A stretch of DNA of 64,000 nt. It comes from Bryobacteraceae bacterium. GTDB lineage: Bacteria > Acidobacteriota > Terriglobia > Bryobacterales > Bryobacteraceae. The DNA is taken from assembly GCA_025055455.1 (NCBI GenBank), contig JANWXD010000003.1:62001-126000 (forward strand), read 5' to 3'. The notes beneath the pieces were generated by a model. The model searched no databases. It was not told the DNA's origin and saw only the letters and a list, made by a program, of their open reading frames with translations. This document shows, in pieces, positions 1 through 64,000 of the stretch (the first letter of the stretch is position 1; each line of letters opens with the position of its first letter). A program made the position numbers and the translations under genes.

Positions 1-1353
1 ATTTTGAAGTACATCCGTCACGGCCTGTTGCGCGCTCTTGTCCAGCGTGGTCGTCACCGTCAGGTCCAGCCGGTCCAGCTCATAGGTGGAGGCCACACCC
101 AGCAGCGAAAGCAGGTCCACCCGCACCGAATCCCGCCCTTTGCGCTCGGCGAACGGAACGAAGTCCAGAGCCGGGGCCGCATCTCGGTAGCCGGGGGTGG
201 CCTTCAATGCCGCGTCGCGCAAGGCCGGGCTGATGATCCCCTCCCGGGCGAGCAGGGCCAAATAGCGCTCTACCCGGGCGTCCAGCGCCGCCCGATCCCC
301 GGCGAGATACAAATGGGGCTTGTTCAGCGCCAGCAGCAGGCTGAGCACCTGCCGGTAGGCGCGGCCCCGCTCGGCCAGCAGCGGATCGGAGGCGGCGGCC
401 CGTTCGGCGCCCCGCAGTAGCTCGTTGACCCGGTGGAAATCCGCTCCGAACCAAGCCCACAACCCGTCGCCCAGCCCGTTGACCTCTCCATAGCCGCGGA
501 TGCCAGCCAAGGGGATCGAGTTCAAGTAGTCGCGCAGGATCCGTTTCCGGGCAGCGACGGTCTGTTCCCCGTCCAGATAGACTCGGAGCGAGGCCGAACC
601 CATCTGGCGCAGTTTCTCTGCCGGAGAGCCAGTTCGCCCGCCGGGCGAATGGCGCATCTTCTCAAGCTGCGTCGCCAGCGTGCTGCCCCCGCTGACCGGA
701 TGGCTCGGATTCAATTGGGCATAGCCGTAGTCCAGCACCGCCTTGAAAAAGCGGTCCCACTCCACCGAAGGATTTCGATACGGGAATCTCTCATCGAACA
801 ACTCCCGGTTCTCGATGAACAGAAGCGTCTTGACGACCACGGGCGGGATGGACTCGAAATCGGTGTATAGCCGCGACGGGTAGCGAGCCTCGAAGATGGC
901 CTTACCGTGGCGGTCCAGTAAAACCAGTCCCGCCGTAGTCTTTTCCCGGTATATGGGGAATAATCCAGCCGCCGTGAGCGCTCCAAACAGCCAGGAAGGT
1001 CGGGCTTGGGCGGCGACCTCGTAGCCGGACTTACTCAAGTGCCGCACAAAGACCGGGATGCGGGTGTAGCCCAGCTTTTCGTTATACGGTCCGGTTTTCG
1101 GGAACCGCAGCGACGGATTGGCGCCGGGGGCCACGGTGTAGGTGAGGCCTCGAGCAAAGGCGGCCAAGATGCGCGACTGCAACCAGGAGGTCTTGATCTC
1201 CGCGATCGCCAGCGCGGCGAGCAGGAAAACCGCCACAATTTTGCCGCGCTTCAGCCACGGATTCGGGCGCAATTCCTCCGTCGCCTCGCGCGCCTCGCGG
1301 GCGTTGACCCTGTTCCACCACTCTGATGCCCAGATCTCGAGCGACCGAATCAT
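1..1353 (-). CDS. Divergent GT51 peptidoglycan transglycosylase (partial, C-terminus outside window)
   Basis: The reading frame is open from ATG at 1353 to the left edge (451 residues seen). A short cytoplasmic tail precedes one membrane anchor at about residues 39-58, so it is a bitopic inner-membrane protein. The GT51 (lipid II polymerase) motifs follow in order: IENRELFDERF (about 180-190, equivalent to EDxxFxxH), GGSTLATQL (222-230, equivalent to GGSTIxQQ) and RKRILRDYLN further on. The motifs are recognisable but divergent from class A PBPs. A Ser-based transpeptidase domain, if any, would lie beyond the window. The start is chosen because AGGGGT lies 5-10 bases upstream; the ATG four bases earlier is in another frame. 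Likely role: glycan-strand polymerisation. Confidence 0.8.
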   Translation of the reverse strand, partial: MIRSLEIWASEWWNRVNAREAREATEELRPNPWLKRGKIVAVFLLAALAIAEIKTSWLQSRILAAFARGLTYTVAPGANPSLRFPKTGPYNEKLGYTRIPVFVRHLSKSGYEVAAQARPSWLFGALTAAGLFPIYREKTTAGLVLLDRHGKAIFEARYPSRLYTDFESIPPVVVKTLLFIENRELFDERFPYRNPSVEWDRFFKAVLDYGYAQLNPSHPVSGGSTLATQLEKMRHSPGGRTGSPAEKLRQMGSASLRVYLDGEQTVAARKRILRDYLNSIPLAGIRGYGEVNGLGDGLWAWFGADFHRVNELLRGAERAAASDPLLAERGRAYRQVLSLLLALNKPHLYLAGDRAALDARVERYLALLAREGIISPALRDAALKATPGYRDAAPALDFVPFAERKGRDSVRVDLLSLLGVASTYELDRLDLTVTTTLDKSAQQAVTDVLQN

Positions 1354-1398
1354 CCATGACCCCTATTGGTATGATGCGGGCCGCCGCGCCATTGTTGC

Positions 1399-1414
1399 AC
1401 CGCCGTACGGCGGT
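1399..1414. repeat. Perfect 16 bp palindrome upstream of the transglycosylase gene
   Basis: ACCGCCGTACGGCGGT is its own reverse complement. It lies 46 bp upstream of the minus-strand transglycosylase start, inside the 169 bp gap between that gene and hemH. It could be an operator for a dimeric regulator or an RNA hairpin in the leader; nothing in the sequence decides. The rest of the gap holds no recognisable gene. Confidence 0.5.
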
Positions 1415-1522
1415 CCCTGAGCGTGCATGTTGCTTGGTAAATCGGCGGGTTTTACGGAGTTTTCGAGAGGGAATTTCCGGTCGGCTGGCGGATGAAACTG
1501 CTGTGACCGGTGGTTGGCTCGC

Positions 1523-2488
1523 TCAGAGCGCCTGCCGCACGAGCTCGGCCAGCGCGCCGATGAAGCGCGGCGAATCGTTCAAGCCGGGCATCATCCGGTA
1601 CTCCCGGATGCCGACTCGCGCGGCAATCTCACGGTGCTCGATGGCGATTTCGTACAGCGTCTCGACGTGGTCGGAAACGAAAGAGATGGGCACCACCAGC
1701 ACCTGTTGGGCCCCGGCGACAGCCAGCTTCTCCAGCGTTTCCTTGAGCATGGGCCGCAGCCAGCGGGATGGTCCCACCTTGCTCTGGTAGCAGATGTGAT
1801 GGCGGTTCGGCCAGCCGCCGCGCTCACAGACGAGCTCCACCGTCCGCTCCACCTGCCGCGGATACGGATCGCCCCGCTCGACGACGTCCAGGGGCACGCT
1901 ATGGGCGCTGAAGACGATCTCCACGGCCTCAGGTTCCGTAAAACCGGCCAGCGCCTCCTCCACGTGGGCCGCGACGGCTTCAATGTAGGCGGGATGATCG
2001 TGAAAATCCCGGATGATTCGAACTTCGGGCCGCCAGCCGTCGGAGCGGAAGCAGCGGCCCCACTCGTTCAGGCTGCTCCCGGTGGTGGTCCCGGAATATT
2101 GCGGGTACAAGGGCAGCAGGACCACCCGTTCCGGACCAAAGCGTTCCAGCTCGGCGACAGCTTCCCGGGTGAACGGTTGCCAATAGCGCATCGCAATCAC
2201 CACCCGGGCGTCAAAGTCTCGGCGGAGCTCGGCTTCGAGAGCCTCCGCCTGCCGGCGGGTATTTTCGAGCAGTGGCGACGCCCCTCCGATCGCCCGATAG
2301 TGCTCGGCGGCATGTCGGGCGCGCCGCGATGCTATCAGGCGGGCCAAGGGTTCCCGCGCCAAGCGCGAAAAGGGGAAATCGATGATGTCGGGGTCCGAGA
2401 AGAGGTTATAGAGAAACGGCTCGACGGCCTCGAGCGAGTCCGGTCCGCCGAGCTGAAACAGCACCACGCCCAGCTTTCCAGACCGCAT
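1523..2488 (-). CDS. hemH: Ferrochelatase HemH
   Basis: 321 residues, normal for the family. It inserts ferrous iron (or iron into coproporphyrin III in the alternative route) at the end of haem synthesis. The ferrochelatase signature is clear: FSAHSVPLDVVERGDPYP at about 193-210 with the metal-binding His196, and VPISFVSDHVETLYE at about 266-280 with the catalytic-site Glu276. The N-terminal LGVVLFQLGGPDS strand is typical. The ATG at 2488 is preceded by TATAGT ending exactly six bases upstream and by no Shine-Dalgarno, suggesting leaderless translation. It is divergent from the secreted hydrolase gene starting at 2504, with only 15 bp between. No other haem gene is nearby. Confidence 0.95.
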   Translation of the reverse strand: MRSGKLGVVLFQLGGPDSLEAVEPFLYNLFSDPDIIDFPFSRLAREPLARLIASRRARHAAEHYRAIGGASPLLENTRRQAEALEAELRRDFDARVVIAMRYWQPFTREAVAELERFGPERVVLLPLYPQYSGTTTGSSLNEWGRCFRSDGWRPEVRIIRDFHDHPAYIEAVAAHVEEALAGFTEPEAVEIVFSAHSVPLDVVERGDPYPRQVERTVELVCERGGWPNRHHICYQSKVGPSRWLRPMLKETLEKLAVAGAQQVLVVPISFVSDHVETLYEIAIEHREIAARVGIREYRMMPGLNDSPRFIGALAELVRQAL

Positions 2489-2503
2489 AGATACACTATA
2501 TCC
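2489..2503. promoter_or_regulatory. Overlapping divergent -10 elements serving hemH and the DUF4038 hydrolase
   Basis: Fifteen bases separate the two start codons. Forward TACACT (2492-2497) ends six bases before ATG 2504. Reverse TATAGT (2500-2495) ends six bases before the hemH ATG at 2488. The two hexamers share three bases. Each predicted transcription start falls on or next to the A of the ATG, so both mRNAs would be leaderless. No -35 consensus is seen on either side. Spacing and sequence are read directly; promoter activity is inferred. Confidence 0.65.
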
Positions 2504-4399
2504 ATGATGCCGCGCCGCTGGCCCGTGCTCGCGCTGTTGTCCCTGACGGCTTGGGGCCAGACGCCCTGTCCTCCCACGCCGGCGTATTCGCCGTGCGACA
2601 TCGTCTTCGAGCTCAACGAAGAAGAGGCTCGCGCCCACCCGAACCCATACGTCTCCGTCCAGCTCGAGGCCGAATTCCGTTCTCCCCGCTTTCGCACGCT
2701 CCGGATGCCCGGGTTCTGGGATGGGGGCCGCCGCATGGTAATCCGGTTTGCGCCCACCGAAGCCGGAACGTGGGACTTCCGTGTCTCTAGCAACGTGCGC
2801 CGCTGGGACCGTTCCACGGGTCAGATCCAGGCCACGGCTTCGAACTCGCCCGGCTTTGTCCGTCCGCGCAATGTTCACCACTGGGGGTATAGCGACAGCA
2901 ACGACCCTCACCTGTGGATGGGTGATACCTGCTATCGGTTCGCGTTTGTGCCGGAGGAGATCTTCGAGAAACTCATCACGGTGCGGGCGGCCCAAAAGTT
3001 CAATCACATCCGAGGCTTGGTGATCGGTTCCGAAGAGGATGCCGCCGCCGTGTTCCCTTCCCCGGACCACCCCAATGTCGAGCACTTCCAAAAGCTGGAC
3101 CGGCGCATTCTGGCGATGAACCGCAAGGGCATCGTGGCGGATTTGATTCTGGCCGGGGACCGCAATCACTTGGCGAAGCTGTTTCCGAGCTGGCAACAGC
3201 GCGAGCGATATATCCGCTATCTGGTGGCTCGGTACGCACCGATGCACATCACCTGGCAAGGCGTGCAGGAGTTCGAGGAATACGACCGTGGGCGCGAATT
3301 GCTCAAAGAAATCGGCTCGCTGCTTCAGAAGCTGGATCCCTACGACCACCCGCGCTCCACGCACACGTTAGCTACCTCCTCGCCGCTTTATCGCGACGGA
3401 TGGATGACGCACATCGTGCATCGATCCTCGGACGATCAGCTCGGGGCGATCGAGCATCAGCTGTATCCGGTCCCGTTCGTCAATGTGGAGCTCGGTTACG
3501 AAGACAGCGGCGCCGGTCGCAGCGATCCTCATCATGTCGACACCGACACCTTCCGCCGGCGGCTTTGGAACGCCACGATGAACGGCCAGTACCCGACGTT
3601 CGGCAACACGGGAACTTATGGAGGAAGCCGCTTGGCGGTGGATCCGAAGTATTTGGAATCGCCGGGCGCCCGCCAGATGACCATCTGGTATGACTTTTTT
3701 TCGAAAACGCGCTACTGGGAGCTCGAGCCGTACTTCGACGTGGACGGAGGTCGCGCGGTGGCGCTCGTCCGGCCTCGTGGCGAGGAGGCGGAGGGCATCG
3801 AGTACGTGGTCTACGTGGAGAAGCCCGGTCCAGTCGAGTTGCTGGTGGAACGGCACAGCTATAGCGTGGTCTGGTTCAACCCGATCACGGGCGAGTCCTT
3901 TAAGCAGAAGGATTTCAAGGGAACGCGCTTCACCGGGCATCCCCCGAACAGCGCACACGACTGGGTGCTGCATCTGTTCCGGGAGGGCCGCAAGCGCAGC
4001 TTGCAGGCCTACTACTTCGAGTCCCGGCCCATTGTGATGCAGGAGCCAGAACTCAACCCCAAGAACGTCCCGTACGAAATCGTGGAACCAGCCGAAGAAA
4101 TTCTGCCGGTGGCCGTGCCGGTGAAGTACGCGGCGCGCATCACGCGGCAGACCCGGGCCACGCGCTCCATGATGTGGCTGTGGACCGGCGAAGTGACCGA
4201 AGGAGGCCAGGGTTTTCGTGTGCTCGCCACGGGCCAAGAGGGCCAGATGCGTATCCCGCCAGCCCTCGCCGCTCGCTACCCGGCGGTCTTCAACCTGCGG
4301 CTCGCCGCGATGAACGCCAACGGCAAGATCTACATCCTGGACCGGGTTTACAAACTCGCCGACACCGCCCCTGTTCCTTCGGGAATCTCCTCCCGGTGA
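2504..4399 (+). CDS. Secreted apiosidase-like glycoside hydrolase (DUF5060-DUF4038)
   Basis: 631 residues. It starts with a short signal peptide (MMPRRWPVLALLSLTAWGQ), so it is exported. An N-terminal DUF5060-type beta-sandwich (about 30-115; FAPTEAGTWDFRV) precedes a DUF4038 TIM-barrel (about 125-450; motif LWMGDTCYRFAF at 137-148). Candidate acidic catalytic residues are Glu256 in QGVQEFEEY and Glu329 in NVELGYED. A C-terminal beta-rich region follows. The family acts on plant-type polysaccharides; the true substrate cannot be read here. A second ATG directly follows the first, and the first is six bases from a -10 hexamer. The stop overlaps the tsaB start (GTGA). Confidence 0.85.
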   Translation: MMPRRWPVLALLSLTAWGQTPCPPTPAYSPCDIVFELNEEEARAHPNPYVSVQLEAEFRSPRFRTLRMPGFWDGGRRMVIRFAPTEAGTWDFRVSSNVRRWDRSTGQIQATASNSPGFVRPRNVHHWGYSDSNDPHLWMGDTCYRFAFVPEEIFEKLITVRAAQKFNHIRGLVIGSEEDAAAVFPSPDHPNVEHFQKLDRRILAMNRKGIVADLILAGDRNHLAKLFPSWQQRERYIRYLVARYAPMHITWQGVQEFEEYDRGRELLKEIGSLLQKLDPYDHPRSTHTLATSSPLYRDGWMTHIVHRSSDDQLGAIEHQLYPVPFVNVELGYEDSGAGRSDPHHVDTDTFRRRLWNATMNGQYPTFGNTGTYGGSRLAVDPKYLESPGARQMTIWYDFFSKTRYWELEPYFDVDGGRAVALVRPRGEEAEGIEYVVYVEKPGPVELLVERHSYSVVWFNPITGESFKQKDFKGTRFTGHPPNSAHDWVLHLFREGRKRSLQAYYFESRPIVMQEPELNPKNVPYEIVEPAEEILPVAVPVKYAARITRQTRATRSMMWLWTGEVTEGGQGFRVLATGQEGQMRIPPALAARYPAVFNLRLAAMNANGKIYILDRVYKLADTAPVPSGISSR

Positions 4400-5067
4400 G
4401 TCCCCGCATTCTGGCCCTCGACACGGCAACCGAGTTCGGCAGCCTTGCGCTGCTCCAGGGCACGCACACGGTCGAGGAGGTCTGGCTTCATTCGCCGGAG
4501 GGGTTCGCTCACGTCCTCTACCCCGAGTTGGAACGTCTGCTGGCGCGGCACGGCTGGGAGCTGGAGAGCGTCGATCTGTTTGCCGCCGCGGCGGGTCCCG
4601 GTTCGTTTACCGGGATCCGTGTGGCCTTGGCCGCGGTGAAGGGATTGGCGGAAGTGTTTAAGAGGCCGGTGGTGGGCGTGTCGAATTTGCAGGCCGTAGC
4701 TTCGTTCGGCACGGGCCCGCTGCGCGCCGCCGTGCTGGACGCCCGCCGCGGCGAAATCTACGGGGCGGTGTATTCGGCTGCGCTGGAGCTGGTTTCACCG
4801 GAGGTCGTGATGCCCTTCCGCTCGTGGCTCGAAACCCTGCCGGCCGGCGTTGAGTTTGTTTCCACGGACTTCACGCCGTTCCGGGCAGCGCTGGCCGGCA
4901 CGAAGGTAGAGAGCGCTCCTGTAAGGCACGCCCCTCGGGCGCTGGCAGCCGCCGTGGGCCGGATCGCGGCGGAGCGGTGGGCCCGCGGGCAAGTGCTCGA
5001 CCCGGCCGCGTTGGACGGGAACTACGTGCGGCGCTCAGACGCGGAGATCTTTTCCTCGGGCGCGTAA
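4396..5067 (+). CDS. tsaB: tRNA threonylcarbamoyladenosine biosynthesis protein TsaB
   Basis: 223 residues, typical of TsaB. It is the catalytically inactive ASKHA partner that activates TsaD in making t6A37 of ANN-decoding tRNAs. The N-terminal strand ILALDTATEFGSLALL and the glycine turn AAAAGPGSFTGIRVALAAVKG (about 62-82) are the family hallmarks. It starts at GTG 4396, overlapping the TGA of the upstream hydrolase gene by three bases, so the two are likely co-transcribed and coupled although functionally unrelated. tsaD, tsaE and tsaC are not in the window. Its last 33 bp overlap the 3' end of the convergent unknown gene. Confidence 0.93.
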   Translation: MSPRILALDTATEFGSLALLQGTHTVEEVWLHSPEGFAHVLYPELERLLARHGWELESVDLFAAAAGPGSFTGIRVALAAVKGLAEVFKRPVVGVSNLQAVASFGTGPLRAAVLDARRGEIYGAVYSAALELVSPEVVMPFRSWLETLPAGVEFVSTDFTPFRAALAGTKVESAPVRHAPRALAAAVGRIAAERWARGQVLDPAALDGNYVRRSDAEIFSSGA

Positions 5068-5781
5068 CGGGATCTCGGCGACCATGTTCATGGCGGGTGT
5101 GACCTCGTCAAAGACGGCGAGGATTGCTTCCACGAGGTCGGCCCCATCGGAGGCTCGGACGTCGTCTTCGGTCATGGGGTAGTAGAGCTGGAAGCCGGCC
5201 CACTGCCGGGCGGGAGCTCGCTCGAGAGCCCGGCGCAGGGCTGCGGCCCCCGGGTAATCCCGGGCGGAAAATTCCGCCGCCTCGGATTCCCAACTGCCGC
5301 CGAAGATGCGAAAACCCTCGCGCAGCAGCCGCCGGATCTCGCGCTCGAGAGTTCCTTTAAGTTTGAGCGCCGCCAGCAGCCGGATCCAGTCCCAATCTTC
5401 AGCGAGCTGCCAGGCACGCGCACCGGGCGGCGCCTTGAGATAGCCGCGCTCGACTTGCAATCCGGCGCGGAACTTGCGCTGCTGTGTCTCCAGCATGATG
5501 AAGTATTTCGAACAGCCGAAGCTGGTTCCGTGGGACAGGGGCTTGGCGGCGCGGCAGGCCCGCGGCAGCCAGGCGATCCAACGCCAGTAGACGCCCCGCC
5601 CGTAGCGCTCCGTCAAGAAAGGCTGGCCGAAGCGTTCTTCGAGCGCGCTCTTCAGGATCCGGGTGATCCGCTCGTGCGGCTCGAGGTTGCCGACGCGGAT
5701 TCCGCGCCGGAAATCGAGAAATTCCGCACGGAAACCTGCTCCAAGGAGCGGCCCGCGGTCGGGGTCCTTAGCCGCTACCAA
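5035..5781 (-). CDS. Unknown protein, possible family restricted to related bacteria
   Basis: Open frame of up to 248 residues with no recognised domain. The composition is that of a soluble protein rich in Arg, Glu and Trp, without a signal peptide or membrane segment. Notable clusters are YWRWIAWLP, KYFIMLETQQRKF and a helical LKLKGTLEREIRRLLREGF stretch. No in-frame ATG lies near the 5' end, so the start is uncertain; TTG at 5781 is the best upstream candidate. The gene lies downstream of the GH172-like gene on the same strand (about 100 bp) and runs into the 3' end of tsaB. I consider it coding because the composition is protein-like throughout and no competing frame fits. Confidence 0.5.
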   Translation of the reverse strand: MVAAKDPDRGPLLGAGFRAEFLDFRRGIRVGNLEPHERITRILKSALEERFGQPFLTERYGRGVYWRWIAWLPRACRAAKPLSHGTSFGCSKYFIMLETQQRKFRAGLQVERGYLKAPPGARAWQLAEDWDWIRLLAALKLKGTLEREIRRLLREGFRIFGGSWESEAAEFSARDYPGAAALRRALERAPARQWAGFQLYYPMTEDDVRASDGADLVEAILAVFDEVTPAMNMVAEIPLRARGKDLRV

Positions 5782-5880
5782 CCCGGCACTCCCATGGCGC
5801 CGGGACTCGGCGCGGCGCCGATTCGCCTCGACGTCAAGCTGGCACGCTCCCGCTCCAAACCCGGAACCGGACGCAACCCC

Positions 5881-7017
5881 TCAGGTTCGCAGCTTGACCT
5901 GCGGAATGCGCTCCTCGACGGGCGGCAGCGGCGGAAAGTCAGTATACGGCGCATCCTGGTACCAATAGCAAACCGAATAGAAGTTGTCGGCCCGGTCGTT
6001 GGCGTGGCCGTGCTCCATGGTGTGTTTGAGGTAGCGCGTGAAGGTCACCGGATTGTCGGCATGCCAACGGTAGCAGCAGTAGCGCCCGCCGGTCCGCTCC
6101 GGCATGACGATCAGCGGCGCCCCGTAGTAGCGGTGCGCGAAGGCGACGGCGCCATCCCGGCCGCCGAAGTTCCAACTGCCGAGAAAATAGTCCTCCGAGC
6201 CGGTGCCGATGATGGCGGGTTTGGTCTCGTCGTCTACGAAGATCATGTCGTCGCCCTCGCCCATCCAACCGTCCGCGTTGATCAGCACGCCCAAGGTCAC
6301 GCCCATCAAGTGGCCGCGGCCGCGCGTTTCCGCGTACACGTAGTTGAGCTTGCCATCGGGGTTCAGCCGGGCCTGTTCGCCGGTGGCGGGCACGCACGGC
6401 GTCGCCTGCCGGTACTGAGCGTGGAAATACATCGCGTCGGCGGGAAGCTGTCCCACCAGCATGTAATCGATGTTGGAGTAAAAGGCGCTGACGTTCTGTT
6501 TTCCTTCGTTCGTGACGGTGATCCGAGCCGACGTGCGGAAGGGCATGGCGAAATAACAATTCAGCGAGCGCGCAGGCGAGCACGCCAAGAATTCCGACTC
6601 GTAGTGCACGTACTGACCGAGATTCAAACCGAAGAAATCCCCGATGGGAGTTTCCACGCTGGGCTTGGCGTGGTCTTCCCAATGCATGCGCAGAACGATT
6701 TCCTTGAGGTGATTCGGGCTGGCGGCGGCGATAGTGAACCAGATGTGCGTGATGATGCCTGGGCCCTCGGCGCGGAAGACTTCCTGGGTGGCGCCGGGGG
6801 CGATCACCCAGCGGTCGGCGTTACCGCCGGTGCGATCGTAGCTGGATTGCTTGAGCGAGCGGTGCGACTGGGCGCGCGCGTAGGAGGGCAGCAGGTCAGT
6901 GGCGGAATTGGCTCGAGATTGCCCGGCGGCGACGGTCGGGGCCGCGGCCAACCCGGTCGCGCTCAAGATTCGGCGCAAAAAGCTGCGGCGGCCGCGCGCG
7001 GAACGCTGCTCGCTCAT
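5881..7017 (-). CDS. Tat-exported GH172-type (DUF2961) protein
   Basis: 378 residues. The N-terminus carries a twin-arginine signal (GRRSFLRRILSATGLAAAP), so a folded protein is probably exported. The DUF2961 core has the signature IGTGSEDYFLGSWNFGG, plus GITHIWF-like and NIDYMLVG strands. DUF2961 proteins (GH172) form jelly-roll hexamers; characterised members cleave or rearrange alpha-linked furanosides such as arabinofuranosyl or fructofuranosyl sugars. The substrate here is unknown. The start ATG 7017 has AAAGGAGA eight bases upstream; the longer frame to 7098 lacks this. A TATAAT lies 28 bp before the ATG. Confidence 0.88.
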   Translation of the reverse strand: MSEQRSARGRRSFLRRILSATGLAAAPTVAAGQSRANSATDLLPSYARAQSHRSLKQSSYDRTGGNADRWVIAPGATQEVFRAEGPGIITHIWFTIAAASPNHLKEIVLRMHWEDHAKPSVETPIGDFFGLNLGQYVHYESEFLACSPARSLNCYFAMPFRTSARITVTNEGKQNVSAFYSNIDYMLVGQLPADAMYFHAQYRQATPCVPATGEQARLNPDGKLNYVYAETRGRGHLMGVTLGVLINADGWMGEGDDMIFVDDETKPAIIGTGSEDYFLGSWNFGGRDGAVAFAHRYYGAPLIVMPERTGGRYCCYRWHADNPVTFTRYLKHTMEHGHANDRADNFYSVCYWYQDAPYTDFPPLPPVEERIPQVKLRT

Positions 7018-7044
7018 AGGGTCTCCTTTCGGTGAACATGGCGG

Positions 7045-7050
7045 ATTATA
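7045..7050 (-). promoter_or_regulatory. -10 element (TATAAT) of the GH172-type gene
   Basis: A perfect TATAAT on the minus strand predicts a start near 7038, giving a leader of about 21 nt that holds the AAAGGAGA ribosome binding site. Unlike several promoters in this window, this one yields a normal leadered mRNA. Confidence 0.55.
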
Positions 7051-7195
7051 GCGGAAGCGAGCGGCGGCGTCCAAGCGAGGTGTCCAACCCGTGCCCACCC
7101 GGCACTCGCGTAAGATCGGGGCGGCTTCGGCCTGAACGAATTCGAAGAGACAGCGGTCTTGGCATCGAGGCTAAACTGGAATCCCGAGGGACAAT

Positions 7196-7609
7196 ATGAA
7201 TCCAGCGGGCAAGCGCGTGACAAAGTCCCTACGACCAACGAGCATTGACGAATACATTTCGACCGCGCCGGCCAGGGTGCGCCCGATCTTGGCCGAGATT
7301 CGGCGCGTCGTCCGCGCCGCGGCGCCGGAGGCGGAAGAAGTGATCAGTTACCGGATGCCGGCTTTCAAGCAGCATGGGATCCTGCTGTATTTTGCGGGCT
7401 TCAAGAACCACATCGGCCTTTACCCACCGGTATCAGGCGAGCCGAAGCTGGAAGAGGCCCTTAAGCCTTATGCGGGACCAAAGGGGAACCTCAAATTCCC
7501 GCTGGATCGCCCGATTCCTTATGCCCTCATCCGGAGGATCGTCAAACTCCGGCTAGCGCAGAACCTCGCTCGTGCAAAGTCCGCCAGGCAACAGCGGTTG
7601 AGGTCGTAA
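7196..7609 (+). CDS. YdhG/DUF1801 family protein (frataxin-like fold)
   Basis: 137 residues. The core SIDEYISTAPARVRPILAEIRRVVRAAAPEAEEVISYRMPAF followed by GILLYFAGFKNHIGLYP and PYALIRRIVKLRL is the YdhG/DUF1801 pattern. In Bacillus one member is described as an intracellular iron chaperone; most members have no assigned function. It is cytosolic, with no signal peptide. ATG 7196 is preceded by CGAGGG at a good distance, and a TAAACT -10-like hexamer lies at 7172-7177. It stands alone between the GH172-type gene and the hyp region. Confidence 0.8.
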   Translation: MNPAGKRVTKSLRPTSIDEYISTAPARVRPILAEIRRVVRAAAPEAEEVISYRMPAFKQHGILLYFAGFKNHIGLYPPVSGEPKLEEALKPYAGPKGNLKFPLDRPIPYALIRRIVKLRLAQNLARAKSARQQRLRS

Positions 7610-7659
7610 TCCGCAGAAGGCCTGAGCGGCGCTCCTCCCCTGACTTGCTCCCGCGGTCC

Positions 7660-7740
7660 CTTCTTGCGCGTCACAATGGAAGAGAGCGCGGTATGTGCCT
7701 GGCGGTGCCCGGGTGGGCAAAGTCCAGTGCGGCGGTGCGA
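7660..7740 (+). pseudogene. Degenerate duplicate of the hypC 5' region
   Basis: Compared with the intact hypC start at 8187-8300, this copy shares GCGTCACAATGGAAG (7668-7682 versus 8187-8201), an equal ten-base spacer, then ATGTGCCTGGCGGTGCC (7693-7709 versus 8212-8228). After that about 45-50 bases are missing and similarity resumes at GGCAAAGTCCAGT-CGGCGG (7716-7734). The deletion breaks the frame after MCLAVPG, and a stop follows within 16 codons. It therefore cannot make HypC. The offset between copies is 519 bp. Confidence 0.7.
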
Positions 7741-7772
7741 GAATTAGGGGCACAGGCGTAAAGGTGCGGGTC

Positions 7773-8048
7773 ATGGCAACCGTGTGGATCGTCTTCGTTG
7801 CGACGGCCTTGATTCTGGCAGCGGGTGCCTTCGCGGCGCTACGTTTCAAGGGACTCCGGGCGCCCGTCTTCCGCAAAACGGGCGCCTTCCTGCTTGTGAT
7901 GGCGGGTGGGACAGCCGCGTTCCCGTCGGTTTTGCCGATTCTCCGCCCGGTGGCGTGGGCTGGCAGTTATGTGTGCTCCGTAGTGCCCGTCACGACGGCG
8001 ATGACGGTGAGTGCCGTAGTCAGCAGCCGCTGTCTTCCGCTCGGATAG
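7773..8048 (+). CDS. Possible small two-helix membrane protein
   Basis: 91 residues from ATG 7773, with two hydrophobic segments (about 3-25 and 39-68). No family is recognised. It lies in the decaying stretch before hypC, has no clear ribosome binding site, and its C-terminal third reads like non-coding sequence. It could be a remnant of a larger membrane gene or a chance frame. Confidence 0.25.
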   Translation: MATVWIVFVATALILAAGAFAALRFKGLRAPVFRKTGAFLLVMAGGTAAFPSVLPILRPVAWAGSYVCSVVPVTTAMTVSAVVSSRCLPLG

Positions 8049-8211
8049 TCATACGGCTCAGCACGGCGAGACTGTTGCTGATGCACCGGAGCGGCCGACG
8101 TGCGATATCCGCATACCGAGTCGTCGAAGTCGCCTGCCGTTCCGCGCCGTTTGCTCCACGAAGCTTCCCCAAAGTCCCGCCCTGCGGCGTCACAATGGAA
8201 GTGGGTGCGCG

Positions 8212-8475
8212 ATGTGCCTGGCGGTGCCAGGTAAGATCCTCGAAATCGAAGATCGGGACGGCAACCGGGTCGGCAAAGTCCAGTTCGGCGGCGTCACGCG
8301 GCAGGTCTTCCTGAACTTCGTCCCGGAAGCCGCCGCTGGCGACTACGTGATGGTGCACGTGGGATTCGCCATCAGCCGGGTGGACGCTGAGGAGGCCCAG
8401 CGCAGCTACGAGCTGCTCCAAGCCATGGGAATGCTCGAAGAGGAGCTGGGCGGGGAGGCGGAGAGGACCTCGTGA
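8212..8475 (+). CDS. hypC: Hydrogenase maturation chaperone HypC
   Basis: 87 residues. It starts MCLAVPGKI; after removal of Met the essential Cys2 binds the Fe(CN)2CO precursor with HypD and delivers it to the NiFe-hydrogenase large subunit. The small OB-fold strands ([27 protein letters not shown]) and the C-terminal helix match the family, and length is normal. It is the first gene of a hypCDEABF operon; its TGA overlaps the hypD GTG. A mutated partial copy of its 5' end lies 519 bp upstream. Confidence 0.95.
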
Positions 8476-9602
8476 AATATTTGGATGAATATCGCGACGC
8501 GCGCCTTGTCCAGTCGCTGGCGGCGCAAATTGCGCGGCGGGTCACGCGGCCGTGGACCTTGATGGAAATCTGCGGCGGGCAGACGCACACCATCATGCGC
8601 TACGGCCTCGACGAGCTGCTGCCGCCCCAGATCCGCCTGGTGCATGGACCCGGCTGCCCGGTGTGCGTGACGCCGCTCGAGATGGTGGACAAAGCCATCG
8701 AAATTGCCTCGCGGCCCGGCGTCACGTTCGTTTCCTACGGCGACATGCTGCGCGTGCCCGGGTCGCGCTCGGACCTGTTCCGCGTCAAAGCCGCCGGCGG
8801 CGACGTGCGGATCGTGTACTCCCCCATGGAGGCGGTCAAGCTGGCGCGGGCGCGCCGCGACCGCCACGTGGTGTTCTTCGCCATCGGGTTCGAGACCACG
8901 GCGCCTGCCAATGCGATGGCGGTATGGCAAGCGCACAAGGAGGGTTTGCAGAACTTCTCGATGCTGGTCTCGCACGTGTTGGTCCCGCCGGCGATCCGGT
9001 TGCTGCTCGAATCGCCCCACAATCAGGTGCAGGGATTCATCGCCCCGGGGCACGTCTGCACGGTCATGGGCTACCGCCAGTACGAAGCGCTCAGCCGAGA
9101 GTTCCGTGTGCCCATCGTGGTGGGGGGGTTCGAGCCCACCGATCTTTTAGAGGCCGTGTACATGTTGGTGAGCCAGCTCGAAGAAGGCCGCGCCGAAGTG
9201 GAGAACCAGTACGTGCGTTCGGTCCGCTACGAGGGCAATCAGCCAGCGCAGCGCCTAATGGAAACCGTCTTCGAAGTCTGCGACCGGAAATGGCGGGGCA
9301 TCGGCACCATTCCGCAAAGCGGTCTCCGTCTGCGAGCGGAGTTCGGCGCGTACGACGCCGAACGGGTCTTCGGCGCCTCGGGGGTCGCGGCCGAGGAGCC
9401 CGCCGAGTGCATCAGCGCCCAGGTGCTCCAAGGCTTGAAGAAGCCCACGGATTGTTCCGCCTTTGCCGTGCGTTGCACACCGGAGAATCCGTTGGGAGCG
9501 CCCATGGTGTCGGCCGAAGGGGCCTGCGCTGCGTACTACCATTACCGCCGACATTCGCTCCCAGGAGAGCAGTCCCATGGCAGAGCCGCAACACCCAATT
9601 GA
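8472..9602 (+). CDS. hypD: Hydrogenase maturation iron-sulfur protein HypD
   Basis: 376 residues. HypD is the [4Fe-4S] scaffold on which, with HypC, the Fe(CN)2CO group of NiFe-hydrogenase is assembled. The family motifs are intact: CGGQTHT at 34-40, [10 protein letters not shown] at 59-68 and GFETTAP near 138. The C-terminal Cys-containing region ([21 protein letters not shown]) is also typical. It starts at GTG 8472, overlapping hypC by four bases, and its end overlaps hypE by 26 bp, so translation of all three is probably coupled. Confidence 0.96.
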
Positions 9603-10638
9603 CGCGTGGGCGTGTCCGGCCCCATTGCCGGCAAGCGACCGTGTCTTGCTCGGCCACGGCAGCGGAGGCAAGCTCACGGCGGAGTTGATCCGCGACCTGT
9701 TCCTGCCCGCCTTCGACAATCCGGTTCTGGCGCGGCTGGACGATCAAGCCATCGTCAGCATCAACGGGCAGCGGCTGGCCTTCACGACCGACTCCTTCGT
9801 CGTCAAACCGCTGTTTTTCCCCGGCGGCGACATCGGCTCGCTGGCTGTCTACGGCACGGTGAACGACCTGGCGATGGGAGGCGCCCAGCCGCTGTTTCTG
9901 AGCGTCGCGTTCATTTTGGAAGAAGGGCTTCCTATGCAGACGCTGCGCCGCGTGACCGCTTCGCTGCGTCAAGCCGCCTCCTGCGTGGGGGTCGAAGTCG
10001 TCACCGGCGACACCAAGGTGGTGGAAAAGGGCAGCGGCGATGGGCTGTTTCTCAATACCTCCGGTCTCGGGGTGGTCCCGGAGGGTGTCGAGCTATCGGC
10101 CGCTCGCGTGCGACCGGGAGACCGCGTTCTGCTCAGCGGCTCCATCGGAGAGCACGGCATCGCCATTCTGGCGCAGCGCGAAGGCCTCGAGTTCGACAGC
10201 CCGGTGGAAAGCGACTCGGCGCCGTTGCACACGTTAGTGGCGTCCATGCTGGCGGCGAGCAAATCGATCCGCTGCCTGCGCGATCCGACCCGAGGAGGCC
10301 TTTCGAGCGCGCTCAACGAAATCGCGGCGCGGGCCGGCGTCGGCATCGAGATCGACGAGCGGGCCATCCCGGTGCGCGAGGACGTCAAGGGCGCCTGCGA
10401 GCTGCTCGGATTGGATCCGCTGTACGTGGCCAACGAAGGCAAGCTTGTGGCGATCGTGGCCCCGGAGGCGGCCGAAACCGTGCTGGAGGCCATGCGGCGG
10501 CATCCCCTGGGCAAGGATGCCGCCCTCATTGGAACCGTCACGGAGGCCCATCCGCGCATGGTCACCATGCGGACCGTGGTCGGGCCGACCCGGGTCGTGG
10601 ACATGCTCGCCGGCGACCAGTTGCCGCGCATCTGCTGA
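9577..10638 (+). CDS. hypE: Carbamoyl dehydratase HypE
   Basis: 353 residues, PurM/AIR-synthetase-like. HypE dehydrates the thiocarbamate that HypF places on its C-terminal Cys, making the thiocyanate that becomes the CN ligands. The protein ends in PRIC, the required C-terminal motif with the acceptor Cys as last residue. The ATP-binding loop [15 protein letters not shown] is at about 25-39 and DTKVVEKG and DPTRGGL follow. The start ATG 9577 has AGGAGAG upstream and lies inside the end of hypD. Confidence 0.96.
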
Positions 10639-10645
10639 GGCGGGG

Positions 10646-10993
10646 ATGCACGAGCTCGGCATCGCCAATTCCGTGCTGGAAGCGGTGCGCGAGGAGATCC
10701 GCCGCCATCCAGGAGCCGTGCCTCGCAAAGTCGGCTTGGCCGTGGGGGAGCTGGCGGGTGTGGATCCCGACTGCCTCCAGTTCAACTTCCAGGCTTTGAC
10801 CCGCGGCACGGAATGGGAAGGGTTGCGCCTGGAGATCCTGTGGCGACCGCGCCGCCATCGCTGTCCCGCTTGCGGCTCGGAGTTCGACATCGTGGACTAC
10901 AACTTCGCCTGCCCCAGCTGCGGCGAGACCCGCACGGAATGTGTGAGCGGAGACGAACTCGAGCTGAAGTATCTGGAAGTGGAGCAACCATGA
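10646..10993 (+). CDS. hypA: Hydrogenase nickel incorporation protein HypA
   Basis: 115 residues. HypA carries nickel to the hydrogenase precursor together with HypB. The nickel-binding start MHELGIANSV has His2, and the structural zinc site is formed by CPAC (Cys73, Cys76) and CPSC (Cys89, Cys92). The start codon sits seven bases after the hypE stop, with GGCGGGG in front. The hypB start overlaps its stop (ATGA). Confidence 0.95.
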   Translation: MHELGIANSVLEAVREEIRRHPGAVPRKVGLAVGELAGVDPDCLQFNFQALTRGTEWEGLRLEILWRPRRHRCPACGSEFDIVDYNFACPSCGETRTECVSGDELELKYLEVEQP

Positions 10994-11676
10994 CGCGCGT
11001 GCCGCTCGAAAAGAAGGTTTTGAGCGAAAACGATCGCATCGCCCGTCGCCTGCGCGAGCGTTTCCGGGCACACGGCGTGCTGTGTCTGAATCTGATCAGC
11101 TCCCCGGGTGCGGGCAAGACCTCATTGCTCGAGCGGACGCTCGAAGGCTTCGCGCCGGAGGAGCGCGTGGCCGTCTTGACGGGCGATATTCAGACCGACA
11201 ACGATGCCCGGCGGCTGGCCCGTTACGGCTTTCCGGTGCGGCAGATCACGACGGGCGGCACCTGCCATCTCGAAGCCGCCATGATCGAGCGGGCCCTGGA
11301 GGGTTGGGGCTCGGAAGCAGTGGATCTGCTGTTCATCGAAAACGTCGGCAACCTGGTGTGCCCGGCCAGCTATGACCTGGGGGAAGCCGCCAAGATCGTC
11401 CTGCTCAGCGTGACCGAAGGCGACGACAAGCCGCTGAAGTACCCTGCGATCTTTTTCCGGTCGGCGCTCTTGGTCCTGAATAAGGTCGATCTGCTGCCCT
11501 ACGTGCCCTTCGACGTCGCTGCGGTGCGCCAGAACGCCCGGCGGATCAACCCTGCGATCGAGATCCTCGAAGTTTCCTGCACGACAGGGGAAGGGCTGGA
11601 AGGCTGGCGCCGGTGGCTGGCCTTGCAGCGCGAGGCAGTGCGGAAACAAGCCGAGCTCGGCGCAACGTTAGCATGA
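10990..11676 (+). CDS. hypB: Hydrogenase nickel incorporation GTPase HypB
   Basis: 228 residues, SIMIBI-class GTPase. The P-loop SSPGAGKTSLL is at about 38-48, switch I is GDIQTDNDARR, TTGGTCHLEA carries the metal-binding Cys/His of the G-domain site, and NKVDLLP gives guanine specificity. The protein lacks both the N-terminal CxxCGC nickel site and a His-rich tail, so it is the simple form that should depend on the G-domain metal site and on HypA. It overlaps hypA and hypF by ATGA on each side. Confidence 0.95.
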   Translation: MTRVPLEKKVLSENDRIARRLRERFRAHGVLCLNLISSPGAGKTSLLERTLEGFAPEERVAVLTGDIQTDNDARRLARYGFPVRQITTGGTCHLEAAMIERALEGWGSEAVDLLFIENVGNLVCPASYDLGEAAKIVLLSVTEGDDKPLKYPAIFFRSALLVLNKVDLLPYVPFDVAAVRQNARRINPAIEILEVSCTTGEGLEGWRRWLALQREAVRKQAELGATLA

Positions 11677-13979
11677 CCGCGGCGGTCACGCGGAAACGGA
11701 TCGCCATCTCCGGCATCGTGCAAGGCGTCGGCTTCCGCCCCTTCGTGTATCGTTTGGCTCAGGAGCTGCGCTTAGGGGGCTATGTGCTGAACACCTCGGA
11801 AGGCGTCCTGGTGGAAGCCGAAGGCCATCCCGAGGCGCTCGAGAGGTTTCTCGAGGGCTTGCGGCGACGTCACCCGCCCTTTGCCCGCATCGAGGAGATG
11901 ATCGTAACCGACGCGCCCCCGGCAGGCGAGACCGAATTCGCCATCCGGTCGAGCGAGGAGACAGCGAGGCCGTTCGTGCTGGTCTCGCCCGATCTGGCGA
12001 CCTGCGAGGATTGCTACCGGGACTTCACCGACCCCGGCAACCGCCGCTTCCGCTACCCGTTCACCAACTGCACCCATTGCGGGCCGCGCTACACCATCAT
12101 CCGCGACATCCCCTATGACCGGCCGCTCACCACGATGGCGCGGTTTCAAATGTGTTCCGCCTGCCAGGCCGAATACGACGATCCGGCCGACCGGCGGTTC
12201 CACGCGCAGCCGAATGCCTGTCCGCGCTGCGGACCCCGGCTGACGCTGCTGTGGGAAGGCCGGGTGTTCGACAGTGAAGCCGGAGATTCAGAACCGGTAC
12301 TCCGGCAGGCCCAGCGGCTGCTGGCCGAAGGCCACATCCTGGCCGTCAAGGGCCTCGGCGGGTTTCACTTGGCCTGCGATGCGGAAAACGACGCCGCCGT
12401 CCGGCGGCTGCGGGAACGCAAGCGGCGCAGCGACAAACCTTTCGCCGTGATGGCGCCCGATCTGGCCACCGTCGCGCAGTTCTGCTGGGTTGCCGAAGCC
12501 GACCGGGCCGTGTTGTTGAGCGTGGAGCGGCCGATCGTGATCCTGCCGCGCCGGCCGGAGGCCGCCATCAGCCCCGCCGTCGCGCCGTTCAACAACACTC
12601 TGGGCGTCATGCTGCCCTACACCCCCCTGCATCACCTGCTCTTGCTGGACGCCCCGTACCGGCTGCTGGTGATGACGAGCGGCAACGTGAGCGAGGAGCC
12701 GATTGTGACCTCCAACGAAGAGGCCCTCGTGAGATTGAGCGGCATCGCCGACGTATTTTTGTTGCACGACCGCGACATTTACATGCGGGTGGACGACTCC
12801 GTAGTGCGCACCTTCGAAGGCCGCCCCCGGCTGGTGCGCCGCTCGCGAGGCTACGCCCCGCATCCGATCGAGCTCGGCGCCGGGCTGGAGGAAGTTCTGG
12901 CTTGTGGAGCCGAACTCAAGAATACCTTCTGCCTGACCAAGGGCCGCTATGCGCTGCTCAGCCAGCACATCGGCGACCTGGAGAATTACGAGACTCTGGC
13001 GTTTTTCGCGGAAACTCTGGAGCGGATGAAAAAGCTGTTCCGCGTGGCGCCGCGCGTGGTCGCCTACGACTTGCACCCCGACTACCTCACCACGCGTTTC
13101 GCTCGCGAGCTGGACGTCCCGCTGAAGGTCGGCGTGCAGCATCATCATGCGCACATCGCCGCTTGCATGGCCGAAAACGGCCTGCGGGACAAAGTCATCG
13201 GGGTGGCGTTCGACGGCACGGGTTATGGAACGGACGGGCAAATCTGGGGCGGGGAATTCCTGGTGGCGGATCTGGCCGGCTTCGAGCGGCGGGCCTGTTT
13301 CCGTTACGTACCTCTGCCGGGCGGCGACCAAGCGGTCCGCCAGCCTTGGCGCTCGGCCGTGAGCTACCTCACGGAGACCTTTGGCTCGTTCCGCGACTGG
13401 CCCGAACTGCCGCTTCTGGAAGCGGTGCCGCCCAAGACGCTGGAGCTGGTTCAAACCATGATCCGCCGGCGCGTGAACACCGTCGGGACCTCGTCTTGCG
13501 GGCGGCTGTTCGACGCCGTCGCCTCGATCCTGGGGCTGCGCCACGAGGTGACCTTCGAGGGCCAGGCCGCTATCGAGCTCGAGATGACGGCCTGCGAGGG
13601 CGTGGAAGAAAGCTATTTCTACGACCTCGAGACGGACGGGCTGTGGCGCTTGGACCTGCGCGCCACCATCCGGGCGATCGTCGCCGACCGGCGCCGCGGT
13701 GTCTCGAGCGGCGTCATAGCCGCCAAGTTCCACAACACGGTCGCCGCGGCCATCGTGGAGGTGTCGCGGCGTCTGCGGCAAGCCGAACGCCTGAACCGCG
13801 TCTGCCTCAGCGGCGGCACGTTCCAGAACATGTATCTGCTCCGGCGCGCGGTCGCCGGCTTGCGGCGTTCGGGCTTCGAGGTGTTCTTGCACTCGCAAGT
13901 GCCCGCCAACGACGGAGGACTGTCGCTCGGACAGGCGGCTGTGGCGAGCCAGATCTCCGGCTTCCGCACGAGGAGATAG
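11673..13979 (+). CDS. hypF: Carbamoyltransferase HypF
   Basis: 768 residues, full length. HypF turns carbamoyl phosphate and ATP into carbamoyl-AMP and transfers the group to HypE. Domains in order: acylphosphatase (GIVQGVGFRPFVYRLAQ, about 13-29), two zinc fingers (CEDCYRDF, CTHCGPRY, CSACQAEY, CPRCGP; about 110-190), YrdC-like adenylation domain (VKGLGGFHLACDA and RRSDKPFAVM; about 200-380) and a Kae1-like domain (QHHHAHIAACMAENG and GVAFDGTGYGTDG; about 390-768). It ends the hyp operon 15 bp from the convergent transporter gene. No hydrogenase subunit or maturation protease is visible downstream. Confidence 0.96.
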   Translation: MTAAVTRKRIAISGIVQGVGFRPFVYRLAQELRLGGYVLNTSEGVLVEAEGHPEALERFLEGLRRRHPPFARIEEMIVTDAPPAGETEFAIRSSEETARPFVLVSPDLATCEDCYRDFTDPGNRRFRYPFTNCTHCGPRYTIIRDIPYDRPLTTMARFQMCSACQAEYDDPADRRFHAQPNACPRCGPRLTLLWEGRVFDSEAGDSEPVLRQAQRLLAEGHILAVKGLGGFHLACDAENDAAVRRLRERKRRSDKPFAVMAPDLATVAQFCWVAEADRAVLLSVERPIVILPRRPEAAISPAVAPFNNTLGVMLPYTPLHHLLLLDAPYRLLVMTSGNVSEEPIVTSNEEALVRLSGIADVFLLHDRDIYMRVDDSVVRTFEGRPRLVRRSRGYAPHPIELGAGLEEVLACGAELKNTFCLTKGRYALLSQHIGDLENYETLAFFAETLERMKKLFRVAPRVVAYDLHPDYLTTRFARELDVPLKVGVQHHHAHIAACMAENGLRDKVIGVAFDGTGYGTDGQIWGGEFLVADLAGFERRACFRYVPLPGGDQAVRQPWRSAVSYLTETFGSFRDWPELPLLEAVPPKTLELVQTMIRRRVNTVGTSSCGRLFDAVASILGLRHEVTFEGQAAIELEMTACEGVEESYFYDLETDGLWRLDLRATIRAIVADRRRGVSSGVIAAKFHNTVAAAIVEVSRRLRQAERLNRVCLSGGTFQNMYLLRRAVAGLRRSGFEVFLHSQVPANDGGLSLGQAAVASQISGFRTRR

Positions 13980-13994
13980 ACGTGCGGCCGCGCC

Positions 13995-15446
13995 CTACCA
14001 GATGCCGAGAAGCTTCCACCACGTGAAGCCCACCGCCGACCAGATCGCCAGATTGACGAGCGAGACGGCGAAGCCGATGACCCACCACTTGCGCAGCGAT
14101 ACGTAGTCGTGGGCGAAGAACATGGGCGAGGGCGTGGTGCCGTAGTGCGTCAAACCCGCCGAAAGGTTGGCGAAACAGGCGAAAGCGTACACCATCAGGC
14201 CCAGGGGCGCTCCTTGACCCGCCAGCAGCGCCACGAAGACCGCGTACATCGCGAGCAAGTGAGCCGTGATGCTGGCAAATCCATAGTGGACATAAAAGTA
14301 AATCAGCAACGCGCCGGCGAACAGCGGGACCCAGCCCGGGCCCTCCAGCACGAGCCCGACCCCGCGAGCGAATTCCGCGGTCACGCCCGCCTCGCCCAGC
14401 GCTTTGCCTAACCGCAGCAAGCCGCCGTACCAGATGAAAATGTCCCAAGCGGCCTTTTCGCTCTTGACGTCCTCCCAGCTCAGCACGCCGGTCGCCAGCA
14501 AGGCGCCGCTTCCGAGCAAAGCCGTGACGGTGATGTCGATTTTGTGCAGGGGCGAGGTGACCCAGAGTCCGCACACGGCCAGGAAAACCGCCGTGACGAT
14601 TTTCTCGCCACGGCTCAGGCGCCCCATCGCCTCCAGTTCGCGGGAGGCGAAGGCCGAGGCTTCGGGCGTCTGGCGAATCTCGGGCGGGTTCAAGCGCTGG
14701 ACCACGAGCGGGATCACGGCCAGCGAGCAGAGTCCCGGGACAAGGCCCGCCAGAAACCAGCTCGTCCACGTGACCGAGTAGCCGAACTGCGTGGCGGCAA
14801 TCTGCGCCGCCAGAGGATTGGATGCCTGGCCGGTGTAGAACATGGCGGCCGTGACGCAGATGCTCTGGTAGACGGCCGTCATCAGGAAGGAGCCGAGCAG
14901 GGCGGCGGTGGGACCGGGACGGGAGCCGTAAATTTCGGCGATCGAGCGCAGGATCGGCAGAATGACGCCGCCGGAGCGGGCGGCGTTCGAGGGAATGATT
15001 GAGGCCAGCGTCATGTCGGACAGCGCGAGCGCGTAGCAGACCCCGAGCGACGTCCGCCCGAACCGGCGCACGAACAGCAGGGCGATGCGGCGCGCCAGGC
15101 CGGTCTGGATCATCGCGCGCGAGATGAAGAAGGCGGCCATTACCAGCCAGACCGTGGGATCGCCGTAACCGCCCAGCGCCTCCTGAATCGTCAATCCGCC
15201 CACTAGCGCCGCCAGGGTGACGGCCAACAGCACGAGCGCGCCGCCGGGCGCCGGCTGGAGCATGAGGCCCGCAATCGCGGCAAGAAAGATCCCGGTGAGC
15301 CGCCAGCTTTCGGGCCGGATCGCCTCCGGGCGTGGGATGCCCCAGACGACAACGGCAAAGACGCCCCCGACGACGGCAGCACGCCAGAGGCGCCGGGGAG
15401 CAGTGGGTACGGATACAGAAACGCGGGCGTCGATTTCAGGGTGCAA
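13995..15446 (-). CDS. DASS-family anion:sodium symporter
   Basis: 483 residues with about 12 hydrophobic segments. It resembles SLC13/DASS carriers for di- or tricarboxylates (CitT/SodiT1 type). The family signature SNxA-type motif appears as IIPSNAARSGGVILPI and, in the second repeat, SAGLTHYGTTPSPMFFA. The most likely substrates are dicarboxylates, tricarboxylates or sulfate; the sequence does not choose. The only plausible start is TTG 15446, about 23 bases after a TATCAT hexamer on the same strand. Convergent with hypF. Confidence 0.88.
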   Translation of the reverse strand: MHPEIDARVSVSVPTAPRRLWRAAVVGGVFAVVVWGIPRPEAIRPESWRLTGIFLAAIAGLMLQPAPGGALVLLAVTLAALVGGLTIQEALGGYGDPTVWLVMAAFFISRAMIQTGLARRIALLFVRRFGRTSLGVCYALALSDMTLASIIPSNAARSGGVILPILRSIAEIYGSRPGPTAALLGSFLMTAVYQSICVTAAMFYTGQASNPLAAQIAATQFGYSVTWTSWFLAGLVPGLCSLAVIPLVVQRLNPPEIRQTPEASAFASRELEAMGRLSRGEKIVTAVFLAVCGLWVTSPLHKIDITVTALLGSGALLATGVLSWEDVKSEKAAWDIFIWYGGLLRLGKALGEAGVTAEFARGVGLVLEGPGWVPLFAGALLIYFYVHYGFASITAHLLAMYAVFVALLAGQGAPLGLMVYAFACFANLSAGLTHYGTTPSPMFFAHDYVSLRKWWVIGFAVSLVNLAIWSAVGFTWWKLLGIW

Positions 15447-15531
15447 CGCTAGGCCTCGGGATCGGAGGCGTCATGATACCAAAGCGGCAAAGGGAGCCGG
15501 GCGACATTCCGCGGGGCGATTTCGGCCCATG

Positions 15532-16317
15532 TCACGGCGACGCACTCCCGCTCCGCACCGCCAAGCCCTCCGCAAACTCGCAGTACTCAAGGAAGCCCAG
15601 CTTTTGGTATGCGCGAAGAGCGGGGAGATTCGAGGGACAGACATTGAGGGCGATCAGCGGGATGCGGCGGCACACCAGCTCGGCGGCCACCGCGCCGGTG
15701 AGCCGCGTCGCGAGTCCGCGGCCGCGGTGATCGGGGCGCGTATACACATTGCCGATGGCGGCCACGCCCTCCTCGGGAACTACCATATGCGTGCCCGCCA
15801 CGGCTACCAGCTTTCCCCCGCAGCGGGCGCCGAAGAACACGCCCCCGGCGAGCATCTCGGGGAGGAAGAATCCCGGCGCTTCGCCGGCCGCGCGGGCTTG
15901 TTCGTACAAGTCGTGGAGCTCATCTGCGTGTTCCGCGCCCAAGCGCTCGAGACCCTCCGAAGACAGCTTCGGAAGTTTCTCAGCGTCCAAAACCATCCGC
16001 CACATGCGGCGCGTTTCGACGATCCGCCGCCGCTTGGCGATCTCGGGCAGCATCTCGGGTTTCACATGCAAGTACCAGGCCGGCTCGCTAGCGATGCCCT
16101 CCAGCAGTTCCCCCGCCGTGACCGCATCTCCGATGGCGAACAACACGGGCGGAGAAAATCCGCGGTACAAGACGATCGCCGCGCGCGCGGGCTCGTCCGC
16201 GCCATGGCACTCGCACAAAGGGAACCGTCCCCGCGTGAGGTCGCCCAACGCGTACACGGACCACGCACGATCCTGTTCGAGATAGGTTCGGACTTCCGCA
16301 GGATCCACAAGCCGCAT
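15532..16317 (-). CDS. GNAT-family N-acetyltransferase
   Basis: 261 residues. The C-terminal half is a GNAT domain with the acetyl-CoA binding motif A GNVYTRPDHRGRGLATRLTGAV and the motif B region ALNVCPSNLPALRAYQKLGF. The N-terminal half (DPAEVRTYLEQDRAWSVYALGDL) is the GNAT-like extension found in FR47-type acetyltransferases. The substrate is unknown. ATG 16317 is preferred to longer upstream frames because the conserved region begins there. It lies 20 bp after the methyltransferase gene on the same strand and is probably co-transcribed. Confidence 0.85.
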   Translation of the reverse strand: MRLVDPAEVRTYLEQDRAWSVYALGDLTRGRFPLCECHGADEPARAAIVLYRGFSPPVLFAIGDAVTAGELLEGIASEPAWYLHVKPEMLPEIAKRRRIVETRRMWRMVLDAEKLPKLSSEGLERLGAEHADELHDLYEQARAAGEAPGFFLPEMLAGGVFFGARCGGKLVAVAGTHMVVPEEGVAAIGNVYTRPDHRGRGLATRLTGAVAAELVCRRIPLIALNVCPSNLPALRAYQKLGFLEYCEFAEGLAVRSGSASP

Positions 16318-16337
16318 CGATAACGGGTCCGAACGCC

Positions 16338-17171
16338 TCAGCGGGGCGCTTTGCGCCACACGAACCGCACGTAGGCTAGAGTGCCCGACCGCAGCCCTGT
16401 ATAGATCGGCGTTCCGCGAAGGCCTGCGAAATCTTCCACCACGGGCCGGACGAACCAAGGTGTTTTGCGGGCGATCAAATGGCGCTTGGCAGCTTCGGTA
16501 GCTTGCAGGGCCCGCAGGACGCCGTCGCTCAATTCCTCCTCCTCGCTCGCGAGGAAGCCCGCCGCTGCCACCTGGCGGCGCAAGCGGTCCAGCGCCGCGC
16601 GCGGCCGAAAATCGGCCAGCAAAAGAACACCCCCAGGACGCAGCACGCGCGCCGACTCGGTCAGAAAATTCTCCATCGAGGGATAGGCATGCGAGGATTC
16701 GACATTCACCACGGCGTCGAAGGCCCCTTCGACGAAGGGCAGCGAGCCCGCAGCGCCTTGGACGAAATGCAGCCCCGGGGCTCGGTAATGGCGCCGGCAA
16801 AACTCCACCGCCTCGCGGGACAGGTCGAGGCCCACGAACGAACGCGGCAGGCAGTGGCGCCAGATCCACCAGGCGCCGCCCCCGCGCCCGCAGCCCACTT
16901 CCAACACGTCTTTGTCGCGCACATGCCCGCCGACCACGCGTTCGTACAGCGCCGCCTGACACTGCTCGAGCCTGTAGGGGGAATCCGTCGGGCTCGGGGG
17001 CGCCCAACCGTAGTTGAAAAAGCGCGCCTCACCTTCCCGGTCCAAACGGTTCACGAAATCGTACCAGGCGCGCGAAATCGCCAGGTGCGCCGGAGCGCGC
17101 AAGCGGCGCGGAAGCCACTGCGGGAGGCGGCGGGCGGTCCGGTATGCGGCTCGCAGGAGGGCTCGGTGCAT
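16338..17171 (-). CDS. SAM-dependent methyltransferase (class I)
   Basis: 277 residues. The Rossmann methyltransferase core shows motif I DVLEVGCGRGGGAWWI, an acidic motif II FVGLDLSREAVEFC, and motif IV/V FDAVVNVESSHAYPSMENFL followed by RVLRPGGVLLLADF. This layout resembles methyltransferases acting on lipids or polyketides (phthiotriol-type), but the substrate cannot be read. The basic N-terminal helix (ALLRAAYRTARRLPQWLPRRL) may bind membranes. It is divergent from the GT-C gene; a TATAAT on the minus strand at 17240-17235 would give a leader of about 58-64 nt. Confidence 0.83.
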   Translation of the reverse strand: MHRALLRAAYRTARRLPQWLPRRLRAPAHLAISRAWYDFVNRLDREGEARFFNYGWAPPSPTDSPYRLEQCQAALYERVVGGHVRDKDVLEVGCGRGGGAWWIWRHCLPRSFVGLDLSREAVEFCRRHYRAPGLHFVQGAAGSLPFVEGAFDAVVNVESSHAYPSMENFLTESARVLRPGGVLLLADFRPRAALDRLRRQVAAAGFLASEEEELSDGVLRALQATEAAKRHLIARKTPWFVRPVVEDFAGLRGTPIYTGLRSGTLAYVRFVWRKAPR

Positions 17172-17234
17172 TTGAAACGGGCTCTGTCTGGCGCGCCCTC
17201 AGGCCCAATGTCAGCCGGCTGTGCCAGCCCTCCG

Positions 17235-17242
17235 ATTATAAT
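17235..17242. promoter_or_regulatory. Symmetric bidirectional -10 element (ATTATAAT)
   Basis: The eight-base palindrome contains TATAAT on both strands. Forward TATAAT (17237-17242) ends six bases before the ATG of the GT-C gene, predicting a leaderless mRNA. Reverse TATAAT points to the methyltransferase gene with a long leader. No -35 match is seen upstream of the forward copy. Confidence 0.65.
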
Positions 17243-17248
17243 GGGCGA

Positions 17249-18901
17249 ATGTTCGGAGGGGAAACGCTGGCGCGTGAGAATTTGCTACGCGACCTGTCTG
17301 TTTTGGCTGGCTTTTTTCTCCTCGTGTTTGGCCTCCAGTGGGCGGGCGGGGCCTATAGGGCAGACTTCACGGGCCACCCCGACGAGGCGGCGCACTTCGT
17401 CACTGGCCTGATGGTCCGCGACTATATCGCGGCGGGTGCGCCGGCGGCGCCGCGCGCGTACGCAGAGAATTACTACTTCCATTACCCCAAAGTGGCCATC
17501 GGTCACTGGCCGCCGTTCTTCTACGTAGTGCAGGCGGTCTGGATGTTGTTCCTACCGCCATCGCGCTTCACCATCATCCTGTTGATGACCTCGATCGCTG
17601 CGGCATCGGCTTGGTTCCTGTACTCTGAACTCCGCCGTCGGGTTCCGGAGCTGACCGCGTTGTTCACCGGCGCCGTGTTCGTACTGCTCCCGCTCGTGCA
17701 AGCTCACACCGGCATGGTCATGGCCGAGATGCTGGTGGCGCTGCTGGGGCTGCTGGCCTCGATTCGGTTCACTCGTTACTTGGAACGCGGCCGCGGGCGC
17801 GATGCGCTCTTGTTCGGGCTGCTAGCGGCCCTGGCGATCTTGACCAAACCGATCGGCGTGGTCCTCGCTGCGGTTCCGCCAGTGGGCGTCTTGCTGTCGG
17901 GCCGGCTGGATCTACTGAAGCGGTGGTCCTTTTGGGCGCCGGCGGCGATCGTCTTGGGGCTGTGTGCCCCGTGGTATTTCATCGTGGATCGGGCGTTTCA
18001 CGATTCGTGGGTGGATTGGGGTGGTATTGGCATTTACGAGAGTCCGTGGCGCTTGGAATGGAACCAATGGCACGCCCAAGTGGGCAAGGCCTTACTGTTT
18101 GCGGCGGGCCTGGGATTCCTCAGCCTTCTCGTGTCCCTTCTTCGGACGGGCCACGCCCAACCCTGCTGGGCCGTGGCGGCGGGGCTCCTAGGCGGATTCT
18201 TGGCGTTCAGGGCTTTTGTGGGTGCGAGCCACGAGGCCCGGGTGCTCCTGGTCGGAATGCCGGCTTTCCTGATGTTCGTGGCCAACGGGATGGCTGCGGC
18301 GGGCAGTTGGGTGGCGCGCTCGGTTCCCCGCGCGCGGGTGGCCGCCGCGTGTATCGTGGCGCTAGCGACGTCCGCCTTCTTCGTGGAACGCTTCCGCTTG
18401 GTCCGCCGCTCGCCTGAGGGATTTGCCGAAGCGGCGGCCGATCTCATGAGCCGGAAAGAGCTGCGGAACTCGGTGATTCTCGTTTCGAGTTTGCTCTTGG
18501 GCGAGGGCGCACTCATTGCGGAGGTGGCGTTGCGAGACGAACGGCCCGGCCGCATCGTGCTGCGTGCCACCAAGGTGCTGGCGAGCGTTGGGTGGAACGG
18601 GGAGGACTACGACGTGCGTCTCGATAGTCCCGATCAGGTGGCCGCCTTGCTGGAAAGCATCCCTGTGGGTGTCGTGGTTTGGGACCGCGCCCCCGGGCTT
18701 AACGCGATGCAACACCACGACTTTGTCGTTCAAGCGCTGCGGCGGGACCCGGGCCGCTGGGAACCCATCGGCTTTTATCCCCGTCCAGCGGCGGGCTCTC
18801 CGCGCCTGGAGGTCTACCGTCAGGTGGGGCACGAAGGCCGCCAAAGGAAACCCATTCGCCTGGACCTCCGCAACCGCTTGGGCAAGATTTTGGAACGCTG
18901 A
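17249..18901 (+). CDS. GT-C type membrane glycosyltransferase (ArnT/PMT-like)
   Basis: 550 residues with about 11 hydrophobic segments in the first 400 residues. The acidic periplasmic motif GHPDEAAHF in the first loop, followed by HWPPFFYVVQAVW, is the GT39/GT83 pattern of enzymes that take sugars from polyprenyl-phosphate carriers. The periplasmic C-terminal domain (about 410-550) is soluble and unassigned. Acceptor and sugar are unknown; the nearby methyltransferase may modify the same envelope lipid. ATG 17249 is chosen because a perfect TATAAT ends six bases before it; there is no Shine-Dalgarno. Confidence 0.85.
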   Translation: MFGGETLARENLLRDLSVLAGFFLLVFGLQWAGGAYRADFTGHPDEAAHFVTGLMVRDYIAAGAPAAPRAYAENYYFHYPKVAIGHWPPFFYVVQAVWMLFLPPSRFTIILLMTSIAAASAWFLYSELRRRVPELTALFTGAVFVLLPLVQAHTGMVMAEMLVALLGLLASIRFTRYLERGRGRDALLFGLLAALAILTKPIGVVLAAVPPVGVLLSGRLDLLKRWSFWAPAAIVLGLCAPWYFIVDRAFHDSWVDWGGIGIYESPWRLEWNQWHAQVGKALLFAAGLGFLSLLVSLLRTGHAQPCWAVAAGLLGGFLAFRAFVGASHEARVLLVGMPAFLMFVANGMAAAGSWVARSVPRARVAAACIVALATSAFFVERFRLVRRSPEGFAEAAADLMSRKELRNSVILVSSLLLGEGALIAEVALRDERPGRIVLRATKVLASVGWNGEDYDVRLDSPDQVAALLESIPVGVVVWDRAPGLNAMQHHDFVVQALRRDPGRWEPIGFYPRPAAGSPRLEVYRQVGHEGRQRKPIRLDLRNRLGKILER

Positions 18902-18948
18902 GCTTCGAACCCGCGGCGCAAATCAAGCGCCAGAAATTCCCAGCCGCA

Positions 18949-20127
18949 CTACGCCGCGAGGGCCTGCTCCAGATCTCCCAGGATGTCTTCGACTGATTCG
19001 ATGCCCACTGAGAGCCGCACGAGATTGTCGCGGATACCCATCCGCTCCCGTTGCTTGGGAGCGATTTCCCGGTGGGAACTCATGGCCGGATATAAGATCA
19101 TGCTGTGGACGTCCCCGAGCGAGGTGGCGCGGACGATGAGTTTCAGGCGGTCCAGGAAAGCGAAGATTTCTTCGCGTCCAGCTGCGCGGATCTCGAAGCT
19201 GACCATGGCGCCGTAGAGCCCGGGGGGCAACAGGCGGCGCACGACGGCCGCGTCCGGGTGATCCGGGTCGCCAGGGAAGTGCACGCGCTCGACGGCAGGG
19301 TGTTGGGCCAGCCATTGGGCCACCCGGCAGGCATTGGCGCACTGGCGTTCCATACGCAGCGGAAAGGTCTTGATGCCGCGCATGGCCAGGTAGCTTTCGA
19401 AGGGGCCGAGCACGGGCCCGTCGGCCCGGGCCAGGGCGCGCAGCGTCTCATAGTGCGCCGCGTCGGAGACCACGATGCCGCCCAGCACGTCGCCGTGTCC
19501 GGCCAGATATTTGGTCAGGCTGTGCACGACGAGGCTAGCGCCGAGTTCCAGCGGGCGCACCAGCAGGGGCGTGGCGAAGGTGTTGTCCACGATCAACGGG
19601 GCGCCAGCCGCTCGGGCCAACTCTGCCACGCGCCGGAGATCGCCGACACGCAGCAGCGGGTTCGAAATCGTCTCCATGAGCACGCAGCCGGGGCGGGCCG
19701 CCAATCCCCGCTCGACCGCCGCCAGGTCGCAGATGTTCACGAAGGTGACTTCCACGCCGAGTGGTTCGAGAATTTTCGTCAGCAAGGTCACGGTGGCGCC
19801 GTACAAGGCGTCAGCCGCTAGCACCGACTTGCGCCGGTCGGTGAGCGCCGTCAGGACCGCCGCTTGCAGGGCCGCCATGCCGGAGGCGCAGGCCAGCGCC
19901 CCCTGGCCGTTCTCGAGCGACGCCACGAGTTCCTCGAGGGCCGCGAGCGTCGGATTCTCGTACCGGGAGTAGCAATAGCCCGGCTGCTCGCGCGCGAAAA
20001 TGCGATCCAACTCTTCCACGGTTCCCGCAATGTAGCTGGCGGCTGTGTACACGGGAGTGGTCACCGGAATCTGGGCCGGCGGGCGCTTGCGATCGCCGGC
20101 GTGCACCGCTTTGGTGTGAATTTTCAT
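18949..20127 (-). CDS. PLP-dependent trans-sulfuration enzyme (cystathionine gamma-synthase/lyase type)
   Basis: 392 residues, Cys/Met metabolism PLP family. The PLP lysine is in VVHSLTKYLAGHGDVLGG, the phosphate loop in CASGMAALQAAV, and YSRYENPT matches the substrate-tunnel motif. Members do cystathionine gamma-synthase, gamma-lyase or methionine gamma-lyase chemistry; the motifs here do not separate them. Its start overlaps the stop of cysS (ATGA), so cysteine or homocysteine metabolism coupled to Cys-tRNA charging is likely. A second family member, closer to O-acetylhomoserine sulfhydrylase, lies at 55240-56544. Confidence 0.9.
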   Translation of the reverse strand: MKIHTKAVHAGDRKRPPAQIPVTTPVYTAASYIAGTVEELDRIFAREQPGYCYSRYENPTLAALEELVASLENGQGALACASGMAALQAAVLTALTDRRKSVLAADALYGATVTLLTKILEPLGVEVTFVNICDLAAVERGLAARPGCVLMETISNPLLRVGDLRRVAELARAAGAPLIVDNTFATPLLVRPLELGASLVVHSLTKYLAGHGDVLGGIVVSDAAHYETLRALARADGPVLGPFESYLAMRGIKTFPLRMERQCANACRVAQWLAQHPAVERVHFPGDPDHPDAAVVRRLLPPGLYGAMVSFEIRAAGREEIFAFLDRLKLIVRATSLGDVHSMILYPAMSSHREIAPKQRERMGIRDNLVRLSVGIESVEDILGDLEQALAA

Positions 20128-21530
20128 GGCGCTCTCCGCTTCCAGCGCACGCCGTCTTTGGTGTCCTCCAGGACGATGCCTTTTTCGAACAGTTCGGCGC
20201 GGATGCGGTCGGCCCGGGCGTAATCGCGGGCTTGGCGGGCCCGGGTGCGCTCGGCGATCAAACGTTCGATCTCTTCGTCGGGCAGTGCGGCCGCCGGAAC
20301 CGATGGACGGAGCACGTCGAAGACCGCATCGAAACGCCCCAGCAGCTCCAGAGCCGGCGCCGCGTTGCCGGCGCGGAACTCTCTAGCGTCCATGGCCGAG
20401 TTCATCTCCCGCACGTACTCGAACACGGCCGCCAGAGCCTCCGCCGTGTTGAGGTCGTCGTCCAAGCTGGCCGCGAACTTTTGCTCGGCCTCTTGGGTGC
20501 GCTCCAGGATCCGCTCGGCGGTACCCTCGGCGAAGCGTTCGCTTTCCAGCCGCAGACGGAAGTTGCGGAGCCTCTCGATGGCTGTCGCCGCCGCATGCAG
20601 CGCGTCGAACGTGAAGTTGAGAGGCTTACGGTAGGGCACCGACGCCAGCAAATAGCGCACCGCCTCGGGTGCGTAGCCCCGCTCCAGCAGATCGCGCAGG
20701 GTGTAGAAGTTGCCGAGCGATTTCGACATCGTCTGCCCTTCCACGATCAGATGTTCGGAGTGGAGCCAGTAGCGGACAAATGGCTTTCCCGTGGCCGCCT
20801 CCGACTGGGCGATCTCATTTTCATGATGGGGGAAGGTCAGATCGACGCCGCCCGCGTGGATGTCCAGCGTTTCCCCCAGATACTTCATGGCCATGGCCGA
20901 GCACTCGATGTGCCAGCCCGGCCGTCCCGGGCCCAGTTCCGTGTCCCAGTACGGCTCCCCCTCCTTGCGCGCCTTCCACAGCACGAAGTCGCGCGCGTCC
21001 GCCTTGTCGTACTTGTCCGTATCCACCCGGGCCCCGGGTCGGATGCCGCTGAAATCGGTGTGGGAAAGCTTGCCGTAATCGGGGAACTTGGCGATTCGGA
21101 AGTAAATGGAGCCGTCGCTGCGGTAGGTGAAGGATTTCTCGCTGAGCCGGCGAATGAGGGCCACCATGTCGGCAATGTGGTCGGTGGCGCGCACCAGCCG
21201 CTCGGGCCGCTCCAAGCGCAGCGTGGCGGCGTCTTCCAAGAAGGCTTGGGTGAACACCTCGGTGTACTCGCCAATGGATTTGCCCGCGGCGGCCGCTTCC
21301 TGGATGATGCGGTCGTCTACGTCGGTGATGTTCATGACGTGTTCGAGCCGGTAGCCGCGGAGCCGGAGCCAGCGCCGCAGGATGTCCTGGAAGGTGAACG
21401 TGCGCAAGTTGCCGATGTGCACGTAGTTCCAGACAGTGGGCCCGCAGGTGTACATGCGGACCACGTTCGGCTCCAGCGGAACGAACTCCTCGACGCGCTG
21501 CGTCAGCGTATTGTAGAAGCGTAACGGCAT
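20124..21530 (-). CDS. cysS: Cysteinyl-tRNA synthetase
   Basis: 468 residues, normal size. The class I motifs are intact: HIGN at 38-41 after the zinc-binding Cys29 region (YTCGPTVWNYVHIGN) and the KMSKS loop TMSKSLGN near 267. The zinc ligands GWHIECSAMA and HHENE are present. The C-terminal helical anticodon domain ends in GVRWKRR. ATG 21530 has CGGAG upstream and a TAGGAT -10-like hexamer about 28 bases before it. It is the first gene of a two-gene unit with the trans-sulfuration enzyme. Confidence 0.96.
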   Translation of the reverse strand: MPLRFYNTLTQRVEEFVPLEPNVVRMYTCGPTVWNYVHIGNLRTFTFQDILRRWLRLRGYRLEHVMNITDVDDRIIQEAAAAGKSIGEYTEVFTQAFLEDAATLRLERPERLVRATDHIADMVALIRRLSEKSFTYRSDGSIYFRIAKFPDYGKLSHTDFSGIRPGARVDTDKYDKADARDFVLWKARKEGEPYWDTELGPGRPGWHIECSAMAMKYLGETLDIHAGGVDLTFPHHENEIAQSEAATGKPFVRYWLHSEHLIVEGQTMSKSLGNFYTLRDLLERGYAPEAVRYLLASVPYRKPLNFTFDALHAAATAIERLRNFRLRLESERFAEGTAERILERTQEAEQKFAASLDDDLNTAEALAAVFEYVREMNSAMDAREFRAGNAAPALELLGRFDAVFDVLRPSVPAAALPDEEIERLIAERTRARQARDYARADRIRAELFEKGIVLEDTKDGVRWKRRAP

Positions 21531-21725
21531 AGGCCGACTCCGAGCGCTCTGTCTTCAATCCTATCAGGGAAGGCGCAGAGCCCCATTGCGCGCTGGGGCC
21601 GCGGGGGCGCGCGGCGCCTGGAATGGTCCACGCAGGGGCCGTCTCCTGCGGGTCGGCTGCGGGCCGTGGCGACGCTTGGGTCGCTGCCTCGACGGCGCCA
21701 GGCGTAACGGATCGGGCCAGCTCGA

Positions 21726-22475
21726 CTACTTCGCTGTGCCAGCGGGCCGCGGGGCGCGGAACACGCTATCGTCGATTTCCACGTTGTGCTGGATTTGCGT
21801 GACCCGCAGGATGAGTTCGCCTTCCGGGATGTGCTGCTTGATGGTGAAAGGCACCTTGCGCCCTTCGAATTCTTTGTAGTCGGCGAACTCGGTCTGCACC
21901 ATAGTCATGCCTTGGGCCGTGGGCTGCTCCATGTCGGTGCGGAGCAGGAGAAAGGTTTCGGCGTCATAGTAGCGTTGCACGGGCTTTCCTTCCCGCGGCG
22001 TGAGTTCGATCAAATACGCTTCCCGGTCCCCGAGCTTGCGTTTGCCTTTCAGCTCGACTTTGGGGTAGAGCTCCCGCCACTTGAGATCGCCCAGGAAGAC
22101 GGCCTCGCGGCGCGCCACGGCCAGCGCCTCGCCGCTCAGCTCCACATAGCCTTGCATCGGGTTGTCCGCCCAAGCCACCTGCCCGTCGAAGCCTTGCCGC
22201 AGCGTGCCGAATCCCTCCACTTCCACCTGCGACAAGCGTTTGTCCGGCGCCTTGGCCAACAGCTCCACCTTACCGGTGGCGCCCACAGCGGGCAGCTCGA
22301 AGGTGCCCACCATTCGCATGCTGGTCAGGCGCTGGTGGACCTCCCGGCCTCCGCTCGCTTCGAGCGATTTCTCGATGATTTGCTCGGCCGTGAACGGCTC
22401 CTTCTGCTCCGACGTCTGCGCCGCGCCCGTCAGGCCCACCGTGAACCCGAGCACCACTAGCCATGAATGTTTCAT
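21726..22475 (-). CDS. Secreted LolA-like protein of unknown function
   Basis: 249 residues with a signal peptide (MKHSWLVVLGFTVGLTGAAQ). The mature part is mostly beta-strand and follows the outer-membrane lipoprotein-sorting (LolA-like) pattern: a helix AEQIIEKSLEASGG, strands RLTSMRMVGTFELP, GFDGQVAWADNPMQG, and YLIELTPREGKPVQRYYDAETFLLLR. Such proteins are periplasmic and may bind lipids or lipoproteins. It is divergent from tgt, and no other Lol component is near. The ATG has AAAAGGGA upstream. Confidence 0.72.
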   Translation of the reverse strand: MKHSWLVVLGFTVGLTGAAQTSEQKEPFTAEQIIEKSLEASGGREVHQRLTSMRMVGTFELPAVGATGKVELLAKAPDKRLSQVEVEGFGTLRQGFDGQVAWADNPMQGYVELSGEALAVARREAVFLGDLKWRELYPKVELKGKRKLGDREAYLIELTPREGKPVQRYYDAETFLLLRTDMEQPTAQGMTMVQTEFADYKEFEGRKVPFTIKQHIPEGELILRVTQIQHNVEIDDSVFRAPRPAGTAK

Positions 22476-22504
22476 CGCCGCGTCCCTTTTCGTGTGCGCC
22501 TTCG

Positions 22505-22514
22505 ATTCTACAAT
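22505..22514. promoter_or_regulatory. Overlapping divergent -10 elements of tgt and the LolA-like gene
   Basis: ATTCTACAAT contains TACAAT forward (22509-22514), ending six bases before the tgt GTG, and TAGAAT on the minus strand (22510-22505), which gives the LolA-like gene a leader of about 23 nt with a ribosome binding site. The hexamers share two bases. Activity is inferred. Confidence 0.6.
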
Positions 22515-22520
22515 ACGGGA

Positions 22521-23657
22521 GTGTCCGCGTTGGCGTTCGAGATCGTGGCGACGTGTCCGGCAACCCGCGCGCGGGCCGGTCTTCTCCGCACGCCGCACGG
22601 GGTGGTGGAAACGCCGGTCTTCATGCCCGTCGGCACCTACGGATCCGTCAAGGGGCTGACGCCGCGGCATTTGGCCGAAGAGCTTGACGTGCGCCTGCTG
22701 CTGGCCAACACGTACCACCTCCACCTCCGGCCGGGCCACGAGGTCATCCGTCGCCTCGGAGGTCTGCACCGCTTCATGGCTTGGCCGCGCGCCATTCTGA
22801 CGGATTCCGGAGGCTACCAGGTCTTCAGCCTGGACAGCTTTCGCGAGGTCACCGACGAGGGAGTGATCTTCCGCTCGCACTTAAATGGAGACCTGCACCG
22901 CTTCACGCCGGAGTCCGCCGTGGAGGTGCAACTGGCTCTCTCGGGCGACATTATGATGGCGCTGGACGAGTGTCCCCCCTACCCGGTGAGCCACGAAACC
23001 GCACGGCAGTCCATGGAGCGCACCCTCCGCTGGGCCCGGCAGGGCTATGCCTACTACCGTCGGCGTCTGGAAGAACTCGCCAGTGCGACCCCGCCAGCGT
23101 GGTTCCCGATCGTGCAAGGCTCAATGTACGCCGATTTGCGCCGCGAGTGCGCGCGGCGGCTGGTGGAGCTGGACGCGCCCGGCTACGCCGTGGGCGGCTT
23201 ATCCGTAGGAGAGCCGCGGGCGCTCAGCCTCGAGATGGTGGACGTCACCGTGCCGGAACTGCCGGCGGATCGTCCTCGCTATGTCATGGGCGTCGGCTTG
23301 CCGGAGGAACTCGTCGAGTATGTGGCCCGGGGCGTGGACATGATGGACTGCGTGTTGCCCACCCGCAACGCGCGAAACGGCTGTCTGTTCACCTCCGAGG
23401 GGCGCTTGCTCATCAAGCAGGCCCGCTACCGGGACGATCCCGAGCCGCCAGATCCGGTCTGCGGCTGTTACACCTGTCGCCACTTCTCGCGCGCCTACCT
23501 CCGCCACCTCTTCCAGGCCGGCGAAATGCTCTTCGCGACGCTGGCGACCCTGCACAACCTCACCTACTACCTGAACCTCATGCGGAGCTTGAGACGGGCT
23601 ATAATGATGGGGACACTCCCAGAGTACCTGCGAGCAGTCCGGAGCGTGCCAGCGTAG
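22521..23657 (+). CDS. tgt: tRNA-guanine transglycosylase (queuine synthesis)
   Basis: 378 residues from GTG 22521. It exchanges G34 of GUN-anticodon tRNAs for preQ1. The catalytic Asp95 sits in TDSGGYQVFSL, the nucleophile Asp in DMMDCVLPTRNARNG, and the zinc site is CGCYTCRHFSRAYLRHLF. Homology starts at about residue 5 of the chosen start; the longer frame to 22467 adds unrelated residues. TACAAT ends six bases before the GTG and there is no clear Shine-Dalgarno, suggesting a leaderless mRNA. yajC-secD-secF follow on the same strand, the common tgt-sec order. Confidence 0.95.
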   Translation: MSALAFEIVATCPATRARAGLLRTPHGVVETPVFMPVGTYGSVKGLTPRHLAEELDVRLLLANTYHLHLRPGHEVIRRLGGLHRFMAWPRAILTDSGGYQVFSLDSFREVTDEGVIFRSHLNGDLHRFTPESAVEVQLALSGDIMMALDECPPYPVSHETARQSMERTLRWARQGYAYYRRRLEELASATPPAWFPIVQGSMYADLRRECARRLVELDAPGYAVGGLSVGEPRALSLEMVDVTVPELPADRPRYVMGVGLPEELVEYVARGVDMMDCVLPTRNARNGCLFTSEGRLLIKQARYRDDPEPPDPVCGCYTCRHFSRAYLRHLFQAGEMLFATLATLHNLTYYLNLMRSLRRAIMMGTLPEYLRAVRSVPA

Positions 23658-23745
23658 TGTGGCTTGTCCGAGGTGCCCTTCAGCCGGGACGGCAACCGAC
23701 CGAAAGCGGCAGGACTTTGGGGGCCGTTACCAATTGAGGTGAACC

Positions 23746-24051
23746 GTGGTTTGGAGTTTGTTGCTTCAGGGCCAGAGCCCCCCCAACCCGATCCTGGGCT
23801 TTCTACCGATCCTCCTGATCTTCGCGATCTTTTATTTCCTTCTGTTCCTGCCCATGCAACGCCAAAGGAAGCGCCAGCAGAAGATGCTGGCGGAGCTTCA
23901 GGCGGGCAACGTCGTCCTCACTTCCGGCGGAATTATTGGAACCATCGTCTCGCTGGATGACGACATGATCGTGTTGCGGGTCAAGCCCGACAACATCAAG
24001 ATCCAAGTGGCGCGCAACGCCGTGGCGGGCTTGGTCCCGGAGAAGAAATAG
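23746..24051 (+). CDS. yajC: Preprotein translocase subunit YajC
   Basis: 101 residues from GTG 23746 with TTGAGGTGA in front. One membrane helix (about 17-36, ending FLLFLPMQRQRKRQQ) and the conserved cytosolic region VVLTSGGIIGTIVSLDDDMIVLRV identify YajC, an accessory subunit of SecDF. It is 10 bp before secD and 88 bp after tgt. Confidence 0.94.
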   Translation: MVWSLLLQGQSPPNPILGFLPILLIFAIFYFLLFLPMQRQRKRQQKMLAELQAGNVVLTSGGIIGTIVSLDDDMIVLRVKPDNIKIQVARNAVAGLVPEKK

Positions 24052-24061
24052 GAGCGGCGAC

Positions 24062-25678
24062 ATGGCGGGGCAGTTGAAATGGAAAGTCACTCTGATTGCG
24101 CTGGTGACGCTCGGCTGTCTCTACGGCATCCTCGGCGTGCCCAAGTCCGTAGCCGACTTGAAATCAGCCCTAGGCCGCAACATCCGCTTGGGTCTGGATC
24201 TGAAAGGCGGCACCCATCTGATTCTTCAAGTCCAGGTGCAGGACGCCGCCAAAGCCGAGGCCGATCAGACCATCGAGCGGCTGAAGGAGGAATTGCGGCG
24301 GGCGCAGATCGACTACAGCGCGCTGGACCGGAACGACCCGCAGACGATCGAGGAAACGGACTCCATTCAGATCAACGTCCGTGGCATTCCGGTCGAAAAG
24401 TCGACCGACTTTCGCCGGATCGTCAGCGAGCGGTTTGCCCAGTGGATCCTGACGCCGGTGAGCGCCACCGACTACCACCTGCGCATGCGCCCGAGCGACC
24501 TGATTCAGCTCAAGAACGACACCGTCGAACGGGCCATGCGCACTATCGAGCAACGCATCAACGCGCTGGGTCTCACCGAGCCGGTGATCCAGCAGCACGG
24601 CCGCGCCGATGCCGAGTTCGAGATCCTGGTGCAATTGCCGGGCGTGGACGATCCGGCTCGTGTGAAGCAGATCATGCAAACGGCGGCCCTGCTGGAAGTC
24701 TGCGAGGTCAAGGACGGTCCGTTCTCCAGCCCGCAAGAGGCGATGGCCCGGCACGGCGGCGTGCTCCCGCTCAACACCAAGCTGGTGAAGATGGCGCCGG
24801 GCCGAACCGAGGGCGAAGCCTGGTACCTGCTGAACCGCATTCCGGTCATCACGGGCCGCGACCTGCGCAACGCCCGTCCGGGGCGGGACGAGTTCCAAAA
24901 GTGGGAGACTTCCTTCACGCTGACGCCCGACGCCGGGCGCCGCTTCGGCCGGTTCACCGAGGCCAACATCGGCAACCGGCTCGCCGTGGTTTTGGACAAT
25001 CAAATCCGCAGCGTCGCCACCATTCAGTCGCGCATCGAGGACAGCGGGCGGATTACAGGCCTGTCCAACGAGCAAGAAGCCTCGGATCTGGCCCTGGTGC
25101 TGCGGGCGGGCTCGCTGCCGGCGGGCATCGTCTACTTGGAGGAACGCACAGTGGGGCCTTCCTTGGGCGCCGACTCGATCCACCAAGGGCTAGTGGCAGG
25201 CCTTGTCGGCATCATCAGCGTCGTGTTGATCATGCTCGTCTATTACCGCCGTGCGGGCATCAACGCCACGGTGGCTCTCGTGCTGAACGCCATTATCCTG
25301 CTGGCGGCCCTGGCTTACTTCGATGCGGTACTCACGCTGCCCGGCATCGCTGGCATCATTCTGACGATCGGCATGGCCGTTGACAGCAACGTGCTGATTT
25401 TTGAGAGAATCAAGGAGGAGCTCCGGGCTGGCAAAGCCGTGGTGGCGGCTTTGGATACGGGATTCGGCAAGGCCTTTTTGACCATTGTCGACACCCACGT
25501 GACCACAATCGTGGCGTGCGCTTTCCTGTTCATGTTCGGCACCGGTCCCGTGAAAGGGTTCGCTGTCACCTTGACCATCGGCCTGATCGCGAACCTGTTC
25601 ACCGCTATCTTTGTGTCGCGTGTGCTGTTCGACCTGGCTCTGGCGGGTAAGCGGCAGGTGGCCACCCTGAGCATTTGA
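24062..25678 (+). CDS. secD: Protein translocase subunit SecD
   Basis: 538 residues. SecD with SecF uses the proton gradient to pull exported proteins through SecYEG. It has an N-terminal helix, a large periplasmic P1 region (LGLDLKGGTHLILQV at about 43-57, then the head with IEQRINALGLTEPVIQQHG), and six-helix RND core with GMAVDSNVLIFERIKEELR and a C-terminal helix bundle. ATG 24062 follows GGAGCGGCG. secF comes 129 bp downstream, a longer gap than usual. Confidence 0.96.
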   Translation: MAGQLKWKVTLIALVTLGCLYGILGVPKSVADLKSALGRNIRLGLDLKGGTHLILQVQVQDAAKAEADQTIERLKEELRRAQIDYSALDRNDPQTIEETDSIQINVRGIPVEKSTDFRRIVSERFAQWILTPVSATDYHLRMRPSDLIQLKNDTVERAMRTIEQRINALGLTEPVIQQHGRADAEFEILVQLPGVDDPARVKQIMQTAALLEVCEVKDGPFSSPQEAMARHGGVLPLNTKLVKMAPGRTEGEAWYLLNRIPVITGRDLRNARPGRDEFQKWETSFTLTPDAGRRFGRFTEANIGNRLAVVLDNQIRSVATIQSRIEDSGRITGLSNEQEASDLALVLRAGSLPAGIVYLEERTVGPSLGADSIHQGLVAGLVGIISVVLIMLVYYRRAGINATVALVLNAIILLAALAYFDAVLTLPGIAGIILTIGMAVDSNVLIFERIKEELRAGKAVVAALDTGFGKAFLTIVDTHVTTIVACAFLFMFGTGPVKGFAVTLTIGLIANLFTAIFVSRVLFDLALAGKRQVATLSI

Positions 25679-25807
25679 CAGGAGCCTCAGTCTGGCGCAA
25701 GGGGGCTGGACGGGAGGCGGGGTTTGTGATAGATCTGAGACGACGCGAGGGAACCAAACCAGGCGTGCCGGTGTCTAAGCGAGTCGAGCGCCGGCCCAGC
25801 AAGCGGC
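25679..25807. other. 129 bp gap between secD and secF
   Basis: It holds no recognisable gene, hairpin terminator or tRNA. GGAGCCTCAG directly follows secD and the region just before secF has no strong ribosome binding site (AGCAAGCGGC). It may contain a secF-specific promoter, though no -10 hexamer stands out. Confidence 0.4.
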
Positions 25808-27004
25808 ATGGAACTTTTTAAGAATCCCAACTTCGATTTCCTGGGACACAAACGCCCGTTCTTGGCCTTGTCACTGGTGCTCATCGTGGCCAGCGTCGCC
25901 AGTTTGGTGCTGAAGGGCGGCCCCCGCTACGGAATCGACTTCCGGGGGGGCGCGGTCATGTACGTGCGGTTCCTGAACCAGCCCCCCATCCAGCAGATTC
26001 GCGCGGCGCTGTCGGCTCGGATTCCAGGGAGCATCACCGTGCAGGAGCTGACCGGGACCGACGAGGTGATCATCGGGACCGAACTCCGCAGCGAAAAAGA
26101 ACTCGACCAAGCGCGGCATCTGATGAGCCGCACCTTACATGAAACCTTCGGCGGCGCCGGCAGGGGTTTGGATTTCAACAACGTCGGTCAGGAAGCCTTG
26201 GTCAGCCACTTGCGGGACCCGCTCCAGCGCGCCGGGGTCGCCTTGAGCGAGGACGATTTGCAGAAGCTCGTCCGCAGCATGCTCGAGTTCCGGGACACAC
26301 CGCCGCGTTCGGGGTTGATCCGCAGCTTCGACGAGCTGCGTGCAGTGCCGGGAGTGACGCCGGCGGTCGTTTCCGTGCTCAAGCAGGAATGTTGGCTGGC
26401 GCCGTTCTCGATTCGGCGCGTGGAGATCGTGGGGCCGAAGGTGGGCGCGGATCTGCGACGCCAAGCCATCTTGGCCACTCTTTACGCCCTCGGGGGGATG
26501 TTGGTATATATAGCGTTTCGGTTCGAGTGGATCTATGGCGTGGCGGCCGTGCTGGCGGTGTTCCACGACGTGCTCATCACCGTCGGTCTGTTCTCCATCT
26601 TCGACAAAGAGATCGACCTGACCGTGGTGGCGGCGCTGCTGACGCTGGTCGGCTATTCGATGAACGACACGATCGTGGTGTTCGACCGCATCCGCGAGAA
26701 CTTGAAGATTCTGCGACGGGAGAAATTTCCGGCTCTTGTCAATCTGAGCATCAACCAGACTTTGAACCGTACGGTGTTGACCTCCGGTCTGACATTCCTG
26801 ACCTGCTTGGCGCTGTTTCTATTCGGGGGCCCGGTGCTCCACGGTTTCGCCTTTGCGTTGGTGGTGGGGATCCTGGTGGGAACCTACTCGTCGGTCTTCA
26901 TCGCCAGCCCGATCCTGATATACTGGCACGGCTTGGCGGAAAGCCGTAAACGAGTCACTTCCGTGGCGGTCGCCACCGGGAGGGAGGTACGGAGAGTAAA
27001 GTAA
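25808..27004 (+). CDS. secF: Protein translocase subunit SecF
   Basis: 398 residues, slightly longer than the 300-330 usual for SecF because of an extended periplasmic loop (about 60-190). Hallmarks: YGIDFRGGAVMYVRF at about 39-53 and VGYSMNDTIVVFDRIRENLK, with TLNRTVLTSGLTFLTCLALFLFGG in the last helices. It works with SecD. The C-terminus ends in basic residues in the cytosol, and tonB follows 36 bp later. Confidence 0.95.
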   Translation: MELFKNPNFDFLGHKRPFLALSLVLIVASVASLVLKGGPRYGIDFRGGAVMYVRFLNQPPIQQIRAALSARIPGSITVQELTGTDEVIIGTELRSEKELDQARHLMSRTLHETFGGAGRGLDFNNVGQEALVSHLRDPLQRAGVALSEDDLQKLVRSMLEFRDTPPRSGLIRSFDELRAVPGVTPAVVSVLKQECWLAPFSIRRVEIVGPKVGADLRRQAILATLYALGGMLVYIAFRFEWIYGVAAVLAVFHDVLITVGLFSIFDKEIDLTVVAALLTLVGYSMNDTIVVFDRIRENLKILRREKFPALVNLSINQTLNRTVLTSGLTFLTCLALFLFGGPVLHGFAFALVVGILVGTYSSVFIASPILIYWHGLAESRKRVTSVAVATGREVRRVK

Positions 27005-27040
27005 GGCCGGTCTGACCCGGTCGCGGAAAGGAAGGCGTTC

Positions 27041-27802
27041 ATGTTTGAACAAACGTTCATCGAGGAGACGGAGAGAACGAAACGAGTCGCTTCAGTGCTG
27101 GTTTCGTTCATTCTCCAAACGATCCTTCTGATCATCGCGATTCTGATACCGCTGATTTACACGGATACGCTGCCGCGCACCCAGCTCACCAGCTTTCTGG
27201 TGGCGCCGCCTCCACCTCCGCCCCCACCCCCGCCGGCGGCGGCGCCCGTCAAGGTGGTCAAGGTGATCCCGCGCCAGTTCGACGCCGGTCGGCTTTTGGC
27301 GCCGAAGACCATCCCCAAGGAGATCGCCTTAATCAAGGAGGAGGAGCTTCCGCCGCCCTCGGCAGGTGTGGTAGGGGTGGTCGGTGGTGTGCCCGGAGGC
27401 GTTCCCGGCGGCACGCCCGGCGGCGTGATCGGCGGGATCATCAGCTCGGTGCCGGTCGCGGCGCCGCCGCCGCCTCCCAAGGTCGAAGAGGCGCCCAAGC
27501 CGGCGGCCCCTCAGCGCATCCGAGTGGGAGGCAACGTGCAGCAGGCGAAGTTGATCCGTCAGGTTCGGCCGGTGTACCCCCCGCTGGCGCGGCAAGCCCG
27601 CATTCAGGGCACGGTTCGGCTGACCGCGATCATCGCCCGCGACGGCACGATCCAAGAGCTGCAAGTGGTTTCGGGTCATCCCTTGCTCGTGCCGGCGGCC
27701 ATCGAAGCCGTCAAGCAATGGGTGTATCAGCCTACGCTGCTCAATGGCGAGCCGGTCGAAGTGATCACGCAAATTGACGTGAATTTCACGCTTACGCAGT
27801 GA
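27041..27802 (+). CDS. tonB: TonB-like energy transducer
   Basis: 253 residues. One N-terminal helix (about 19-40) anchors it in the inner membrane. A run of prolines (about 57-66), a second acidic Pro-rich part and a glycine-valine repeat of the form GGVPGGVPGGTPGGV (about 115-133) span the periplasm. The C-terminal TonB domain (about 175-253) has VRPVYPPLARQARIQGTVRL and the YQPTLLNGEPV box. It is followed by exbB and two exbD genes, so it should couple the proton gradient to TonB-dependent receptors. GGAAAGGAAGG precedes the ATG. Confidence 0.93.
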   Translation: MFEQTFIEETERTKRVASVLVSFILQTILLIIAILIPLIYTDTLPRTQLTSFLVAPPPPPPPPPPAAAPVKVVKVIPRQFDAGRLLAPKTIPKEIALIKEEELPPPSAGVVGVVGGVPGGVPGGTPGGVIGGIISSVPVAAPPPPPKVEEAPKPAAPQRIRVGGNVQQAKLIRQVRPVYPPLARQARIQGTVRLTAIIARDGTIQELQVVSGHPLLVPAAIEAVKQWVYQPTLLNGEPVEVITQIDVNFTLTQ

Positions 27803-27852
27803 CCCAGGGTTTCGATACCATGACCATTTCCAAGGTTTGAGGAGAGACAACC

Positions 27853-28590
27853 ATGCTATTGCAACTTCAGGTGTGGGCGTTGTTCCTGCTTCAGGAAGGC
27901 GCCGTGGGATGGGACATCCGATCACTGTGGGCCCAGATGGGAGTGGCCGCCAAGATCGTGGTGATCCTGTTGTTCTTGATGTCTGCTTGGTCCATCGGGG
28001 TTATGATCGACCGTTTGCTGGCCTACAACGGCGCCCGGAAGCAGTCGCGGCAGTTTGCTCCGGCTGTGGCCGGCGCGTTGCGGGAAGGCAAGCTCGACGA
28101 GGCCATCAAGATTGCCGACCGCTACAAGAAGAGCCATCTGGCGAAGGTCGTGGTCGCGGGGCTGCAAGAGTTTCGGGCGCACCAGCTCAGTTCCGAGATT
28201 CCCGGCGAGGAGATCGAAGCTTCGCGCCGGGCTTTGGAGCGGGCTGAGGCGATCGTGCATGCCGAGCTCAAGCGGGGCGTCGGCACGCTGGCGACCATCG
28301 GGGCGACCGCCCCGTTCGTGGGGCTCTTTGGCACGGTGGTGGGTATCATCAACGCGTTCAAGGGCATCTCGACGGAGAAATCCACCGGTCTGGGCGCTGT
28401 GGCCGGAGGCATCTCCGAGGCGCTAGTGGCGACCGCCATCGGTCTGTTCGTCGCCGTGCCGGCGGTCTGGATGTACAACTACTTCACCAGCCGCATCGAG
28501 GCCTTCGACGTGGAGATGAGCAACTCCAGCTCGGAGCTGATCGACTACTTCTTGAAGCGGACCCAACAGCGAGCGGCCGGGTCCCGTTGA
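27853..28590 (+). CDS. exbB: ExbB/TolQ-type proton channel subunit
   Basis: 245 residues with three membrane helices: about 34-54, a second at [21 protein letters not shown] (about 140-165) and a third at [24 protein letters not shown] (about 185-210). These carry the conserved TolQ/ExbB pore residues. It forms the proton channel with the downstream ExbD proteins. GAGGAGAGACAACC stands before the ATG. Confidence 0.94.
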
Positions 28591-28659
28591 GGTCTTCGGC
28601 ACAGAGGGTACCCGGCTAGACACGTCGCCGGCTGGAGACGCCGGCGGAGGAGGTGACGG

Positions 28660-29115
28660 ATGGCCAAAAAGCGACCGCTGGGCGAGATCCTGGCCGAACC
28701 GAACGTCGTGCCCATGGCGGACGTGATGCTGGTGCTGTTGATCATTTTCATGGTCGTCACCCCGATGCTGTCCAAAGGGGTGAGCGTGGAGATGGTCAAG
28801 ACGCGGAATCCGATCGCCATGCAGGCCGCTGACAAGGATGACGCGGTGCTGATCGCCGTAACGCGGGAAGGCCGCGTCTTCCTCGGGACCACCCTCATGA
28901 AGCCGGAAGATCTCGGCCCGAAAGTGAAGGACCTGTTGACCAATCGGTTGGACAAGACCGTATACCTTCGGGCGGATGCTCGGGCCCGGTATGAGCGGGT
29001 CGTCGAGGTTGTGGACAACCTCCGCACCGCGGGGGTCGACCAGCTCGGGCTCCTCACGGAGCAGATTCAGGAGAAGCGGGCCGGGGAGACGGCTGCGGCC
29101 GCACCGATCGGATAG
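28660..29115 (+). CDS. exbD: ExbD/TolR-type protein (first copy)
   Basis: 151 residues. A short cytosolic tail with NVVPMADVMLVLLIIFMVVTP gives the single helix with the conserved proton-binding Asp. The periplasmic domain has the ExbD strand-helix pattern (LDKTVYLRADARARYERVVEVVDNLR). GGAGGAGGTGACGG precedes the ATG. It is paired with a second exbD 38 bp downstream; such tandem ExbD pairs are common in Acidobacteriota-type TonB loci. Confidence 0.93.
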   Translation: MAKKRPLGEILAEPNVVPMADVMLVLLIIFMVVTPMLSKGVSVEMVKTRNPIAMQAADKDDAVLIAVTREGRVFLGTTLMKPEDLGPKVKDLLTNRLDKTVYLRADARARYERVVEVVDNLRTAGVDQLGLLTEQIQEKRAGETAAAAPIG

Positions 29116-29153
29116 AGGCGGCTCGTTAGGGAACGACCAAGGAGATAGCGAGT

Positions 29154-29579
29154 ATGGGAATTCAAGTCTCGACAGGGGGAGGTCTGAAAGCGGACCCGAA
29201 TGTGGTGCCGTTCATTGACATTCTCCTCGTGTTGCTGATCATCTTTATGGTCATCACTCCTCTGACCCCGAAGGGGTTGGAAGCGTTGGTGCCCCAACCG
29301 CCGCCGCCGGGCGCCCAGCAGACTGCGGCGGACCAGCGCACGGTGGTGATCGTGATCAACCGGGATCGCAGCATGTTGATTAACACCGAGCCGACGGATG
29401 AAGCTCGGCTCGGGCCCCGGCTCGAAGAGATTTTCAAAACTCGGGCGGAGCGCGTCGTCTTCGTCAAGGGCGATCCGGCGCTCGAGTTCCAATACGTGGC
29501 GCGGGCGATCGATATCGCCAAGGGCGCCGGCATCGACAAGATCGGGCTGATGACCGCCAAGATCGAGGCGGGCGAGTAG
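29154..29579 (+). CDS. exbD: ExbD/TolR-type protein (second copy)
   Basis: 141 residues. NVVPFIDILLVLLIIFMVITP is the helix with the conserved Asp. The periplasmic part begins with a proline-rich link and ends in VVFVKGDPALEFQYVARAIDIAKGAGIDKIGL. It differs from the first copy at about half of the aligned helix positions and throughout the periplasmic part, so the two may form a heteromeric pair in the ExbB channel. AAGGAGATAG lies before the ATG. Confidence 0.93.
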   Translation: MGIQVSTGGGLKADPNVVPFIDILLVLLIIFMVITPLTPKGLEALVPQPPPPGAQQTAADQRTVVIVINRDRSMLINTEPTDEARLGPRLEEIFKTRAERVVFVKGDPALEFQYVARAIDIAKGAGIDKIGLMTAKIEAGE

Positions 29580-29620
29580 CCTCGCTGGTCGGTGCGGTCG
29601 CAGCCTATCGAGGAGTCACC

Positions 29621-30427
29621 ATGAAAGCGAAGCGCATCTCTATCGTCGCCCTCGCGTGTGTAGTGTTGGCGCTGGGTCTCTCCGGCTGCCAGAAATTGAG
29701 GGCGCGGGACAATCTCAACAAAGGCGTTCAGGCCTTCAAGAACGCGCGATATGCGGAGGCTGTGGAATTCTTCAAGCAGGCGGTCGAACTCGATCCCACC
29801 TTCCCTACGGCCCGGTTGTATCTGGCCACCGCTTATATGCAGCAGTACATTCCGGGGGCTGAGTCCCCCGAGAACCTGCGGATGGCCCAGGCGGCCCACG
29901 ATGAGTTCCTCCGCGTGCTGGAGCAAGACCCCAAGAATGAAGTCGCCATTGCTTCGATTGCGTTGCTGTACTTCAACCAAAAGAAACTGGACGAGGCACG
30001 GGAGTGGTACTTGAAGCAGATTTCGGTGAACCCGAGCGCCAAGGAGGCCCACTACACCATCGGCGTCATCGCTTGGACCAAGACCTTCCAGCCGCGCATG
30101 GAGGCCCGGGCAAAGCTGGGCATGAAACCGGAGGACCCCGGGCCGCTGAAGGACCGGAGAGTCCGTGAGGCGTTGCGAGAAAAGAACTTGCCAATCATCG
30201 AGGAAGGCATGCAGCACTTACAGAAGGCCTTGGAGATCGACAAGGAGTACGACGACGCCATGGCCTATCTGAACCTGTTGTACCGCGAGCGCGCTGACTT
30301 GGCAGACACGGAGGCCGATTACAAAAAGTTCACGGATATTGCCGACAATTGGGTTCAGAAAACAATGGAAACCAAGAAAATGAAGGCCGCTCGTATGCCC
30401 GGCGGCGGCTTGGCCGGGGGCCAGTAA
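29621..30427 (+). CDS. TPR-repeat lipoprotein linked to the TonB system
   Basis: 268 residues. The signal peptide ends in the lipobox LSGC (Cys at about 23), so it is a lipoprotein. Tetratricopeptide repeats follow: NLNKGVQAFKNARYAEAVEFFKQAVELDP, then two or three more up to about residue 210. It closes the tonB-exbB-exbD-exbD cluster and has GAGGAGTCACC before the ATG. A scaffold role next to the TonB complex is likely but not shown. Confidence 0.85.
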   Translation: MKAKRISIVALACVVLALGLSGCQKLRARDNLNKGVQAFKNARYAEAVEFFKQAVELDPTFPTARLYLATAYMQQYIPGAESPENLRMAQAAHDEFLRVLEQDPKNEVAIASIALLYFNQKKLDEAREWYLKQISVNPSAKEAHYTIGVIAWTKTFQPRMEARAKLGMKPEDPGPLKDRRVREALREKNLPIIEEGMQHLQKALEIDKEYDDAMAYLNLLYRERADLADTEADYKKFTDIADNWVQKTMETKKMKAARMPGGGLAGGQ

Positions 30428-30463
30428 GAACACTGAACCCCGGGTCCCGGGCTTCCCCTTCGC

Positions 30464-30469
30464 TATAAT
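30464..30469 (+). promoter_or_regulatory. -10 element (TATAAT) of the rel gene
   Basis: A perfect TATAAT 24 bases before ATG 30494 predicts an 18 nt leader. The leader (GGGGCGTCCCATCCCGCC) lacks a good Shine-Dalgarno, unlike the preceding tonB-exb genes. Confidence 0.5.
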
Positions 30470-30493
30470 AAGGGCGGGGCGTCCCATCCCGCC

Positions 30494-32701
30494 ATGGCGA
30501 GCGATTCCGGTCCGGCGAAGCTACCGCCTCCGGCCGAAGACCCGCAAGCGCTTCTGGAAGCTCGATACCGGGCCCTGGAGGAGCAGCTTGCCCAAACCCG
30601 CCTCAGCGAGGAGCTAACCGCCCTCCGTTCCGCATACCAATTCGCCGCAGAACGCCATCGCCAGCAACGGCGGGACTCGGGGGAACCTTACATGGTTCAC
30701 CCGCTGGGGGTCACTCAGATCCTGGCCGACATGAACATGGACATGGTGTGCCTCCAGACGGGACTCCTGCACGACGTCTTGGAGGATACGGGGACAAGTC
30801 TCGAGGAGCTCCGAAGCCGGTTCGGCGAAGAGGTCGCCCGCTGCGTGGACGGGGTCACCAAGCTGAGCAAACTGAACTTTTACGACCCCGAGACGCGCCA
30901 GGCGGAAAGCTTCCGCAAGATGTTGCTGGCGATGGTCAACGACGTTCGGGTGATCATCGTCAAGCTGGCCGACCGGCTCCACAACATGCGCACTCTCGCG
31001 AGTCTGCCGCCGGAGCGCCAACAGCGGATCGCTCGCGAGACCGTGGAAATCTACGCGCCCATCGCCCACCGTCTCGGGATGGGCAAGATCCGCGGTGAGC
31101 TGGAGGATCTGGCCTTCTCGTATTTGGAGCCGCAGGCCGCCGCGGAGCTGGGTCAATTTTTGGAATCGCGCCGCTCCGAGTTCGAACAGTTCCTGGCGGA
31201 AATCAAGGCCACGATCGAGAGGAAACTCGCCGCCGAAGGCATCCCCGCTCGGGTGGAGGGTCGTGTCAAACGCGCGTACTCTATCTTCCAGAAGATCCGC
31301 CGCCAGAGAATCCCGATCGAACAGGTATACGATTTGCTGGCCGTGCGCATCATTACGGATTCGGTGATCAACTGCTACGCCGCTTTGGGAGTGATCCACA
31401 ACGAGTGGCATCCGGTGCCGGGGCGGATCAAGGATTTCATCGCCATCAAGCGGCCGAATTTCTACCAGTCGCTGCACACCTCCGTGATCGGACCCGGCGG
31501 GCGCGCCTTCGAGGTGCAGATCCGTACCGAGCAGATGCACCGCATCGCCGAGGAGGGCATCGCCGCCCACTGGAAGTACAAGGAGGGACACAAAGGCCCG
31601 GCCGAGGACGTCCAGCGCATCGCATGGCTGCGCCAGCTCGTCGAGTGGCAGCAGGAAATGCGGGATCCGGGCGATTTCATGTCCACCCTCAAGGTGGATC
31701 TCTACCCCGAGGAGGTCTACTGCTTCACGCCCCGGGGCAAGGTGATCGCCCTGCCGCGCGGCGCGACCCCGATCGATTTCGCCTACGCCATTCACACCGA
31801 CGTGGGCCACACGTGCGTAGGTGCCAAAGTCAACGGACGGATCGTCTCGCTGCGTTACAACCTCCGCAACGGGGACGTGGTGGAGATTCTCACCCAGCCC
31901 GGCCACTTGCCGAGCAAGGACTGGCTGGCGCTGGTCAAAACCTCGCGGGCGCGCAACAAAATCAAGCAGGTCATCAACATGACCGAGCGCGCCAAGGCCG
32001 TTGACCTCGGCCAGAAGCTCCTCGAAAAGGAGGCCCGGCGCCTGGGGGTCTCGCTGAGCAAATTCCCCAAGTCCGACTGGGATCGCGTGGCGAATGAATA
32101 CGGTTGCAGCAAGATCGAAGACCTCCACGCGGCCTTGGGATTCGGGAAGTTTTCCGCGCGCCAAGTGCTGCTAAAACTCGTCCCTCAGCCGCCCGAAGCG
32201 GCGGCCGAGCAGACGGCGCCCGTTCCGGCTCCGGCCAAGCGAGCTACGGGAGATCTGGTCGTCAAGGTCAAGGGCGTAGACGATCTGCTCGTGTATCGGG
32301 CCAAGTGCTGCAACCCGATCCGAGGCGAAGCCATCGTCGGTTACGTCACACGCGGCAAGGGGGTGGCCGTGCATTCGACCAACTGCCCCAATGTGCAAAA
32401 CCTGCTGTATGAAGCGGACCGTAAGATCGATGTGGAGTGGGGCCGCGCCGGCGACGAGTCCTTCCCCGTCAAAATGATCATCCACACGGATGACCGTCCG
32501 GGGATGCTCCATCAGCTCACCTCCATCCTTTCCGGCGAGCAGAGCAACATCCGCAGCCTGGAGGCGCGTGCGATTCACGACCGTAACGGGGACGGGGCCG
32601 TCGTGGACATGACGGTGGACATCAAGGACAAGAAACAGCTCGAGCGGATCGTGGCGGCCATGCGGCGGCTTTCGGGAGTGCGAGATGTCGAGCGCGTCTG
32701 A
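30494..32701 (+). CDS. rel: Bifunctional (p)ppGpp synthetase/hydrolase
   Basis: 735 residues, long RSH protein. The HD hydrolase domain keeps its catalytic HDVLED motif (His93-Asp98), and the synthetase domain carries RIKD at 311-314, the signature of bifunctional enzymes, followed by NFYQSLHTSV and AHWKYKEG. TGS domain (DLYPEEVYCFTPRGKVIALPRGATPIDFAY), zinc-finger region (YRAKCCNPIRGEAIVGYV) and a C-terminal ACT domain complete it. It makes and degrades the stringent alarmone in response to starvation on the ribosome. Confidence 0.96.
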   Translation: MASDSGPAKLPPPAEDPQALLEARYRALEEQLAQTRLSEELTALRSAYQFAAERHRQQRRDSGEPYMVHPLGVTQILADMNMDMVCLQTGLLHDVLEDTGTSLEELRSRFGEEVARCVDGVTKLSKLNFYDPETRQAESFRKMLLAMVNDVRVIIVKLADRLHNMRTLASLPPERQQRIARETVEIYAPIAHRLGMGKIRGELEDLAFSYLEPQAAAELGQFLESRRSEFEQFLAEIKATIERKLAAEGIPARVEGRVKRAYSIFQKIRRQRIPIEQVYDLLAVRIITDSVINCYAALGVIHNEWHPVPGRIKDFIAIKRPNFYQSLHTSVIGPGGRAFEVQIRTEQMHRIAEEGIAAHWKYKEGHKGPAEDVQRIAWLRQLVEWQQEMRDPGDFMSTLKVDLYPEEVYCFTPRGKVIALPRGATPIDFAYAIHTDVGHTCVGAKVNGRIVSLRYNLRNGDVVEILTQPGHLPSKDWLALVKTSRARNKIKQVINMTERAKAVDLGQKLLEKEARRLGVSLSKFPKSDWDRVANEYGCSKIEDLHAALGFGKFSARQVLLKLVPQPPEAAAEQTAPVPAPAKRATGDLVVKVKGVDDLLVYRAKCCNPIRGEAIVGYVTRGKGVAVHSTNCPNVQNLLYEADRKIDVEWGRAGDESFPVKMIIHTDDRPGMLHQLTSILSGEQSNIRSLEARAIHDRNGDGAVVDMTVDIKDKKQLERIVAAMRRLSGVRDVERV

Positions 32702-33038
32702 GGCTCTCATGCCTGCCGCGAGCGAGCCGGAACGAATCTCCGTGTCGCGCGCCACGGGGATTCAAATCGTCTGGAAAGACGGGCATACTAGCCAGTACGA
32801 GTTGCAATACCTCCGCGACCGCTGTCCGTGCGCGACGTGCCGGGGCGCCCACGAGACGGGGCCGACGCCGCCCGCGCCGAACCCGCTCGCGCTCTTCAAG
32901 CCGAAGTTGCGCATCCTGGATGTGGAACCGGTCGGCGCTTACGCCTTGCGGATCCGCTGGAACGACGGCCACAGCAGCGGCATTTACTCCTACGCCTACC
33001 TGCGGCAAATCTGCTCGTGCGCTGAGTGCACGAGGTGA
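32685..33038 (+). CDS. DUF971 domain protein
   Basis: 117 residues. The DUF971 fold also occurs as the N-terminal domain of gamma-butyrobetaine hydroxylases and fused to Mrp/ApbC. Here it stands alone. It has two paired Cys motifs, CPCATCRG and CSCAECTR, and repeated strands of the form IRWNDGHSSG/IVWKDGHTSQ. These suggest metal or iron-sulfur binding, as proposed for related proteins. Its start overlaps the end of rel by 17 bp (a later ATG at 32709 is possible). Confidence 0.83.
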   Translation: MSSASEALMPAASEPERISVSRATGIQIVWKDGHTSQYELQYLRDRCPCATCRGAHETGPTPPAPNPLALFKPKLRILDVEPVGAYALRIRWNDGHSSGIYSYAYLRQICSCAECTR

Positions 33039-33053
33039 GCGGGCCGGCGCGCT

Positions 33054-34241
33054 TCACGCGCGCGCGCGGCGCCCAGCCAGCAAGAACGCCGGCGCAGCCG
33101 CAAGTTGCACTGTCATGGAGAAGCTGACGAGCGCGGCTCGCGAGCGGTCGTAAAGCAAACCCATCAGAGCGCTGCCCGCGAACCAAAAGACACCGTAGCC
33201 CGCGTTGAAGATGCCGTATGCCGTGCCACGGACCCCTGCGGGGGCCATGCCGCCCACGGCCGCCCGCAGCACGGACTCCTGTGCGCCCAAGCCGGCACCC
33301 CACAACACCATTCCCGCCACGACGGCGCCGGGCCCGCCCAGAAAGACCAAGGGAGCGAACACAGCGCAAACTGCCGCCGTCACGGCCAGGACCACCAGCC
33401 CGAACCGGTCGAACAGCCGTCCCAAGACCAGCGCCGCCGCCGCGTCCACGGCCATGGCCAACGCGTAAAGAAGCGCGATCGCTTGCGGGGTCACCAGGCC
33501 GGTTCTCTCGAAGTGGTACGCCATCAAGGGGAAGTCGGCGTAGCCCGCCGCAACGAGCGCCGTGGCGCCCACATGGATCCAGTACGCGCGCGGCAAGCCT
33601 TTCGTTTGGATGCCTCGCGGCGCTGCCTCGAGCTCTCGGGGCTGCGGATAGAAATGCCGTGCGGCCGCGAGCACCAGGAGCGCGAGCACGGCGGGAATCG
33701 CCAACCACGCAAATGCCGTCCGGTACTCGCCCTGCGCGCGAACCACAGCCGCAACGAGCAGCGGCCCGGCCGTGGCTCCCATCTGATCCAGGGCTTCGTG
33801 CAGGCCGAAGCCCCAACCGCCCCCCACCTGTGAGACGGCGTGGGACAGCATCGCGTCCCGCGCCGGAGTGCGCACCGCCTTGCCGATCCGCTCGGCGAGG
33901 ATCAGCGCGGCGGCCGTCTCCCAGCGGCCGGCGAGGGCGAGCAGTGGCACGACGAGGAGGTTTAGGAAGTACCCTCCGATCATCAGGATCCAATACCGCC
34001 GCGTGCGGTCAGCGATGACCCCGGAAACCAACCGCAAGCCGTAACCCAGCAGCTCGCCCAAGCCCGCCACGATGCCCACCACGGTCCCGCTCGCCCCCAG
34101 GACGGCCAAGAATGGACCCGTGATACTGCGCGCCCCTTCGTAGGTGGCATCGGCTAGCAGGCTGACAACGCCCAACAGGAGGATGAAGCGGAGCGCCCGG
34201 TCCGGCGCCAGCCCGGAAGGACCTGCCGGCTGTGCCTTCAC
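33054..34241 (-). CDS. MFS transporter
   Basis: 395 residues with 11-12 hydrophobic segments. The MFS loop between helices 2 and 3 reads LVSGVIADRTRRYWIL, and LGRLFDRFGLVVL gives the equivalent in the second half. The short N-terminus followed by LLLGVVSLLADATYEGARSITGPFLAVLGAS matches a conserved but poorly characterised MFS subfamily. No substrate is suggested. It starts nine bases after the stop of the S9 peptidase gene and is probably co-transcribed with it. Confidence 0.85.
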   Translation of the reverse strand: MKAQPAGPSGLAPDRALRFILLLGVVSLLADATYEGARSITGPFLAVLGASGTVVGIVAGLGELLGYGLRLVSGVIADRTRRYWILMIGGYFLNLLVVPLLALAGRWETAAALILAERIGKAVRTPARDAMLSHAVSQVGGGWGFGLHEALDQMGATAGPLLVAAVVRAQGEYRTAFAWLAIPAVLALLVLAAARHFYPQPRELEAAPRGIQTKGLPRAYWIHVGATALVAAGYADFPLMAYHFERTGLVTPQAIALLYALAMAVDAAAALVLGRLFDRFGLVVLAVTAAVCAVFAPLVFLGGPGAVVAGMVLWGAGLGAQESVLRAAVGGMAPAGVRGTAYGIFNAGYGVFWFAGSALMGLLYDRSRAALVSFSMTVQLAAAPAFLLAGRRARA

Positions 34242-34250
34242 GCGCCTGCC

Positions 34251-36215
34251 TTACCGCACATACTTCTCGACCCAGTCCAAGTGCCGCTGCATCACGTCCA
34301 GCACGAACTTAGGCTCGCGCGGGCTGTGCGGCATGCGTGGGTAGACGACCATCTTGGTGGTCACGCCGCGGCGCTTGAGCGCGTTGTACAGCTCGTAGCC
34401 TTGCGAGACGGGCACGCGGACGTCTGCTTCCCCATGAAGGATCAGCGCCGGGGTTGTCACGTTCTTTACGTACGACATCGGCGAGTGTTTGCGGTAGGCT
34501 TCGAAGTTGTCCCACGGCTCGCCGGAGAAATAATCGGGCAGGAAGCCCGGAATATCGCTGGTGCCGGTGAAGCTCCACAGGTTGGTCACCGCAGCGCCCA
34601 CCACGGCGGCCTTGAAGCGCTGCGTGTGTCCGATGACCCAACTTGTCATGTAGCCGCCGTAACTCCAACCCATCACCGCCAGCCGGTCTGGATCGGCGAC
34701 GCCCATGCCGATCACGTGATCGACGCCGGCCATCAGGTCCTCGTAATCTTTGCCGCCCCAGTCATTGACGTTGGCAAAGCGGAACTGCTTGCCGTAGCCG
34801 CCGGAGCCACGGGGATTCGGTCGCAGCACGGCGTAGCCTTTGGCGGCGAACGCCGCCAGCGGATAGATCCCGGGACGGCCGATGAAAGTTTCCGTATAAA
34901 CCCCCGCCGGCCCGCCGTGAATGTTGAGGATGAGCGGGTAGCGTTTGCCGGCCTCGTAGCCGACGGGGTACGTCAGCAGCCCTTCGATTTCCCAGCCGTC
35001 GCGCGCCTTCCAGCGCACCAGGCGAGTTTCGCCGAGGGGCAGCTTGGGAAGATCCGTGTTGGCGCGGCTCACCTGCACCGGAGCGCCGCCGCGGAGGTCC
35101 AGCAGGTAAGCCTCCGGCGGTTCGGCTGACGACTCGCGCGCAAAACCCACGTGAGTTCCCGTGAGGTTGAGCGTCGCCGCGCCGAGCACGCCCTGCGGCG
35201 GCTCGTAGACGGTGACGTACGGGCCTTCGAGCGGCAGCGCATAGAGCGCGCTGCGCGTGCGCTTCATCTCGCTGAAGACGACGCGGGAAGAGTCCCGCGT
35301 CCAGCCGAGCAGGTTCGGGCGCTCGTCGTAGGTCGCTGCCAGCAACCGACGGTCGCCGCCGGGCAGCGGCAGCACCGCGATGCGCTCTTCGCCCGGCCAG
35401 CGGGGCGGTTCGGAGGTCACGGTGAACGCCAGATAGCGGCCGTCGGGGGAGTAGTGCGGGTCCTGCTCCGCCGCCCCCGTCGCCGCCAGCACGCGCACCT
35501 GGCCGCTTTCCACTTCGACTTCCGACAGGTCGGACTTGGTCCATTCGTCCGCTTTCGGAGCCGGCCGGTGTTCGAAGGCGATGCGCCGTGAATCCGGCGA
35601 CCAGTCGAAGGCCGCGATGTGGCGCGTGGCCGGCACGACTTCGCGCGGCTCCCGCTTGCCTTTCGTATCCGGTTCGGCGGGGAGGATCCAGAGCGCGTGA
35701 TTCTTGGGTTTCTCGTCCACTACGATCCAGTCGCGCTTTTCCTTCTTGGCTCGCTCTTCCTCGTCGTCCGGCTTGCGCCCCGTGAAGGCGATCCACTTGC
35801 CGTTGGGGGAAACTTTATAGCTGCCGATCTCGCCCTTCCAATCCGTGAGCCTCTCGGCCTCGCCGCCATCCACGGCGATGCGCCAGAGATTGGGCTTGCC
35901 GGACCGCTCCGAGAGGAAGTAGACGAAGCGGCCGTCTGGGGAAAACGACGGCGCGCTGGCGCCTTTTTCGCCACGCGTCAGTTGCAAGCGTCGGGAGCCG
36001 TCGGCCGAAGCCAGAAAGATCTGCGAGACCATCTCGCTTTTTTCGGGCTCCATGAGGGCCCGCGTCTCCATATAGGCCACGAGCTTGCCGTCCGGCGAGG
36101 GCACTACCGTACCGATCGTCGCCACCTGCATGTGCAGGTCGGGAGTCCAAGCGGTCGGCGTCTGGGCGAGGAGCGACAGCGTGAGCAGGGTAAGCAGGAT
36201 ACCGGATCGTCGCAT
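34251..36215 (-). CDS. Secreted S9-family (prolyl oligopeptidase-like) peptidase
   Basis: 654 residues with a signal peptide (MRRSGILLTLLTLSLLAQ). The N-terminal half is a WD/TolB-like beta-propeller (repeats such as SPDGRFVYFLSER, SPDSRRIAF). The C-terminal alpha/beta-hydrolase has the serine nucleophile in VMGWSYGGYMTSW, the Asp in LHGEADVRVPVSQG and the His in RMPHSPREP. It is an exported acylaminoacyl- or dipeptidyl-peptidase-type enzyme. TATCAT on the minus strand ends six bases before the ATG, so the mRNA may be leaderless. Confidence 0.93.
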   Translation of the reverse strand: MRRSGILLTLLTLSLLAQTPTAWTPDLHMQVATIGTVVPSPDGKLVAYMETRALMEPEKSEMVSQIFLASADGSRRLQLTRGEKGASAPSFSPDGRFVYFLSERSGKPNLWRIAVDGGEAERLTDWKGEIGSYKVSPNGKWIAFTGRKPDDEEERAKKEKRDWIVVDEKPKNHALWILPAEPDTKGKREPREVVPATRHIAAFDWSPDSRRIAFEHRPAPKADEWTKSDLSEVEVESGQVRVLAATGAAEQDPHYSPDGRYLAFTVTSEPPRWPGEERIAVLPLPGGDRRLLAATYDERPNLLGWTRDSSRVVFSEMKRTRSALYALPLEGPYVTVYEPPQGVLGAATLNLTGTHVGFARESSAEPPEAYLLDLRGGAPVQVSRANTDLPKLPLGETRLVRWKARDGWEIEGLLTYPVGYEAGKRYPLILNIHGGPAGVYTETFIGRPGIYPLAAFAAKGYAVLRPNPRGSGGYGKQFRFANVNDWGGKDYEDLMAGVDHVIGMGVADPDRLAVMGWSYGGYMTSWVIGHTQRFKAAVVGAAVTNLWSFTGTSDIPGFLPDYFSGEPWDNFEAYRKHSPMSYVKNVTTPALILHGEADVRVPVSQGYELYNALKRRGVTTKMVVYPRMPHSPREPKFVLDVMQRHLDWVEKYVR

Positions 36216-36221
36216 GGACTC

Positions 36222-36227
36222 ATGATA
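36222..36227 (-). promoter_or_regulatory. -10 element (TATCAT) six bases before the S9 peptidase ATG
   Basis: TATCAT on the minus strand is followed by GAGTCC and then ATG, the same spacing as hemH, tgt and others in this window. There is no ribosome binding site. It lies in the 30 bp gap after tpiA, so the peptidase can be transcribed separately. Confidence 0.55.
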
Positions 36228-36245
36228 GCGCCGGGCCAGGCGCGG

Positions 36246-36995
36246 CTAGAAGTTGACGATGGCGGCGAACGAGACCGGATCCAGGCTGGCGCCCCCGACG
36301 AGGGCGCCGTCAATTTCGGGCTGCGCCATCAGGCCGCGAATGTTGTCGGGCTTGACGCTTCCTCCGTACAGGATGCGCAGGCTCGCCGCCGCTTCCCGGC
36401 CGTGCTGCGCCGCCACCTGCTCGCGCAAGAAGCGGTGCGCCTCGGCGGCGACTTCGGGCGTGGCGGTGCGGCCCGTGCCGATGGCCCATACCGGCTCGTA
36501 GGCGATGGTGACGCGGCGGAGCTGTTCGGCCGACAAGCCGCTCAACCCGTCCCGATACTGGGCGCGCAGAACCTCCTCGGTCTGGCCGGCTTCCCGCTCC
36601 TCCAGCCGTTCGCCGACACAGACGATGGGATTGAGTCCCGCCTCGAGCGCCGCGATGGTTTTTTTCAACACCGTGCCGTCAGTCTCGCCGAAATACTGCC
36701 GCCGCTCGCTGTGCCCGATGATCACCCAGCGGCAGCCGATCGCAGCGAGCATGGGACCGGAAACCTCACCGGTGTAGGCGCCCTCGCGCTCCCAAAAAAG
36801 ATCCTGCCCTCCGATTTCGATGCGGGAACCGCGCGCCGCCTCCACCGCTGCCGCCAGGTTCGGGAACGGCGGGCAGATGACGATGTCGCAGTGGTCGCTG
36901 CGCTCGACGAGCGGCCGAAACTTCTCGAAAAAGGCCGCCGTCTCCGCCGCGGTCTTGTACATTTTCCAGTTGCCGGCCAGCAAGGGGCGTCTCAT
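36246..36995 (-). CDS. tpiA: Triosephosphate isomerase
   Basis: 249 residues. It interconverts DHAP and glyceraldehyde 3-phosphate. Active-site residues are all visible: Lys11 in GNWKM, the His in VIIGHSERR, the Glu in [11 protein letters not shown], and the phosphate loop [10 protein letters not shown]. Its start overlaps the stop of deoB by four bases (ATGA), so the two are coupled. Confidence 0.97.
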
Positions 36996-38158
36996 AGAAT
37001 TGCCTCTAAAAAGCTCTCTCCTTTCTCGATGCGCACTCCGAAAATTGCGGCCACCGTCTGGCCGATGTCGGCGAGCGTGGGACGGGTACCCAGCGCCACG
37101 CCCCTGCGCGTTTTGGGCCCCCAGACGAGGAGCGGCACATACTCGCGACTGTGGTCGGTCGAAGGCGTGGTTGGGTCACAGCCGTGGTCGGCGCAGAGGA
37201 TCAGCAAGTCGTCCTCTCGCATCCGTTGCATCAGCGAGGGAAGCCAGGCGTCCACTGCCTCCAGGGCCGCGGCGTAACCCTCCACGTTGTTCCGGTGGCC
37301 GTACAGCTGGTCGAAATCCACGAGGTTCGTCCAGATCAAGCCCGCGGGCGTCTCCTCCAGGGCCTCCAGCGTCTTGGCCATGCCGTCGGCGTTGTCCCGC
37401 GTCTTGTCGTAGATCTGGATTCCGCGGCCGAGAAAAACTTCGAAGATCTTGCCGACGGTGTGCACCGTGACACCCCGTTCTTCGAGCTTGTCGAGGAGCA
37501 TGCCTGGGGGCGGCGGCACGGCGAAGTCCTTGCGGTTGGCCGTCCGCGTGAACGCTCCGGGTTGGCCGACGAAGGGACGGGCGATGACGCGTCCGACTTC
37601 GTGTTCGCCGCGCAGGAGCTCCCGGGCCGTCTCGCAAATCTTGTACAGTTCCCAGAGCGGGATCACGTCCTCGTGAGCCGCCACCTGAAACACACTGTCG
37701 GCGGAGGTGTAGACAATGGGCGAGCCCGTGCGCAGGTGCTCTGTGCCCAGCCGCTCGATGATCTCGGTGCCGGAGGCCGGCACGTTGCCCAGGGTTTTGC
37801 GACCGATCCGCCGCTCGAACTCTTCGATCAATTCGCGCGGGAAACCGTTCGGGTACAGAGGAAACGGCCGGCTCAGGTGGATCCCTGCCATCTCCCAGTG
37901 GCCGGTCGTCGTGTCCTTGCCAGGGGAGGCCGAGGCGCAGCGGCCGAAGGCCCCCAGCGGCTCCCGAGCGGGATCCAGTCCCGCCAAAGGCTTGATGTTC
38001 GCCAGCCCGAGCCGGCACAAGTGGGGCAGTCGGAGGGGGCGCACCCGGGCCAAGTTGCCCAGCGTGTCGCTGCCTGCGTCGCCGTATTCCGCCGCGTCCG
38101 GCATCTCGCCGATGCCGACGCTGTCGAGCACCACCCAAATGACGCGCCGGAAGCTCAT
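36992..38158 (-). CDS. deoB: Phosphopentomutase DeoB
   Basis: 388 residues, alkaline-phosphatase superfamily. It interconverts ribose/deoxyribose 1-phosphate and 5-phosphate in nucleoside salvage. Metal and phosphate-acceptor motifs: [14 protein letters not shown] near the N-terminus, [14 protein letters not shown] with the phosphorylated Thr, and [25 protein letters not shown]. The start is set at the ATG before [13 protein letters not shown]; upstream in-frame residues are not conserved. Overlap with tpiA links pentose and triose phosphate metabolism. Confidence 0.95.
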
Positions 38159-38306
38159 GCCTCGAGCGAGTCCCCGCTTGCTCGGCACGCGAACTTGGAC
38201 GGGTCTCCGAGCGATCTTGGCACGGATCGGTAAGAAAAAGCGAGGCGCTGCTTCCGCTCGGCCGGCGACGAGGGCGCTGGCGTTCGAGCTCCTCGCACCG
38301 ACCTGC

Positions 38307-38933
38307 TCACTCCGCTCTTGTCTTTCCCGCCCGGATGAACTCACTCAGCCGGGCGGCGCGCTCCCGGGCACGATTGAAAAACGCCGGATTTTGCGCGATC
38401 TTCTCCAGAACGGGGAGGAGTTGCTTGGCGCCCGCGAGACGATTTTTCGCGAACGAAGCTTCCAGCAGCAACAACGCCTTGTCGACCCCCAGGCGGTCGA
38501 ACCGGTAGGAGCGCTCGAGCAGGATCCGATGGCGGGCGGTTTCGGTGAGGCGCTCGAACCAGTCGGCCAGCAATTTCGCGTCTGGGTCTTCGGAATAGTT
38601 GAACTGCACCTGGTGGCTGCGCGTTCCGTCCTCGTAGCGGAAGGTTTTGATGCCCATGTTGGCCACTTTCAGGTTCGCTTCGAGAGGGCGGCGGAAGTAG
38701 TCGAGCTTCTCGGCCAGTGCGAAAATCTCGCCGGTCTCAGCCTCCTCGAGCTGGAAGCGAAGCGGGCCGTCGTCGTCTGGGGACTCTTTGTACGTCGCCG
38801 CGCCGCTGCGGTCCAGCTCGACTGCCACGTAGGCCGGCTCGCTGCCGGGAAACGATTTCGAATAAAAGATCTTCGGACCGGCCGCGAGGGCCGCGGCGGC
38901 CGCCAGCGCCAGACCGGCCAAGGCGCGGGTCAT
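38307..38933 (-). CDS. Secreted protein of unknown function
   Basis: 208 residues with a signal peptide (about 1-18, Ala-rich). The mature part begins [29 protein letters not shown], then a beta-rich half and a helical C-terminal half ([22 protein letters not shown]). No family is recognised. Its start overlaps the stop of ruvC (ATGA), so it is translated with ruvC although it is exported. A gap of 148 bp with no feature separates it from deoB. Confidence 0.7.
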
Positions 38934-39415
38934 GGCCGGACCTCCACCGGGAGGCGTGTGGCGTGGCAGATGGCCACAGCCAAAGCGTCGGAGGCGTCCT
39001 CGGATTCGGGGACGCGGTCCAGACCCAGCAGCGAGCCCACCATTCGCTGCACCTGTCGCTTTTCCGCGCGGCCGTAGCCGGTGACGCTGGTCTTGACTTC
39101 GAGCGGCGAGTACTCGCCCACCGGCAATCCAGCCTCGGCCAGCGTCAACAACGCGGCGCCGCGCACTTGCGCCAGCCTCAAGGCGGCCTGCGCGTTGGCG
39201 GCGACGAAGACCTCCTCGACCGCCGCCGTTTCCGGATGGTGGGTCGCGATCACCTGGCGCAATCCTCGGGCCAGCGTGAGCAAACGGCGTTCCCAGGGCT
39301 CTTCCCCCCGGCTGGAGATGACGCCCGCTTCGATCAAGCGATGAGCCCGCCCGTCGCTGTCGATGATGCCGTAGCCGGTGCGGTCCGCCCCGCAGTCGAT
39401 CCCCAGCACCCTCAT
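38930..39415 (-). CDS. ruvC: Holliday junction resolvase RuvC
   Basis: 161 residues. RNase H-like resolvase with catalytic acidic residues Asp7 ([13 protein letters not shown]), the Glu in [11 protein letters not shown] and the Asp pair in [25 protein letters not shown] matches the DNA-binding loop. yebC lies 17 bp upstream, the classic yebC-ruvC order, but ruvA and ruvB are absent here. Confidence 0.95.
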
Positions 39416-39432
39416 CGCCGCGCCCTCACCGG

Positions 39433-40179
39433 CTAGACCGCCAGCGCTTCCATCTCCTTTTCGTCAATGTCGTAGTTCGAATAAATGTTCTGGACGTCGT
39501 CGTGTTCTTCCAGCGCTTCGGCCAGCCGCAGCATCGCCTGCGCGTCCTTGCCTTCCAGTTTGATGGTGCTTTTCGGGATCATGGCGATTTGCGCCGAAGC
39601 CGTTTCGATGCCTGCTTTCTGAAGCGCTTCGAGGACGGATTCGTGAGCCTCCGGGGGCGAGAGGACCTCCCAGTGAGTGCCGTCGTTGCGCAGGTCCTCG
39701 GCGCCCGCATCGAGCACGATGGACAGGAGCTGGTCTTCTGTGGCTTTCTGGGCGTCAATCAGGATCTGGCTCTTGCGGTCGAACATCCAGGCGACGCTGC
39801 CTTGCTCGCCAAGGCTGCCCCCCTGTTTGGAGAAGATGTGGCGAATCTCGCTGACGGTGCGGTTGCGGTTGTCCGTGGCGACTTGCACGAGGATCGCCGC
39901 GCCGCCCGGACCGTATCCTTCGAAGATGGCCTCCTCGAGCTGTCCGCCCTCCAACTCGCCGGTGCCGCGCATGATGGCGCGTTTGATGTTGTCGGCGGGC
40001 ATGCTGGCGGCCTTGGCGGCGGCAATGGCGGTGCGGAGCCGCGGGTTGGCGTCCGGATCGCCTCCGTAGCGTGCCGCCACGGTGATCTCTTTGATCAGGC
40101 GGGTAAACAGCCGCCCCCGTTTGGCGTCCAGGGCCGCCTTTTTGTGCTTGATCGTCGCCCACTTGGAATGGCCTGACAT
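39433..40179 (-). CDS. yebC: YebC/PmpR-family regulator or translation factor
   Basis: 248 residues, full length. It starts [20 protein letters not shown], the invariant N-terminus of the family, and contains [17 protein letters not shown]. The family has been described both as DNA-binding regulators and, more recently, as ribosome-associated factors that help translate proline-rich stretches. GAGAGG precedes the ATG and TATTCT lies upstream as a likely -10, so it starts the yebC-ruvC unit. The proline runs of TonB here could be clients. Confidence 0.95.
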
Positions 40180-40235
40180 GGGAACCTCTCGTTTTGGAGA
40201 ATAGCAGATTTCACCAGCCACCAAGCCCGTCGGCG

Positions 40236-41213
40236 TCAGGGAGTCCGCGGCGGTCGGGGCTTGAGCCCGAGCTGGCTCAAGGCGCGTTCGAAGCCCTTTT
40301 CGTTCATTTTCCAATATTCGAGACGCGCGGCGCCGAGCAGTTCCGCTCGTTCGCCGGAGCTGGTCTCCCAGCGCAGGATGCGGTGCGGCCAGGATCGTTC
40401 GACGTCAATTCTCCAGGAAAGACCGTCCGTGACGCGAGCCGTGAATGCCTCGGCTTCGAACTCTCCGGCCGGTACCTGGATCCGGTGCGGAGCAGCCGCC
40501 CGGCCCAAGGTCGCACGGACCCAGGGCGGCGCCACGTGGCGGTCGCGGCTGAACTGGAGCGAGCGCAGCAGCGGCGCCGTCCAACTCTGGCCGGGCGCCA
40601 GGACGGGAGCCGCCATCCCGCGGGCCCACAGAAGCAAGAGGTCCTCGGCGATACCGCCCTGTGGGTATTGGAGGTCGCGGCGCTGGTCCGCCTCGCCGTC
40701 AAAGTAGCTGTGGACCTCGTAGTGGATCCCAAGGGGATCAAAGAGGAGCTGGCTGTAGACGTGTCCGCACCACTCCTGGCTCGAATAGGAGATTTTGACG
40801 GCCGATCCCGCCGCGCGGCCGCCGGAGTGCTGCAAGGCGACGAAGCTGCTGAGCATGACGTTGTAGTCGTAGATGCCGGTGGCGTAATCCTTGACGAGGT
40901 TCAGCTTCATGACGGGGAAGACGTCGGAGGGGGCGTGCTTGCCGGGGTCGGCCTTCACCCGCAAGGAGTGAGAGAACGGCTCGGTGACGAAGATGGTCAC
41001 CGCGACGCCTGGCCGCGCTTGGCCGTAGCGCGGCTCGACCAGATCATACGCCGCCAGCTCTGCTTTGCCGTCACCCCAGTGGCGCCAGAAGCTCTGATCG
41101 AAGACGGGAGCGGGTAGGGAAGGCGGCGCCTGGCGCCGGCTTTGCGGCGTCCCGCAGGAAGTCAGCGTGAACACACAGAATCCCACCGAGACCGATGCCA
41201 GTGAGCGGAGCAT
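40236..41213 (-). CDS. Lipoprotein of unknown function
   Basis: 325 residues from ATG 41213. Signal peptide ending in the lipobox LTSC (Cys about 20) marks it as a lipoprotein. The mature protein is beta-rich and includes FWRHWGDGKAELAAYDLVEPRYG and VYSQLLFDPLGIHYEVHSYFDGEAD. No family recognised; similar exported proteins in this lineage are usually annotated as hypothetical. The longer frame to 41291 would bury the signal peptide. TATCGT lies 13 bases before the ATG. Confidence 0.7.
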   Translation of the reverse strand: MLRSLASVSVGFCVFTLTSCGTPQSRRQAPPSLPAPVFDQSFWRHWGDGKAELAAYDLVEPRYGQARPGVAVTIFVTEPFSHSLRVKADPGKHAPSDVFPVMKLNLVKDYATGIYDYNVMLSSFVALQHSGGRAAGSAVKISYSSQEWCGHVYSQLLFDPLGIHYEVHSYFDGEADQRRDLQYPQGGIAEDLLLLWARGMAAPVLAPGQSWTAPLLRSLQFSRDRHVAPPWVRATLGRAAAPHRIQVPAGEFEAEAFTARVTDGLSWRIDVERSWPHRILRWETSSGERAELLGAARLEYWKMNEKGFERALSQLGLKPRPPRTP

Positions 41214-41458
41214 GGGATCTTCCACCACGATAGCGCGCCGCAGGCCTCTACTTTGGACGGCTCGCAGGGTAACAGCCGCACGTTTCGACACAGGCCCCAG
41301 AGGTGGGTGAGTGGCTCAGCCCGCAAAGCGCCGCCGAGGGGGCGCTGGTGGCGTGTGGGAGACAGAGGCGGTTCGGTTCTCGCTCACTCGCTGGGCTGTG
41401 TGCGGGCCCGTCGCGCAGGCCCAAGGCGGAGGAATTTTTCGCTACGCTGGGAAGCGGT
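41214..41458. other. Intergenic region before selD
   Basis: 245 bp without a supported gene. Several inverted segments (GTGAGTGG ... GCTCACTC) suggest RNA structure, but no tRNA-Sec, riboswitch or other known RNA fits. TACGCT (41443-41448) is a possible -10 hexamer ten bases before the selD GTG. Confidence 0.4.
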
Positions 41459-42484
41459 GTGTCGCTGAAGAAGCTGACGGCGCACGTCAAGGCGGCCGGT
41501 TGAGCGTCCAAGCTGAGTCCAAGTTTGTTGGACCAGGTCTTGGCGCGGCTGCCGCGCCCCGCCAACGAGAACGTGCTGGTCGGGTTTGACACGTCCGACG
41601 ATGCGGGCGTGTACAAGCTCACGCCGGAGTGCGCCCTGGTGCAGACGGTGGACTTTTTCACGCCAATTGTCGACGATCCTTACACTTACGGCGCTATCGC
41701 TGCGGCCAACTCCCTGAGCGACGTCTATGCCATGGGCGGGCGGCCGATTTCTGCCCTCTCGATCGTCGCCTACCCGGCGGACGCCGATCTGGAGGAACTG
41801 GCCGAGATCCTCCGTGGCGGCTACGAAAAGATAGCCGAAGCCGACTGCGTGGTCATCGGCGGCCATTCGATCCATGACGCGGAGATCAAATTCGGCTACG
41901 CGGTCACCGGTTTGGTCCACCCCGAGCGGTTCATCACCAACGCCGGCGCACGGCCCGGCGACGCGCTGCTGCTGACCAAGCCTATCGGGACCGGCGTGGT
42001 CTCCACCGCGCTCAAGCGCGGTTTCGCGCGCGCGGAAGACGTGCGGGCGTCGGTGGAATCGATGCTCACCTTGAACCGTGCCGCCTGTGAGGCGATGCTG
42101 GCCTATGAAGTGCACGCGTGTACGGACGTGACCGGCTTCGGCCTTCTCGGCCACGCCCGGGAAATGGCCGTGGCCAGCGGCGTGACGCTGGAAATCGAGT
42201 CCGCGCGCGTGCCGCTGCTCGCGGGGGCGCTCGACTACGCGCGGCAAGGAGCTCTGGCGGGCGGCCTCAAGAACAACCGCGCCTTCGTTTCCTGCGCCGT
42301 GGAAAGGTGCGGTGACATGGCCGAGGAGCTGGAACATCTCCTCTACGACCCGCAGACCTCGGGGGGTCTGTTGATCGCCCTGCCGGAGCGGGACGCGGCG
42401 GAGCTCGAGCGCAGCTACCCTGCGGCTCGGCGCATCGGCCGCGTGCGCGAGCGCGGGGAAAAACCCCTGCGACTCCTGCCATGA
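41459..42484 (+). CDS. selD: Selenophosphate synthetase SelD containing selenocysteine (TGA at codon 15)
   Basis: 341 residues if TGA 41501-41503 is read as Sec. Selenide and ATP are turned into selenophosphate. The in-frame context KLTAHVKAAG-Sec-ASKLSP aligns with the family's catalytic segment, where Cys or Sec is followed three residues on by an essential Lys (Lys18 here). The remaining motifs are intact: QTVDFFTPIVDDPYTYG, ANSLSDVYAMGG, GGHSIHDAEIKFGYAVTG, CTDVTGFGLLGHA and DPQTSGGLLI. GTG 41459 is the closest in-frame start before the motif. Starting after the TGA (TTG 41525) would remove the catalytic residues. The stop overlaps pyrF (ATGA). Confidence 0.9.
41501..41503 (+). other. Selenocysteine codon (TGA) in selD
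   Basis: The TGA interrupts an otherwise continuous SelD frame exactly at the catalytic Cys/Sec position. Upstream and downstream codons encode conserved residues, so a nonsense mutation or sequencing error is less likely than recoding. Confidence 0.85.
41504..41546 (+). promoter_or_regulatory. bSECIS-like hairpin for Sec insertion in selD
   Basis: Directly after the TGA, GTCCAA (41517-41522) pairs perfectly with TTGGAC (41528-41533) around a five-base loop GTTTG. An outer stem pairs CCAAG (41508-41512) with CTTGG (41539-41543), with an unpaired T and three more pairs GCG/CGC below it. The loop begins with G, 19 bases after the TGA, which fits the bacterial SECIS rule (a G in the first loop positions, roughly 16-37 nt after TGA). 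SelB recruitment is inferred. Confidence 0.7.
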
Positions 42485-43176
42485 GCCGCGAGGGGTTGAT
42501 CGTGGCCCTGGATTTCGATTCGGCCAGCCACGCCCGCGCGCTGGTGGAACAGCTGGGGGATCTGGCGAGCTTCTATAAAGTGGGACTCGAGCTCTACGCC
42601 GCGGCGGGCATGGAGTTCGTGCGCGAACTGCTGCGCCGCGGCAAGCGGGTCTTTCTCGACCTCAAATTCTACGACATCGGCGAGACCGTGAAGCGGGCGG
42701 TGGCGCAAGTGGCGCACAGCGGCGCGACGTTTGCGACGGTCCACGGCAGTAGCGCGGTGATGCACGCCGCTGTCGAGGGCCGCGCCGGGTCGCCCTTGAA
42801 GTTGCTTGCCGTGACGGTGCTGACCAGTTTCGATGAGGACGACCTGAGGGATCTCGGCTACCCCTGCCGCGTCGAGGAGCTGGTGGAACTGCGGGTAAGA
42901 AAAGCGATGGAAGCGGGGCTCGACGGCGTGGTCTGTTCCCCTCTGGAGGTGACCTCCGTGCGCCGCTTGGCCGGTCCCCGGGCCATCCTCGTGACGCCCG
43001 GCGTGCGCTCGGCTGGGGCGGCAGCGGGCGATCAGAAACGCGTCGCGACGCCTGGTGACGCTTTGCGGGGCGGAGCCAACTACGTCGTGGTGGGACGCCA
43101 GATCACGCGCGCCCCGGATCCGCGGGCGGCGGCACGGCAAATTTTGAACGAAATCGAAGCGGCGCGCACCGGGTAG
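42481..43176 (+). CDS. pyrF: Orotidine 5'-phosphate decarboxylase
   Basis: 231 residues. It makes UMP in the last step of pyrimidine synthesis. The catalytic K-DxK-D motif is in VFLDLKFYDIGETVKRAV (about 59-76) and the substrate strands LIVALDF and VTPGVRSAGAAAGDQKRVATP are typical of the bacterial type 1 enzyme. It overlaps selD by four bases, an unusual partner; co-expression is probably incidental. Confidence 0.96.
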   Translation: MSREGLIVALDFDSASHARALVEQLGDLASFYKVGLELYAAAGMEFVRELLRRGKRVFLDLKFYDIGETVKRAVAQVAHSGATFATVHGSSAVMHAAVEGRAGSPLKLLAVTVLTSFDEDDLRDLGYPCRVEELVELRVRKAMEAGLDGVVCSPLEVTSVRRLAGPRAILVTPGVRSAGAAAGDQKRVATPGDALRGGANYVVVGRQITRAPDPRAAARQILNEIEAARTG

Positions 43177-43252
43177 ACAAGCTCCCGGTCCCGTTCAGGC
43201 CAGCGCCGCCTCCGCTGTAGCCCGAAAAGCCCGGTGCGCCGGAACCCTACAG

Positions 43253-43258
43253 TATCAT
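43253..43258 (+). promoter_or_regulatory. -10 element (TATCAT) of the argD-like gene
   Basis: TATCAT, then GAAACG, then ATG 43265: the six-base spacing predicts that transcription begins at or beside the start codon. A TACAGT five bases further upstream is an alternative hexamer. There is no ribosome binding site. Confidence 0.55.
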
Positions 43259-43264
43259 GAAACG

Positions 43265-44512
43265 ATGGCTCTTGCGTCGTCTTCCACCGGGACGCCGCCC
43301 GTTGAGTCCGTCATCGAGCTCGAACGGGACTACCTGCTGCAAAACTACAGCCGGTATCCGATCGTGGTCCGGCGTGGCAAGGGCTGCTGGCTGTACGACG
43401 CCGCAGGGCGCCGTTATCTGGATCTGATCTCGGGCATCGGCGTCAATGCCCTGGGCCACGCTCATCCGAGAATCTTGCGGGTACTCCGCGAACAGGCCGG
43501 TCTATTGATTCACTGCTCCAACCTTTACTATCACGACTACCAGGCGCCGCTCGCCAAGCAACTCGCCGAACGAAGTGGGCTGCACCGATGTTTTTTTTGC
43601 AACTCCGGAACGGAAGCGATGGAGGGCGCCCTAAAGATGATCCGGGCCCACGGCCGACGGATTCATCCAGAGAAATATGAGATCGTCTCTCTGGAGAATT
43701 CCTTTCACGGCCGGACCCTGGGCGCGCTTTCCGTCACCGGCCAGGAAAAATACCGCCGGGATTTTGAACCGCTGCTGGGGGGAGTCAGGTTCGTGCCTGG
43801 CAACGACGAAGCGGCCCTGGAGGCCGCTGTGAGCGAGCGCACGGCCGGGATCGTGCTGGAGTGGATCCAGGGAGAGGGCGGCGTGGTGCCCTTGAGAGTG
43901 GAGTATGCGCGCAAGGCGCGGGAGCTGGCGGATCGCTTCGACGCGCTTCTGCTCTTCGACGAGATCCAGTGTGGCCTGGGGCGCACGGGCAGGTATTTTG
44001 CTTACCAGCTCGCGGAACCACCGGTCCTGCCCGACATTGCCGTAGTGGCTAAGCCCCTGGCCTGCGGCCTGCCGTTGGGGGCGATTCTGGCCAATGAGAA
44101 GGCGGCCTCCACCATCGGCCCGGGCATGCACGGCTCCACGTTCGGCGGCGGCCCGCTCGCCTGTCGCGTGGCGCTGGAGTTTCTGGACATCCTCGACGGA
44201 CAATTGCTGCACATCCACACCGCGGGAGGGTACTTCCGGCGGGAGTTGTGCGAGCTGGCGCGTCACCACAGTTTCGTACGCGAAGTCCGCGGCTTCGGCC
44301 TGATGGTCGGAGTCGAGCTGAGTATTCCCGGCAAAGAGCTGGTGGTCGAGGCGCTCAAAGAGGGCCTGCTGATCAATTGCACGCAAGAACGGGTGCTGCG
44401 ATTCTTGCCCCCGTATGTCATCACCGAGCCGGAGCTCGAACGGGCGGTGAAGATTCTCGGAAAACTTTTTAAGAAGGTCAAACCGCCGGAGATCGGGGAG
44501 CCAGCACCGTAG
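43265..44512 (+). CDS. Class III aminotransferase, acetylornithine aminotransferase-like
   Basis: 415 residues, PLP fold type I. SGIGVNALGHAHPRIL and FFCNSGTEAMEGALKMIRAH match the class III family, LLLFDEIQCGLGRTGRYFAYQ holds the PLP-binding Asp, and the Schiff-base Lys is in VVAKPLACGLPLGAIL. The closest well-known activity is acetylornithine (ArgD) or N-succinyldiaminopimelate aminotransfer; 4-aminobutyrate aminotransferase is an alternative. No other arginine gene is near. The C-terminal 20 residues are a basic extension. Confidence 0.85.
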   Translation: MALASSSTGTPPVESVIELERDYLLQNYSRYPIVVRRGKGCWLYDAAGRRYLDLISGIGVNALGHAHPRILRVLREQAGLLIHCSNLYYHDYQAPLAKQLAERSGLHRCFFCNSGTEAMEGALKMIRAHGRRIHPEKYEIVSLENSFHGRTLGALSVTGQEKYRRDFEPLLGGVRFVPGNDEAALEAAVSERTAGIVLEWIQGEGGVVPLRVEYARKARELADRFDALLLFDEIQCGLGRTGRYFAYQLAEPPVLPDIAVVAKPLACGLPLGAILANEKAASTIGPGMHGSTFGGGPLACRVALEFLDILDGQLLHIHTAGGYFRRELCELARHHSFVREVRGFGLMVGVELSIPGKELVVEALKEGLLINCTQERVLRFLPPYVITEPELERAVKILGKLFKKVKPPEIGEPAP

Positions 44513-44540
44513 ACTTACAATCGAAATAGCGGCGCGCGGC

Positions 44541-45554
44541 ATGAAAATCGTCACGAATTTTCCTCGATTTCCGGCCCAGTTTCGATCCCACTCCGGGGTT
44601 TGCGGGGAATCCCGCACCGCGACGACGCTGTGGCAGTTTCTGCGGCACGCGCGCTGGGCCGATCTGCTGTTGGTCAACTGCGACGTCGCCCTCACGCTGA
44701 AGCTGGCTCTGGTATTTTTTTTGCTGCCCTTTCTCCGGCGGCCGATCCTGGCCAACGATATCGTGCTGCGGAAGCCCCAGACGTGGAAGGCGCGGCTGTC
44801 CTGTCCGGTCAAACGCTGGCTCTTTTCGCGGATCGAATATTTTTCGCTGTATCAGAAAGATTTGGAGGGATATCAGCGTTACTTCGGCATCGGGCCGGAC
44901 CGCGCCTGGTACGTGCCGTTCAAGGCGAATATCCGTTACCGCTACGCTTACCCGGTAAGCGACGATGGGGAGTACGTGTTGTGTTTCGGATACTCGGACC
45001 GCGACTACGACCTGTTTTTTGACGCGGTGGAACGTGTGGGGTGCCCGGCGGCGATCCCGCGACCGGATTGGAAATCGCTCCGAGTGCATGGCGCCCGGTT
45101 CACCCGCCCGCTGGAGGCCCTGCCGGCCAATGTCCGACTGCTCGAGGACGACGGCTCGGTGGAATCGATGATTCGCATGATTGCCGGAGCGCGCGTCGTG
45201 GCGATCCCGGTCCTTCCCTCCCGCATCGCCCCATCGGGCATCAGCGCGTGTCTGAACAGCATGCTAATGGGGAAGTGCGTCGTGATCACCGAGGGACCCG
45301 GAATTAGCGATGTCTTCGAGCCGTCTCAGGCTCTGATGGTCCCGCCCGGCGATGTGGCGGCGTTGGCGGCGGCCATCGAGACGGCATGGCGGGACGAAAC
45401 GCTCCGTCGGCACGTGGCGGAGGCGGGGCGCCGCTACGCGGAAGCCTGCGGCGGCGAGCCGGAACTGCGGCAGCGGCTGATTGACCTGGCGGCGCAGTTG
45501 CTCGCCAGCCCGGTGCCCCAGCGAGCCCACACCTCGGCGCGGCAGCAAATATGA
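44541..45554 (+). CDS. Glycosyltransferase (GT4-like, divergent)
   Basis: 337 residues. The C-terminal half fits the GT4 nucleotide-sugar domain: GARVVAIPVLPSRIAPSGISACLNSMLMGKCVVITEGPGISDVF, where the usual EGxGxxxLEAMA is changed to a form with less conserved acid residues. The N-terminal half has one hydrophobic stretch (LKLALVFFLLPFLRRPILAND). It opens the polysaccharide block and its end lies 40 bp before the flippase start. TACAAT lies 20 bases before the ATG. Confidence 0.78.
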   Translation: MKIVTNFPRFPAQFRSHSGVCGESRTATTLWQFLRHARWADLLLVNCDVALTLKLALVFFLLPFLRRPILANDIVLRKPQTWKARLSCPVKRWLFSRIEYFSLYQKDLEGYQRYFGIGPDRAWYVPFKANIRYRYAYPVSDDGEYVLCFGYSDRDYDLFFDAVERVGCPAAIPRPDWKSLRVHGARFTRPLEALPANVRLLEDDGSVESMIRMIAGARVVAIPVLPSRIAPSGISACLNSMLMGKCVVITEGPGISDVFEPSQALMVPPGDVAALAAAIETAWRDETLRRHVAEAGRRYAEACGGEPELRQRLIDLAAQLLASPVPQRAHTSARQQI

Positions 45555-45594
45555 CGGGCTTGCCCGCCCATCGGTGGCCCACTGGCGAAGCGGC

Positions 45595-47172
45595 ATGAAG
45601 CCCGAGTCGCCCCCCGTTGCCGCATCCCTCGAGGCTCTGCTGGGCCGCCGGCGCTATCTCCTGAACATTTTCTGGAGCTGGCTCGGGTCGGGCACGCTGG
45701 TCGTAGTGGGCCTTCTGTTGCCGCCCTTCTTGATCCGGCAGCTCGGCTCGGCCCGGTACGGGATGTGGGCCCTGGCGCTCTCCTTCGTCGAATATTTCTG
45801 GCTGATCGACCTAGGCTTTCGTCCGGCCACGGTGAAGTACGCCGCCGAATACCGCGCCCTCAACCGCACGGCGGAGTTGAACCAACTCCTCAGCACCGCT
45901 CTGAGCTACTCGGCGATGTGCGGGACGGTGGTATTTGCCCTGCTGTGGTTCAACGCGGAGCGCATTGCGGCGTATTTCAACATCGGCGCTCCCGAGTTTG
46001 CGGTTCTGATCCGTTTGGTGGCCGTGAGCTGGGCCTTCGGTTTGGTCTTCAATGTCTTCAGCGCGGCGCTGGAGGGCTTTCAGCGCTTCGACCTCACCAA
46101 TGCCATCAGCATCCTGGCCACCTTGGTCCGGAGCGTGGCCGTGGTCATCGTGGTCTGGTTGGGCTACGGGCTGTGGGGCATGGGGGTGGTGTTGGCGGCC
46201 GTGCAGGGCGCCAGCTACCTGGCATTTCTCGGATTCGCGCTCCGCATCTATCCGGAGATGCGTTTGTCGCCCCGCCAGGTCACCTGGAGCATGGTGCGCC
46301 GCTTGGCGGGTTACGCGCGGCAAGTGGTGTCGGGAGTCGTGGCCGCGCGCCTGCTGCAAGCTGGCATGCCGTCGCTGATCGCCTATTCTTTGCCGGTGCA
46401 GCACGTCACCTACTACACGGTGTCGCAGCGCATGTTGGAATATGTGGCGGACGTGATCGGTCGTATCGGGTGGGTGACGAGTCCGCGGGCCTCGGCCTGG
46501 ATGGCCCACGGCGATCGCCAACGCATTCTGCGCCTGTCGGAATATGGGAACCTTTACTGTCTGACGCTCTGGCTGCTGCCGGCGGCTTTCCTGATGGTGT
46601 TCAGCGAGAACGTGTGCCGCCTGTGGGTGAACGCCGAGTTTGCCGCGCAGGCTCGCATGCTGCTGCCGCTGTTGATTGCCAGCTACACCTTCTGGATGGG
46701 GCAGTTCATTTCGGCCTCGATTCTGATGGGGATCGGGCGCTACGAAACGTATTCGCTGTCGCTGTTGGCCGAGGCGGTGCTGATCCTGGCAAGCTGCCTG
46801 ATTCTCTTCCCGCGAATGGGGCTGGCCGGTGGGGTGGCGGCCTTCAGCGGCTGGGTGGCGCTGAATCGCTGCGTGAATCTGAGCCGCATTTTCTGCCGGG
46901 AGTTTCAGCTTTCCTGGCGACGGTTCATGGGCAAGATCTACCCGCGCCCTCTGGCGCTGGCGGGGGCTTCGGTGCTGGCGCTGCAGTTGTGGAAACAGGT
47001 GCTTCCCGGTGAGTCGTGGCCGGAGCTGTTCGCCCTCTGGACGCTGCACTGCCTGTTGTACGGGGCGGCGGCGGCCGTGCTCGTGCTGCGCCCGGATCAT
47101 CGGGCGCTGTTGCTGGAGAAGGCGGCCTCCTGGCGCCGGCGCCTCACTGTGCGGCCGAGCGGAGGGGATTGA
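45595..47172 (+). CDS. Wzx-like polysaccharide flippase (MOP superfamily)
   Basis: 525 residues with about 12-14 hydrophobic segments. The N-terminal LLNIFWSWLGSGTLVVVGLLLPPFLIRQLGSARYGMWALALSF is the usual entry of lipid-linked oligosaccharide flippases, and LIDLGFRPATVKYAAEYRA follows. It should move undecaprenyl-linked repeat units across the inner membrane. It lies between a GT4-like and a GT2 gene. The ATG at 45595 is the first in a frame that is open further upstream; an earlier start inside the preceding gene is not excluded. Confidence 0.87.
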   Translation: MKPESPPVAASLEALLGRRRYLLNIFWSWLGSGTLVVVGLLLPPFLIRQLGSARYGMWALALSFVEYFWLIDLGFRPATVKYAAEYRALNRTAELNQLLSTALSYSAMCGTVVFALLWFNAERIAAYFNIGAPEFAVLIRLVAVSWAFGLVFNVFSAALEGFQRFDLTNAISILATLVRSVAVVIVVWLGYGLWGMGVVLAAVQGASYLAFLGFALRIYPEMRLSPRQVTWSMVRRLAGYARQVVSGVVAARLLQAGMPSLIAYSLPVQHVTYYTVSQRMLEYVADVIGRIGWVTSPRASAWMAHGDRQRILRLSEYGNLYCLTLWLLPAAFLMVFSENVCRLWVNAEFAAQARMLLPLLIASYTFWMGQFISASILMGIGRYETYSLSLLAEAVLILASCLILFPRMGLAGGVAAFSGWVALNRCVNLSRIFCREFQLSWRRFMGKIYPRPLALAGASVLALQLWKQVLPGESWPELFALWTLHCLLYGAAAAVLVLRPDHRALLLEKAASWRRRLTVRPSGGD

Positions 47173-47219
47173 GCCGCCCCCGGCGCAGGCCGCGCAGCGA
47201 CTTACGAGACAATGAGATC

Positions 47220-48347
47220 GTGATTGCCGCGGCGGTGTTTCTCGGGGCGGCGGCGGGCCTCATCTACGTGGTCTTGCTGTATCCGCTGCTGTTGGCGCTG
47301 CTGGCCCGGTGGTTTCCGAAGCCCGTCGTGCGTCGGTGGGAGCCCCGAACGGTTACGGTGATCATCGCGGCCCGCAATGCCGAGCGCTGGATCCGGCGCA
47401 AGCTGGAATCCGTGCTGGCCTCCGATTATCCGCGGGAGCTGCTCGATGTGCTCGTGGTCTCCGACGGCTCCACGGACCGCACCGAAGAGATCGTCCGCTC
47501 GTTCGCCGATCGGGGCGTGCGGCTGCTAGTGGTGCCGTCGGGAGGCAAGCCGGCCGCCCTCAACGCCGCCTTCCCACATGCGCGCGGGGAACTGCTGTTG
47601 TTGACGGACGTCCGCCAGATTCTCGAGCCAGATTGCTTGAAGCGCTTGGTGTGCGTCATGGCGGATCCGACCGTGGGAGCGGTCAGCGGGAACTTGATCA
47701 TCCGTCCGGGCGCCAGCGAGGAGGAGCGCAGCACGGGCCTCTACTGGCGGTACGAGACTTGGATCCGGCGCAATTTGAGCCGTGTGGATTCCTTGCTCGG
47801 CGCCACCGGCCCGATTTATCTCGTGCGGCGGGATTTGGTCCAGCCCATCCCTCCGGACCAGTTGCTGGACGATGTGTATCTGCCGCTGTCGATCCACCTC
47901 AAGGGTTATCGGCTCGTGCTGGAAGAGGACGCGGTGGCCTACGACGAGCCCACCACCGTAGCTTCGGAGTTCCGGCGAAAGGTCCGCACGCAGGCCGGCG
48001 TGCTGCAACTGCTGTGGACCTTTCCCGGACTGTTCGGCCGCGCCAACCGCATGCGCTTCCATTTTGTGAGCCTGAAACTGGGCCGATTAGCGCTGCCGTA
48101 TCTGCTGGCCGCCCTGCTGATTTCCGCCCTCGCCATGCCGGCGCCTTGGCGGTGGATGCTGGCCGGGCCGCAGTTGGCCGCTTATGGGATCGCGCTGGCC
48201 GATTTCGTTGTCCCGCGGGGATGGCGGCTGAAACGCCTCACCGCGCCGGCGCGCGCCTTCGGGGCGTTAGTGCTGGCCGCGCTGTTCGCCCTATCGGTCT
48301 TGGTGGTCCCGCCGCGCTCGCTGTGGGTGGAGGCCCGGCCCAGCTGA
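47220..48347 (+). CDS. Membrane-bound family 2 glycosyltransferase
   Basis: 375 residues from GTG 47220. One N-terminal helix is followed by the GT2 domain: VTVIIAARNAERWIRRKLESVL, DVLVVSDGSTDRTEEIV, LLLLTDVRQILEPD (DxD-like acidic site) and LLDDVYLPLSIHLKGYR. Three helices close the protein. It resembles processive or biofilm-type GT2 enzymes (IcaA/BcsA-like) but lacks a QxxRW box in usual form (FRRKVRTQAGVLQLLW is the nearest). GACAAT ends six bases before the GTG; an upstream ATG at 47212 meets a stop in three codons. Confidence 0.83.
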   Translation: MIAAAVFLGAAAGLIYVVLLYPLLLALLARWFPKPVVRRWEPRTVTVIIAARNAERWIRRKLESVLASDYPRELLDVLVVSDGSTDRTEEIVRSFADRGVRLLVVPSGGKPAALNAAFPHARGELLLLTDVRQILEPDCLKRLVCVMADPTVGAVSGNLIIRPGASEEERSTGLYWRYETWIRRNLSRVDSLLGATGPIYLVRRDLVQPIPPDQLLDDVYLPLSIHLKGYRLVLEEDAVAYDEPTTVASEFRRKVRTQAGVLQLLWTFPGLFGRANRMRFHFVSLKLGRLALPYLLAALLISALAMPAPWRWMLAGPQLAAYGIALADFVVPRGWRLKRLTAPARAFGALVLAALFALSVLVVPPRSLWVEARPS

Positions 48348-48348
48348 C

Positions 48349-49847
<1,499 letters not shown>

Positions 49848-49851
<4 letters not shown>

Positions 49852-50111
49852 GAACGTGAGATCTTCCGGGCGCGCAGGAAAGAAGAGATCCCGAACCAAG
49901 CCATGATCAGGATGAAGATGGCCGAGAGAACCACACGGAACAGGCCTTCTCCAGTTTCGGCGAACTCCCGCCAGCTGCGGATGGTGCCGGGAATGGGAAT
50001 CGCGGCCAGGGCCAGAAAAAGGAAGCCGATCACCTCGTTCCACAAAGCGCGCAGCGGCTTCAAGACCCCAGGCAAGACATGATGGAGGAACTGGCGGACC
50101 AGTGCCCACAT
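49848..50111 (-). CDS. Small membrane protein coupled to methylmalonyl-CoA mutase
   Basis: 87 residues, [16 protein letters not shown] at the N-terminus, then two hydrophobic segments (about 24-40 and 57-77) and a basic end [10 protein letters not shown]. No family recognised. GGGAGA stands just before the ATG, and TACGAT lies 13-14 bases upstream as a likely -10, so it begins the unit. Its TGA overlaps the mutase ATG. Because mutase translation seems to depend on it, a functional link is possible but unproven. Confidence 0.7.
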
Positions 50112-50214
50112 TCTCCCGGCTTCTATCGTAACAGTTGCGACGTCATTCTGCCGATGGTTTCTACGCCTGGACAACAGGCAGGAAGGTGGTATGCTGGGAG
50201 GCGAAGGGGACACC

Positions 50215-50520
50215 TTGGACGAACGACTCAAGCGGCTCATGCAAGAGTTGGGCAACGCCATCAACGAATCCTTGTCCGAGTCCGAGCGGATCGCGGAGGC
50301 TCTGGGGGAGATCCGCCGCGCTGGGTACGAAGTTTTCTTGGTGCTCGAAGCGACGATCGGCTTCAACAAGCGCGACGATGCGGCCGAAAAGATGCCCGAG
50401 CCGCGTGCGGGAAGACGCCAAGCAGCGCACGACCATAAGGTGAGCAGCATCCAGTGGACCGCGCAAGACGAAAAATTCCTCCGCGCCTTGAAGATCTCCT
50501 TGGAAGACGATCCGCGCTGA
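50215..50520 (+). CDS. Small conserved-looking protein of unknown function
   Basis: 101 residues if TTG 50215 is the start (AAGGGG in front); ATG 50191 would give 109 residues but overlaps the -10-like TATGCT at 50190-50195. A helix DERLKRLMQELGNAINESLSESERIAEALGEIRRAGYEVFLVLEATIGF is followed by a charged link and WTAQDEKFLRALKIS. It is soluble and acidic. No family recognised. It is divergent from the mutase unit. Confidence 0.65.
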   Translation: MDERLKRLMQELGNAINESLSESERIAEALGEIRRAGYEVFLVLEATIGFNKRDDAAEKMPEPRAGRRQAAHDHKVSSIQWTAQDEKFLRALKISLEDDPR

Positions 50521-50556
50521 ACCTGGCGCACGGATGCGTGCGGTTGGCGGCGAACC

Positions 50557-51582
50557 TCACAGCACGTACTGATAGACTGCCCAGGTTTGGGCTGCCGCCC
50601 GCTCCCAACTGAACTCGGCAGCTCGTTTGTACCCTTCCGTGACCAACTTTTCCCGCAGAGAGGAGTCCGCGAGCAAGGCCTGCAAGCCGTGGGCGATCGC
50701 TTCGCTATCCTCTGGATCCACGAGCACGGCGGCGTTTCCCGCGATTTCGGCCGGCGCCGAACGATTGGAAGTGAGTACCGGCACACCGGAGGCCATCGCT
50801 TCGAGCACGGGAAGGCCGAAGCCTTCCTCCAGCGAAGGAAACGCCAGCACCGCGGCTCGCGCATACAGCTCGGCCAGCCGCTCCTCGGAGACGTAACCGA
50901 GCACCTCGATGTCGTCTCGCCGGGAGCTGCGCCGGATGCGGTCCAAGATTTCCTCGGCGCCGTAGCCGGACCCTCCGGCGAGGGCCAGGCGCCAGCCGGG
51001 TTCGATCCGCTCGAAGGCCTCGATGAGGCGGACGATGTTCTTGCGGCGCTGGATCGCTCCGACGTGTAAGATCAGCCTTTCCCGGGCCACGCCCGATGGC
51101 GCCGGCCGGAGCTTGATGCCATGCGGAACCACACGCACGCGCGCCGATTCCACGCCCAGCAGGTCCCGCACCTGGCGCGCCGTGAACTGGGATACCGCGA
51201 TGATCAGGTCGGAGCGCGCCGCGGCCTCCCGGGCCTGCGCGGCGAAGCGGGCGCGGAATTCCGGCGTGGCGTAGTCGCCCGTCAGGACGAACAGGTCGTG
51301 AAACGTCGCCACCGCACGGCGCAGTCGCGCCCGGGGCAAGCGCTGGTTCAGGCCGTGGAACAGGGCCGCAGCCGGCGTCCAGGTTTCCCAGAAAATGCGG
51401 CGCCGGCCATTGGCGGGTACCGCAGCGCCCAGAGAGGCCAGGAACCGGTGAGGGCGGTAACAGTACAGGAAGGAGACCTCCGGATGGGCTGCGGCGAGCG
51501 CGCGCAGGATCTCCCGGCAGTAGACGCCGACGCCCGTCGGCCTGTCGCCGACGCTATAGGTGGCATCTAGGGCGATCCTCAC
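50557..51582 (-). CDS. Family 4 glycosyltransferase
   Basis: 341 residues from GTG 51582. The N-terminal RIALDATYSVGDRPTGVGVYCREIL contains the donor/acceptor loop with RPTGVGVY, and the C-terminal domain has ILHVGAIQRRKNIVRLIEAF, VLGYVSEERLAELYARA and the E-x7-E box FPSLEEGFGLPVLEAMASG. It resembles mannosyl- or rhamnosyl-transferases of O-antigen-type clusters. Its GTG overlaps the TGA of the sigma-54 activator gene upstream, an unusual pairing that suggests shared control. Confidence 0.9.
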   Translation of the reverse strand: MRIALDATYSVGDRPTGVGVYCREILRALAAAHPEVSFLYCYRPHRFLASLGAAVPANGRRRIFWETWTPAAALFHGLNQRLPRARLRRAVATFHDLFVLTGDYATPEFRARFAAQAREAAARSDLIIAVSQFTARQVRDLLGVESARVRVVPHGIKLRPAPSGVARERLILHVGAIQRRKNIVRLIEAFERIEPGWRLALAGGSGYGAEEILDRIRRSSRRDDIEVLGYVSEERLAELYARAAVLAFPSLEEGFGLPVLEAMASGVPVLTSNRSAPAEIAGNAAVLVDPEDSEAIAHGLQALLADSSLREKLVTEGYKRAAEFSWERAAAQTWAVYQYVL

Positions 51583-52727
51583 TCGGTGATGCGATATTCC
51601 TTGAGCTTTCGGTATAAAGTGGTCCGGCCAATTCCCAGCAGGTGCGCCGCCATCACTCGATCGCCTTTGGTGTACTCGAGGGCGTGAAGGATGGCGCGTC
51701 GTTCGAGTTCCGCCATGGGCAAGATGCCTTCGGGCGCGGCGAAGCCTCTGGACGAGTCGCCGAACAGCGGCAACTGATCGCGATGCGAGGCGCCGCGTTC
51801 CGCGCGCCCGTCTCCTGTCGGGCTGCGCCGCGGCGGATCGAACCAGAGTCCCTCGGCCGCCGCGCCCGCTTCGCCACCCCGGTTGGCAACGCGCTCGGCC
51901 AAGTGACCGAGGCTGCGGGCCGAGCCGCACGCGGCGGCAGAGAGGCGCTCCGCTTTGCGCGCCTCCAGGTGATGCTGAATCGCGGAGGGCAGATCCGCGG
52001 TGTGGAGCAGAGGCCCGGAGTTGATGGCGACCATGCGCTGGATGGCATTTTCGAGTTCCCGCACGTTGCCCGGCCAGTCGTAAGACAGCATGGCCTCCAG
52101 GCACTCCCGCGTGAGGGTGTGGTTGTTGCCGTAGCGCGCCAGGAAATGGTTCGCCAGCAGGGGAATGTCCTCCTTGCGCTCCCGCAGCGGCGGGAGGCGG
52201 AGATTGACCACGCTGAGGCGGTAGTACAGATCCCGGCGGAAGGTGCCGCGCTCGACCGCCTGCGCCAAATCCTGATTCGTGGCGGCGATGACGCGGAAGT
52301 CGGCTTTGCGCCGGGTGACGGAACCCACGGGGCGGAATTCTTTTTCCTGAAGCAGGCGCAAGAGCTTGGTCTGGAGTTCGACGGGCAACTCGCCGATTTC
52401 GTCGAAGAAGGCTGTGCCGCCGTCGGCGAGCTCGACGAGGCCCGTTTTCGCCGTCACGGCCCCGGTAAAGGCGCCGCGCACGTGGCCGAACAATTCGCTC
52501 TCCAGCAGAGGACCTGACAGCGCCGAACAGTCGATCGGAACGAACGGTCCCACGTTACGCACGGCGTGAATGGCGCGCGCCACCACTTCCTTGCCTGTGC
52601 CGGTTTCGCCCAGCAGCAGCACCGGCACTCTGCTGCGGCCGAGCTTCTGGATCAGTTCCAGGATCTGGCGGATCCGGGGGGACTGCCCCACGAGGACCGG
52701 CGGGGCGTCCATCCGGTCGGAGGACAT
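51579..52727 (-). CDS. Sigma-54-dependent activator without receiver domain
   Basis: 382 residues. The AAA+ domain (about 12-240) has Walker A GETGTGKE, the sigma-54 contact loop GAFTGA, FFDEIGELPVELQTKLLRLLQ and the R-finger region RRDLYYRLSVVNLRLPPLRERKEDIP. A Fis-type HTH ends the protein (GDRVMAAHLLGIGRTTLYRKLKEY). There is no receiver, GAF or PAS domain, and a low-complexity region of about 70 residues separates AAA+ from HTH, as in PspF-like activators controlled by protein partners. TATAAT lies 10 bases before the ATG. The downstream glycosyltransferase gene overlaps it, so it may be co-regulated. Confidence 0.92.
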   Translation of the reverse strand: MSSDRMDAPPVLVGQSPRIRQILELIQKLGRSRVPVLLLGETGTGKEVVARAIHAVRNVGPFVPIDCSALSGPLLESELFGHVRGAFTGAVTAKTGLVELADGGTAFFDEIGELPVELQTKLLRLLQEKEFRPVGSVTRRKADFRVIAATNQDLAQAVERGTFRRDLYYRLSVVNLRLPPLRERKEDIPLLANHFLARYGNNHTLTRECLEAMLSYDWPGNVRELENAIQRMVAINSGPLLHTADLPSAIQHHLEARKAERLSAAACGSARSLGHLAERVANRGGEAGAAAEGLWFDPPRRSPTGDGRAERGASHRDQLPLFGDSSRGFAAPEGILPMAELERRAILHALEYTKGDRVMAAHLLGIGRTTLYRKLKEYRITE

Positions 52728-52737
52728 GTCTGGATCA

Positions 52738-52743
52738 ATTATA
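52738..52743 (-). promoter_or_regulatory. -10 element (TATAAT) of the sigma-54 activator gene
   Basis: A perfect TATAAT on the minus strand ends ten bases before ATG 52727, leaving a leader of about four bases. This is a near-leaderless arrangement without a Shine-Dalgarno. Confidence 0.5.
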
Positions 52744-53407
52744 GGCCATCCGCCCCGATCTCATCGAGGCGAACCACGAAGGCCTCTCCGAAGGCGACGC
52801 GGAGACGATCGGCCAGCACTCGGGCCGAGTCCAGGCTCGGCTCGCGGCCCACGATGACGCGCCACACGGGCGGATCGCCGTCGCGGAACACCAGGCGGCT
52901 CTCTCCAAAGCGCCGGGCGCGGTCGCGCGCGCGCTCGGCGTTAGCCCGGTCGCGGAAGGCGCCGACCTGCACCCCGAAGGGACCCCTCTCGGGAGGTGCG
53001 GCCGGCGCGATGACTTCCAGACGCACGCGCGCCGTGCCGGGACCGATCATCGCCAGCCGGCGCGCCGCCGCGCGGGACAGATCCACGATCCGCCCTTCCA
53101 CGAACGGACCGCGATCGTTGATGCGCACCACGACGGCGCGCCGGTTGTCGAGGTTGCGCACGTGCACCCACGTGCCGAAGGGAAGGGTGCGGTGCGCAGC
53201 GGTCAGCTGCTCCATGTCGTAGATCTCGCCGCTGGCGGTGCGCCGGCCGTGATAGGGCCGCCCGTACCAGCTCGCGATCCCGGTCTCGGTCCAGCCGGGA
53301 GCGGGCGCCGCCGGCACGGGCGGCCTCTTTTTCCTCGCGCATGCGGCCAGCAGCGCAGCGAGGGCGGCTCCTAGGCTGCGGCGCGTGATGCGGGCGCTCG
53401 GCTCCAT
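52739..53407 (-). CDS. rlpA: RlpA-family septal lytic transglycosylase lipoprotein
   Basis: 222 residues. The signal peptide ends in LAAC (Cys23) so it is a lipoprotein; TRRSLGAA just before is twin-arginine-like. The double-psi beta-barrel (about 40-130) has GIASWYGRPYHGRRTASGE and RNLDNRRAVVVRINDRGPF with the catalytic-site residues. A C-terminal SPOR domain (about 150-222, PFGVQVGAFRDRANAERARDRA) should bind denuded glycan at the division septum. TCTAAT ends six bases before the ATG. Confidence 0.9.
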   Translation of the reverse strand: MEPSARITRRSLGAALAALLAACARKKRPPVPAAPAPGWTETGIASWYGRPYHGRRTASGEIYDMEQLTAAHRTLPFGTWVHVRNLDNRRAVVVRINDRGPFVEGRIVDLSRAAARRLAMIGPGTARVRLEVIAPAAPPERGPFGVQVGAFRDRANAERARDRARRFGESRLVFRDGDPPVWRVIVGREPSLDSARVLADRLRVAFGEAFVVRLDEIGADGL

Positions 53408-53501
53408 GGTCCTATTAGAACAATTCGGCGGTTTCGCGTTTTTCCTCCGGGCGCGGGACGGCGTTGGCTCGCGGTTTCCGGCGCTCGCATGCATTTTTCT
53501 C

Positions 53502-53530
53502 TTGACTTTCAGACGATTTGACTTTATATA
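53502..53530 (+). promoter_or_regulatory. Near-consensus sigma-70 promoter of the Lys-rich peptide unit
   Basis: TTGACT (53502-53507), 17 bases, then TATATA (53525-53530): the strongest -35/-10 pair in the window and strikingly AT-rich against the surroundings. A second TTGACTTT starts at 53518, 16 bp after the first, forming a direct repeat. Predicted transcript start is about 53537. Confidence 0.75.
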
Positions 53531-53541
53531 TGAATCACGCT

Positions 53542-53576
53542 GCGATCTTTTCCGAGATCGCGCGACATTCGAATGT
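53542..53576 (+). promoter_or_regulatory. Structured 5' leader: hairpin and 12 bp palindrome
   Basis: GCGATCT (53542-53548) pairs with AGATCGC (53555-53561) around a six-base loop. Four bases later comes the perfect palindrome ACATTCGAATGT (53565-53576). Both lie in the 57 nt leader before the peptide ATG and leave the ribosome binding site GAGGGAGA free. They may stabilise the RNA or bind a regulator. Confidence 0.55.
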
Positions 53577-53593
53577 TGAGGGAGAATCAAGCG

Positions 53594-53659
53594 ATGAAGA
53601 ACGCAACCAAGAAGAAAGCTGCTCCGAAGAAGAAGGCCGCTCCGAAGAAGAAGAAGTAG
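53594..53659 (+). CDS. Tiny lysine-rich (KKxAAP repeat) peptide
   Basis: 21 residues. It starts MKNATKKKAAP, repeats KKKAAP once more and ends in four lysines; 11 of the 21 residues are Lys and the rest mostly Ala and Pro. This is the pattern of histone H1-like and AlgP-type tails, so DNA or RNA binding is a fair guess. GAGGGAGA eight bases before the ATG is a good ribosome binding site. The unit has its own promoter and terminator. Its function is unknown, and it could also be an sRNA with a coding part. Confidence 0.7.
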   Translation: MKNATKKKAAPKKKAAPKKKK

Positions 53660-53701
53660 CGGTCCGGTCCCCTCCCGGGGACAGCAGCCAAGATCAGTGG
53701 A

Positions 53702-53727
53702 GGCCCCGAGTCATCGGGGCCTTTTTT
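53702..53727 (+). terminator. Intrinsic terminator of the Lys-rich peptide unit
   Basis: GGCCCCGA (53702-53709) pairs perfectly with TCGGGGCC (53714-53721) around a GTCA loop, followed by six T. This is a textbook rho-independent terminator on the plus strand. The convergent midA gene ends at 53736; on the minus strand the hairpin lacks a following T-run. Confidence 0.93.
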
Positions 53728-53735
53728 ATTGGATT

Positions 53736-54700
53736 TTATTGGACGCCGCGTTGAAGCAGCAGTGTCCGATGGCTTTCCCCCAGGCCGAACAGCAGCGTCT
53801 TGAGTTGGAGGCGGCGCCGCAAGCTCTCGGCGGGCGTGGGCGCCTCGAGCACCGCGGCGAACTCATCCCGGCGTCCTACGTCGAGCAGCGTCTGGGCGAG
53901 GGATTCGAACGCCACACGCTCGAAACCGCCCCGGGCGGCGCGATCCTCGAGCGCGGTGAAGCAAACGTGGGCAGTGATGTCGCGCTCGCCGGGCTCGGCC
54001 AGCACGTCCGGCAGGGCGCAGTGCCGGCGGTAGCTCATGAGTGTCCCCTCCGGGAAGCGTGTCAGTTCGCGCGCGGTGTAGCCGTAGTCCAGCACGAACA
54101 AGAAGCCGCGCTCGAGCCGGCGGGCGATCTCATCGATCCACCGGAGGGCCTCGAGCGGGATCTCGATGCGCATGCCCTCGGCCGCGGCGCAGGCGTGGCG
54201 GCGCGCATACTCGGCCGCTTCCCCGCCGAGCGGGGGGCCTTCGAGCCACACAAAGTTCCCGTCGCGGAAGTCCACGCGCAGCTCCCGGAACGCGCCGTCG
54301 CGGAAGACGGCCACGTCCACTGGCAGCGCGTCGAAGAATTCATTGGCGAAGACGACGCCGCAAAACCGCTCCGGCCAGCCGCCGCCGCACTCGACGGGTA
54401 CATAGCGAAAAGCGGAGAACGCTTCCGCCATCTCGCCGCGCCCGGCGCCGAGCTCCACCACCACGAAGTCGCGCGGGCGCCCCAAATCCTCCCAGAGCGA
54501 GCCAACGCGGGCGGCGATGAGGGCGCCGAAGACGGGCTGAAGCTGTTCCGCCGTGAAGTAGTCGCCGCGTGTGCCGAAGGGGTCGCGTCCCCGGCGGTAG
54601 TAGCCGTGCTCAGGGTGGTAGAGCGCGACCTCCATGAAACGCCGGAAAGGGATCGGACCCGTGCGAGCGATTTCGTCGGCGAGCAGAAGGCCGGCGGGCG

Positions 54701-54704
<4 letters not shown>
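53736..54704 (-). CDS. MidA/NDUFAF7-like SAM-dependent methyltransferase
   Basis: 322 residues. RFMEVALYHPEHGYYRRGRDPFGTRGDYFTAEQLQPVFG and VVVELGAGRGEMAEAFSAF (SAM motif I) identify the MidA family; FANEFFDALPVDVAVF and FLFVLDYGYTARELTRFPEG follow. The human homologue dimethylates an arginine of complex I subunit NDUFS2; bacterial targets are unknown. Its start overlaps the stop of the CoA-binding-domain gene (ATGA), making it the last gene of a three-gene unit with metY. Confidence 0.88.
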
Positions 54705-57787
<3,083 letters not shown>

Positions 57788-57854
57788 CCCGCTCGGCGCC
57801 GGGCCCCGACGCAATGCCCGGCCGCCCCGATCCGCGCCCGGATCTGCCCGCGGT

Positions 57855-59492
57855 TCAGCCGCGAGCCGGTTCGACGACCAACTGCACCGTTACGCCACCC
57901 GTTACCCGCACAGGCAGACCCTCTTTGAGCTCGCTTCCCAAGCGTAGCTGCTCGGTCTTTTCGGTTTCGTTCCGCACCCGGTACAGCGTGTTTTCGTCCA
58001 CCGCGTACCATTCGGGCCACTCGTTCAACCGGACGTAATTCCGCTGGAGGTTCAGCACGCGGCGGTGGCGCGCAAAATCGAATTGCAAGCGGCCCGACCA
58101 GTCCTGGCGAGCGTGGAGCGTGACATACAATCGATCGCCTTCCCGCACGGCGCCGAGCTCCACCCCCGGCGCCCAACCTCGCACGAAGCACCCCTGAGTC
58201 TTCATGAGGGCGTAAAGGAGCAGGGTGCGGTTCCAGTTGCCGTCTCCATACCAGCGCTCGATGGTCCCGTCCGGCTGTTGGTAACCGAGAAGAATTTGCA
58301 TCTCGGACTCGATCCAATCCAACGCCTCGGGGACGGGCTCGCGGGCCACCAGATACACAGCGCCTTCGATCGAGTCGGCCAAGCCGTCCATGCTGCCGCT
58401 TTCCCAGTCGTAATTCCGGTACTTGGGCAGGTTACGCAGCAGGCGGCGCACGGCTTCCCGATATCGCTCCTCGCCCGTGGCCTGATAGAACGCGTAGACG
58501 GCGCCATAGACGTAGCCCCAATTGTCCGAGAGACCCTGGCCGCGCGGCTTCAGGTCACGGTTGTCGACTTCGTTATATAGCATGCCGTCCGGATTGGCGG
58601 ACGCCAGCACCCGGTCGAGCATCTTGCGAAGCGCGGGCCGCCAGGCTGCGGCGCGCGCCTCCCCGAGATCCGCGAGCACCGCATGGGTCAGCACGAGTCC
58701 GACAAGGATCTCGTTGCCGTGATCCCGCAGGCGGGTATAGCCGGCGTCGGTTTTCTCCGCGAAGTTCCAGCGGTAACCGGGGAGCCATCCGTTCGCCGGC
58801 AGGATCTCTTCTACGTAGGCCCGGCCAATGGCGAGCGCCCACTCGCGGAAGTTCGGGTCTGCCGTCATGGGAATCAGCCGTGCCAGCACCTGCATGACGT
58901 CGCCGTTCAGCTCCGCGCCGGTGTCTGGCAGCGCGCCGAAGCGGGTTTGGATCGGGGCGCGTCGCCGGAATTCGTCCATCAGGTCCACCATGCGGTCGTA
59001 CCAGGGCGTGCGGCCGAGCAGCTCGGTGACGGCTAACAACCCGTCCTTGGCGTATTCGCCTGCGCCGAACCAGCTGGGCGGCCCGAGCTGACGCGTGCGC
59101 AGATCGAGGTTTGCCGGAATCAGCGTGCCGGGTGCGCAGGTGTAGCGGATCTCGTTACGCAGCATCTCCCGCATGCGGCCGTCGTAAAGGGCAGGGTCGG
59201 TGAAATAGGCGGTGAGGATCAGATACGGGTAGTTGTCCGCGCCGGAGTTGTGAGGCGTATAGACGAGCTCTGCGTTGGGCTGGCCCCGGATGAGCCCGGG
59301 CAGCCGGTCCGGCAGCAGCAGCGTCTCCGGGTCGGCATAGCGGAGCCAGGCGTGGAGCATGCGCTGCGCGCGGGCGAACATCTCGTGGGCCCGCACGCCG
59401 TTCTGGCGCGCCTGCTCCCAAATGCGCTGCCGGGCCTCCGCGCCCCACAGACCGAGTTGCAGCCAAAACCAGCACACTAAAAGACGTCTCAT
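57855..59492 (-). CDS. Secreted alpha/alpha-barrel-like protein (candidate carbohydrate-active)
   Basis: 545 residues with a signal peptide (MRRLLVCWFWLQLGLWGAEA). The middle (about 60-420) is a series of helix pairs with aromatic-acid loops such as NWGYVYGAVYAFYQATGEERYREAV and NYDWESGSMDGLADSIEGAVYL, which suggests a six-hairpin (alpha/alpha)6 toroid as in many glycosidases and lyases. The C-terminal beta-rich tail is RLYVTLHARQDWSGRLQFD. The exact family and substrate are not recognised. It is divergent from the propeller gene at 59528. Confidence 0.65.
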   Translation of the reverse strand: MRRLLVCWFWLQLGLWGAEARQRIWEQARQNGVRAHEMFARAQRMLHAWLRYADPETLLLPDRLPGLIRGQPNAELVYTPHNSGADNYPYLILTAYFTDPALYDGRMREMLRNEIRYTCAPGTLIPANLDLRTRQLGPPSWFGAGEYAKDGLLAVTELLGRTPWYDRMVDLMDEFRRRAPIQTRFGALPDTGAELNGDVMQVLARLIPMTADPNFREWALAIGRAYVEEILPANGWLPGYRWNFAEKTDAGYTRLRDHGNEILVGLVLTHAVLADLGEARAAAWRPALRKMLDRVLASANPDGMLYNEVDNRDLKPRGQGLSDNWGYVYGAVYAFYQATGEERYREAVRRLLRNLPKYRNYDWESGSMDGLADSIEGAVYLVAREPVPEALDWIESEMQILLGYQQPDGTIERWYGDGNWNRTLLLYALMKTQGCFVRGWAPGVELGAVREGDRLYVTLHARQDWSGRLQFDFARHRRVLNLQRNYVRLNEWPEWYAVDENTLYRVRNETEKTEQLRLGSELKEGLPVRVTGGVTVQLVVEPARG

Positions 59493-59527
59493 GAGCGCGT
59501 GTTCGTAGAATGGAAGTGAAGGCCGTC

Positions 59528-60565
59528 ATGCATCATAGTACGCGCGCTGCGGCGCTGGCGGCCGCACTGGCGGCGTGGGCTGGGCCCGTTCCGAAAAACC
59601 CAGAACTGGTCGAGGTGCGGGCCATCTGGAGCCGCGCGCCCCATAACGCCTTCACGGACCTGATCCGGTACAAGGAGCGCTGGTACTGCGTTTTTCGCGA
59701 GGCGAGCGCACACGTCTCCGACGACGGCGTCGTTCGCGTCTTGAGCTCGGCCGACGGGGAGATCTGGAGCTCGGCGGCCGTGCTCGCTCGCCCGGGCGCG
59801 GACCTCCGCGACCCGAAACTGAGCGTGACGCCGGATCATCGCCTCATGCTCGTCGCCGCGGCAGCTCAACGCAATCCCCCGCCGCCGCGCCACCAGACCT
59901 GGGCCTGGTTTTCGATGGACGGCCGGGACTGGGGAGAACCCGTGAGGATCGGAGAGCCGGATCTCTGGTTGTGGCGCGTCACCTGGCACCTCGGCAGAGC
60001 ATATGGTGTCGGCTATCGAACGGTTGGGGCGCCGCTCGTGCGGCTTTACGCCGGCGACGCCGCCGGCCGCTTTGCGCCTCTCGTCGAGAGCCTGTTCGAG
60101 CAAGGCGATCCCTCGGAGTGCACCCTGCTGTTTCTGCCGGATCACCGCGCCCTGGCGCTGCTGCGGCGCGACCGGCCGCACCCGACGGCGCAACTGGGGA
60201 TCGCGCGTCCCCCCTACCGCGGCTGGGAATGGAAGGATCTGGGGGTGCGGGTCGGAGGGCCGAATCTGATCCTGCTCCCCGACGAACGCATCGTGGCCGC
60301 CGGTCGGCTCTACGACGGCGGCGAACGCACGGCCCTCGGATGGCTCGAGCCGGACCCGCCAGCGTTCACCGAGTTCCTCCGCCTCCCCTCGGGCGGCGAC
60401 ACCAGTTATCCCGGCCTCGTCTGGCACGACGGGCTGCTGTGGGTCAGTTACTACTCCTCGCACGAAGGCAAAGCGAAAATTTATTTAGCAAAGGTGCGCG
60501 TGCCCCCGCCCGAAGATACCAAGACCCGGCGTTTCGTCATCCCGCAGCAAGGCCGCCCCTTTTAG
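59528..60565 (+). CDS. Secreted sialidase-like beta-propeller protein
   Basis: 345 residues from ATG 59528 (GAAGG before it; an ATG at 59510 is possible). Signal peptide Ala-rich, about 1-18. The propeller repeats carry SSADGEIWSSAAVL, FSMDGRDWGEPVRIG (Asp-box type SxDGxxW) and ILLPDERIVAAGRLY, as in sialidases and other exo-glycosidases of that fold. Catalytic residues of true sialidases are not clearly placed, so another exo-activity or a binding role is possible. The stop overlaps the convergent deaminase gene by four bases. Confidence 0.75.
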   Translation: MHHSTRAAALAAALAAWAGPVPKNPELVEVRAIWSRAPHNAFTDLIRYKERWYCVFREASAHVSDDGVVRVLSSADGEIWSSAAVLARPGADLRDPKLSVTPDHRLMLVAAAAQRNPPPPRHQTWAWFSMDGRDWGEPVRIGEPDLWLWRVTWHLGRAYGVGYRTVGAPLVRLYAGDAAGRFAPLVESLFEQGDPSECTLLFLPDHRALALLRRDRPHPTAQLGIARPPYRGWEWKDLGVRVGGPNLILLPDERIVAAGRLYDGGERTALGWLEPDPPAFTEFLRLPSGGDTSYPGLVWHDGLLWVSYYSSHEGKAKIYLAKVRVPPPEDTKTRRFVIPQQGRPF

Positions 60566-61482
60566 TGCGGCGCGCCAAAGGCGTAGCGGAAGGCATTCTC
60601 CGCGATGCGCTTGAGCTCCTGCCGGCTGAAGCCCAGCCGCTCCGCCAGCTCGTATTCCCGGGCAAGTGAGGTGTGAAACATGGCCGGGTCGTCCGTGCTG
60701 AGCACGATCGGGACTCCGGCTTGGAAAAGTCGTCGCAGCGGGTGCTGTTCGAGCGAAGCCACTACGCCAGTGGCGACGTTGCTCGAGAGGCAGATCTCGA
60801 GGGGAACGTCGCGGTCGCGCAACCAGGCGAGCAGTTCCGGGTCGCGCGCGCTGGCGATGCCGTGGCCGATGCGTTCGGCGCCAATCCGCAGGGCGGCCCA
60901 CACCGACTCGGGCCCCGCAGTTTCGCCGGCGTGAGCGGTCAAGCGCAGCCCTTGCGCGCGCGCCCACGCGTAGACGTCCTCGAACAGCTCCGCCGGGCCC
61001 TCTTCCTCGTAGCCTCCGATGCCGAACCCCGCCACCCCACGAGCACGGTATCGTGCCGCATACGCCGCCACAGCCCGAGCGTGTTCAGCACCGAACTGGC
61101 GGACCGCGTCGAAGATCCATACAACCTGGAGCGGCGCCCGCCGGCTCTCTTCTTCGAGCGCGGCGAAGATGGCGTCCAAGTCCTGCCCGCGCCAGAGAAC
61201 CACCCCGGCTGAGAGCGTGACCTCCGCGTAGCGGACGTTCTCGGCGGCGAGCCGCTCGAAGAGGCGCCGGGCGGCCAACGCGTAGTCCTCGGGGCGGCGG
61301 AGCCGCTCCACGACCCACTTGAAGCTTTGTAAGAACGCAAGAAAACCGTCATAGCGGTACCGGCTTGTGATCTCGTTCTCCGAAAGCGACGGATCGAGCT
61401 CCCGCAGTGTTGCCGGTTCGAGGGAGCCCTCAAGATGCACGTGCAGCTCCGCTTTGGGCCACTGCGCGTACTCGGAAACCAT
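60562..61482 (-). CDS. add: Adenosine (or adenine) deaminase
   Basis: 306 residues from ATG 61482. Zinc and catalytic motifs of the family: HVH at 14-16 in [19 protein letters not shown] with the zinc His and Glu, GHGIA, and LSTDDPAMF with the two Asp. Size fits bacterial adenosine deaminases, though adenine deaminases look alike. The start 61482 is chosen over ATG 61491 because the latter lies within the minus-strand -10 hexamer TATTAT (61495-61490). Confidence 0.9.
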
Positions 61483-61488
61483 GACTGC

Positions 61489-61495
61489 CATAATA
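61489..61495. promoter_or_regulatory. Overlapping divergent -10 elements of add and glgB
   Basis: CATAATA contains CATAAT forward (61489-61494), ending seven bases before the glgB ATG 61502, and TATTAT on the minus strand (61495-61490), ending seven bases before the add ATG 61482. Both mRNAs would be leaderless or nearly so. It is the tightest bidirectional layout in the window besides hemH/DUF4038. Confidence 0.6.
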
Positions 61496-61501
61496 ACGGT
61501 G

Positions 61502-63676
61502 ATGCAAACCTCCGAAATCGAGGCGATTGCCGGCGGCTATCACGGGGATCCGTTCCGGATCCTGGGGCCGCATCCCGTGGCCGCTTCCGATGCCGGCTCT
61601 GGCTGGGAGGTGCGCGCGTTTCTGCCTCAGGCCGTCGCCGCCGAGGTGGTCACCGCCACCGGCGCGGTCCCGATGCGCAAGCACCACGAAGCCGGATTTT
61701 TCGTCGCCCCGATGGACGGAGAACGGCGCCGCTACCGGCTGCGTTTGCGCCTGTGGAGCGGCGACATCGTCGAGATCGAGGATCCGTACCGGTTTCCGCC
61801 ACTGCTCAGCGGATTCGAATTACACCTGCACGCCGAAGGCACGCATTACGAAAGTTACAACACGCTCGGAGCGCACCTCGTGGAATGCGACGGCGTCAAA
61901 GGGACGCGTTTCGCCGTCTGGGCGCCGAATGCCGAGGTGGTTTCCGTGGTCGGCGACTTCAACGAATGGGACTCGCGCCGGCATCCCATGCGGCAGCGGG
62001 AAGGCGGGGTGTGGGAACTTTTCTTGCCTGGGGTGGGCGAGGGGGCGCGCTATAAGTACCACGTCCGCTCCCGCTATCACGGCTACCGCCAGATGAAAGC
62101 CGACCCGTACGCCTTCGCTTCGGAAGCGCCGCCCCGTTCCGCTTCAGTGGTGGCCGACCTGAGCCGTTACGCATGGGGCGACGCCGAGTGGATGGAGGCC
62201 CGCGGCCGCACGGACTGGCTCCGCGCGCCCTTGGCGATCTACGAGGTGCATCTGGAATCGTGGCTGCGTGGCCCGCAGGGCGAGCTGCTGACCTATCGCG
62301 AACTCGCCGAGCGCCTCATCGCGTATGTCAAGCGCATGGGCTATACCCACATCGAGCTGCTGCCGGTGATGGAACATCCCTTTTCCGGCTCCTGGGGCTA
62401 CCAAGTGACGGGCTATTTCGCCCCGACCGCGCGCTTCGGCACGCCGCAGGATTTCATGTACTTCGTGGACCGATGCCACCAGGCAGGCATCGGCGTGTTG
62501 GTGGACTGGGTGCCGGCCCACTTCCCGCGCGACGCCCATGGCTTGGCCTGGTTCGACGGCACCGCCCTGTACGAGCACGCGGATCCGCGCAAGGGCGAGC
62601 ACCGCGACTGGGGCACGCTGATCTTCAACTATGGCCGCAACGAGGTGCGCTGCTTTCTGATTTCCAGCGCCTTGTTCTGGCTCAAGAAGTATCACATCGA
62701 CGGGTTGCGCGTGGACGCCGTGGCCTCCATGCTCTATCTGGACTACTCCCGCGGCCCAGGCGAATGGATCCCCAATCCGTATGGCGGCAACGAAAACCTA
62801 GAAGCGATCGACTTTCTGCGCAAGTTCAACGAGCTCGCCCACCAAGTCCCCGGCGCCATCACCGTCGCCGAGGAGTCCACCGCCTTCTACGGCGTCTCCC
62901 GCCCCGTCTATCTCGGTGGCCTGGGATTCACCATGAAGTGGAACATGGGCTGGATGCACGACATGCTGGAGTATTTCTCCAAAGACCCCATCTACCGCAA
63001 GTATCACCACAACAACATCACCTTCAGCATGCTCTACGCCTTCACGGAAAACTTCGTGCTCCCGGTTTCGCACGATGAAGTGGTTCACGGCAAGCGCTCG
63101 CTGATCAGCAAGATGCCGGGAGACGAGTGGCAGCGGTTCGCCAACGTGCGGGCGTTTCTGGCCTACATGTACACGCACCCGGGCAAGAAGCTACTGTTCA
63201 TGGGGCAGGAGATCGGCCAGTACGAGGAGTGGAACTACGCCTCGTCGGTACGATGGGAGCTGCTCGAGTTCGACTATCACCGCAAACTCCAGGAGTTCGT
63301 GCGGGAGCTGAACCGCTTCTATGTCTCCGAACCCGCCCTCTACGAAGTGGACTACGACTGGACCGGCTTCGAGTGGGTGGATTTTCACGACGTCGATCAT
63401 TCCATCATCGCCTTCCTGCGTCGGGCCCGCGACGCGAGCGATTTCTTGCTGGTGTGCTGCAACTTCACTCCCGTGCCGCATCATGGCTATCGGTTTGGCG
63501 TGCCGGAGCCGGGTTTCTACGAGGAAGTGTTCAACAGCGACTGGGCCCGCTTTGGAGGCAGCGACGTGCACAACCACGGTTGGGCGGGCTCCAGTCCCGT
63601 GCCCTGCCACGGAAGGCCGTACAGCATCACGGTGACGCTGCCGCCGCTGGCCGTGGTGGTGTTCAAGCGAAGATGA
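61502..63676 (+). CDS. glgB: 1,4-alpha-glucan branching enzyme
   Basis: 724 residues with the long N-terminal region typical of GlgB (N1 domain from [16 protein letters not shown], then CBM48 with [21 protein letters not shown]). The GH13 barrel has the nucleophile Asp in [17 protein letters not shown], the acid/base Glu in [12 protein letters not shown] and the third Asp in [14 protein letters not shown]. It makes alpha-1,6 branches in glycogen. ATG 61502 is preferred to earlier in-frame starts, which would overlap the add start. No glgA, C or P gene is nearby. Confidence 0.95.
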
Positions 63677-63701
63677 GAACCGCCGCAACGCGAGGGGCGC
63701 C

Positions 63702-64000
63702 ATGAAGGACGCCACATTCATCCGCAGGGTTCGGCTTAAAAACTACAAAAGCATCGCCGGCTGTGATGTCGAACTGCGCCCTCTCATTTTCCTGGTGGGG
63801 CCGAACGGCTCGGGCAAGAGCAATTTTCTCGATGCGTTGCGTTTTGTCGCCGACGCGCTTCGCACGTCCCTAGACCACGCCTTGAGAGACCGAGGCGGCA
63901 TACACGAAGTGCGCCGCCGCTCCGGGGGTCATCCCACGCACTTCGGCATCCGGCTGGAGTTCCGGCTCCCCGACGGATCGGAGGGTCACTACGCCTTTCG
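63702..64000 (+). CDS. AAA ATPase, RecF/OLD-like (partial, cut by window end)
   Basis: About 99 residues of an N-terminus. It begins with the SMC/RecF-type strand IRRVRLKNYKSIAGCDVEL and has the P-loop FLVGPNGSGKSNFLDALRFV, then a variable region of the kind seen in AAA_21/AAA_23 ATPases and defence-associated OLD-like proteins. The rest, including Walker B, lies outside the window. GAGGGGCG precedes the ATG, 25 bases after glgB. Confidence 0.8.
   Translation, partial: MKDATFIRRVRLKNYKSIAGCDVELRPLIFLVGPNGSGKSNFLDALRFVADALRTSLDHALRDRGGIHEVRRRSGGHPTHFGIRLEFRLPDGSEGHYAF

Follow-up and report, generated by a model that had tools for sequence, protein, structure and literature searches.

The locus under study lies on the forward strand of a 64,000-nucleotide stretch of a Bryobacteraceae genome (hereafter the window), between two genes encoded on the reverse strand. 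The divergent neighbour (52739-53408, 53408 being the chosen start) encodes an RlpA-like protein with the Pfam domains DPBB_1 and SPOR, and the convergent neighbour (53736-54875, true start uncertain) encodes a SAM-dependent methyltransferase (Pfam Methyltransf_28). Direct reading of the sequence between them reveals a near-consensus promoter (53502-53530), composed of a TTGACT box (53502-53507) and a TATATA box (53525-53530) separated by 17 nt, and a T-rich box, TGCATTTTTCTC (53490-53501), abuts its -35 element. The only reason why this promoter is absent from the list returned by our consensus scan is that the scan demands a T as the last base of the -10 box. From the position of the -10 box, transcription is predicted to start around A53537 and, with the terminator described below, to yield an RNA of about 191 nt (53537-53727; fold z of -2.76).

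The predicted RNA opens with a leader hairpin (53542-53561), in which the 7-bp stem GCGATCT/AGATCGC pairs 53542-53548 with 53555-53561, followed by a 12-bp palindrome, ACATTCGAATGT (53565-53576), and by a Shine-Dalgarno sequence with its conserved spacer, GGGAGAATCA (53580-53589), GGGAG occupying 53580-53584. The open reading frame (53594-53659) starts with the ATG at 53594, ends with the TAG at 53657-53659, and encodes the 21-residue peptide MKNATKKKAAPKKKAAPKKKK. The upstream in-frame ATG at 53573 (MLRENQ...) was considered as a start and rejected, as it falls in another frame in many relatives and lacks its own Shine-Dalgarno sequence. The 3' untranslated part comprises a second hairpin, GTCCCC-TCCC-GGGGAC (53667-53682), and a perfect intrinsic terminator (53702-53727), GGCCCCGA-GTCA-TCGGGGCC-TTTTTT. 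The GC content of the promoter and leader is 42%, versus 65% for the whole window. A preliminary description of this DNA had proposed a complete, free-standing and AT-rich transcription unit of about 190 nt in a GC-rich region; the layout agrees with this proposal, and the unit is conserved. It is probably strongly expressed, judging from its sequence signals.

Conservation and genomic context of the unit

When 60 related genomes were searched at the DNA level, most genera of the family proved to carry the unit, with identities of 69-83%. In an alignment of 30 units, the T-tract and the -35 box are near-invariant, GGAGAA of the ribosome binding site is invariant, and TATATATGAATCAC, the hairpin, GATGTT-AGGGAGAATCAATCG and the start ATGAAGAACGCAACC are conserved. 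A covariance model of the promoter, leader and start (R1) matched 183 of 200 Bryobacteraceae genomes, including 134 of the 140 good-quality ones, and 73 of 76 genera. The unit is nearly always single copy by this model, with two copies in only two among the genomes listed, and no R1 match was obtained in any sampled genome of one genus of the family, g8 (G007, G102, G137, G159, G173). Named contigs in which the promoter pattern occurs bear the labels Bryobacterales, Bryobacteraceae, Solibacter or other Acidobacteria; the exception, labelled Acidimicrobiia, corresponds to a genome of the family (G030).

At least nine further families of the Terriglobia (f2, f4, f6, f8, f93, f95, f98, f99 and f100) share this layout, with peptides of 11-32 residues. 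The shortest peptide, MAAKKKAKKKR, has 11 residues and was found in the set formed by f4, f6, f93, f95, f98, f99 and f100. In f8, which is probably the Acidobacteriaceae, R1 matches are weak but complete, and the units encode peptides of 13-24 residues such as MATKKKAKKKKKH. A second model (R2), for which only f8 sequences were used, matched 105 of 299 genomes of the class and recovered the window's own unit at an E-value of 0.005. Outside the class, a third model (R3) retrieved similar free-standing lysine-rich ORFs from a few genomes (L331, L332 and L333); they encode 29-92 residues, have a similar promoter, and are of uncertain homology to the unit. No DNA similar to the unit was found in phage and plasmid collections, and hence there is no sign of a mobile cassette. 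On this comparative evidence, the mini-gene is real, and throughout a large class of soil-dwelling Acidobacteriota it recurs as a unit equipped with a dedicated promoter, RNA hairpins and terminator.

In relatives, the promoter reads TTGAC[TA] in all cases, and the 17-nt spacer is kept in 124 of 125. This genome contains a single copy of the element TTTTYTCTTGAC at its distance from TATA, and most relatives having the pattern show it only at the unit. A search for a regulon sharing this promoter found none.

Many units are flanked, as in the window, by divergent RlpA-like and convergent SAM-methyltransferase genes. This arrangement bears on whether the peptide could be a lysine-codon leader peptide that controls a downstream gene by transcription attenuation, a mechanism that would likewise involve a short lysine-rich ORF followed by a terminator. 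In 90 of 116 units, that of the window among them, the gene that follows downstream is convergent; attenuation is therefore ruled out for the window, and no conserved antiterminator was seen. A local role in cis is conceivable in f8, where at several loci the terminator precedes a co-directional gene whose product begins MTRRRWIAD. As an explanation of the unit, we regard attenuation as very improbable.

Two loci of sister family f3 link lysine-rich stretches with HU: one (L185/L188, G053) encodes a 108-residue KKAAP-repeat protein directly upstream of an HU gene, and in the other (L190, G044) a further HU bears an N-terminal KKAAP tail.

Conserved RNA structure and units that lost the ORF

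The 5' hairpin covaries among 30 sequences, with 16 cells changed on both sides versus 5.3 in shuffles, and far lower values in slid controls. A stem comparable to the second hairpin follows the stop codon in 74% of units versus 19% of shuffles, and is built from 56 different stem sequences. The intrinsic terminator was detected in 118 of 118 testable units, as opposed to 13 of 870 random control windows (1.5%). The near-consensus promoter, the 7-bp leader hairpin, the good ribosome binding site and the perfect terminator of the preliminary description are thus all present and retained in relatives, and so are the start and the lysine-rich pattern. By contrast, the palindrome that it listed as part of the structured leader is found in its own genome only among 125 units; it looks like a local accident, and a functional role for it is not supported.

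Rfam gave no match in the window at the gathering cut-off, and no family fitted the unit at a relaxed one. The candidate Acido-1 RNA was rejected: it scored 24.4 for a cut-off of 50, lies antisense over the terminator, and has stronger matches elsewhere. In one f8 genome, an Acido-Lenti-1 RNA (RF01687) above cut-off lies near the unit (L038, 1158-1204).

The promoter, 5' hairpin and terminator persist in genomes of the genus g96, in two g94 genomes and in one g91 genome, where the start codon of the lysine ORF has been lost (L288-L300 and L342-L344 for g96, in f8, at least 13 genomes examined; L271 and L272 for g94; L274 for g91). Nearly all these units retain CAGGGAGARTAG; GGGAGA is kept in g96 and in the g91 genome, and g94 has GGGAGC. 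Such units may represent either an RNA with its own function or slow decay.

Since the RNA persists in some relatives that have lost the ORF, a purely protein-coding reading falls short, and an RNA function has to be considered. The dual-function RNA suggested in the preliminary description would be a short regulator, acting by base-pairing or protein binding through the single-stranded GGGAGAAUAG and the hairpins, with the peptide as second product. The conserved leader, hairpins and terminator are consistent with such a role, and the short RNA, small ORF and strong terminator are shared with the dual-function sRNAs SgrS and VcdRP. However, coding selection on the ORF of the unit is strong in most lineages, base-pairing targets are only hypothetical for this candidate, no Rfam family reaches cut-off in the window, and the ORF-less units may simply be decaying. 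We therefore give a regulatory RNA only a limited chance of being the explanation.

Genomes of f8 (L345, L347-L353) also encode DUF6496 proteins (PF20106) with an H1-like MATKKASKK tail. The ORF-less genomes mostly carry such a longer protein elsewhere, and a peptide-keeping g91 genome has one too. The start of these proteins resembles that of the f8 peptides, but they carry a C-terminal domain, and their promoter and leader are unrelated to those of the unit.

The peptide is under coding selection and constant in composition

The substitutions counted across 106 distinct coding sequences fall 1392 times at the first codon position, 654 times at the second and 3865 times at the third. In frame, 2902 single-base codon changes were synonymous and 497 non-synonymous (85% synonymous); the corresponding shares are 16% and 2% in the two remaining frames. 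These counts come from sequence pairs, which are not independent. The size of the synonymous bias leaves little doubt that the ORF is coding, in line with the Lys/Ala/Pro peptide initially predicted.

The 119 distinct peptides are composed of 48% K, 31% A, 6% T, 5% P and 0.4% R, arginine and aromatic residues being near absent. They contain no Asp or Glu, this set having been collected with a filter excluding both residues, and neither do the 106 coding sequences, which were collected without it. Lengths range from 11 to 87 residues, with a median of 22. Genomes other than that of the window encode long repeat forms of 46, 52, 61, 76 (L056) and 87 residues (L117, G004; AAPAKK repeat), which lie behind the same promoter and leader and begin with the same start, indicating that the number of repeats varies rather than the sequence. 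The likeness to histone H1-type tails noted in the preliminary description, which lies in composition, is strengthened by these repeat forms. Neither short nor long peptides gave anything above cut-off in Pfam and NCBIfam; HC2 (PF07382) reached E-values of 4.5-4.9 for two long proteins, far below cut-off in significance, and did not match the 21-mer. A literature search on small lysine-rich or H1-like proteins of Acidobacteria returned nothing specific. Taken together, the comparisons support a conserved unit, translated under selection, whose product keeps its composition as its length varies.

Discussion

We consider it probable, with some reserve, that the unit is a conserved chromosomal gene for a very small H1-like polycation, whose binding to polyanions we infer from analogy and composition. 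The near-consensus promoter would drive a short RNA, probably protected by its 5' and terminator hairpins, and translation would produce a peptide of Lys/Ala(/Pro/Thr) composition, unfolded and 11-87 residues long, which lacks acidic residues and has a charge of about +8 to +37. Since charge and composition are constant and length is free, a disordered, electrostatic binder of polyanions seems a better description than a folded or pocket-bound peptide. Its ligand would most likely be nucleoid DNA, or else RNA or polyphosphate, and the peptide might contribute to nucleoid compaction. The nucleoid is suggested by the f3 loci, where KKAAP stretches lie beside HU or form part of it. At 11-20 residues, binding to nucleic acids would be weak and of little specificity.

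A tiny, very basic, single-copy and near-universal product could also be a peptide that associates with the ribosome or binds rRNA, similar in size to bTHX and other very small ribosomal proteins. A fixed ribosomal pocket, however, would hardly accommodate a repeat-driven range of 11-87 residues, and the near absence of arginine and aromatic residues would fit it poorly as well. We find this reading improbable.

HU proteins with lysine-rich tails occur in Actinobacteria. Such proteins have KKAAP stretches in common with the peptide, which, in contrast, is free-standing and away from HU in the window and in its family. By composition, the nearest studied proteins are Hc2 and AlgP. Chlamydial Hc2 (HctB) and BpH1-type proteins are likewise encoded by conserved genes and made of Lys/Ala-rich repeats in variable number; Hc2 varies in length through these repeats and binds both DNA and RNA (PMC2848022). 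These H1-like proteins have 165-237 residues, against 11-87 for the peptides described here, and the Hc2 pentamers contain arginine, which makes up only 0.4% of our peptides; the latter also lack a Pfam HC2 match. The Pseudomonas AlgP has a disordered KPAA-type tail of H1-like composition, as in the peptide, and this tail has been linked to DNA and polyphosphate granules (PMC9239181). AlgP, however, possesses a 124-residue N-terminal helical domain, whereas the ORF of the unit consists only of the lysine-rich tail.

A more ambitious version holds that one strong unit yields both a structured, functional RNA and a free-standing H1 tail of as few as 11 residues, forming a class-wide unannotated family in which the number of lysine repeats tunes the condensation of the nucleoid or of RNA; we see this version as doubtful.

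The unit is a candidate source of a strong native promoter and terminator for the Acidobacteriota, for which genetic tools are poor. If the polycation reading is correct, we know of no smaller H1-like polycations than these peptides, and near-universal, single-copy genes of 11-30 codons would exist across a dominant class of soil bacteria, where they would fall under the usual length limits of gene calling. The series of 11-87 residues behind one promoter would then offer a natural test of how charge and repeat number relate to the condensation of nucleic acids or polyphosphate.
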